Below, in pieces: positions 1-23,354 of a DNA stretch of 23,354 nucleotides. Position 1 is the first letter of the stretch, and every line of letters begins with the position of its first letter. The stretch covers positions 1 to 23,354 of the IMG/VR virus record IMGVR_UViG_3300037175_000036; one strand, 5' to 3'. Below the pieces are notes generated by a model. It had not been told where the DNA came from. It saw only the letters and a list, made by a program, of their open reading frames with translations, and made no database searches. The translations under genes were made by a program, and so were the position numbers. Origin of the DNA: a virus.

Positions 1-299
1 CACAAAAGCGGGCTGTTGCGCGAAGCTCGGCTCGACAATGATACTCCCAATAGCTGGCTTGTGAGATTCTGATTACAATTTGCCACCCATTGGCAGTCGG
101 TTGCAAACGGCAAATGGGACGACTTTTAAAGATTGGTCGATAATAAATCTTGCGCGGGGATTGCGCAGCCATCCGGCCATAGTCTCAACATCCGTCCATT
201 GTCAGCGATCGAGCGCACGATACCAGCTAACCGCGTCGTGCCGGGGAACTGGTGCAAGATCGCTGGCGATGGAGGATTGTCGGGCGGGGGAAACTAAAT
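1..299. other. Region without a convincing gene
   Basis: I see no gene here that I would defend. A minus-strand frame is open from about 293 to a stop at 126 (55 codons) and reads like protein (for example GIVRSIADNGRML), but it has no good start codon and no ribosome binding site. A plus-strand TTG-started frame at 80-352 is antisense to everything else and looks spurious. The region lies downstream of a hairpin that may end the preceding transcript. It could be intergenic DNA, a decayed gene, or the leader of a gene beyond the left edge. Confidence 0.4.
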
Positions 300-331
300 C
301 CCCTTGTGCGTTGGATAAGGCGCACAAGGGG
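300..331 (-). terminator. Possible terminator hairpin after the glycosyltransferase-like gene
   Basis: An 11-bp perfect inverted repeat (CCCCTTGTGCG / CGCACAAGGGG) has a 10-nt loop and begins 30 nt after the stop of the gene ending at 362. On the minus strand it is followed by ATTTAGTTT, a weak and interrupted T-rich tract. That makes it a moderate candidate for an intrinsic terminator. On the plus strand no T tract follows. Confidence 0.45.
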
Positions 332-361
332 GTGGCGGGGAACTATGAATAAACCAGAACT

Positions 362-1153
362 TCAGGAATGATCCGGAGTCAAAGCCGACATCTGGCTCTG
401 AAGAGGGAAAATTACAATCCCAATGTGCCGCAAGATAACATGCGTATCGCAGAATATTTCTCCGCCAATGTCGAGCCATCGCTGACAGAAAAACCAATCT
501 TCGGACAAATAACGTCCTTCATCTTCCGGTTTCGTCCGGTAGACGCCCATCGACCAATAGTCGTGAGCAATTTCGCGATCACCGTAATCCTCCCTAAATG
601 CGATCTGGGGAAACTTGGTTTGCATCTGCTCAAAGACAGTCCGCGCAATGCAAAGGAAGCCTGTACCGGCAAACCTGACTTGCTGCAAGCCGTCTGGACG
701 CGCATGGGGAAGATCCGGCATCGTGTTTACCACCCATTCAAGACTTCCTTCCTGCTTTTTTGGGTAAAATCCCCCGATGATCGGTAAATCATGCAACAAT
801 AATTTTTCAATCTGAGCGGGGGAAAAGATCAAATCACAGTCGATAAACAGGATATGCGTGCAATCTGATTTGAGGAATGCTTGCGTCAATCGGTTGCGAG
901 TCCTGGCTATGCCATCTCCCTGGCAGAAGCTCACCTCAAGCTCACATGGTCGTTCTTTCTGCAAAGCTAAAAGGCATTGCATAAATTGCACGTCGAGCTT
1001 CTGGTATACCGGTAACGCAACGAATAGCTTGATGCCTTTCAGTCGTGGATTCATTTTGGGGTTTCTGATTATTGATACTGGGGATGACACATTTACGCCA
1101 TCCGCACGAGTACCTGATACCATCATTTCATCCGGCAAATCTGTTTGGTTCAT
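362..1153 (-). CDS. Glycosyltransferase-like protein (nucleotide-diphospho-sugar transferase fold)
   Basis: Predicted 263-residue cytoplasmic protein resembling the GT-A glycosyltransferases that tailed phages often carry near head or tail genes; the donor and acceptor are unknown. Visible features are an N-terminal beta strand KLFVALPVYQ, a segment GIARTRNRLTQAFL, a DxD-type metal site in ILFIDCDLIF, then IIGGFYPKK and a late FCDTHVILRHIG segment typical of this fold's C-terminal half. The frame opens with a TTG at 1174, but that lies inside the T tract of the upstream terminator, so I take the ATG at 1153. ATGs at 1126 or 1054 are also possible and none has a strong ribosome binding site. 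The gene sits beyond the terminator of the head operon, so it needs read-through or its own promoter. Likely roles are modification of virion proteins or host surface sugars (inference). Confidence 0.6.
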   Translation of the reverse strand: MNQTDLPDEMMVSGTRADGVNVSSPVSIIRNPKMNPRLKGIKLFVALPVYQKLDVQFMQCLLALQKERPCELEVSFCQGDGIARTRNRLTQAFLKSDCTHILFIDCDLIFSPAQIEKLLLHDLPIIGGFYPKKQEGSLEWVVNTMPDLPHARPDGLQQVRFAGTGFLCIARTVFEQMQTKFPQIAFREDYGDREIAHDYWSMGVYRTKPEDEGRYLSEDWFFCQRWLDIGGEIFCDTHVILRHIGIVIFPLQSQMSALTPDHS

Positions 1154-1172
1154 TCGTGAATCCGCGAAAGTC

Positions 1173-1205
1173 AAAAAAAGAGCCGAAGGTTTTTAGTCTT
1201 CGGCT
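1173..1205 (-). terminator. Intrinsic terminator of the head operon
   Basis: On the minus strand an 8-bp stem AGCCGAAG / CTTCGGCT with a 9-nt loop is followed by CTTTTTTTGA, which is a textbook Rho-independent terminator. It begins 24 nt after the stop of the gene ending at 1230, so it closes the packaging and capsid transcription unit. The opposite strand lacks a T tract, so the terminator works in one direction only. Confidence 0.85.
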
Positions 1206-1229
1206 GGTGACATTAAACCGGGGAAACGG

Positions 1230-1646
1230 TTAGAACAACAGCTTGATCGTCAAATTGGTATCGCTCACGTTGCCAGTGCCGGTCGTTACAGCCTGGGCAC
1301 GAATGTACCGGTATACGCTCGGATCAAGATTGATATTCGTGGTCGATGCGACATTGACGTTAGCCGACACGATACCAATCGCAATCGGGGCAGCCACCCA
1401 GTTCGTGCCGTCCAACGACATTTGCATGGCGATGTTCGCTTGCACGTTCGGCCCATTGGTCACGCTGGCGGGGATACTCAATTGAACGGTAAACTCGCCG
1501 GACGTGGGGAACGGCACCGTATTGACCGTGCCCATGTCGATCGCGTTGGTGTTAACCGTGCCAGCCGAGGCGGGAAGCGCAACGGTCTGCGTCAGTGACC
1601 CGTCTTGGATTGCCTGCGTGGGATATTGTTTGAGTGTGGATGCCAT
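1230..1646 (-). CDS. Putative virion structural protein
   Basis: A 138-residue protein rich in T, V, N, A and S with no charged clusters, predicted to be almost all beta strand. The segment MQMSLDGTNWV resembles wording I know from small phage decoration or head-completion proteins, but I cannot name a family. It is the second gene after the major capsid protein and the last before the terminator, which is where head decoration, stabilisation or completion proteins usually lie. The ATG at 1646 follows AAAATTT rather than a purine-rich ribosome binding site. It lies 12 bases past the upstream gene's stop. The structural role is inferred from position and composition. Confidence 0.6.
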   Translation of the reverse strand: MASTLKQYPTQAIQDGSLTQTVALPASAGTVNTNAIDMGTVNTVPFPTSGEFTVQLSIPASVTNGPNVQANIAMQMSLDGTNWVAAPIAIGIVSANVNVASTTNINLDPSVYRYIRAQAVTTGTGNVSDTNLTIKLLF

Positions 1647-1658
1647 AAATTTTGATGG

Positions 1659-1895
1659 TTATTCGGATTCTTCTTCAACGGGTTTCGCCGTTTTTGGCTG
1701 TTCGCTTAACTCTTTGGTGAATGAACCAAATTCGGGGGACGGTGTTAACTCGGCCCCCGTCACAAACGGTTTCGCTTCGCCGGGGATTGTCAGGTTAAAC
1801 AGTCCTTCCTTGCCTTCCGTCACGATCACCTTGATCGCCGGAACATGCGGCAAATGATAAAAGCCTTGGCGAGCTTGTGTGGGTACGGTTGCCAT
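1659..1895 (-). CDS. Small head-module protein of unknown function
   Basis: A 78-residue hypothetical protein directly behind the capsid gene, 5 bases after its stop. The first half (GFYHLPHVPAIKVIVTEG) suggests a short beta domain. The last third is proline-, glutamate- and serine-rich and acidic, ending VEEESE, and is probably disordered. Position suggests a capsid accessory or tail-connection role, but nothing in the sequence proves it. No Shine-Dalgarno sequence is visible at the ATG, so translation may be coupled to the capsid gene. Confidence 0.6.
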   Translation of the reverse strand: MATVPTQARQGFYHLPHVPAIKVIVTEGKEGLFNLTIPGEAKPFVTGAELTPSPEFGSFTKELSEQPKTAKPVEEESE

Positions 1896-1900
1896 ATTCG

Positions 1901-2953
1901 TTAGCTGATTACAGCTTCGGTGTTGCTGATCGAATCGGTGATGACAATCGGGATGCCGTTCGATTCGGTAGGCATCGAGGCGAACACCAGTTCATTGGCG
2001 GCGGTGATGGCCGTTCCACCAGTGCTGTTCAAAGCCGCCGAACGGCTCTGCTGCAAGCTGTATGCGGCTTGTGGATTCATCAACAGCTTCAAACTCGGTC
2101 CCCATTTGGTAGGCCCGCCATTGTTGGCCATTGCATTAACTTCCTGACGCATCTGAAGCGGGATGTACGAAAGCAACTGTGCCACGATCTTATCGCTCAA
2201 ATTTGCCGCGCCGGAGGCGTCAGTCTGGTTGATATTGGCGATACGGGCAACCGAGTTAGGGTGATTGATCGCGAAACCAATCCAACCTTGCAGGTTGTTC
2301 ACGAAAGCGGTGTACGGCTTGCTGTTGGCATCAAGAACCTGTTGGATGCGCCATTCGGGGAGCATCGTAAACCCTGAGTTGTTACCGAAAATGAAATGCG
2401 CACCTTGCATGTTCTCCCAAATCAGGAAAACCGACGTTTGCGCATTGGCAGTCGTCCCGCCTGCTTTGATTACAGCGGGGTTATTGTTCTTCGCGGCATT
2501 CGACGCGCCGGTAACAGAACTGATACCGATAAAACCGTTAGTGTCGGCCCCAGTTCCATAATACATCTGAGCGCCAACAGTGATATATGTGGCGCGAATC
2601 ACACCTTGAGCTTCGGCCACTAAAATATCTTGCACGCTTCCTTCAGGCCCGTTGCCATGACCTTGTGCCTGTGCAACAGCCATATCAGCTTGCATCTGCG
2701 CATCAATCAACGCGCATTCCTTCAAGTCCTGGCTGTAACTGCCCTTGATCGTCGCCGTGCCGGTATTCGGCTGGCGGAAGCTGACAGTCGGCAACACGCG
2801 ATGCGCAGTCTTGTACTGAGTGCCGATAATCGGACGACCCATGATCGTCGAGAGTTCCGGCGCGTAGGTAATGGTGTCTTCCAAAAGGCCCACTTCCTGG
2901 TCAACGCCTCTGAGTTTGACCAAATCGAGCATCGAGATTAGTTGATTTGCCAT
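1901..2953 (-). CDS. Major capsid protein (HK97-fold type)
   Basis: A 350-residue protein that I recognise as a phage major capsid protein. The N-terminus has the pattern of this group: a short helix (ISMLDLVKL), then GLLEDTITYAPELSTIMGRPI, then KTAHRVLPTVSFRQPNTG. Next comes a helical stretch around residues 75-125 (DLKECALIDAQMQADMAVA) that would form the spine helix. Later segments include MYYGTGADTNGF and WRIQQVLDANSK, and it ends with a strand-rich domain (IPIVITDSISNTEAVIS). It forms the icosahedral shell. It follows the protease and scaffold candidates in the usual lambda-like order. Its start ATG at 2953 is preceded by AAAAATTT and lacks a clear ribosome binding site, which is odd for a very highly expressed protein. 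Confidence 0.85.
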   Translation of the reverse strand: MANQLISMLDLVKLRGVDQEVGLLEDTITYAPELSTIMGRPIIGTQYKTAHRVLPTVSFRQPNTGTATIKGSYSQDLKECALIDAQMQADMAVAQAQGHGNGPEGSVQDILVAEAQGVIRATYITVGAQMYYGTGADTNGFIGISSVTGASNAAKNNNPAVIKAGGTTANAQTSVFLIWENMQGAHFIFGNNSGFTMLPEWRIQQVLDANSKPYTAFVNNLQGWIGFAINHPNSVARIANINQTDASGAANLSDKIVAQLLSYIPLQMRQEVNAMANNGGPTKWGPSLKLLMNPQAAYSLQQSRSAALNSTGGTAITAANELVFASMPTESNGIPIVITDSISNTEAVIS

Positions 2954-2980
2954 AAATTTTTATGTGTGGATATTTTGGAA

Positions 2981-3724
2981 TTAACGGGCGTAACCGGCGA
3001 TTCGTGTACCGGCTGCCATACGTGCGGCACCAGTGAGAGGACGTTTGCCATTCTTGGCTTGATCGGACGGAAGTTCGGGGATCTCCAAAGGATTGGCACC
3101 AGTGCGCTTGATCGCGGCATTCACAGCACCCTTGTAGGCTTTCACTTTGTCACCGAAAGGCACCTTCGCGGCAGCGGCGAGCTTCTCATCGTCCTTGGCG
3201 TCAGCCGCCAAAGGCTTGCCATCTTCGCCGGTCAATTCCAAGACGTTAGTATCGATACAAAGCTTGGAGATTACTCCATCTTGAGCGCGGATCGTGGCGG
3301 CATTGGCGGAAAACTGGCTCGTGGCGGCGGTCAAACGGTTATTCAAATCGGCTTTCTCGCCGGTCAACGTTTGAACAGATGCCTGGGATGTGGCCAGTTC
3401 GGTTTTAAGCGAACCGTTTTCGCGGGTGAGAGAAGACACGCTCGTTTGAGCCAGCGACAAATCCAGTTTCGTTTTCTCCAATTCAGTCGCAATCGCTTCG
3501 TTGCTCACCAGAACATCAGAGAGTTGCTGAGAGTCGGCAACCGCCGGTTGAACGGCGATCAAAGCAGAAATCTTTTGCGCGAGCGAAGCATCGGTCAATT
3601 GTGTCACCTTCCCGTCGATAGAGATTGAAGTAATACCCGCTTTTGCGAGCGCCGGGGCGAGAGCGGCTTCGGCAGCGTCAAACTCTGCGTTCGCCTTGGA
3701 GATTTTGAAAATTTTAAATGCCAT
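2981..3724 (-). CDS. Putative scaffolding protein with central coiled coil
   Basis: A 247-residue protein between the capsid protease and the major capsid gene, where scaffolds usually lie. The N-terminal ~70 residues are alanine-rich helix (FDAAEAALAPALAKAGI). Residues about 75-145 form a strong coiled-coil candidate with regular L/A heptads (EKTKLDLSLAQTSVSSLTR). The C-terminal ~50 residues are basic and proline-containing and end in GARMAAGTRIAGYAR, a plausible capsid-binding tail. Scaffolds help the capsid protein assemble and are then removed or cut by the protease. No family-specific motif is visible, so the call rests on architecture and position. The 65 bases upstream hold a short hairpin (TGACTTT-AA-AAAGTCA at 3752-3767) without a T tract. 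Confidence 0.6.
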   Translation of the reverse strand: MAFKIFKISKANAEFDAAEAALAPALAKAGITSISIDGKVTQLTDASLAQKISALIAVQPAVADSQQLSDVLVSNEAIATELEKTKLDLSLAQTSVSSLTRENGSLKTELATSQASVQTLTGEKADLNNRLTAATSQFSANAATIRAQDGVISKLCIDTNVLELTGEDGKPLAADAKDDEKLAAAAKVPFGDKVKAYKGAVNAAIKRTGANPLEIPELPSDQAKNGKRPLTGAARMAAGTRIAGYAR

Positions 3725-3789
3725 ATTGGTATTTGCGTTGAACCGCTTTGATGACTTTAAAAAGTCAACAAATTGGCATGATTTCTGTA

Positions 3790-4608
3790 CTAAGCTTGAG
3801 CCATGTCAATGGCTTCCGAAATGTCTTCGGCTACTCCATCGGTAAAACCAATTTCCTCCGCATCATCACCATCGAAGGTTAGTCCGTTTCCGAAGTGACT
3901 GTCATTCACCACTCGATAACTTTCCATCGCTTCCTTAAACTGCGCATAGATTTTATCGACTCCACCCTGCATGATTTCACGTTCACTATCCGTTAATGGT
4001 TTCCAGTAAGCGCCCATCAATTTGTATTTCCCGGCGAAGATAGCGTCGATGTTCACGCCGTCTTCTTTGAGCTGTTTTGATAAGTCGATTGCCATGCAAT
4101 ACACGCCGCATGATCCAACACGAGAACTTTGCGTCGAATAGAAATTCTGGCATTGTGCGGCTAACCACAATCCACCGGAGCAACATTCGCTTTGCGTGAA
4201 CGCGATTGTATTCTTGTCCGAGTTCCGAATCTTCCTCGCAACTTCGGGGATACCGGTGACGCTTCCGCCTGGTGTCCGAAAGTCGTAAATGACTGTCTGG
4301 ATTGATCGGTCGTTTTCGATGAAATCAATCTTCTGTCCAAGCGTTTCCATGTCGCAACCGCACTCACTCCTGGCAATGTCTTCCGGGTGCATAACAAGAG
4401 TACCGTGCACGGGGATAATTGCCGTTGAACCTTCAACTTGAATTTCTTCGGTGTCGTCATCGCCCGATGGTCCTCCCATGTCATCATCATCCATGACGTT
4501 TGCTCCCATTCTCTTTTCTACCAACTGGCATAAAGCAGAGTGACGCGCCGGAGTAATCACCAATGGCTCACGAAACAGTTTTGATATAATGTTTGGGTAT
4601 TGCTTCAT
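3790..4608 (-). CDS. S49-family capsid maturation protease (SppA/gpC-like)
   Basis: A 272-residue serine peptidase of the ClpP/crotonase fold, of the S49 type that tailed phages use to process scaffold and head proteins. The core begins at about residue 58 (STAIIPVHGTLV). RTPGGSVTGI (111-120) is the oxyanion glycine region. CCSGGLWLAAQ (142-152) carries the likely nucleophile Ser144. GKYKLMGAYWKPLT (193-206) carries the likely general base Lys196, which fits the Ser-Lys dyad of SppA enzymes. Residues 38-55 form a very acidic linker (MDDDDMGGPSGDDDTEE). There is no signal peptide, as expected for a virion protease. It starts by an ATGA overlap with the preceding 66-codon gene and sits between portal and scaffold, the lambda gpC position. 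Confidence 0.8.
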   Translation of the reverse strand: MKQYPNIISKLFREPLVITPARHSALCQLVEKRMGANVMDDDDMGGPSGDDDTEEIQVEGSTAIIPVHGTLVMHPEDIARSECGCDMETLGQKIDFIENDRSIQTVIYDFRTPGGSVTGIPEVARKIRNSDKNTIAFTQSECCSGGLWLAAQCQNFYSTQSSRVGSCGVYCMAIDLSKQLKEDGVNIDAIFAGKYKLMGAYWKPLTDSEREIMQGGVDKIYAQFKEAMESYRVVNDSHFGNGLTFDGDDAEEIGFTDGVAEDISEAIDMAQA

Positions 4609-4805
4609 AAGGTTTCAACCGGCTTGCGGAAATCCATCAAATTATATGAGTTCTGTCTGGCCCACTTGGCAACCTTTTTGACCGAACCGGTCATCATGGT
4701 TCCTTCGGTTAGCGGACAACGCACAACGACACAGTTTTTATAAAGGTGAGATTTTTCCATTCTAACATGCCGGGGATAACGTTGGTTGATTCTTATTTCG
4801 CTCAT
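4605..4805 (-). CDS. Small basic protein of unknown function
   Basis: A 66-residue basic protein between portal and protease. The ATG is two bases after the portal stop, and the stop overlaps the protease start as ATGA, so it is clearly part of the operon. NQRYPRHVRMEKSHLYKNCVV followed by VKKVAKWARQNSY gives a net positive charge and a short amphipathic helix. I do not recognise the family. It may serve as a small virion or assembly factor, or mainly as a coupling gene. Confidence 0.6.
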   Translation of the reverse strand: MSEIRINQRYPRHVRMEKSHLYKNCVVVRCPLTEGTMMTGSVKKVAKWARQNSYNLMDFRKPVETL

Positions 4806-4807
4806 AA

Positions 4808-6601
4808 TTATTTCTTGGGTTGCGCTGGCGCCGCGGGCTTCACTGGGGCTGGTTGATCTGCCGCTTTCCCGTTTCCTGTTGGGACTGTACCCGATACCGA
4901 TGCTTCACCGGTTTCTGAATCCACCACTTGATCGCGGTCTTGTTCGCTGAAGCTGATATTCGTTTCACCAGCATCCAACATGAGCCAGATTTGTTGCACG
5001 GGGAAATCAGGATGTTTCTCTGCCAGTTTTTCCGCTGCGGTCAAAAGCCTATCCACCTCATCAATGCGTTGCTCCTCGATTTCTTCCGCCATGTAGCCGT
5101 CCATTTCGCAAATGATTCCACGGGAAATGATGCAACGACCGAGAGCCTGCAACCGCATCTTAAGGTCTGTCCCTTCATCGACTGTAAATTTACCAGGGAC
5201 GGTAAAGACGTATTCGTATGGATCATACAGATTATCGTTATACGGAATATACCCGGCACGCATCGCAAATTCAGTAGCGCGGTCTGCTATCCATCTTGCC
5301 GAGCGTTCCGTGCAGCTTTGATCGTAAGCGCAAATGGTATTCGCTTGAACGGCGATTGCACGCGTTCCAGCCCGCCTCGTATCATCGGAATAAATCAGTG
5401 AGCGCGGCCACAGCGTATGAAGTATGCTCATCTCAATCCGCTGAACGAATGCTTCCTCGTTCAAGGACGGACGATTAAAGTCCAAAGCTTTCAGTGATTC
5501 TTTGTTGTTCACCGCAAGTTCGACTATGCCGGGGAAGATGTTCTCAACCGCACGATGCCAGTGCGTTGGGTTGCCTTGCGAATCCGTTGTTTCCTCGTCG
5601 TATGACGCGCGGCCTGATCGACTTGGATTTCCATCAGAACTTTCACGAGAAATTGCCAATGCGCTTGCCAGTTTGACGGCCATCTCCATTAGCTCTTGAA
5701 TGTCGTCCAAGTGCATGCACGGCATGATCGCCTCCGCAATTTCAGGTATGCCGCGAATCAAATCAAGTTGCTTGCGAGCGGAGAAATTGAAATGTATTTG
5801 TGCTTTCGGGACATCGGCGTAGGAAGGTAATCCGTCCTTGTCAAATCCGACAAGTCGATACCCCAAAGTCCGCATGTTAGAATCAACGATTATGCCGTCT
5901 ATGATTCTCTGACCATCAAAGATGCTCGCCGAATCGTTGATAATGTAAAGCCCTGGCCAACTTCCAAACGCCGTCACTGTCGCGTAAAAGTTCCATGTCT
6001 TCGGCAGTTCCAAACATTTATCAAGCCCGTTACCAACAGATACAACTCCAACTGAATGCCATCCGCCAATCAATCCCGTCGAGATGCGATCATATTTGAC
6101 GGTGTGGTATTGTCCGGTTGGATCAACTTCTTTGCCTGAGATTGGGTCTTTATGTGGCAGCCCGTCAAACCAAACTGCGTAATCAGCCTCAACCTTTCGC
6201 GTCCAGTTCATTTGACGCAGCGTAGAGCACCAATCGTTTTGATCGCTACGGCCGTTGCCGTGCATCCGGTAATCAGTGTTAAACCAATGATCGCGTTTCT
6301 TTCCCCATGCTTTATTTGTCCCGCGATATTTGATATGCCACGAATCCCCGATTGAAAATTCTCCGGCCTGAATCAACGCCGTATTGATGTTTGGTACGCC
6401 AGCCGCAATGACACGAGAGACATCTACCATCTCACGCCGCTGCCATGCCGACACAGCCTCGTAAGTCTTGGCGCGTGGTATCGGTCGCGGACGCACGCTG
6501 TCTCGGCTCTGAGACGGAGTGCGGTAAAGAGTATTGATTGACCCAGTTCGAATCGAACGGCCATATTGATCTACCAGTCCGCAATTATTATTGTCGCTCA
6601 T
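4808..6601 (-). CDS. Phage portal protein, lambda gpB family
   Basis: A 597-residue portal protein. It forms the dodecameric ring at one capsid vertex through which DNA enters and leaves. Lambda-family traits are visible: an N-terminal region with RPIPRAKTYEAVSAWQ, an early WCSTLRQMNWTRKVEADYAV block, a central HFNFSARKQLDLIRGIPEI segment matching the family's RxGQxRGVP-like motif, and a long stem helix DDIQELMEMAVKLASALAIS. The last ~60 residues are a proline- and alanine-rich tail ending in QPKK, probably disordered. Length fits the family (about 500-600 residues). It starts 6 bases after the gpW-like gene, in the canonical terminase-gpW-portal-protease order. Confidence 0.9.
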   Translation of the reverse strand: MSDNNNCGLVDQYGRSIRTGSINTLYRTPSQSRDSVRPRPIPRAKTYEAVSAWQRREMVDVSRVIAAGVPNINTALIQAGEFSIGDSWHIKYRGTNKAWGKKRDHWFNTDYRMHGNGRSDQNDWCSTLRQMNWTRKVEADYAVWFDGLPHKDPISGKEVDPTGQYHTVKYDRISTGLIGGWHSVGVVSVGNGLDKCLELPKTWNFYATVTAFGSWPGLYIINDSASIFDGQRIIDGIIVDSNMRTLGYRLVGFDKDGLPSYADVPKAQIHFNFSARKQLDLIRGIPEIAEAIMPCMHLDDIQELMEMAVKLASALAISRESSDGNPSRSGRASYDEETTDSQGNPTHWHRAVENIFPGIVELAVNNKESLKALDFNRPSLNEEAFVQRIEMSILHTLWPRSLIYSDDTRRAGTRAIAVQANTICAYDQSCTERSARWIADRATEFAMRAGYIPYNDNLYDPYEYVFTVPGKFTVDEGTDLKMRLQALGRCIISRGIICEMDGYMAEEIEEQRIDEVDRLLTAAEKLAEKHPDFPVQQIWLMLDAGETNISFSEQDRDQVVDSETGEASVSGTVPTGNGKAADQPAPVKPAAPAQPKK

Positions 6602-6607
6602 GGCTGG

Positions 6608-6883
6608 TTAATAATCGCTGAACTTAGGGCGGGTAATGAAGGCGCGGCGTGAGCGTTTTATTTTCGACATTACCGGATCGGTGCAATCGTATTTTTCGTC
6701 GTCCATGATCGAATTAATCAACCGTTCATAATTCTCGCTCGCATTTGCGCCGGAGAAAGTTGTTTTGACGCCACGGGAAAGTTGTATTTCAGTCGGTTGG
6801 CCGGTTAACACAATCGAGGCAAGCTGTGGAAGCAATGCCAGCTTATCCGCAAGTGACATTCCGATAAAGTAATCTGTAGCCAT
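6608..6883 (-). CDS. gpW-like head-tail joining protein
   Basis: A 91-residue protein with the layout of lambda gpW: a helix (SLADKLALLPQLASIVLTG), a short beta hairpin (TEIQLSRGVKTTFSGA), a second helix (NYERLINSIMDDE), then a basic tail (KIKRSRRAFITRPKF). gpW-type proteins fill the portal channel or connector after packaging so that the tail can attach. Its place directly before the portal gene matches lambda. Family membership is inferred from this pattern and position, not from an identified signature. Confidence 0.6.
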   Translation of the reverse strand: MATDYFIGMSLADKLALLPQLASIVLTGQPTEIQLSRGVKTTFSGANASENYERLINSIMDDEKYDCTDPVMSKIKRSRRAFITRPKFSDY

Positions 6884-6898
6884 GACAATAGCTCGTAA

Positions 6899-7246
6899 TC
6901 AACCCTTATAGCTGGCGTCAACAGCCTCAAATTCGTAGGTAATTCCATCGGGCAATAATCCCCCTAACCAGAATTGAAGCTTGTATGACGGTCCACCGGG
7001 TGACGGCGTTAAAGTGATACGCGTCCCTTTGTTTGGTGAATCCGTCCCCGTGAGATTTGAGGCAAGGAACGTAACTGAATCGACGTGCGTTGCGGTTTTT
7101 AATCCTCCTTCACCAGCTACGAAATCAGGCGACACACCGGAAGCGCAACACGGGACGTTTATTGATTGTCCAAATGACAGAGTAGCGCCATAGAATTTCT
7201 CTATGGTTTTTTGTCCCGCCGTTGTGAATAAATTACGGAGATTCAA
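6899..7246 (-). CDS. Putative structural protein, TTG start
   Basis: A 115-residue protein between the terminase large subunit and the gpW-like gene. It appears mostly beta (TRITLTPSPGGPSYKLQFWL, then GITYEFEAVDASYKG) and has a CC pair near residue 33. An in-frame stop immediately precedes the TTG at 7246 and no ATG exists further in, so the start must be this TTG. The gap to the terminase stop is only 17 bases. The beta-rich composition and position suggest a small head or connector protein. I do not recognise the family, and a gene between these two partners is not part of the lambda arrangement. Confidence 0.55.
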   Translation of the reverse strand: MNLRNLFTTAGQKTIEKFYGATLSFGQSINVPCCASGVSPDFVAGEGGLKTATHVDSVTFLASNLTGTDSPNKGTRITLTPSPGGPSYKLQFWLGGLLPDGITYEFEAVDASYKG

Positions 7247-7263
7247 TCACAAACTAAAATTAG

Positions 7264-9342
7264 TCAAATTTTAGGAACTTCTGCCGGAGTAGTCGAAAGT
7301 TGTCCTGCAAAAATACCGTCTACCTTCCAGATTTCTTTCACAGCTTCCGTCATGCGCCCAATGTGAAAATAATGATCTGGTGCGCTCGCCGGAACTGGGA
7401 TGTATTTCATCTTTGATGCCCTCGGCTCAAAGCTTTTGCTCTCCACCAGCTTATTGCTGTAAATCTGTGAGTTGAAGCTCAACTCATTTTCATCCTCCGG
7501 CTCGCCGTCTTGACGTGGCAGGAATAACGTATCAACGCCTTTGCCATCTCGATTGATTTCAAATCGTTCTCCGCACGGTGTGGCCGCGAACGGAAACACG
7601 TCGATCTCAACATATTTCCCATCCATCTTAAATCCTCGCTTCGTTGGATCGCCGACAATGAACTTCAGCCGCTTATCGTTTTCATCCTCATGCACGAACG
7701 CTTCATACCGTGACCCTTGCAAAATATTCCAACAGAACCATTCTGAGTCACCGAAGAATTTCCCCCAGTGACCATATTTATTTTCCACGATATGCTGACA
7801 TATTTCCTCCGGCTTATATTGACCGTCCAAAAACACGAATTGATCTTTCAAGATTGGATTACCCACCTTGTCTAACCCGTACTCCAATTGTTTCTTCCGG
7901 CATTCATGTAAGCCAAGCAATGCGCCGCGCCACAGTTGCCTCGTGCTGCCATTCTTTTGCACGGCATAAACGACTACCCATTGTTGCATCAGCTCTTTCT
8001 GATTGTCCACGATCATCAATAGCCGCCATGCATCATGCTTTGCCAGTTCGGTGTCATACACTTCTTGATTGCGATGCCGCATCTGGCTTGCCAGCTTAGG
8101 ATTCCACGCGATACCCCAACGGCTCTGATAGAATATCCGTAACGGCATCAAGTTGCCGCGCTCTTTCTGAGATTTCTTGGCGATGACATATTCCTTCATC
8201 GTCTCACGAAATGGCACCGTCACGCTGACTATTTCAGGATTCCAGAATCCTACTTCCGTCCCCGGCAAAGTATAATCTCCGTCACGGTAGCTTTGATCGT
8301 AACTTTCCATGAGCTTATTGCGCAGCGCTGGATTGTCTGTCATCTGTGTGCCGCAATGGTAGCACTCCAAATAAGCATCTTCGCAAGCTGCCATGATTTC
8401 ATCCGGCGTCTTTATTTCATCGAACGATTTTCTAATCTGTAATCCCGCCCAACTTCCCGGCAACGGTTTAGCTTTCCGTTCCACTGGTCTAAGATGATTC
8501 CATTCCTCCGAACCGGGCAGAATCTTATCAGGATCAAGCGCTACAAATTCTTTTGGTCGTTCAAAGCTCGGCCCGCGTTCGCTAAACTTTTGTTTGCCTC
8601 CGCAAAATGGGCACGTCCACGTGACTGGTATTTTCTTAACCCGTTTCCAAATTACGTCCACGTCTTCTTCTTCCTGGCCAGCTTGGCCGACAATGACTAT
8701 TTTCTTGTCGGCTACTTGCTTGGCGCGATCCATGGCCTTTTGCAATAGCCCGTCTGATCCGTGTATCCATGCCTCATCGATGATTACGACTTCCCAAGAT
8801 AGTGACGCCGCGTTGCTCTCGTTCAGTCCGCATACGCGAATGTATTTTCCATTCGTAAGCTTGATGTCGGTCTTTGAATTACCGAAACGGTCAACGCCAG
8901 TCGGCAGGTATTGCGCGATCATCGGATTAGCCTTAAGCGTATCCATCAGCCGAGAATCGCAATAAGTAAGCGCCTTGGGATCACTTTCCAGAAAGACAAT
9001 GATTCGCGTATAAGCAGAGTGAACCAGCAAATATTCAATCCACAAATCCCAAGCGAGTGACCCTAAAGTCTGAACCGCTTTTTGAATCATTATCAACCGC
9101 ACGTTCGGATCATCTAAAGCCGCGAATGGCCCACAGAGTTGCCGTGCCGAATCGATCTCGAAATGTCGGCAGGATTGTAATCCGATGGATCGGCAATTTC
9201 GGCACAGATTACCGGGTGGAACCTTGTAACCATTCCCAAGTTCAATCGTACGCGCGAAGTCTGCCGAACTTCCGCGAAAGGTTGGCTTTCGACAACCGAA
9301 CGCGGCAGTGATGATGGATGATGCTATGGACGTTGAATCCAT
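7264..9342 (-). CDS. Terminase large subunit, gpA-type (ATPase and nuclease)
   Basis: A 692-residue DNA-packaging motor and nuclease. The N-terminal ATPase has Walker B at 185-191 (EVVIIDEA), a coupling segment VGQAGQEEEDVD (218-229) and a zinc ribbon with Cys pairs at 244/247 (CPFC) and 326/329 (CYHC). A further Cys cluster lies near residues 47-58 (CRNCRSIGLQSC). The Walker A position (81-98) reads VRLIMIQKAVQTLGSLAW: it has Lys88 but no GK[TS]. This resembles the deviant P-loop of lambda gpA, which also places its lysine early. The nuclease half shows acidic residues expected of the RNase H fold, Asp445 (LMIVDNQ) and Asp505 (FLDGQY). It cuts concatemers and pumps DNA into the prohead through the portal. 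Its start overlaps the stop of a 20-codon gene as TAATG. Confidence 0.88.
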   Translation of the reverse strand: MDSTSIASSIITAAFGCRKPTFRGSSADFARTIELGNGYKVPPGNLCRNCRSIGLQSCRHFEIDSARQLCGPFAALDDPNVRLIMIQKAVQTLGSLAWDLWIEYLLVHSAYTRIIVFLESDPKALTYCDSRLMDTLKANPMIAQYLPTGVDRFGNSKTDIKLTNGKYIRVCGLNESNAASLSWEVVIIDEAWIHGSDGLLQKAMDRAKQVADKKIVIVGQAGQEEEDVDVIWKRVKKIPVTWTCPFCGGKQKFSERGPSFERPKEFVALDPDKILPGSEEWNHLRPVERKAKPLPGSWAGLQIRKSFDEIKTPDEIMAACEDAYLECYHCGTQMTDNPALRNKLMESYDQSYRDGDYTLPGTEVGFWNPEIVSVTVPFRETMKEYVIAKKSQKERGNLMPLRIFYQSRWGIAWNPKLASQMRHRNQEVYDTELAKHDAWRLLMIVDNQKELMQQWVVVYAVQKNGSTRQLWRGALLGLHECRKKQLEYGLDKVGNPILKDQFVFLDGQYKPEEICQHIVENKYGHWGKFFGDSEWFCWNILQGSRYEAFVHEDENDKRLKFIVGDPTKRGFKMDGKYVEIDVFPFAATPCGERFEINRDGKGVDTLFLPRQDGEPEDENELSFNSQIYSNKLVESKSFEPRASKMKYIPVPASAPDHYFHIGRMTEAVKEIWKVDGIFAGQLSTTPAEVPKI

Positions 9343-9404
9343 TAAAACTCTGCGATCTTCTGATTAATAAAGTCCAAGTCTGCAATGGCTTTTTCTAGGT
9401 TCAT
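9342..9404 (-). CDS. 20-residue micro-gene coupling to the terminase
   Basis: This frame encodes MNLEKAIADLDFINQKIAEF. It starts by an ATGA overlap with the upstream gene's stop and ends with a TAATG overlap with the terminase start, so it fills the gap exactly. The peptide is an amphipathic helix. It may be a translated leader that carries ribosomes to the terminase start, which has no ribosome binding site of its own, or a tiny functional peptide. Both junctions are seen directly; function is inference. Confidence 0.5.
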   Translation of the reverse strand: MNLEKAIADLDFINQKIAEF

Positions 9405-9676
9405 AGTTCACTTTCTGGTCGTTGGTTTAGATAATCACAATTTGATTTATCCATTTCCGCCTCAGTTTTACATGCTATTCGTATATCATCTAACAAATAG
9501 ACAGCATCTTCAACAACTTTATATAAATACTCGCTTGATTCTCCTGCGATTATTATATATGGTTCTTCATTTTCCGTAGTACGACTATAATGACCGGACG
9601 ATAAAAGTCCTTGGACTAATATAATCATCATTTGTTGAATCTGTTCTTCCGTTAATGGTGTGTGTTTTGGTTTCAT
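9401..9676 (-). CDS. Small acidic protein between terminase genes
   Basis: A 91-residue protein lying between terminase small and large subunits. The frame opens earlier, but the ATG at 9676 (MKPKHTPLTEEQIQQMMIIL) overlaps the previous stop as ATGA and is the better start. Two helices are likely, TEEQIQQMMIILVQGLLSS and EYLYKVVEDAVYLLDDIRIA, separated by a strand-like EEPYIIIAGES. It is acidic and AT-richer than its neighbours. I do not recognise the family. Confidence 0.6.
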   Translation of the reverse strand: MKPKHTPLTEEQIQQMMIILVQGLLSSGHYSRTTENEEPYIIIAGESSEYLYKVVEDAVYLLDDIRIACKTEAEMDKSNCDYLNQRPESEL

Positions 9677-10515
9677 AGTTTTTTTATTTGTTCCTGCATT
9701 GTTTTCTCTCCAACTTTCGCCGACTCCGCGCATTTATAATCAATCGTATCCACCATTGATATTCCCAACTGCCGCTCAAATTCAAGTATCTTAGCAGTCT
9801 GTTCTGGCGTGATTAAAATCTCTCGGCAAAGCTCCTGCCATCGCGGTATCCGTTTTGTTTCCGCCTCCGTCCTAAACCAGTTGCAAAGCTGGTTCACAAT
9901 TCCGTTAGCCACTTTCTGCGCTTCAACTACGGAAATGAATTTCCCGCGCTCTTTTTCTTCCTCCCATTTCTCATGCTCAAGCCGTTCAAATTCTCGCTGG
10001 CGGCGAAATGTTTCCAAATCTATTGCTGCCGGATGCGTTGATTCTCCTGGCGCTTCGCGTTTCCATTCATTCCAGAGATGAGCATCGAACCAAGCTATCC
10101 AATCCCGCAACGACCATCGATTGCCCACGTAGCCGTGCACCGATGCTGGCGGCGGAGTGTTATCAATCCCAAGCCGTTTACCGTGACGCCAATCGTTGAT
10201 CGTCTGTTGGTTGATCTCCGATTTCAGTTTAGACGTTTTGTCCGCATTCAGATAATGCAAGTGTAACCGCGTCGCGAGTGATGCAAGAGACTCGCACAAA
10301 TCAACGTCAGGCACCATTCCTTTTCCATTACCATTCCCTAAGAATCCACATTCGGTTAGCTCACGAATATCTCCCTTTGTCGCGCAACCTTTTTTCCATT
10401 TCTTGTAAAGAACTGTGTGACGGGCAAGCAAGTCTTTAGCCTGCTGTTCTTCCGGTGACAGTTCTTTGCGAGACGATTTGTTGCGTCCTTTCGCCTGTGT
10501 GATTGTTCGTGGCAT
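9673..10515 (-). CDS. Putative terminase small subunit (Nu1-like)
   Basis: A 280-residue protein upstream of the terminase large subunit. Residues about 100-140 (NQQTINDWRHGKRLG, then GNRWSLRDWIAWFDAHL) look like a winged-helix DNA-binding region of the kind that recognises cos or pac sites. It is followed by a highly charged helix, ETFRRQREFERLEHEKWEEE at about 170-190, and then GKFISVVEAQKVANGIVNQL. The helix-then-GxxVxxxEA pattern is typical of Nu1-like small terminases. The basic N-terminus (RNKSSRKELSPEEQQ) is also consistent. It would recognise the packaging site and recruit the large subunit. It is longer than lambda Nu1 (181 residues), so a fusion or a different DNA-binding protein remains possible. 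Confidence 0.6.
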   Translation of the reverse strand: MPRTITQAKGRNKSSRKELSPEEQQAKDLLARHTVLYKKWKKGCATKGDIRELTECGFLGNGNGKGMVPDVDLCESLASLATRLHLHYLNADKTSKLKSEINQQTINDWRHGKRLGIDNTPPPASVHGYVGNRWSLRDWIAWFDAHLWNEWKREAPGESTHPAAIDLETFRRQREFERLEHEKWEEEKERGKFISVVEAQKVANGIVNQLCNWFRTEAETKRIPRWQELCREILITPEQTAKILEFERQLGISMVDTIDYKCAESAKVGEKTMQEQIKKL

Positions 10516-10521
10516 TTATGC

Positions 10522-10746
10522 TCAAGCCAATGGAATTCCAAAAACATTCTTATCCACGTCCGTCGCCTTACGCAGTGATACCCATTGCCCGTCTGGATGC
10601 TTATAGAGCACCCAATCCTTAAAGCAGCTCGTAGGATCGGTGCAATACATTACCTCACAGTTTGCACCGCAACTAAACATGCGGATACCTTGCGGCTCGT
10701 AATGTGAGATTGGCCCGAAGCGTTCGATTGGAGAAAATGAAATCAT
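10522..10746 (-). CDS. Small protein of unknown function, possible CxxxC site
   Basis: A 74-residue protein linked to its upstream neighbour by an ATGA overlap and preceded by GAGGGGAT, a good ribosome binding site. It has four cysteines (FSCGANCEVMYC and TSCF) that could bind metal, and a tryptophan pair (DWVLYKHPDGQWVSL) suggesting a small beta domain. I do not recognise the family. It sits just before the terminase small subunit. Confidence 0.6.
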   Translation of the reverse strand: MISFSPIERFGPISHYEPQGIRMFSCGANCEVMYCTDPTSCFKDWVLYKHPDGQWVSLRKATDVDKNVFGIPLA

Positions 10747-11396
10747 ATCCCCTCATTCAGTTCCAAATAAAGGCTGTCAATCGACTCTTTCAACGGTTGC
10801 ACTTTCAAAAGCACAATCTGTTTCCGCTCGGCATTCCATCCTTTCACCGGCCCAAAATGTTCTTGATCGGCCTCAAGCCCGATGATTATTTGCCGCAATT
10901 CATTCGTTGCTTTGAATAGGAGATTTTGCAGTGAATTGAAATTGTTTTTCGGCTCGGCAATGTGCATTCCGGGCGTGTCTGATTCCAACTGGAAATTGCC
11001 TTGAGTGACAATATCTTTGCGATATGAAAGCGCCCGCTGAATGTCTTCCACCGGTTCTGGGTTATCCCGTGCCACCTTCATGAACCATTCCAACTGCTCG
11101 AGCAATATCGGTTGCCCGTGTTGATCGCGGTATAGGTTTTGTTGTTGCTTCCAAAAGTCGATTGTCATCTTCTTCCCCGGCAACGCCTCTACCGATTTAA
11201 GAATCAAGAATCCAATCCCGCGAGCCTCATTAATGATGCTGATTGTTTTGTGACCGAATGCTTTGGCCTCCGCCCGGAAGTTTCCAATGGTTCGGCAGAC
11301 TTCTTTCCGCAAACTCGCGGCCTCGCGCAATTCGAGTTCCCGATGGTGAGCTATGTCTTGATCTGCCGTCGGTAGGTTTGTGTTTGTTGTGGTCAT
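10743..11396 (-). CDS. Hypothetical protein, possible DUF3102-like regulator
   Basis: A 217-residue protein. The frame extends to 11540, but the ATG at 11396 (MTTTNTNLPTADQDI) forms an ATGA overlap with the preceding stop and is the likely start. A helical N-terminal half (HRELELREAASLRKEVCRTI) is followed by GKKMTIDFWKQQ and LEQLEWFMKVARDNPEP. This faintly recalls phage DUF3102 or ParB-associated proteins, in which a gatekeeping helix precedes a helix-turn-helix, but the similarity is weak. The C-terminal part (LQNLLFKATNELRQIIIGLE) is helical. Cytoplasmic; function unknown. Confidence 0.6.
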   Translation of the reverse strand: MTTTNTNLPTADQDIAHHRELELREAASLRKEVCRTIGNFRAEAKAFGHKTISIINEARGIGFLILKSVEALPGKKMTIDFWKQQQNLYRDQHGQPILLEQLEWFMKVARDNPEPVEDIQRALSYRKDIVTQGNFQLESDTPGMHIAEPKNNFNSLQNLLFKATNELRQIIIGLEADQEHFGPVKGWNAERKQIVLLKVQPLKESIDSLYLELNEGI

Positions 11397-11899
11397 TTGA
11401 GTTGTTTTATCCTGGTCTCTGACATTTTCTTGCAAGCTTTCTCGCTCCGTTGGTCTTTCCGTTTTGGCTGCCCCAACCGCTTGGCAATCTCCGCTGCCCT
11501 TTTGTAGCTCATATATTTGGACTTGCCTGTCATCGGCCACCAGTCGGCAGGAGTCTCATGGTTTAACGCATCATCAATGCTAGGATCATCCAGCGTCCAA
11601 AGCAAATTGCGGATTCCAAAATAGGCGTCTTTCGGTTTGAAGGAAACCAACACCAGTGCAATATCCACGAGGGAAGCTTTTATCAAAAGTGATTTGTCCC
11701 CGCTCCGTTCTGTCGATCGCCCAGCAACCGGGCTGCTCCAATTTTCTTCAAACCATTCAAGGTATTCCAAGGCTGACTCTGTTGAACAATGGAAGTCGGC
11801 CCTAAACTTTTCCAACATCTCCGAACGTTCGCGTCCTGATTCAACAGCCACTTGTTCGCCGTTGTCATATCCTGATTCGATGAAGCAATCGTTTATCAT
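11393..11899 (-). CDS. Hypothetical protein, first gene after a strong promoter
   Basis: A 168-residue protein. An acidic N-terminal half (EMLEKFRADFHCSTESALEY) is followed by a hydrophobic helix (SLLIKASLVDIALVLVSF), a WWPMTGKSKYMSYKRAAEIA segment and a very basic C-terminus (KRLGQPKRKDQRSEKACKK) that could bind nucleic acid. I do not recognise a family. The promoter at 11939-11911 predicts transcription from about 11904, only a few bases before the ATG at 11899. The mRNA would therefore be nearly leaderless, or the real start is further in (ATG at 11818). Confidence 0.6.
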   Translation of the reverse strand: MINDCFIESGYDNGEQVAVESGRERSEMLEKFRADFHCSTESALEYLEWFEENWSSPVAGRSTERSGDKSLLIKASLVDIALVLVSFKPKDAYFGIRNLLWTLDDPSIDDALNHETPADWWPMTGKSKYMSYKRAAEIAKRLGQPKRKDQRSEKACKKMSETRIKQLK

Positions 11900-11910
11900 T
11901 CTGTAGTACG

Positions 11911-11939
11911 ATTATGGCAATTTTATTAAGACTTGTCAA
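11911..11939 (-). promoter_or_regulatory. Near-consensus sigma70-type promoter of the packaging/head operon
   Basis: On the minus strand a perfect -35 TTGACA (11939-11934) is separated by 17 bases from CATAAT (11916-11911), five of six -10 bases. The -35 lies inside the last codons of the gene ending at 11926. Predicted start is near 11904. It faces the unit that ends at the terminator at 1205-1173, so it could drive about 10.7 kb of packaging and capsid genes. Host sigma recognition is assumed. Confidence 0.7.
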
Positions 11940-12225
11940 AGGATGCCTTACGAATCTCTTTCAATGCTGCCGATGCTATTGAGGTGGTTTCGTTGTTTCC
12001 CCGCGCACAAATGGCCTGTAGCGCGTCGATCATCGTCCGCATGTCCTGAGTGCATTGCGGACAGGATAAGCTCATGTGCATCAAGCATGCGTAATCTGCA
12101 CTCGGTTCTGGCTTGTCAGACTGATTGAGCAGGTTATAAATCACCGTCTCGGCATTCACCGATGAATCCTTGGCCAGTTCTGGTAATCTACGGGTGATCT
12201 CGGCGGCGATGGTGTGAATGCTCAT
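11926..12225 (-). CDS. Hypothetical protein with CxxC
   Basis: A 99-residue protein. A helical N-terminus (IAAEITRRLPELAKD) is followed by a middle CLMHMSLSCPQC with three cysteines and a histidine that could hold zinc, then helices MRTMIDALQAICARG and SIASAALKEIRKASF. Family unknown. Its start lies inside the last 38 bases of the cytosine methyltransferase gene, but only 6 bases after the end of the overlapping second frame. No ribosome binding site is obvious. Confidence 0.55.
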   Translation of the reverse strand: MSIHTIAAEITRRLPELAKDSSVNAETVIYNLLNQSDKPEPSADYACLMHMSLSCPQCTQDMRTMIDALQAICARGNNETTSIASAALKEIRKASFDKS

Positions 12226-12994
12226 AGTTGGCTAAAGTTTTCCATGCGAGCGATACCACATCTGGAACTTGTCCATTCCCAATGGCTGCAATGCGGTCCA
12301 TTCCATTGGCCACCCCATAAAATATTCGGCGGCCTTCGGCATAGGATTGAGCCCGTGCAGTAACACCCAAAGCGCCCAGCTTATCGAACCTTCTGTTCCA
12401 GTCTTTGCGATTTTTCTTATTCGCCCTTTGCTGTTGATTTTCGTTTGAGGTTCCAACGGCTCGATTATTTGAGTCTTTGTAATGGTGGGCATATATGAAA
12501 ATCCTTTTCCGCTGGTGATCCAAGCCGGTATCGGTCGCGCAAAACATTCCCCATTCTGCATCATACCCCATTCGGGCCAGGTCTCGCAGAACGGTTCCAA
12601 GCCCCCTGCTAGTAAGCATTGGTGAGTTTTCCACAAGAACGTATCTTGGTCCAACTTCGCAAATGATTCTCCCCATTTCACTCCACAACCCTGATCGCTC
12701 CCCTGTAATTCCGACACCTCCTCCACCTGAGTTTGCGGCGATGCTAATATCCTGGCATGGAAATCCTCCGCATATGACATCAACTTTTCCTCTCCAAGGT
12801 TTTCCATCGAACTCTTTGACATCCGCAAAAATGGGAAACCATGGAAGCAAACCGTCTTTCTGCCGAGCGTGTAAGACTTGCTGGCAATAGGGGTCAATCT
12901 CAACGGCGCAGATTGGTTGGTGTCCAAGCAGGATGTCGCCAAGTATCCCTCCTCCCGCTCCAGCGAAGAGATGCAAGGTTCTAAGTTTTTGCAT
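12188..12994 (-). CDS. DNA (cytosine-5) methyltransferase
   Basis: A 268-residue C5-cytosine DNA methyltransferase, transferring methyl from S-adenosylmethionine to cytosine, probably to shield phage DNA from host restriction. Motifs run in family order: I LHLFAGAGGG (8-16), II/III VEIDPYC (31-37), IV GGFPCQDIS with catalytic Cys80, VI VENSPML (121-127), VIII HQRKRIFI (160-167) and X IGNGQVP (238-244). Between VIII and X only about 60 residues remain, so the target-recognition domain is very short and the whole enzyme is shorter than usual (about 320-450). AAGGATATTT before ATG 12994 is a good ribosome binding site, 9 bases after the endonuclease gene's stop. Its entire length up to motif X is also open in a second same-strand frame. 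Confidence 0.87.
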   Translation of the reverse strand: MQKLRTLHLFAGAGGGILGDILLGHQPICAVEIDPYCQQVLHARQKDGLLPWFPIFADVKEFDGKPWRGKVDVICGGFPCQDISIAANSGGGGVGITGERSGLWSEMGRIICEVGPRYVLVENSPMLTSRGLGTVLRDLARMGYDAEWGMFCATDTGLDHQRKRIFIYAHHYKDSNNRAVGTSNENQQQRANKKNRKDWNRRFDKLGALGVTARAQSYAEGRRIFYGVANGMDRIAAIGNGQVPDVVSLAWKTLANYEHSHHRRRDHP

Positions 12995-13104
12995 AAATAT
13001 CCTTCATTTAATAACGATATGTATTTTTGCAGTTCCTCCATTGTGCAGTTCAATGGTTCTGGATTCGGTGATGTATTTTTGGAGCATGGCGAGGATTGTT
13101 TCAT
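12232..13104 (-). CDS. Overlapping second frame inside the methyltransferase gene (candidate overprinted protein)
   Basis: A 290-codon frame on the same strand as the methyltransferase but in another phase, overlapping it for 763 bases. It reads like a protein: EEKLMSYAEDFHARIL (105-120), KWGESFAKLDQDTFLWKTHQ (143-162), GLEPFCETWPEWGMMQNGE (168-186), EYFMGWPMEWTALQPLGMDK (260-279). From memory, phages and bacteria carry stand-alone methyltransferase-associated proteins with these same phrases (SETWPRWGMMRNGE, EWLMGWPxGWT), which argues for a real product. Against it, no start has a good ribosome binding site, whereas the methyltransferase does. The natural start may be ATG 12822 or 12807 rather than 13104, since the first ~90 codons overlap the endonuclease end and look less protein-like. 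It stops 6 bases before the next gene, a better junction than the methyltransferase gives. It may be real, or a translated-looking shadow of a real gene. Confidence 0.35.
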   Translation of the reverse strand: MKQSSPCSKNTSPNPEPLNCTMEELQKYISLLNEGYLCKNLEPCISSLEREEGYLATSCLDTNQSAPLRLTPIASKSYTLGRKTVCFHGFPFLRMSKSSMENLGEEKLMSYAEDFHARILASPQTQVEEVSELQGSDQGCGVKWGESFAKLDQDTFLWKTHQCLLAGGLEPFCETWPEWGMMQNGECFARPIPAWITSGKGFSYMPTITKTQIIEPLEPQTKINSKGRIRKIAKTGTEGSISWALWVLLHGLNPMPKAAEYFMGWPMEWTALQPLGMDKFQMWYRSHGKL

Positions 13105-13255
13105 CGTCGTTAATTAGTCCAAGCACGGAATTACATCTGGTGCATACAAATCCGCGCACTTTTTTTGTCGAGTGGCAATGGTCGCAGTTTCTCCTAAATC
13201 TTCCAGTGGAGAATGGTGTCCCGCAAGCCATACATTTTCCATTTGCCTTTTCCAT
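13004..13255 (-). CDS. Endonuclease VII-like HNH/Holliday-junction nuclease
   Basis: An 83-residue small nuclease of the recombination endonuclease VII (T4 gp49) family. Zinc pairs are Cys8/Cys11 (CMAC) and Cys38/Cys41 (CTRC). The catalytic Asp25-His26 lies in NCDHCHSTKKVRGFVC and Asn42 follows the second pair (RCNSVLG), all in the spacing of the family. It lacks the C-terminal dimerisation domain of T4 gp49, as many small phage versions do. The ATG at 13255 has no ribosome binding site. In-frame codons continue upstream without stop to about 13358, crossing the direct repeat and reading sensibly (SLRQYDKYNRNTAAIFLMEK), but contain no start. The true 5' end may have been altered by the repeat. 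It may cut branched DNA before packaging, or act as a homing nuclease that mobilised this locus. Confidence 0.75.
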   Translation of the reverse strand: MEKANGKCMACGTPFSTGRFRRNCDHCHSTKKVRGFVCTRCNSVLGLINDDETILAMLQKYITESRTIELHNGGTAKIHIVIK

Positions 13256-13271
13256 GAGAAAGATCGCTGCG

Positions 13272-13376
13272 GTGTTTCGATTGTATTTGTCATATTGCCT
13301 TAAACTCTCAGGTCTGCCGGTTGGCTGTTCAACTGCGATGAAGAACGGAGGCTTGGTGTCGCTTCACCAATCGGCA
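13272..13376. repeat. 105-bp direct repeat, copy A
   Basis: Matches 14186-14291 base for base except for one T missing in the run at 13300. It covers the start codon and first seven codons of the gene starting at 14207 plus about 85 bases upstream. Here these codons run into an unrelated sequence just ahead of the endonuclease gene. Its upstream edge falls exactly where the methyltransferase fragment loses similarity to its family. Confidence 0.9.
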
Positions 13377-13449
13377 CTGTTCTCCATCCAAGGAGTTTTC
13401 CTCCAAGAATGCCGCCACCATTGCCCGCGAATAAAGCCAACTCATTCAT
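13300..13449 (-). pseudogene. Truncated N-terminus of a second cytosine methyltransferase
   Basis: A 49-codon frame beginning by ATGA overlap with the preceding gene's stop. Residues 1-25 (MNELALFAGNGGGILGGKLL, then GWRTV) are a clear N-terminus of a phage C5-cytosine methyltransferase, including motif I. From residue 26 the sequence is PIGEATPSLRSSSQLNSQPA, which comes from direct repeat copy A, and it then stops. The rest of that enzyme is gone. The fragment is not the start of the complete methyltransferase at 12994, which has its own, different N-terminus (MQKLRTLHLFAGAGGGILGD). This is best explained as a remnant left by recombination. Confidence 0.7.
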
Positions 13450-14207
13450 GCCGCCTTGCTGGTGTAGGCGTCGAGGTTTGAAAGAATCCCTTCAGCCGGT
13501 TTGCCGTACTTCATCTGGCGCACCGTGGCACGCTGAAGCACAGAGACGTATTTCAAACGGTCTTTCAACTCGGCTGGAATTCGCGCCTCCATGAGTTGGA
13601 TTGTCGTTTCAAACAGTCCCGGCGTCATGGGCTTTTCGGTCTCTGCTGGCGCTGGCGGAGTCACTGACGCTTCGTAATGGTCCGGGATGTCTGGCTGGCC
13701 TTCGTAGTTGTCCGATGGCGCGGGAAGTTCCTTTTTCACAGGCTCGACATCAACGATTGGCTTTGCCTTGTGATCGAGTTCGGCGGCGGCTTCTTTGATG
13801 GCTTTGGCCGTCAGTTTTCCTCCGTTATTTTTGGCTGCTTTAGCCGCCACTTTTGCGCGTTTTTCAGGATCCGTTTTTGCCAGCTCATTTAGTGCGTTTT
13901 CGGAAGCACCTTCAATTACTTCAATGTTTATAGGGTCGGAGTCGTGTGACACGTTTGTCACATTTTTTAATTCCTTGGCCGTTTCCGCTGCCGCCATGTA
14001 CCGGTATGCTTGGCGTATACTCACCCCGCGAGACTCGGTATATTCCTCAAACGTTGCGAATTTAGCGCGGTAGAGTTTTGCATCACGCACTTTCATTAAA
14101 GCATCCCCAACCTCCATGAATGTCTTCGCACCGGCGACGATTATCGCATCAAGCTTCGTGAACTGGTTGGTTTCTTTCGTGGTGAGTGTTTCGATTGTAT
14201 TTGTCAT
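13446..14207 (-). CDS. ParB/DUF3102-like DNA-binding protein
   Basis: A 253-residue protein with the pattern of a widespread phage and plasmid group. An N-terminal helix pair (FTKLDAIIVAGAKTFMEVGD) is followed by ALMKVRDAKLYRAKFATFEE, then a helix-turn-helix YTESRGVSIRQAYRYMAAAE at about 58-77. The middle is helical and alanine/lysine-rich (RAKVAAKAAKNNGGKLTAKA), followed by a proline-rich linker and a C-terminal helical segment (KYVSVLQRATVRQMKYGKPA). Proteins like this are thought to bind DNA, by analogy with ParB, but no role is proven. The ATG at 14207 has AAAGG four bases upstream, and a promoter lies at 14353-14326. The start region is duplicated 0.9 kb downstream. Its stop overlaps the methyltransferase remnant as ATGA. 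Confidence 0.65.
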   Translation of the reverse strand: MTNTIETLTTKETNQFTKLDAIIVAGAKTFMEVGDALMKVRDAKLYRAKFATFEEYTESRGVSIRQAYRYMAAAETAKELKNVTNVSHDSDPINIEVIEGASENALNELAKTDPEKRAKVAAKAAKNNGGKLTAKAIKEAAAELDHKAKPIVDVEPVKKELPAPSDNYEGQPDIPDHYEASVTPPAPAETEKPMTPGLFETTIQLMEARIPAELKDRLKYVSVLQRATVRQMKYGKPAEGILSNLDAYTSKAA

Positions 14208-14291
14208 ATTGCCTTTAAACTCTCAGGTCTGCCGGTTGGCTGTTCAACTGCGATGAAGAACGGAGGCTTGGTGTCGCTTCACCAATCGGCA
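14186..14291. repeat. 106-bp direct repeat, copy B
   Basis: Second copy of the sequence at 13272-13376, identical except for one extra T. It contains the start codon, ribosome binding site and first codons of the ParB-like gene plus its upstream leader, and begins just downstream of the promoter at 14353-14326. The two copies flank about 810 bases, so recombination between them would delete the ParB-like gene and the methyltransferase fragment. Confidence 0.9.
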
Positions 14292-14316
14292 GAACAGAGA
14301 ACTCATTTTTCTTCAT
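14215..14316 (-). CDS. Possible 33-codon leader peptide
   Basis: An ATG at 14316 opens MKKNEFSVLPIGEATPSLRS and continues for 33 codons to a stop 8 bases before the ParB-like start codon. It lies at the predicted 5' end of the transcript from the promoter at 14353-14326. Residues 10-33 come from direct repeat copy B and are the same as the tail of the methyltransferase fragment at 13300-13449. No family or function is recognised, and it may not be translated. Confidence 0.25.
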   Translation of the reverse strand: MKKNEFSVLPIGEATPSLRSSSQLNSQPADLRV

Positions 14317-14325
14317 CGCGTGCTT

Positions 14326-14353
14326 AATCTACCAGCTTTTACACATCTGTCAA
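14326..14353 (-). promoter_or_regulatory. Sigma70-like promoter of the ParB-like gene
   Basis: On the minus strand a perfect -35 TTGACA (14353-14348) is followed after 16 bases by TAGATT (14331-14326), four of six -10 bases. Transcription would start near 14319, about 110 bases before the ParB-like start codon. The leader would consist mostly of direct repeat copy B. Confidence 0.5.
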
Positions 14354-14377
14354 ACCATGCTCATTTTGTCCCACTGG

Positions 14378-14479
14378 TTAATGTTTCTCCCGGTCACACC
14401 AAATCATGCCAACAAGTATACAGCATACAATAAAGGCGATTATCACGAGGTTGTGTGTTAATGGAGTCATAGGGATCAT
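14378..14479 (-). CDS. 33-residue single-pass membrane peptide
   Basis: The ATG at 14479 overlaps the stop of the helicase-methyltransferase gene as ATGA. The peptide begins MIPMTPLTHN, has one hydrophobic segment of about 19 residues (LVIIAFIVCCILVGMIW), and ends with charged CDREKH. That is the shape of a small inner-membrane protein with a short cytoplasmic tail. I do not recognise the family. Phage membrane micro-proteins often act on host envelope functions or lysis, but nothing here shows which. Confidence 0.5.
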   Translation of the reverse strand: MIPMTPLTHNLVIIAFIVCCILVGMIWCDREKH

Positions 14480-17205
14480 TCTTCGTTAAATTCGCTTAAG
14501 TCGCTGGATACTTTTGAGATGATTGATGACTTAATTTTGTTTTTCTCAACTTTCGTTAATTTAACCGGTGGCAATATCGGATCTGGCGCAATCGCTGGGG
14601 CCATGTCGAATAACGTCGGCATGTTCCGCTCACGTTCAGCCTGCTCGCAGTACCCGACGCCGCAGCGCCAATATTCGGTTGCCAGTTCCACTCCCCATCC
14701 GATGCGGCCGAGTAGCTGCGCGCAATACGGCACTGTAAATATTCCAGCGAACGGATCAAACACTATTTCACCTGGGTTTGAATACCTGGTAATGAGACGA
14801 TTGACAATATCGAGCTGCAGCGGGCACACATGCTTGTCCTCTTTTTGCTTTTCCTGATTCGAATTCAACGTCCGCATCCTGGTGATGTCGTCCCAGATAC
14901 CTGGGTGATTTGAGATTGGAGAGAATAACATCCAACTTGATGGCAAATATCCATTATCCTCAAGCGCGGCGGCGATCTCAACGTGTTCCTTCCATGAATA
15001 TTGATGGTTGTGGCAATAATCAAGCCATAGCCGACGTACGGCGCTCATGTTCATTCCTTGGATTATGTCCGGGTCCGGCAGCCGGTTTCCGTCTGATTTC
15101 CAGAATCCCGAAGCATCTACTTGCCAGTGTGCGCGCTTGTAAATGCTCTTGTCCTTAGTCACCGGCAGGTCTGCATAAGCATTGGAAAGGTCGCTGTGCG
15201 GCTTCCGGAATAGTAGGACGTATTCGGGCATACCGACCCCCATCTTAGTCGAATCTTTCGCGTTCTCTGACCAGCCGAGCCGGTATGTTTGCGCGTTCTC
15301 ACGCACAACGTCCGTGTCAATCGTGATCCGTCCAAGAAAGAAAAATCCGTGTTTTTCAAAACAGTCGGCTGTTTTGTCGCTGAATCTGTCCACGGTCGGC
15401 ACTCCCGTCCCATGCTGGGCGCCGAAGCGGATGCGGTCCTTGACGTGGATGCAAGCAAGTCTGCCTGGCTTTAAAACGCGCAGTAGATTCGGTATCAAAT
15501 AATCCAATTGACTAAAGAATGCCTGATTGTCGATATTGTTCCCCAAGTCGGAGTGGTTCGGACTATATTCATATTGTGTGCCGAACGGAATTGAACTCAC
15601 AATCAAATCGACGCAGCTATCTTCCCAGTTTCCGCTTTCTCCAGGTATTGGATTGCCTTGTTCATCAAATTGTGATTGTTGTGCCAGATGATTTGAGCCT
15701 TTGTCATGCCAGGAATTGTGCGTGATGTTGTGCCCAAAGTCAACAGTCTTCATTAGTTCAACAATAGCATCATTATTGATCGCCCGGAAGGTTTTGCTTT
15801 TTACTTCGATGCGCTTGCATCCGGTCTTTCTCACGATTTGCATAGTTTTTAAGTCAAGTTTGTATTCTTTAAGGAGCGCCGACATTTTGGAAACCAGTTC
15901 GTTGTGCTGTTGCCACTTAGTTTTGAGTGATGATACAACCGCATCTTCAGACTCTGTGAATATGATGTAAATATCCACTATGAACTTCTGTTGGAAACGC
16001 AGAATCCGGTGGACGGCCTGAATGAAATCATTAAACTTGTAACTACTCCCTAAAAATATTGCGCGGTGACAATGCTTTTGGAGATTACACCCGGAGCCTG
16101 AGAGTTGCGGCTTCGTTCCAAGGACAGGGAATCCGTTGTCTGAAAAGTCTACGATGATGTCTTCGCGCTTCTCTAAATCTTGAGTCCCATAAATTACCTG
16201 CACTCCCGGAATAACTTTTTGAATCACCCGGCGCTCGGCTTCTATGTCGTGCCATAAAATGAAATTGTCTCCTGGGTTGGCTTCGATTATTTCCTTAGCT
16301 TTGGCGATTCGGCTAATGATGGTTGACCTCTTTACCTCAGCTAAGTCTGCCAATCCTGCCGACTTGTCCAAAAATAATTGATGTTGCCCCCAGCTATCCA
16401 CCATCGTCCATGCCTTTTTATGATCTACAGGTACCCTCTCCCAATGAACGCGCAACCCTGGCATGTCGTATCCGTCATCGGAATATCCCAAGTCTGACGG
16501 CTTTTGCAGAAAGCAGGACCATGAAGCCAGCCAGTCCCAAAACTCACCTTCCATGCTCGGCATCAAAGTCAGGTTTCCAGCCTTCTGGCTGTCCCGTTGG
16601 AAGAATCGCGTCAGCGCCTGGCCGGTATCCATCACTCCAAGAAAACCTCCGTAGTGGATTAGTTCCTTGTGCCGGTTCGGTGACGGCGTTGCCGTGAACA
16701 CAAAACGATAATCAATCGCCGTGAACATTTTCAGGAAACTTTGATAGGTCTTACTTCCGAAGCTGCGTAAAACGCTGGCCTCGTCAAGCCCGATGCCGGT
16801 GAACTTTTCTTTCGTGACGTTTATTCCGCCGTCGCGCACGCGCTCATAATTCGTGATGATGATCTGCGTTGTGCAAGCTTCCACCTCGGCATCGGTTCGG
16901 CAATAAGTCATGGCAACACCCATCGCCGGCCCCTGGATTCGTGTAAATTCTTGGCGTACACCAAGCGGGGCAATGATAAGGTACTTCCGAGGATCATGTT
17001 CACATATCCATTTTGCAACCTGAAGGTGAATTCGTGTCTTTCCAAGACCGAAAGCGGCAAAGCAGGCCCGGCGCCCACCGCGAGCCATCCACATGGCAAT
17101 GTCGATCTGGTGCGATTTAAGGCACGGATGCGGCGGGGTAGCTGGCACGAACCCGTTAAGCTGAGCAAGTGGTTTTTTGGACTGGATAAATTCGTCGTAG
17201 GTCAT
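14476..17205 (-). CDS. Helicase-DNA methyltransferase fusion
   Basis: A 909-residue two-domain protein. The frame opens at 17229, but the ATG at 17205 has GGGAGGGA just upstream and an ATGA overlap with the previous stop, so it is the start. Residues ~1-430 are an SF2/SNF2-type helicase: P-loop FGLGKTR (52-58), DEA motif (141-143), TATP (171-174), a C-terminal lobe with SGSGCNL, and motif VI QAVHRILR (396-403). Residues ~530-870 are a beta-class amino-methyltransferase (N6-adenine or N4-cytosine): motif IV SSIPFG (537-542) comes before motif I FDPFAG (816-821) and GWGVEL (836-841), the circularly permuted order. Motif IV is SIPF instead of the usual [DNS]PP[YF]. The fusion could move along DNA while methylating it, or have lost one activity. 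Confidence 0.8.
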   Translation of the reverse strand: MTYDEFIQSKKPLAQLNGFVPATPPHPCLKSHQIDIAMWMARGGRRACFAAFGLGKTRIHLQVAKWICEHDPRKYLIIAPLGVRQEFTRIQGPAMGVAMTYCRTDAEVEACTTQIIITNYERVRDGGINVTKEKFTGIGLDEASVLRSFGSKTYQSFLKMFTAIDYRFVFTATPSPNRHKELIHYGGFLGVMDTGQALTRFFQRDSQKAGNLTLMPSMEGEFWDWLASWSCFLQKPSDLGYSDDGYDMPGLRVHWERVPVDHKKAWTMVDSWGQHQLFLDKSAGLADLAEVKRSTIISRIAKAKEIIEANPGDNFILWHDIEAERRVIQKVIPGVQVIYGTQDLEKREDIIVDFSDNGFPVLGTKPQLSGSGCNLQKHCHRAIFLGSSYKFNDFIQAVHRILRFQQKFIVDIYIIFTESEDAVVSSLKTKWQQHNELVSKMSALLKEYKLDLKTMQIVRKTGCKRIEVKSKTFRAINNDAIVELMKTVDFGHNITHNSWHDKGSNHLAQQSQFDEQGNPIPGESGNWEDSCVDLIVSSIPFGTQYEYSPNHSDLGNNIDNQAFFSQLDYLIPNLLRVLKPGRLACIHVKDRIRFGAQHGTGVPTVDRFSDKTADCFEKHGFFFLGRITIDTDVVRENAQTYRLGWSENAKDSTKMGVGMPEYVLLFRKPHSDLSNAYADLPVTKDKSIYKRAHWQVDASGFWKSDGNRLPDPDIIQGMNMSAVRRLWLDYCHNHQYSWKEHVEIAAALEDNGYLPSSWMLFSPISNHPGIWDDITRMRTLNSNQEKQKEDKHVCPLQLDIVNRLITRYSNPGEIVFDPFAGIFTVPYCAQLLGRIGWGVELATEYWRCGVGYCEQAERERNMPTLFDMAPAIAPDPILPPVKLTKVEKNKIKSSIISKVSSDLSEFNEE

Positions 17206-17549
17206 AATTCCCTCCCGCATTCGATGCATTTAATTTTTACCGGCGTTGTGCGGGTGGCGTATTCTGTGATTGGGGTGCATTTGTGCACTTCCTTCGGCAG
17301 TTCCTTAGTCCAGGTTGGTGCGGTGGACTTAATCGCGTTAATACCCTCTGCAATGGTTTTGTAAGGAGCAACCAGTTCAAGTAGCATGGCGTCTCCCCGC
17401 TCATGGCACTCGATTGTGGCTTGCAGATGATCGGTGGCCTCGGCAATGGCACTATGTATCGCCACCGTAATTTGCATTCTGTCAGTGTTTATATATCTGT
17501 CCGCCCACTTCTCCGCGATCTCCTCAATTTTTTCGGTTGTTTTGCTCAT
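17202..17549 (-). CDS. Small protein with C-terminal CxxC, paralogue of its neighbour
   Basis: A 115-residue protein. The N-terminal ~45 residues (TEKIEEIAEKWADRYINTDR, then a helix with AIHSAIAEATDHL) resemble those of the 99-residue gene directly upstream (EIKKIADKWAAHSRGV, ESIKGAISES), so the two are probably paralogues. The middle is helical. The end, KIKCIECGREL, has one CxxC pair plus an earlier Cys, possibly half a zinc site. Its stop overlaps the helicase-methyltransferase start. Function unknown. Confidence 0.6.
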   Translation of the reverse strand: MSKTTEKIEEIAEKWADRYINTDRMQITVAIHSAIAEATDHLQATIECHERGDAMLLELVAPYKTIAEGINAIKSTAPTWTKELPKEVHKCTPITEYATRTTPVKIKCIECGREL

Positions 17550-17553
17550 AGTG

Positions 17554-17853
17554 TTATGGTGATTTATGGTGATTTATTTGACCACCGCAACATGGGCAGA
17601 ATTTCGCGCCGTTATCTTTTGGGTCGCCGTATGGAAAAATCCAAGTCTGACCGCATCCGGTTTTGAAAACGTTATCATCAAAGTCTCGATCCCATTCGCA
17701 TGTGGTTGGCGTAATTGATTCAGAGATGGCTCCTTTTATAGATTCTGAAATTCTGGCTAAATCAGTCATTTCAACCCCGGCCATCGCGCACACTCCACGA
17801 GAGTGCGCCGCCCACTTATCCGCGATCTTCTTAATTTCTTGTTGTGATTTCAT
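17554..17853 (-). CDS. Small protein with C-terminal zinc-ribbon-like end
   Basis: A 99-residue protein. The N-terminus (EIKKIADKWAAHSRG) and a helix (LARISESIKGAISESI) match the neighbouring 115-residue protein. The C-terminal half has cysteines in TTCEWDRDF, TGCGQTW and FCPCCGGQI, a likely zinc-ribbon fold. It sits in a run of small genes between the two helicases and its stop precedes the next start by 4 bases. The family is unnamed to me. The gap and stop region contains a tandem ATGGTGATTT duplication. Confidence 0.6.
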   Translation of the reverse strand: MKSQQEIKKIADKWAAHSRGVCAMAGVEMTDLARISESIKGAISESITPTTCEWDRDFDDNVFKTGCGQTWIFPYGDPKDNGAKFCPCCGGQINHHKSP

Positions 17854-17859
17854 AGTTTT

Positions 17860-18069
17860 TCATACCTCGCCTTTCTCGTGCAACATCATTCCAATTTCCG
17901 CCAGCCTTGGTATGGGTTTGTATTTCACCAACTCTGGCCCTAGTAAATCCGACCAGTCCGCCATCGTCGCTTCAACTGCCTCCATTATGATTAGCGTGTG
18001 CTCAATCTGGCCGTCGTTTGGATCATAGATAGCCCATCCTTTTCCGTCCAACCAGAGGATAAATTTCAT
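17860..18069 (-). CDS. Small hypothetical protein
   Basis: A 69-residue acidic protein. It begins MKFILWLDGKGWAIYDPNDG, a beta-hairpin-like opening, and continues with a helix (IIMEAVEATMADWSDLL). Translation is coupled by an ATGA overlap to the upstream gene, and GAGAGGGT lies ahead of the ATG as a good ribosome binding site. Family unknown. Confidence 0.6.
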   Translation of the reverse strand: MKFILWLDGKGWAIYDPNDGQIEHTLIIMEAVEATMADWSDLLGPELVKYKPIPRLAEIGMMLHEKGEV

Positions 18070-18338
18070 TTCACCCTCTCTTTCAGCTGGGCGTCTTTGT
18101 TAATTAATACCATGGCGATCGTAATAGCTTCAAACAACCGCATCCCCCGCGTGTAGCTCGGCTCGTTCCGTTTCTTCGCGTTCGGATGTAACCACCCATG
18201 CACAATGTTCCGGTGAACCGGTTCACCCATAAGCTTCCCAAACTCGGCCACGATCTTGGCTTCCATCCCTTTGTTTTTTTGGATCTCTTTGATTAACGGT
18301 TTTATCCGCTCATCGTAATTTGGTATTGTATTCTTCAT
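18066..18338 (-). CDS. Small basic protein, possible helix-turn-helix
   Basis: A 90-residue basic protein. The stretch MEAKIVAEFGKLMGEPVHRN followed by IVHGWLHPNAKKRNEPSYTR looks like a Cro-type helix-turn-helix, with HGWLHP at the end of the recognition helix. It is followed by a helix, MRLFEAITIAMVLI. A role as a small regulator is inferred. The ATG at 18338 is preceded by GAAATTT and overlaps the end of an upstream 56-codon frame by 29 bases. Confidence 0.5.
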   Translation of the reverse strand: MKNTIPNYDERIKPLIKEIQKNKGMEAKIVAEFGKLMGEPVHRNIVHGWLHPNAKKRNEPSYTRGMRLFEAITIAMVLINKDAQLKERVK

Positions 18339-18480
18339 AAATTTCTGTAGTCGTTGTGACTTTTAAGATTCTCATCTGGCTGCAACGATCCACGCTTTTC
18401 CAACGTTTGATTGTTTTACGAGCTACTTTTAGGGTTGAACATTCATTCGACCCTTCCAACACATGTACTTGCCGTACCAT
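18310..18480 (-). CDS. 56-codon small protein, possibly the 3' part of a frameshifted gene
   Basis: This frame begins MVRQVHVLEGSNECS and continues LKVARKTIKRWKSVDRCSQM, then RILKVTTTTEIYEEYNTKLR. The second half is compact, basic and protein-like, but the first ~15 residues are not. The frame upstream (18509-18429) starts in perfect ATGA coupling and reads like the N-terminus of the same kind of small protein. A -1 shift near 18440 would join them into one protein of about 66 residues. No slippery heptamer is visible, so a mutation or sequencing error is as likely as programmed frameshifting. Confidence 0.4.
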   Translation of the reverse strand: MVRQVHVLEGSNECSTLKVARKTIKRWKSVDRCSQMRILKVTTTTEIYEEYNTKLR

Positions 18481-18509
18481 TGTGGGATATAGGTGATTTT
18501 AGTTTTCAT
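18429..18509 (-). CDS. 26-codon micro-gene coupled to the SNF2 helicase gene
   Basis: This frame encodes MKTKITYIPQWYGKYMCWKG plus six more residues, starting by ATGA overlap with the helicase stop. The aromatic-rich beginning looks like a real small-protein N-terminus, but the frame ends early. It is probably the 5' part of a gene whose continuation is in the overlapping -1 frame (18480-18310). Alternatively it is a genuine short peptide. Confidence 0.4.
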   Translation of the reverse strand: MKTKITYIPQWYGKYMCWKGRMNVQP

Positions 18510-21500
18510 TCATTGATTCCGCATTGTTTGAGAGTTTCCGGGTTTAGCTGGCGCTGATATTTGATACACAGTTTTTTCCCAAGCGCAGCGCATTTAGGCG
18601 TCAAGCTTTCCATCGCAGCTAACGATTGTCCAATCCTCGCGTCAAATTTATTGAATCCTTGAGAGTCGATCATCTTGGCACCGTCGCAATTCATCGCCAA
18701 TGACCGTAGAGCAGCGTGAATAGACTGACGCATCTCCCGCGTCATTGTCACCGCGTCCCGCTCTAATTCCGTGCGCGTGGCCAGCTTCTCTGTCTTGGGC
18801 AATAACGTGACTTCCGCTTCTATCTCGGCGCGTTCGCTGTCCAACGATTTCTCCAATATTTCTTCCTTGCGAATCCAAGTCTGGATCATGTGCGCGTCAA
18901 TCGTTCCCGGCAGGATGTAGTATTTTACCGTTACGTTGTCCTTTTGGCCGATCCGATGACAGTTGTGCGCCGTTGCAAATCCTGTGGTAAAAGATTCATC
19001 GCCTTCGACCGTGATGTCATATACCCGCACTTTGTCACAATAGGTTTCTACGGAACGGACTGGCCGGTAAATAAAATCATCGTCCTGATCGTTCAGCCGC
19101 GTGCTGGCAGGATTTCCAAATTTGGTATAACCACCAATCCAGTGATATCCGCTTGTTTCGCTACCTCGCCGCATAGTTGGTATGAAACCAGCGCGAATAG
19201 CCAGCAAGCACGCTTGGTAGCAAAGTGTCTGGCTACAGCTTACCCATTCCACTTGCCGGTTGCGTTGATACCCATCCCCGTCCGTGTATCCGCGCAGAAA
19301 AATAGCGGCTTGGTCAGGCGGGAGATTCATAATCTCCGATGGAAGAGAGAAGTTTTCTGAACCAATCCCAAACCAGCCTTGGAACCATTTAGCAAGCTCT
19401 CCAGAATAGGCGCGCATCTCAATTCCTTTGCCCCCTTCCTTCCTATAGATGGTGGATTTGATACCCAATGCAAGCAGCTTTTTAGATATTCGGATTAACA
19501 CGTTTTCCTCTTTTTCGTGACCACTGAACGATACAAAATATCCCTTACCCGGCTTCATTGAGCTGAAGCCTTCAGCAGCATACCACCCGAACAAGTAAAG
19601 CCAGTCATCATCAATTTTTATTTCATCCGGAAGCCTGACGTAGTGCGGGCTGGTCTGACGCGGTTTCGGTGGACGATTTCCAGACTCTATCAATGCCCGA
19701 TAATGTACTCGACACAGCCCACGACCCTCTACAGGATTCCCACAGTGGCACTTTTGTTTTGAACGCGGAACCAATTGCGAATCATACATTCTCCATTCTT
19801 TTTTGAACGTGACACTTTCAAGCCTGCACCATGCTTTTATTTTTGGGAATGCCATTGAATCAGTTGGCAATATGCTGTGCGCCTCAATCCATTCCGTTTT
19901 GTCGCCGCGCTTTACCATAAGCCTATGATCGTGAGTGCATTCAATTGAATCGTTCCATCCGACGTAATGAATTTTTGTCATGCATCCCCGATGCTCGTGA
20001 CTCCATGCGTCTGTGACCTTTCGGTAATTACCGGAGTGCGTCAAAACTACGTCGCCAATCTTGATGTTCTGGATAGTGGTTAATGCCATGCTGCCATGAT
20101 AAACAGAGTTAAGACACCAAACAAGAGTATTTTTGACAAAACATCGATCCGAGCACTGAGCCATTTTGCTGGCCGTCCAATCGTTTTCAAAAAATATGAC
20201 GTTAGAACTTGCCGTTAAAGTTATGCCTTCGCCTGTCGCGCGAATTGATCCGAAGAATAATCTGCAACTTGGATCGTTCTGAAACTGTTGAACAAATTTA
20301 TCACGGTCGAGTTGTGGCGTGTCCCCCGTCACCAAAACACTTTCATTTGGAAAGGAAGCATGAGCCATTCTCAGACAATCCGTGTGATGCGCGAATACCA
20401 CAATCTTGGATACTTCTTCCAGTTCCTCTTTTAGCATCTCAATCATTGCTGGTGTCTTTGCAAGCGCCGTGGCGTGGCGCACCTTAGCGATCTCCGTAAA
20501 TATCAACGCTGTCTTGTTGCGCAGCGCCGACACAGCGTTTTTAAATGCGTCTTGATCTTCGCTTGCCTTTGCAAGTTCAAGTGTCACCTCGGCATCCTCA
20601 AGCTCAGGTTGATTCTGTTTCCAAGCGCGTTGCTCCTGGTTAATGACGTGCTCAAGTCCTTCCGTTTCCATCTCAACAACAATCCGTTGTTTTGGTGGTA
20701 GCTCACTAAGCACGTCACATTTCAATCGGCGGATAAGACATGTCCCGCGCAACACCCTTCCCAATTCTTCGGAATTTGTTGCACCATCGGCTTGCCATCC
20801 ATAGCCGTTTGAGCATGCGCCACAGTACCTTTTCTCGAAAGCTGATTTGCTGCTAAATAATGTCGGAGCGATGTAGCTAACGATTGGCCAAAGCTCGGCC
20901 GGTTTATTCTCAAATGGTGTCCCGCTCAAGAACAACTTCCTAACCGCCGGAATTCCGCTGCTCGGCAACATTCCTTTCGCTGATTCTTTGCGAGTTGGTT
21001 TGTACCCGACAATCGCTTTTGTCTGGCGTGCTTTCGCTGATTTTGCGCGATGACATTCATCGACGATAAGCAAGTCCCAATAATTTGTAGATGCTATCGG
21101 AAATTTATGCACCACGTTATAATGGATAATTACGATGTCAGTCTTCGGAAAGAAATTAGCATTCGCGTGACCGATGCTCATTTTCCGAATCAGCCATTTT
21201 CGTAATTCACGTTCCCAATTGGCTTTCAAAGTCATTGGGCAAATCAGTAACACCCTGCTAATTTCTGGTATCGAATTTATTACCCCGATGGCCTGAATAG
21301 ACTTTCCGGTTCCCATTTCATCACCAAGTAAAACACCGTTATTCTTGAATGCCCGCAAGATATAATTCACTCCTGCTTTTTGAAACGGACGAAACTCGCA
21401 ACCATCAGGACAAGGTATTTCGATGTCGGCATCAAGTGATCGGCTCAGTTCAATTCGTTCATTGCGTTCCTGGATAATCTCTGGCGCAAGCTTCTGCCAC

Positions 21501-21709
21501 CAGCACAGCCGCCAGTCGTCGGTGTACGGGTCTTTGGACATAGACAAGCCGAGTGGTTTCAAATCGTTCTTGCGCTCACCCCAGACTTCCCAAATTGGAT
21601 CATCATTCTCACGCGGCTTGTACGTGCGAAGAATGCGCGGCCCGTTCCGGGTGTTTACCTCTTTAGGTTTTGTCCAACGAACGAGAGATTCTATTTCGGT
21701 AGTAGTCAT
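18506..21709 (-). CDS. SNF2-family DNA helicase/translocase with intein
   Basis: A 1067-residue precursor, about 673 residues after intein removal. The SF2/SNF2 ATPase has P-loop GDEMGTGKS (129-137), DECH box (217-220), motif III SGTPFEN (262-268), C-terminal lobe motif V TGEGITLTAS (492-501), and motif VI split by the intein: QCSDR (518-522) before it and CHRIGQ (917-922) after it. Without splicing, the arginine finger would be separated from the rest of its motif and the enzyme should be inactive. The N-terminal ~100 residues hold a basic/tryptophan-rich region (WGERKNDLKP, WRLCWWQK). The C-terminal ~140 residues are helical. Phage SNF2 helicases may act in replication or recombination. It begins by ATGA overlap with the winged-helix gene. 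Confidence 0.9.
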   Translation of the reverse strand: MTTTEIESLVRWTKPKEVNTRNGPRILRTYKPRENDDPIWEVWGERKNDLKPLGLSMSKDPYTDDWRLCWWQKLAPEIIQERNERIELSRSLDADIEIPCPDGCEFRPFQKAGVNYILRAFKNNGVLLGDEMGTGKSIQAIGVINSIPEISRVLLICPMTLKANWERELRKWLIRKMSIGHANANFFPKTDIVIIHYNVVHKFPIASTNYWDLLIVDECHRAKSAKARQTKAIVGYKPTRKESAKGMLPSSGIPAVRKLFLSGTPFENKPAELWPIVSYIAPTLFSSKSAFEKRYCGACSNGYGWQADGATNSEELGRVLRGTCLIRRLKCDVLSELPPKQRIVVEMETEGLEHVINQEQRAWKQNQPELEDAEVTLELAKASEDQDAFKNAVSALRNKTALIFTEIAKVRHATALAKTPAMIEMLKEELEEVSKIVVFAHHTDCLRMAHASFPNESVLVTGDTPQLDRDKFVQQFQNDPSCRLFFGSIRATGEGITLTASSNVIFFENDWTASKMAQCSDRCFVKNTLVWCLNSVYHGSMALTTIQNIKIGDVVLTHSGNYRKVTDAWSHEHRGCMTKIHYVGWNDSIECTHDHRLMVKRGDKTEWIEAHSILPTDSMAFPKIKAWCRLESVTFKKEWRMYDSQLVPRSKQKCHCGNPVEGRGLCRVHYRALIESGNRPPKPRQTSPHYVRLPDEIKIDDDWLYLFGWYAAEGFSSMKPGKGYFVSFSGHEKEENVLIRISKKLLALGIKSTIYRKEGGKGIEMRAYSGELAKWFQGWFGIGSENFSLPSEIMNLPPDQAAIFLRGYTDGDGYQRNRQVEWVSCSQTLCYQACLLAIRAGFIPTMRRGSETSGYHWIGGYTKFGNPASTRLNDQDDDFIYRPVRSVETYCDKVRVYDITVEGDESFTTGFATAHNCHRIGQKDNVTVKYYILPGTIDAHMIQTWIRKEEILEKSLDSERAEIEAEVTLLPKTEKLATRTELERDAVTMTREMRQSIHAALRSLAMNCDGAKMIDSQGFNKFDARIGQSLAAMESLTPKCAALGKKLCIKYQRQLNPETLKQCGINE
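18962..20143 (-). other. Intein with LAGLIDADG homing endonuclease (394 residues)
   Basis: Residues 523-916 of the SNF2 precursor. All splicing residues are present: Cys523 (block A, CFVKNTLVWC), block B THDH (592-595), block F VRVYDITVEGDESF, and block G TAHN with His915-Asn916, followed by Cys917 as the +1 nucleophile. The homing domain has two DOD motifs, LFGWYAAEG (706-714) with Glu713 and RGYTDGDG (806-813) with Asp810, so it looks active. Between blocks B and C lies an extra Cys/His cluster, CHCGNPVEGRGLCRVH (C654, C656, C666, H669), resembling a small zinc finger found in phage HNH proteins. The intein sits in the most conserved motif of the helicase, a usual target site. Confidence 0.92.
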
Positions 21710-22113
21710 GGTTTCGGAGTTAAATCCAGTTCTCCAGGCATACGGTAAACGTGGCAGTTGTTACGCTTCAGAAATGTCTCGGCAAGCTTCTGATTTGCCA
21801 ACCGATATTTCCAAACTTGGCCGCCACGCCGGGCTTTCACTTTACTGCGTCGGTGATCGTTCATACCTTCCATGCGTGTGATTATTCCAATATTGGCTAA
21901 TCGACGGATTGATAATCCGATAGCGTTTTTGTCGGCAGCATCAACCTGAGGCAATTCAATGTCATCCATCCAAACGATTCGATCGGACAAAATGTGTTTG
22001 ACGATTGCAACAGATATGTTTGTCACTGGTCCTGGCTTGAACGATATTTGACTGATTGTGGCCGCATCCAGTTGCGCATCAATCTGCTCCGGCGTCTGTG
22101 TTTCAGTCTTCAT
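21706..22113 (-). CDS. Winged-helix-type protein
   Basis: A 135-residue protein. The frame opens at a TTG at 22143, but the ATG at 22113 has GGAATC just upstream and is the better start. Residues ~34-105 look like a winged helix: VAIVKHILSDRIVWMDDIEL, then DKNAIGLSIRRLANIGIITR as recognition helix, then a basic wing (RRSKVKARRGGQVWKYRLAN). This pattern occurs in small phage DNA-binding proteins that I cannot name more precisely. The C-terminus (FLKRNNCHVYRMPGEL) follows as a tail. Its stop overlaps the SNF2 helicase start, so the two are probably translated together. Confidence 0.6.
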   Translation of the reverse strand: MKTETQTPEQIDAQLDAATISQISFKPGPVTNISVAIVKHILSDRIVWMDDIELPQVDAADKNAIGLSIRRLANIGIITRMEGMNDHRRSKVKARRGGQVWKYRLANQKLAETFLKRNNCHVYRMPGELDLTPKP

Positions 22114-22279
22114 GATTCCGTTTCGTCTTGGCCAGCTTTTCAAGTTGTTGTCTGGCTGTGGCCGCGATATTTAATTCCCTCTCGTGTTGTTGCGTCGGCG
22201 CATCCAGATATTCCGCTGCTGCTATTTTCTCATCTTGAGCAGCCGTTTCCAAACATTGCATGAGTGACCATGTTTTCAT
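22103..22279 (-). CDS. Small helical protein
   Basis: A 58-residue protein starting MKTWSLMQCLETAAQDEKIA, with the ATG at 22279 overlapping the DUF6745 gene's stop as ATGA and GGAATC upstream. It is alanine- and glutamine-rich and almost entirely helical (HERELNIAATARQQLEKLAK), so it may form a coiled coil or a helical hairpin. It overlaps the next gene by 11 bases. Family unknown. Confidence 0.55.
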   Translation of the reverse strand: MKTWSLMQCLETAAQDEKIAAAEYLDAPTQQHERELNIAATARQQLEKLAKTKRNHED

Positions 22280-23354
22280 GATTCCAAGGCCGGTTGATAT
22301 TCCGCTTCCGTCTTCCCGAAAGTCCAAGCAACCCCCTCTTTTGCTCGCGTAATATTCGGAGGCACACGGAGAAAATAATCCTTAAATTCCCCGGTGGTTT
22401 CCGGCGTCGAATTAACAACTTTTACCATGACAATGGGCTCGTCATCTTTTACGTCCTTGCGGTACAACACTCCGAAATCATCCTCATGAACTTTCTGTGC
22501 ATGAGCATCCAATAAATATCGATCGAGACCATATCTTTCGATCATGACACGCCGCACTTCGGCATTTGATTCAGCTTCGATACGTTCGACCGTGATATGA
22601 TTCGGATATTCAATGACATAGGCTGGTACACGAACCCCGTGAACCGCATATAATGATGATCCATCACGCCACTTACAAAACGGGCCATTGTCGCAATGCG
22701 GTCTGTTTTGATCGTCAACTAAAAGCACCTCCGGCCTATCGGACACTATGCAGAAATCAGGAGACATAATCCTCGGGCCTCCGTGAATACATGCCTTTTC
22801 ATAGTGAATATAATTCTCGTATTCATTCAATCCCAACTTGCAAACGTCTTTAAAGAACGATAGGTAAGCATTCCATCCTGACCACTGATTTCCACCGTCC
22901 CACATATTCCAATTCGAAATAGATTCCGCACATGCAATTCCAAATTGATATTCATTTCCTAAGAACTCTTTAGAAATCTCTATAAACGATTGTTTCGGAA
23001 GCGATACAAACCATTTTAAGTCGTCGCGGGTGGCGTCGAGGGTGGCGTCGAGGGTGGCGGCGTGGGTGGCGTCGCGGGTGGCGTCGTGGGTGGCGGCGCT
23101 GGTGGCGTCGATGGTGGCGTCGTGGGTGGCGGCGAGGGTGGCGTCGCTGGTGGCGGCGCGGGTGGCGTCGCTGGTGGCGTCGCGGGTGGCGTCGCTGGTG
23201 GCGTCGCGGGTGGCGGCGCTGGTGGCGTCGCTGGTGGCGTCGCGGGTGGCGGCGCGGGTGGCGTCGCGGGTGGCGGCGCGGGTGGCGGCGAGGGTGGCGG
23301 CGAGGGTGGCGTCGATGGTGGCGGCGCGGGTGGCGGTGCGGGTGGCGTCGCTGG
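22276..23354 (-). CDS. DUF6745-type protein with tetrapeptide repeats (5' part beyond window)
   Basis: The frame is open through the right edge of the window, so only the C-terminal ~358 residues are visible and no start lies in view. Residues from the edge to about 23029 are 27 repeats of four residues, [R/S/L/H/I][D/A/T]AT. A linker DDLKWFVSLPKQSF follows. The C-terminal domain has the phrases of DUF6745: WSGWNAYLSFFKDV, HGGPRIMSPDFCIVSDRPEV, NRPHCDNGPFCKWRDGSSLY, AVHGVRVPAYVI, AEVRRVMIERYGLDRYL, VKVVNSTPETTGE and YFLRVPPNITRAKEGVAWTF. DUF6745 has no known function that I can cite. An ATG at 22905 exists but would cut the conserved domain, so it is not the start. Confidence 0.8.
   Translation of the reverse strand, partial: SDATRTATRAATIDATLAATLAATRAATRDATRAATRDATSDATSAATRDATSDATRDATSDATRAATSDATLAATHDATIDATSAATHDATRDATHAATLDATLDATRDDLKWFVSLPKQSFIEISKEFLGNEYQFGIACAESISNWNMWDGGNQWSGWNAYLSFFKDVCKLGLNEYENYIHYEKACIHGGPRIMSPDFCIVSDRPEVLLVDDQNRPHCDNGPFCKWRDGSSLYAVHGVRVPAYVIEYPNHITVERIEAESNAEVRRVMIERYGLDRYLLDAHAQKVHEDDFGVLYRKDVKDDEPIVMVKVVNSTPETTGEFKDYFLRVPPNITRAKEGVAWTFGKTEAEYQPALES
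23029..23352 (-). repeat. Tandem array of 27 x 12-bp repeats inside the DUF6745 gene
   Basis: There are 27 perfect-length 12-bp units GGTGGCGNCGNN (plus strand), without spacers, continuing beyond the window. On the coding strand each unit is NNC-G[A/C]C-GCC-ACC, giving x-[D/A]-A-T; one unit has ACC and gives T. Only the first codon (Arg, Ser, Leu, His or Ile, always ending in C) and the second codon change. Codons 3 and 4 never vary. Local GC is far above the rest of the window. Confidence 0.95.

Follow-up and report, generated by a model that had tools for sequence, protein, structure and literature searches.

A candidate dual-frame family of phage C5 methyltransferases and a probable deletion scar with templated filler

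Introduction

Among the known two-polypeptide methyltransferases (MTases), the small subunit of M.EcoHK31I is encoded within the large one, in another frame. M.EcoHK31I and M.AquI are both two-polypeptide C5 MTases, and the small subunit of M.EcoHK31I carries motif IX only (PMC3404938). Overlapping frames in phage methylases have already been reported in other forms (PMC4351075, PMC11855218). In the cluster O mycobacteriophages, the MTase lies in two overlapping frames (Corndog genes 6/7, Firecracker gp5/gp6), with motif X in the second frame and a partial overlap; Firecracker gp5 is a relative of Corndog gp6, the C-terminus of which is related to the last helices of M.HaeIII, and the authors remarked that they had no explanation for why Corndog gp6 overlaps the methylase gene before it (PMC4351075). 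In ShiLan, the second reading frame inside the phage methylase is an inserted out-of-frame HNH homing element (PMC11855218). The DHHRN nuclease motif has also been defined, and homing enzymes with an Endonuclease-VII motif, such as F-CphI, are known (PMC6083498).

Here we compare with these systems a 23,354-nt stretch of viral DNA (IMG/VR record IMGVR_UViG_3300037175_000036; the whole stretch is hereafter called the window). As in the M.EcoHK31I type, one polypeptide of the window MTase carries motifs I-VIII and X; a putative second polypeptide is encoded in the +1 frame of the same DNA and ends in a motif-IX-like stretch. Unlike M.EcoHK31I and M.AquI, the overlapping ORF of the window covers nearly the whole MTase gene. 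The window type shares two overlapping frames with the cluster O MTases, but here the first frame contains motif X, and the second ORF lies nested across almost the entire gene. This ORF differs from the ShiLan element in being neither a nuclease nor an insertion. We found no report of this fully nested form of a dual-frame phage MTase in the literature searched. A nuclease gene next to this MTase shares the CxxC-DHxH-R-CxxCN motif with the DHHRN homing endonucleases and T4 endonuclease VII, but lacks the N-terminal region seen in F-CphI, L007 and L008. We regard the dual-frame MTase family as the more valuable result of this analysis; the recombination scar found beside it is of moderate interest and fairly ordinary. 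The features of the locus are collected in Table 1.

Table 1. Coordinates of features at the methyltransferase locus (window positions)
Feature	Position	Strand	Remarks
C5 cytosine MTase 2, 268 aa	12188..12994	-	PF00145, phrog_363; intact in its frame
Overlapping ORF, 290 aa, +1 frame of MTase 2	12232..13104	-	Starts inside nuclease gene; phrog_1008 family
Endonuclease VII-motif nuclease, 83 aa	13004..13255	-	D/H/H/R/N residues present; N-terminal region apparently missing
59-aa ORF from copied ATG	13114..13293	-	In frame with MTase 2 +1-frame ORF; ends 10 nt before its ATG
Repeat copy B, 105 nt	13272..13376	-	Probable filler separating two apparently truncated genes; one A fewer than copy A
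49-aa fusion ORF	13300..13449	-	MTase head joined in frame to copied upstream ORF
38-aa stump of MTase 1 +1-frame overlapping ORF (MSWLYSRAMVAAFLEENSLDGEQ...)	13329..13445	-	Intact relatives exist
C5 MTase 1 stump, first 25 codons (MNELALFAGNGGGILGGKLLGWRTV)	13377..13449	-	Keeps double start ATGAATGAG
'ParB-like' gene, 253 aa, start 14207	13446..14207	-	phrog_1733 (unknown function); stop overlaps MTase 1 start
Repeat copy A, 106 nt	14186..14291	-	33-aa ORF end, Shine-Dalgarno-like AAAGG, ATG, first 22 nt of 'ParB-like' gene
33-aa upstream ORF (MKKNEFSVLPIGEATPSLRSSSQLNSQPADLRV)	14215..14316	-	3' part within repeat copy A
Sigma-70-like promoter, TTGACA-16-TAGATT with TG	14326..14353	-	Predicted; outside repeat

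Results and discussion

A second open frame in phage C5 methyltransferase genes

An initial annotation of this DNA had placed a nuclease and a different, intact MTase immediately downstream of an interrupted one, and our searches bear out the intact MTase: MTase 2 matches PF00145 over profile positions 2-182, and motif X (GNGQVP) lies in the MTase frame. The 290-aa ORF in the +1 frame of the same gene matches phrog_1008 (E 7e-13), phrog_35493 and phrog_26627. Of 97 related MTases, 90 had a +1 frame that was open along 80% or more of the gene, and 0 of 97 had such a +2 frame, counts that are not independent events, as the sampled MTases are homologous. Across the 97 genes we observed 234 stops in the +1 frame against 676 expected from synonymous-codon shuffles made within each gene, and 1545 against 1390 in the +2 frame. 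None of 155 other similar-size genes of the same loci was open in +1. A second sample, for which the DNA of the initial 17 codons was the sole selection criterion and which had a few contigs in common with the first, was likewise open in +1 along 80% or more of the gene in 62 of 65 cases (150 stops versus 430 expected). The +1 protein was conserved at 34.0%, against 24.3% expected from the MTase residues (mean z 4.4; +2 frame, 2.7). In relatives, the two starts are often joined as ATGAATGAG, and the MTase stump that begins at 13449 retains both heads. Four relatives (L013, L135, L162 and L181) have a shortened MTase frame and a +1 ORF that is still long, that of L162 not being canonical. From these patterns of reading frames, the second, +1-frame gene is probably real.

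Relatives also showed a second architecture: in L135, L013 and L118 (Firecracker), the MTase frame stops after motif VIII and motif X ends the overlapping +1 ORF. In the window, the N-terminus of the +1 ORF (12932-13060) seems to repeat an EGYL-ending motif (LLNEGYL...REEGYL), unlike in relatives.

The frame-0 protein of one relative, L064, aligns to residues 15-170 only of M.HhaI, which cover motifs I-VIII, and the GNGQVP motif X follows further on; no motif IX was recognised in this frame-0 protein. The +1 product ends NPxWVEWLMGWPxGWT, which is motif-IX-like by eye. A profile of the +1 family matched Firecracker gp5 (99% probability, E 7e-18). The +1 ORF and the MTase frame most likely form an overlapping two-subunit MTase, and the function of the second product is inferred. 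Against this reading, profile searches with the +1 product matched neither E. coli Dcm nor another C5 MTase, and a structure model of the +1 product alone was poor (pLDDT 52, pTM 0.26). It is rather probable, in our judgement, that the MTases found here are members of a large phage family whose genes encode two C5 MTase subunits in two frames over nearly the whole gene, the second almost always unannotated, and that the scar described below removed one such double gene and left both of its heads. If so, the nested +1 gene found across nearly all of the ~160 sampled phage MTases would be a subunit of a common phage enzyme that annotation pipelines have missed, cloned single-frame MTase genes may read as inactive, and the family would offer an unusually long and deep case for the study of dual coding.

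A direct repeat in three assemblies

The 105/106-nt direct repeat on the minus strand that the initial annotation had reported at 14186-14291 (copy A) and 13272-13376 (copy B) is real. The copies are 99.06% identical across 106 columns (blastn). They match exactly over a 77-nt block and differ once within a 33-nt block, where copy A has TTTAAAGG and copy B has TTTAAGG, such that a single A is missing from B. The chance expectation for a repeated 77-mer is ~1e-38, effectively nil. Both copies, with the same one-base difference, are present in two further IMG/VR assemblies, L003 (about 99.7-99.9% identical to the window, with ~20 differences across 8.8 kb) and L004 (99.99% identical along 16.8 kb). 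Because the arrangement and the one-base difference recur in these two contigs, an assembly artefact, which the initial annotation had named as one of two findings that would count against its reading, is unlikely, and we rejected it with three assemblies in agreement. The same annotation had suggested that the locus might be unstable, as recombination between the copies would delete about 0.9 kb; we saw no such instability, as every assembly retains both copies and no collapsed, single-copy version was found in IMG/VR.

We found no transposase, target duplication or intron structure that would mark a mobile element, and no terminal inverted repeats among the pairs listed. Rfam gave no match over threshold in the repeat region; a structured RNA or riboswitch in the repeat was rejected on the lack of any Rfam match near threshold and a fold z-score of -0.47. 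Of the ~20 differences between the window and contig 3300037243_000093, ~10 are bunched within 180 bp (window 9389-9564), perhaps marking a recombined patch.

Copy A is natural in its place: the 253-aa gene continues from it without a frame change and ends at a stop that overlaps the start of MTase 1. The start of the 253-aa gene lies inside this copy, as had been claimed, with AAAGG and the ATG at 14207 both present. Copy A is the probable donor, and because it is natural in its place, copying would have run from A to B. The label 'ParB-like' was not supported, as the product had no Pfam match up to E 10 and matched only phrog_1733, a PHROG family of unknown function. The 33-aa upstream ORF had no PHROG match. 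A sigma-70 scan predicted a single promoter, at 14353-14326, and none inside the repeated segment, in a region where sigma-70-like sites were no commoner than in shuffled sequence. Duplication of a sigma-70 promoter was rejected, as this only sigma-70-like site lies outside the repeat. In contig 3300037243_000093, 35 bp at 14358-14392 are missing and one base of the predicted -35 box is altered.

Truncation of MTase 1 and probable truncation of the nuclease gene at the edges of copy B

The break of MTase 1 after its 25th codon, also part of the initial annotation, is borne out by both protein and DNA matches. The ORF from 13449 encodes MNELALFAGNGGGILGGKLLGWRTV and then enters copy B. The stump residues are 76-88% identical to those of intact phage MTases, and residue 25 is the last one aligned in several cases. 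At the DNA level, the stump has 76-88% identity to 10 phage records; 8 of these 10 matches extend no further than query base 75, corresponding to window position 13376, the first base of the repeat. In MW202462 (88%), 24 of the 25 head residues are shared and the head opens a complete 246-aa enzyme. Because the matches of relatives stop at this position and the MW202462 head opens a 246-aa enzyme, the sequence comparison gives good support to a loss of ~220 codons of MTase 1 exactly at the repeat edge. The stump and the intact MTase both fall in phrog_363, the stump weakly (E 0.28).

Stumps this short are uncommon, as none of 69 complete heads sampled from IMG/VR was as short as that of MTase 1. 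In phage ctn9Y15 (L122:2000-2335), 31 codons of a gene from the same MTase family form an independent stump that runs on into unrelated sequence, so such heads are left behind elsewhere too. The ctn9Y15 stump carries the annotation 'DNA methyltransferase'.

On the other side of copy B, the initial annotation had read an HNH nuclease. A nuclease is present, but its domain is PF02945, Endonuclease VII (E 8.8e-14), and the gene looks 5'-truncated. In a six-frame search, the homology begins at 13267, 5 bases from the repeat end at 13272, and at position 16 of the 82-position profile. Its two closest relatives have lengths of 143 and 146 aa, against 83 aa in the window. In them, the first Cys of the motif is preceded by 80 and 84 residues, against 7 in the window ORF, where this Cys is residue 8 of 83; the window protein is without the N-terminal ~75 residues of these two relatives. 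The DHHRN catalytic residues D, H, H, R and N and the four Cys are all present. Among proteins of solved structure, it is closest to T4 endonuclease VII and to Hpy99I, a restriction enzyme, although both matches are weak (E 0.025-0.027). T4 endonuclease VII has ~22 residues before its first Cys. Endonuclease VII proteins differ in N-terminal length, and some of the residues counted here as missing may never have been present. On the simplest reading, the nuclease gene was cut at its 5' end where it meets copy B; because of this variation, we treat that loss as supported but not demonstrated.

Origin of the scar

The locus holds two near-identical copies of one sequence and an MTase cut at the exact repeat edge, a state that is fixed in three assemblies. 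These copies, and the genes apparently cut at the edges, support the earlier claim of a recombination scar that duplicates the start of another gene. From the sequence of the junctions we consider it likely that copy B is the filler of a deletion, copied by template switching from 0.9 kb upstream; deletions with templated insertions likewise leave a short filler from a nearby locus between two truncated sequences. The ancestor would have carried a single operon of the leader, the 'ParB-like' gene, MTase 1, the nuclease and MTase 2. At a break or a stalled fork, the DNA between MTase 1 codon 25 and a point within the 5' part of the nuclease gene would have been lost. Repair synthesis would then have jumped 0.9 kb upstream, copied ~105 bases from the start of the 'ParB-like' gene, and returned by a second template switch to the nuclease gene. 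The same product could arise by another route, in two steps rather than one, if a tandem duplication came first and a deletion second. Because the MTases involved are of the dual-frame type, the event would have decapitated two overlapping genes at once. As judged against the codons of relatives, any microhomology at the edges would be at most ~2 nt. The 49-, 38- and 59-aa ORFs of the scar are most likely debris.

We infer the ancestor and the enzymology of this event, and also the deletion itself, because neither an ancestor nor a related phage with an intact MTase 1 upstream of the nuclease was found in IMG/VR or the phage collection. Searches of IMG/VR with the 'ParB-like' gene, the nuclease, the terminase, the leader 20-mer and the MTase head returned only two near-identical contigs or unrelated phages; relatives sought there by the terminase or the 'ParB-like' gene were near-identical contigs only. 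The phage collection gave no match to the 'ParB-like' gene or the terminase, and no relative of the 'ParB-like' gene was found in bacterial genomes. The initial annotation had proposed that one MTase was swapped for the other. With no ancestor found, this was not borne out, and the loss of one of two neighbouring MTases fits equally.

That annotation had also named the nuclease as a possible agent, a role for which there is precedent in the homing enzymes that share the Endonuclease-VII motif (PMC6083498), but here the nuclease gene itself seems cut by the same event. In its full form, this explanation has an intact Endonuclease-VII-motif homing enzyme beside MTase 2 cut MTase 1, after which faulty repair imported the nuclease-MTase 2 pair and left the repeat. 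It draws on the homing enzymes known with this motif (F-CphI, DHHRN family; PMC6083498), on the D, H, H, R and N residues kept in the window nuclease, and on the placement of both MTases in phrog_363. Another phage has an HNH-type nuclease, read as such by eye, directly upstream of a related MTase (L012:4376-4984), and because of this pair, nuclease-MTase neighbours can be said to recur. They do not do so generally, as no match to Endonuclease VII passed the family cut-off in any of 21 related MTase records. Moreover, the nuclease seems to have lost its head, its matches to Hpy99I and T4 endonuclease VII are weak, and no recipient or donor was found; we consider a nuclease-driven replacement unlikely.

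Copy B may instead have been kept for its ribosome-binding site and start codon, which would restart downstream translation after the loss of MTase 1. AAGG and the ATG are retained in copy B, and the MTase head reads in frame into the copied part of the upstream ORF, which ends just before the copied ATG, as it does in copy A. The 59-aa ORF stops 10 nt before the ATG of the +1-frame ORF and in the same frame, so that translation could possibly start at ATG 13293, run through 59 codons to a stop and re-initiate 10 nt on at ATG 13104. Against such a function, the RNA fold is unremarkable (z -0.47), the nuclease start at 13255 lies in a different frame from the copied ATG and is not preceded by a clear Shine-Dalgarno sequence, and there are no divergent relatives showing conservation. 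The position of the only predicted promoter outside the repeat further weakens the regulatory leader that the initial annotation had offered as its alternative, and we hold a functional copied leader to be quite improbable. The same final sequence would also be expected if recombination had linked MTase 1 of one phage with the leader of another, a sister phage from which the 'ParB-like' body and MTase 1 were already gone. Phages are mosaic, and the near identity of the copies would make the parents members of the same species. However, such a mosaic junction requires two independent rare events and an unseen intermediate, and the leader 20-mer occurs only in two near-identical contigs, with two copies in each; we give this origin very little weight. 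As a deletion closed with templated filler, which is the reading we prefer, the repeat would be a clear example of gene loss from a phage operon in which the gap was filled with a nearby gene start, and the short gene heads left by such scars mislead annotation.

Other features of the window

We observed three further features on surveying the rest of the window. A helicase-N4/N6 methyltransferase fusion at 14476-17229 (minus strand) is ~47% identical to helicase/methylases of Arthrobacter phages. At 18506-21709 (minus strand), an SNF2-type helicase is interrupted by an intein with a LAGLIDADG domain. An array of 12-bp units occupies the N-terminal part of a DUF6745 protein at 22962-23354, and the contig ends within this array.

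Follow-up and report, generated by a model that had tools for sequence, protein, structure and literature searches.

What does a phage protein accomplish that joins a complete helicase to a DNA methyltransferase on one chain, when the catalytic motif of the methyltransferase departs from the form usual in its class? The question is raised by a gene in a 23,354-nucleotide stretch of viral DNA (positions 1 to 23,354 of IMG/VR record IMGVR_UViG_3300037175_000036), referred to herein as the window.

A helicase-methyltransferase fusion in a phage genome

The gene lies at 14476..17205 on the minus strand, and translation from 17205 to 14476 gives 909 amino acids followed by a stop. An alternative upstream ATG is present at 17229; in the alignment with named-phage members, the N-termini of relatives agree with 17205. 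As the sequence-only reading had proposed, an SF2 helicase and a beta-class methyltransferase occupy a single chain, a conclusion on which Pfam, the PHROG family phrog_16, the individual motifs and their order agree. Pfam places SNF2-rel_dom at residues 52-189 (E 2.9e-6) and N6_N4_Mtase at residues 532-846 (E 1.6e-18; PF01555, 67.9 bits against a cut-off of 26.7), and the phrog_16 match spans both halves (residues 24-873, E 3.2e-100), placing the protein in that family. No nuclease family was found in it by Pfam. The same reading assigned the fusion to a phage, and this is borne out by Pfam and PHROG matches in the window to gpA-type terminase, portal and major head families, as well as by the source of the window, a virus record of IMG/VR.

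The helicase half (residues 1-450; 15856..17205, minus strand) is a two-lobe SNF2/SF2 translocase domain according to Pfam and the predicted model, which aligns with the INO80 ATPase over 380 residues (Z 29.4, rmsd 3.1). It contains the Walker A motif FGLGKT (residues 52-57; 17035..17052, minus strand), kept as FGLGKT/S in 152 of 166 listed relatives, the further helicase motifs LDEAS and ATPSPN, and motif VI, QAVHRILRF (residues 396-404; 15994..16020, minus strand), identified from the sequence and the clade tally. With its two-lobe SF2 core, Walker A, DEAx and motif VI, the protein has the features by which SWI2/SNF2 translocases are recognized. For the most part, a fold search with the whole chain recovered helicases of the SNF2 and other SF2 kinds; entries for the methyltransferase TTHA0409 appear from rank 33.

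The fusion belongs to a known family, "DNA helicase/methylase", matched by 337 of 50,697 phage records. Named phrog_16 phages of Arthrobacter, Mycobacterium, Pseudomonas, Paracoccus and Flavobacterium share its domain order and full-length match, and six aligned named-phage members also share SIPF, motifs of the DPFGG[LI]xT[VT]P type and a PTLFD-type tail (P[TSD]LF in 6/6). The window protein is only 44-50% identical to these six, and differs from them in an insert of roughly 40 residues just N-terminal of motif IV (about residues 483-522; 15640..15759, minus strand) and in a 42-residue extension beyond its C-terminal tail motif, MPTLFD. By alignment and tally the insert is private to the window protein: at this position one of the 166 listed relatives has 15 residues and all others have at most 2.

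Homologues were taken as the best 80 per scan, and totals are lower bounds in two of the three alignment scans. With L001 and L002 set aside as copies of the window protein, 174 loci were obtained, 166 of them with a full-length single ORF. The eight left out comprise one with an in-frame stop between the domains (L037), one matched in three pieces, probably owing to an intein (L016), one weaker match (L015) and five with helicase and methyltransferase as separate ORFs (L009, L010, L012, L013, L014). Synechococcus phage S-CBS3 (L011), which falls in a sister clade, is counted within the 166 and omitted where n = 165. Some loci represent one contig in two collections, duplicates that the thinned counts (99 and 73) remove. 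The contig search pattern included the PF of motif IV, not the preceding residue, and the sister search pattern also included PF; no part of motif IV was in the query of the viral search with alignment A2. The tree was built from 86 thinned rows, and the two predicted models from 52 and 85 rows.

The methyltransferase half and its motif IV

The beta-class amino-methyltransferase domain (residues 527-868; 14602..15627, minus strand) is defined by PF01555 and the predicted model. Its motifs follow the beta-class order, with S538-I-P-F541 (IV), H792xCPLQ (X), DPFAG at residues 817-821 (I; 14743..14757, minus strand) and E840. Motif IV had been correctly given as SSIPF (residues 537-541; 15583..15597, minus strand), and its SIPF core departs from the beta-class consensus [DNS]PP[YFW]. 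Motif I is also unusual: the customary DPFxGSGTT is replaced by DPFAGIFTVP in the window protein and by DPFGGLxTVP or close variants in most listed clade relatives.

The isoleucine had been regarded as either a subfamily trait or a loss of function, and the comparisons argue for the former. Among the 166 listed full-length relatives, the middle residue is I in 157, V in 6, W in 2 and P in 1, while the flanking S, P and F are each found in 166/166; thinning to below 80% identity leaves the picture similar (I 91, V 5, W 2, P 1; n = 99 listed relatives). The sole proline is that of S-CBS3, so that all 165 listed relatives within the window clade, which sits behind a 100/100 branch, carry I, V or W. 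Homologues with an intact PP motif, which the sequence-only reading had counted as evidence against its proposal, are thus absent from the listed window clade (0/165) and present in the sister clade, where SPPF was found in 74 of 80 listed proteins (3 of 80 were not parsed). That clade includes S-CBS3 and Flavobacterium FCV-1, together with split pairs in Mycobacterium Ramsey and Jarcob and Gordonia GMA1. It resembles the window clade in coupling an SNF2 helicase to a beta-class methyltransferase, and differs from it in the standard SPPF and in a motif I that is mostly [ST]PFxG[IV]GSE among the aligned members. By the tree, the P-to-I change was gained one further time within this SPPF clade, in two related members among the listed matches, which further marks it as a subfamily trait.

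The catalytic fold is also retained in the model. Aligned alone, the methyltransferase model matches TTHA0409 (Z 23.4) and CcrM (Z 22.8), and it can be superposed on SAM-bound TTHA0409 and on DNA-bound CcrM and M.BceJIV; across TTHA0409, CcrM, M.BceJIV and M.PvuII, the predicted likeness reaches Z 21-23. Unlike the window protein, these four are chains without a helicase. Motif IV of TTHA0409 reads SPPY, and CcrM, M.BceJIV and M.PvuII carry the PP form as well.

With both motif IV and motif I off their textbook forms, the methyltransferase might be imagined as catalytically dead and retained as a DNA-binding scaffold. This is very unlikely, the least probable of the readings considered here, because uniformity among listed relatives is 99% or higher for S, P and F of motif IV, for D817, F819 and G821 of motif I, and for E840, and because the methyltransferase is constrained as strongly as the helicase half, with median dN/dS of 0.067 and 0.066, respectively, over 25 non-overlapping pairs (rough ratios, many with dS >1). 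The renewed appearance of isoleucine inside the sister clade also speaks against decay, and N[LI]P[YF] occurs in active enzymes, the rRNA adenine dimethylases KsgA and Erm. Loss of function was accordingly rejected on conservation and dN/dS, and S-[I/V/W]-P-F is supported, from the sequence comparisons, as the clade's own catalytic form of motif IV and not a defect. No paper on a phage methyltransferase with SIPF was found in the open-licence literature. Residues 621-660 hold the most conserved 20-residue blocks of the domain among listed relatives (mean majority 0.87 and 0.90, judged within this family alone); they are taken to lie in the recognition region, and their conservation weakly suggests a fixed target specificity.

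A C-terminal tail resembling sliding-clamp motifs

Near its C-terminus the window protein carries MPTLFD (residues 862-867; 14605..14622, minus strand), which by sequence comparison resembles a clamp-binding motif without the glutamine. The resemblance is clearest in the sister clade, where Qxx[LMI]F occurs within the last 45 residues of 31/73 thinned listed methyltransferases against 5/562 other genes; these genes and shuffled sequences (mean 1.3, maximum 8) served as the controls. The motif is lacking in the other 42 of these 73. With L alone allowed at position 4, the counts are 21/73 and 4/562, and in the unthinned listed set the tail is present in 35/80. These 35 proteins hold 27 distinct pentapeptides with mostly D, S or T at position 3, in keeping with QL(S/D)LF, which PMC9690074 gives as a clamp-binding motif. 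None of the 52 separate sister-clade helicases at the listed loci carries the motif.

In the window clade the tail takes the form P[TS][LMI]FD, present in 140/165 listed relatives and in 0/1484 other genes. The distance from E840 to F866 is 26 residues in all 163 listed clade rows having both, and 26 is also the most frequent offset in the sister clade (21/35 listed). The L and F of the window's MPTLF fit a clamp motif, although the strict QL(S/D)LF-type consensus is not matched. Since position 1 is M in the window protein and Q in just 4/165 listed clade relatives, the case for clamp binding appears weakest for the window clade itself. The 42-residue extension that comes after MPTLFD in the window protein also counts against binding. 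Linkage to a phage DnaN gene was considered as proof and dropped: at the listed loci of the window clade, Q accompanies DnaN in 3/17 cases against 1/148 without DnaN (p 0.0035), which is suggestive, whereas the listed sister loci display no association (3/7 against 32/73, p 1.0).

Based on these tails, it is tentatively proposed, as a possibility that we rate below probable, that the phage methyltransferase-translocase binds the bacterial sliding clamp by its C-terminal tail and methylates the DNA emerging from the fork, the contact having shifted in the window clade from Q-x-[ST]-L-F to x-P-[ST]-L-F-D. This would be a prokaryotic counterpart of DNMT1-PCNA; DNMT1 and the phage enzyme are not known to share descent. 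According to PMC9690074, DNMT1 is brought to new DNA through a sliding-clamp motif; such recruitment is described for DNMT1 and predicted here, and DNMT1-PCNA differs in pairing a eukaryotic C5-methyltransferase with PCNA. No phage methyltransferase docked on a bacterial clamp was found by title or abstract in the open-licence literature, and the CcrM paper PMC3973325 names the clamp in its reference list only.

Function of the fusion and competing explanations

The explanation towards which we lean, with modest confidence, is that the fusion would be a working phage DNA-modification enzyme, an SNF2 dsDNA translocase with a beta-class methyltransferase that marks phage DNA against host restriction. 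Its directly supported parts are the fusion, a motif IV form shared across the clade, purifying selection and the likeness in fold. In this picture, an ATP-driven SNF2-type dsDNA translocase would carry the amino-methyltransferase, which may methylate the phage DNA itself, more likely at N6-adenine than at N4-cytosine. The methylated DNA would be protected from host restriction, translocation may proceed during modification, and the xP[TS]LFD tail could bring the enzyme to freshly replicated DNA by way of a sliding clamp, either the host's or the phage's. Self-modification of this kind is probably coupled to replication. Anti-restriction while translocating, as the sequence-only reading had envisaged, is plausible by analogy and agrees with what is proposed for other phage helicase-methyltransferase proteins in PMC5512222.

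Gene neighbourhoods are compatible with a replication and modification setting, and they bear on the main competitor, in which the main function is that of the helicase half, in replication, recombination or fork remodelling, and the marks set on phage DNA by the methyltransferase mainly serve timing, packaging or gene control instead of restriction protection. Profile counts over 167 listed loci, made at these loci alone, gave DnaB in 21, RusA in 20, DnaN in 17 and SSB in 14; several of 14 named-phage regions have clamp, SSB, exonuclease or RecT genes near the fusion gene, and in Paracoccus phage Pthi1 this gene comes immediately after the clamp gene, about 4 kb from genes for a primase and a topoisomerase-primase. 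Furthermore, the helicase is a separate gene within 1.5 kb of the methyltransferase in 40 and fused in 29 of 80 listed sister loci. Nevertheless, this reading seems unlikely: the two halves are equally constrained, the tail motif sits on the methyltransferase and not on the separate helicases, and a second, C5-type methyltransferase gene in 55 of the 167 listed loci (28 hits with a gap <150 bp; profiles, these loci alone) suggests a modification theme.

A virion-borne protein that, in the manner of P1 DarB, guards incoming DNA in cis from type I restriction by modifying or shielding it has little probability. DarB is likewise an SNF2 ATPase plus amino-methyltransferase on one phage protein, described in PMC5512222 as a virion component and helicase-methyltransferase dyad acting in anti-restriction. 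The DarB type as outlined there has an N-terminal LPD36 domain and a gamma-class NPP[YF] methyltransferase preceding the helicase, whereas the window protein has an N-terminal helicase and a beta-order methyltransferase with SIPF; DarB membership was rejected on class and domain order, and the frequent proximity to replication genes also counts against it. Slighter still is the chance of a phage- or prophage-borne defence or exclusion system of type III R-M, BREX or DISARM character; kinship of this protein with BREX or DISARM, to which the sequence-only reading had likened it, found no support in PADLOC and Pfam. The methyltransferase model does align with type III enzymes (EcoP15I chain, Z 19.1; Mbo45V Mod, Z 18.5), and a second SNF2 gene in the window (18506-21709) matches Pfam ResIII (E 4.5e-9), though SNF2 more strongly, and, in PADLOC, ZorD best (1.5e-38), also DpdE and DrmD (3.6e-19). 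Yet the matches of this second gene fall far below NCBIfam cut-offs (for DrmD_b, 57.5 bits against 950), and neither SNF2 protein yielded a nuclease family in Pfam, a scan of 10 window proteins from which a divergent nuclease could escape. For the fusion protein, PADLOC, run on four window proteins, returned only generic type II/orphan methyltransferase and ZorD/DpdE helicase matches, and none to PglX/PglZ or DrmA/B/D/MI.

The clade suggests that position 2 of beta-class motif IV tolerates I, V or W, and because of this apparent tolerance, scans that require PP would miss or mis-call such enzymes. The fusion family itself was already known; what appears to be new are the clamp-like C-terminal tails on helicase-linked phage methyltransferases. 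Immediately after every round of replication, phage DNA is open to restriction, and a clamp-tethered methyltransferase, if the proposal is true, would close this post-replication gap, a route of phage self-modification that to our knowledge would be new.

The fusion gene and its family

The complement of 14476-17205 encodes, on translation, a protein of 909 aa, within a window taken from an IMG/VR virus record that also carries terminase, portal and head genes (Pfam, PHROG). Pfam assigns aa 52-189 to SNF2-rel_dom and aa 532-846 to N6_N4_Mtase, and aa 24-873 are matched by phrog_16, 'DNA helicase' (E 3.2e-100). The methyltransferase elements run in the order of what we take to be motif IV (aa 538-541), motif X (H792) and motif I (DPFAG, 817-821), which on sequence grounds is the beta-class order. 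Translation, Pfam and motif order bear out the sequence-only reading of a helicase and a beta-class methyltransferase in one chain with the motif SSIPF. A tblastn search matched the protein to 337 of 50,697 phage records and 12 of 72,556 plasmid records; in 224 of the phage records, a single place accounted for 80% or more of the query. Alignment-based scans recovered 487 genome stretches and at least 567 viral stretches encoding relatives, the best 80 of each being taken further. Depositors have labelled relatives 'DNA helicase/methylase', 'DNA methylase N-4', 'helicase' and similar. Because relatives are numerous across phage records and both scans, the fusion as such is ordinary, and the family is already known.

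Several irregular genes were encountered. In Mycobacterium phage Pacc40 (L016, 950-4975), the homologous CDS has 4026 nt where that of Saal has about 2500, and it carries the label anaerobic ribonucleoside reductase; it probably combines an intein with a misleading name. In L037, a locus of the clade of SIPF-type relatives (the window clade), a single in-frame stop at about 6351-6353 lies between the helicase and methyltransferase halves, with a natural split, recoding or a sequencing error as possible explanations. An apparent intein of 394 aa (aa 523-916; CFVKNTLVWC...GFATAHN|CHRIGQ) with LAGLIDADG_3 and Intein_splicing matches (Pfam) splits a second SNF2 helicase of the window (18506-21709, minus strand) immediately ahead of CHRIGQ, which belongs to helicase motif VI.

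Motif IV and the methyltransferase half

Aligning motif IV across homologous fusions, as the sequence-only reading had proposed, showed S, P and F each constant in 166/166 full-length relatives. The middle residue is I in 157 of them and otherwise V (6), W (2) or P (1); the 99 rows left after thinning to below 80% identity give 91 I, 5 V, 2 W and 1 P. The sole P belongs to Synechococcus S-CBS3, a member of the sister clade of helicase-linked enzymes. All six sister methyltransferases aligned, two of them 99% alike, read SPPF, and the best 80 sister loci gave SPPF in 74, SIPF in 2 and APPF in 1, with 3 not parsed. In a tree of 86 methyltransferase domains, a 100/100 branch sets the window clade apart; V and W have four origins among its rows, and the tree neighbours L238 and L239, inside the P clade, mark a separate gain of I. 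Motif I is altered as well: it reads DPFGGLxTVP, with close variants, in most of the window clade, and mostly [ST]PFxG[IV]GSE in the sisters aligned. On this alignment and tree, the I-for-P change is a subfamily trait, one of the options raised earlier, upheld by I, V or W throughout the well-separated window clade, and the odd motif is explained.

Selection is evident in both halves, the median dN/dS across 25 non-overlapping pairs being 0.066 (helicase) and 0.067 (METHYLTRANSFERASE half), values that are approximate given dS above 1 in many pairs. Columns at least 95% uniform number 107/342 in the methyltransferase versus 123/446 in the helicase. The AlphaFold model of the methyltransferase part (85 rows, mean pLDDT 72.8) matches TTHA0409 (Z 23.4, rmsd 2.5, 224 residues), CcrM with DNA (Z 22.8), M.PvuII (21.8) and M.BceJIV with DNA (21.4), its fold matches including both m6A and m4C enzymes. 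In the whole-chain model (52 rows, mean pLDDT 76.0), aa 22-445 match the INO80 ATPase (Z 29.4, rmsd 3.1, 380 residues).

A clamp-binding-like C-terminal tail

The new, testable part of the finding is the tail. Past the last methyltransferase helix, the window protein reads NMPTLFDMA, in a region of low confidence in the whole-chain model (pLDDT 56 for aa 861-870, 46 for aa 871-880). The pattern P[TS][LMI]FD occurs in the last 45 aa of 140/165 window-clade proteins versus 0/1484 other genes of the same loci. Sister tails include QMSLF, QTTLF, QLNIF, QADMF and QPSLF; Qxx[LMI]F is present in 31 of 73 non-redundant sister proteins versus 5 of 562 other genes of sister loci, and tail shuffling in the sister set gave a mean of 1.3 and a maximum of 8 against the 31 observed. 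The pattern was found in 0/52 separate helicases and 1/52 neighbouring C5-methyltransferases. Its 35 occurrences comprise 27 different pentapeptides, in which positions 1 and 5 are fixed and position 4 restricted by the search pattern itself, and free position 3 is D, S or T in 20 of the 27. The bacterial clamp-binding motif is described in PMC9690074 as a C-terminal QL(S/D)LF, and PMC4549789 places a QLxLF clamp motif C-terminally in transposases.

In all 163 window-clade rows having both residues, E840 and F866 lie 26 residues apart, and the corresponding sister spacing is 26 in 21/35 and 25-27 in 28/35. From these sequences we take the tails of the two clades to be the same feature. Against this reading count the retention of Q in only 4/165 window-clade relatives (L035, L118, L093 and L173), the absence of the window protein from these Q-bearing members, and the lack of the Q form in 42/73 sisters. 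A DnaN gene is present at the loci of three of the four window-clade members with Q (p 0.0035, for related sequences); the sister clade showed no Q-DnaN link (p 1.0). A search of open-licence literature with clamp and methylase terms returned, by title or abstract, no phage methyltransferase docked on a bacterial clamp.

Neighbouring genes and a possible mode of action

Neighbours were counted around 167 full-length genes (the 166 relatives plus the window), at this gene's loci only, with profiles built in this analysis and family names assigned by us from the sequences. A C5-methyltransferase gene occurs in 55/167 loci, with 28 hits at a gap below 150 bp; the window's own copy falls outside the 55, a longer overlapping ORF having taken its place in the gene list. 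Other neighbours are DnaB (21), RusA (20), DnaN (17), SSB (14) and VRR-NUC (12). In Paracoccus phage Pthi1, the helicase-methyltransferase gene directly follows the clamp gene, and in Arthrobacter Gorpy a single gene lies between it and the clamp gene downstream.

In the window, the small C5-cytosine methyltransferase (12188-12994, minus strand; phrog_363, E 1.5e-60) overlaps by about 760 nt, on the same strand in a different frame, the gene of a 290-aa protein (12232-13104, minus strand; phrog_1008, E 7.4e-13). In 11/11 relatives examined (L177-L182, L185-L189), all picked for matching the 290-aa protein, neither frame is interrupted and each protein is conserved, at identities of 38-54% for the methyltransferase and 29-37% for the 290-aa protein. 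The second frame was equally open in 0 to 45 of 2000 synonymous-codon shuffles (7 sequences), and the arrangement has the appearance of a dual-coding pair that is conserved and almost complete. An endonuclease VII-like short ORF (83 aa, 13004-13255, minus strand; Pfam) lies between the methyltransferase genes. Elsewhere, a 12-bp tandem repeat (27.5 copies, 23022-23351), within an ORF at 22276-23354 (minus strand), encodes a DATxAAT-type repeat ahead of a DUF6745 domain (Pfam).

Phage polyvalent proteins of the P1 DarB type carry a 'methylase-helicase dyad', whose SNF2 motor and methyltransferase have been proposed to act jointly on injected DNA, and elsewhere in phages adenine methyltransferases are coupled to SNF2 ATPases (PMC5512222). 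The window protein is outside the DarB type, because methyltransferase class and domain order differ, but may work alike. Established here are its architecture, the motifs found across the clade, the selection on both halves and the fold. On the basis of the replication neighbours and the tail, we favour replication-coupled self-modification, in which the protein would dock on the sliding clamp, its helicase half would translocate, and its methyltransferase would methylate phage DNA at a target, a modification that may give protection.
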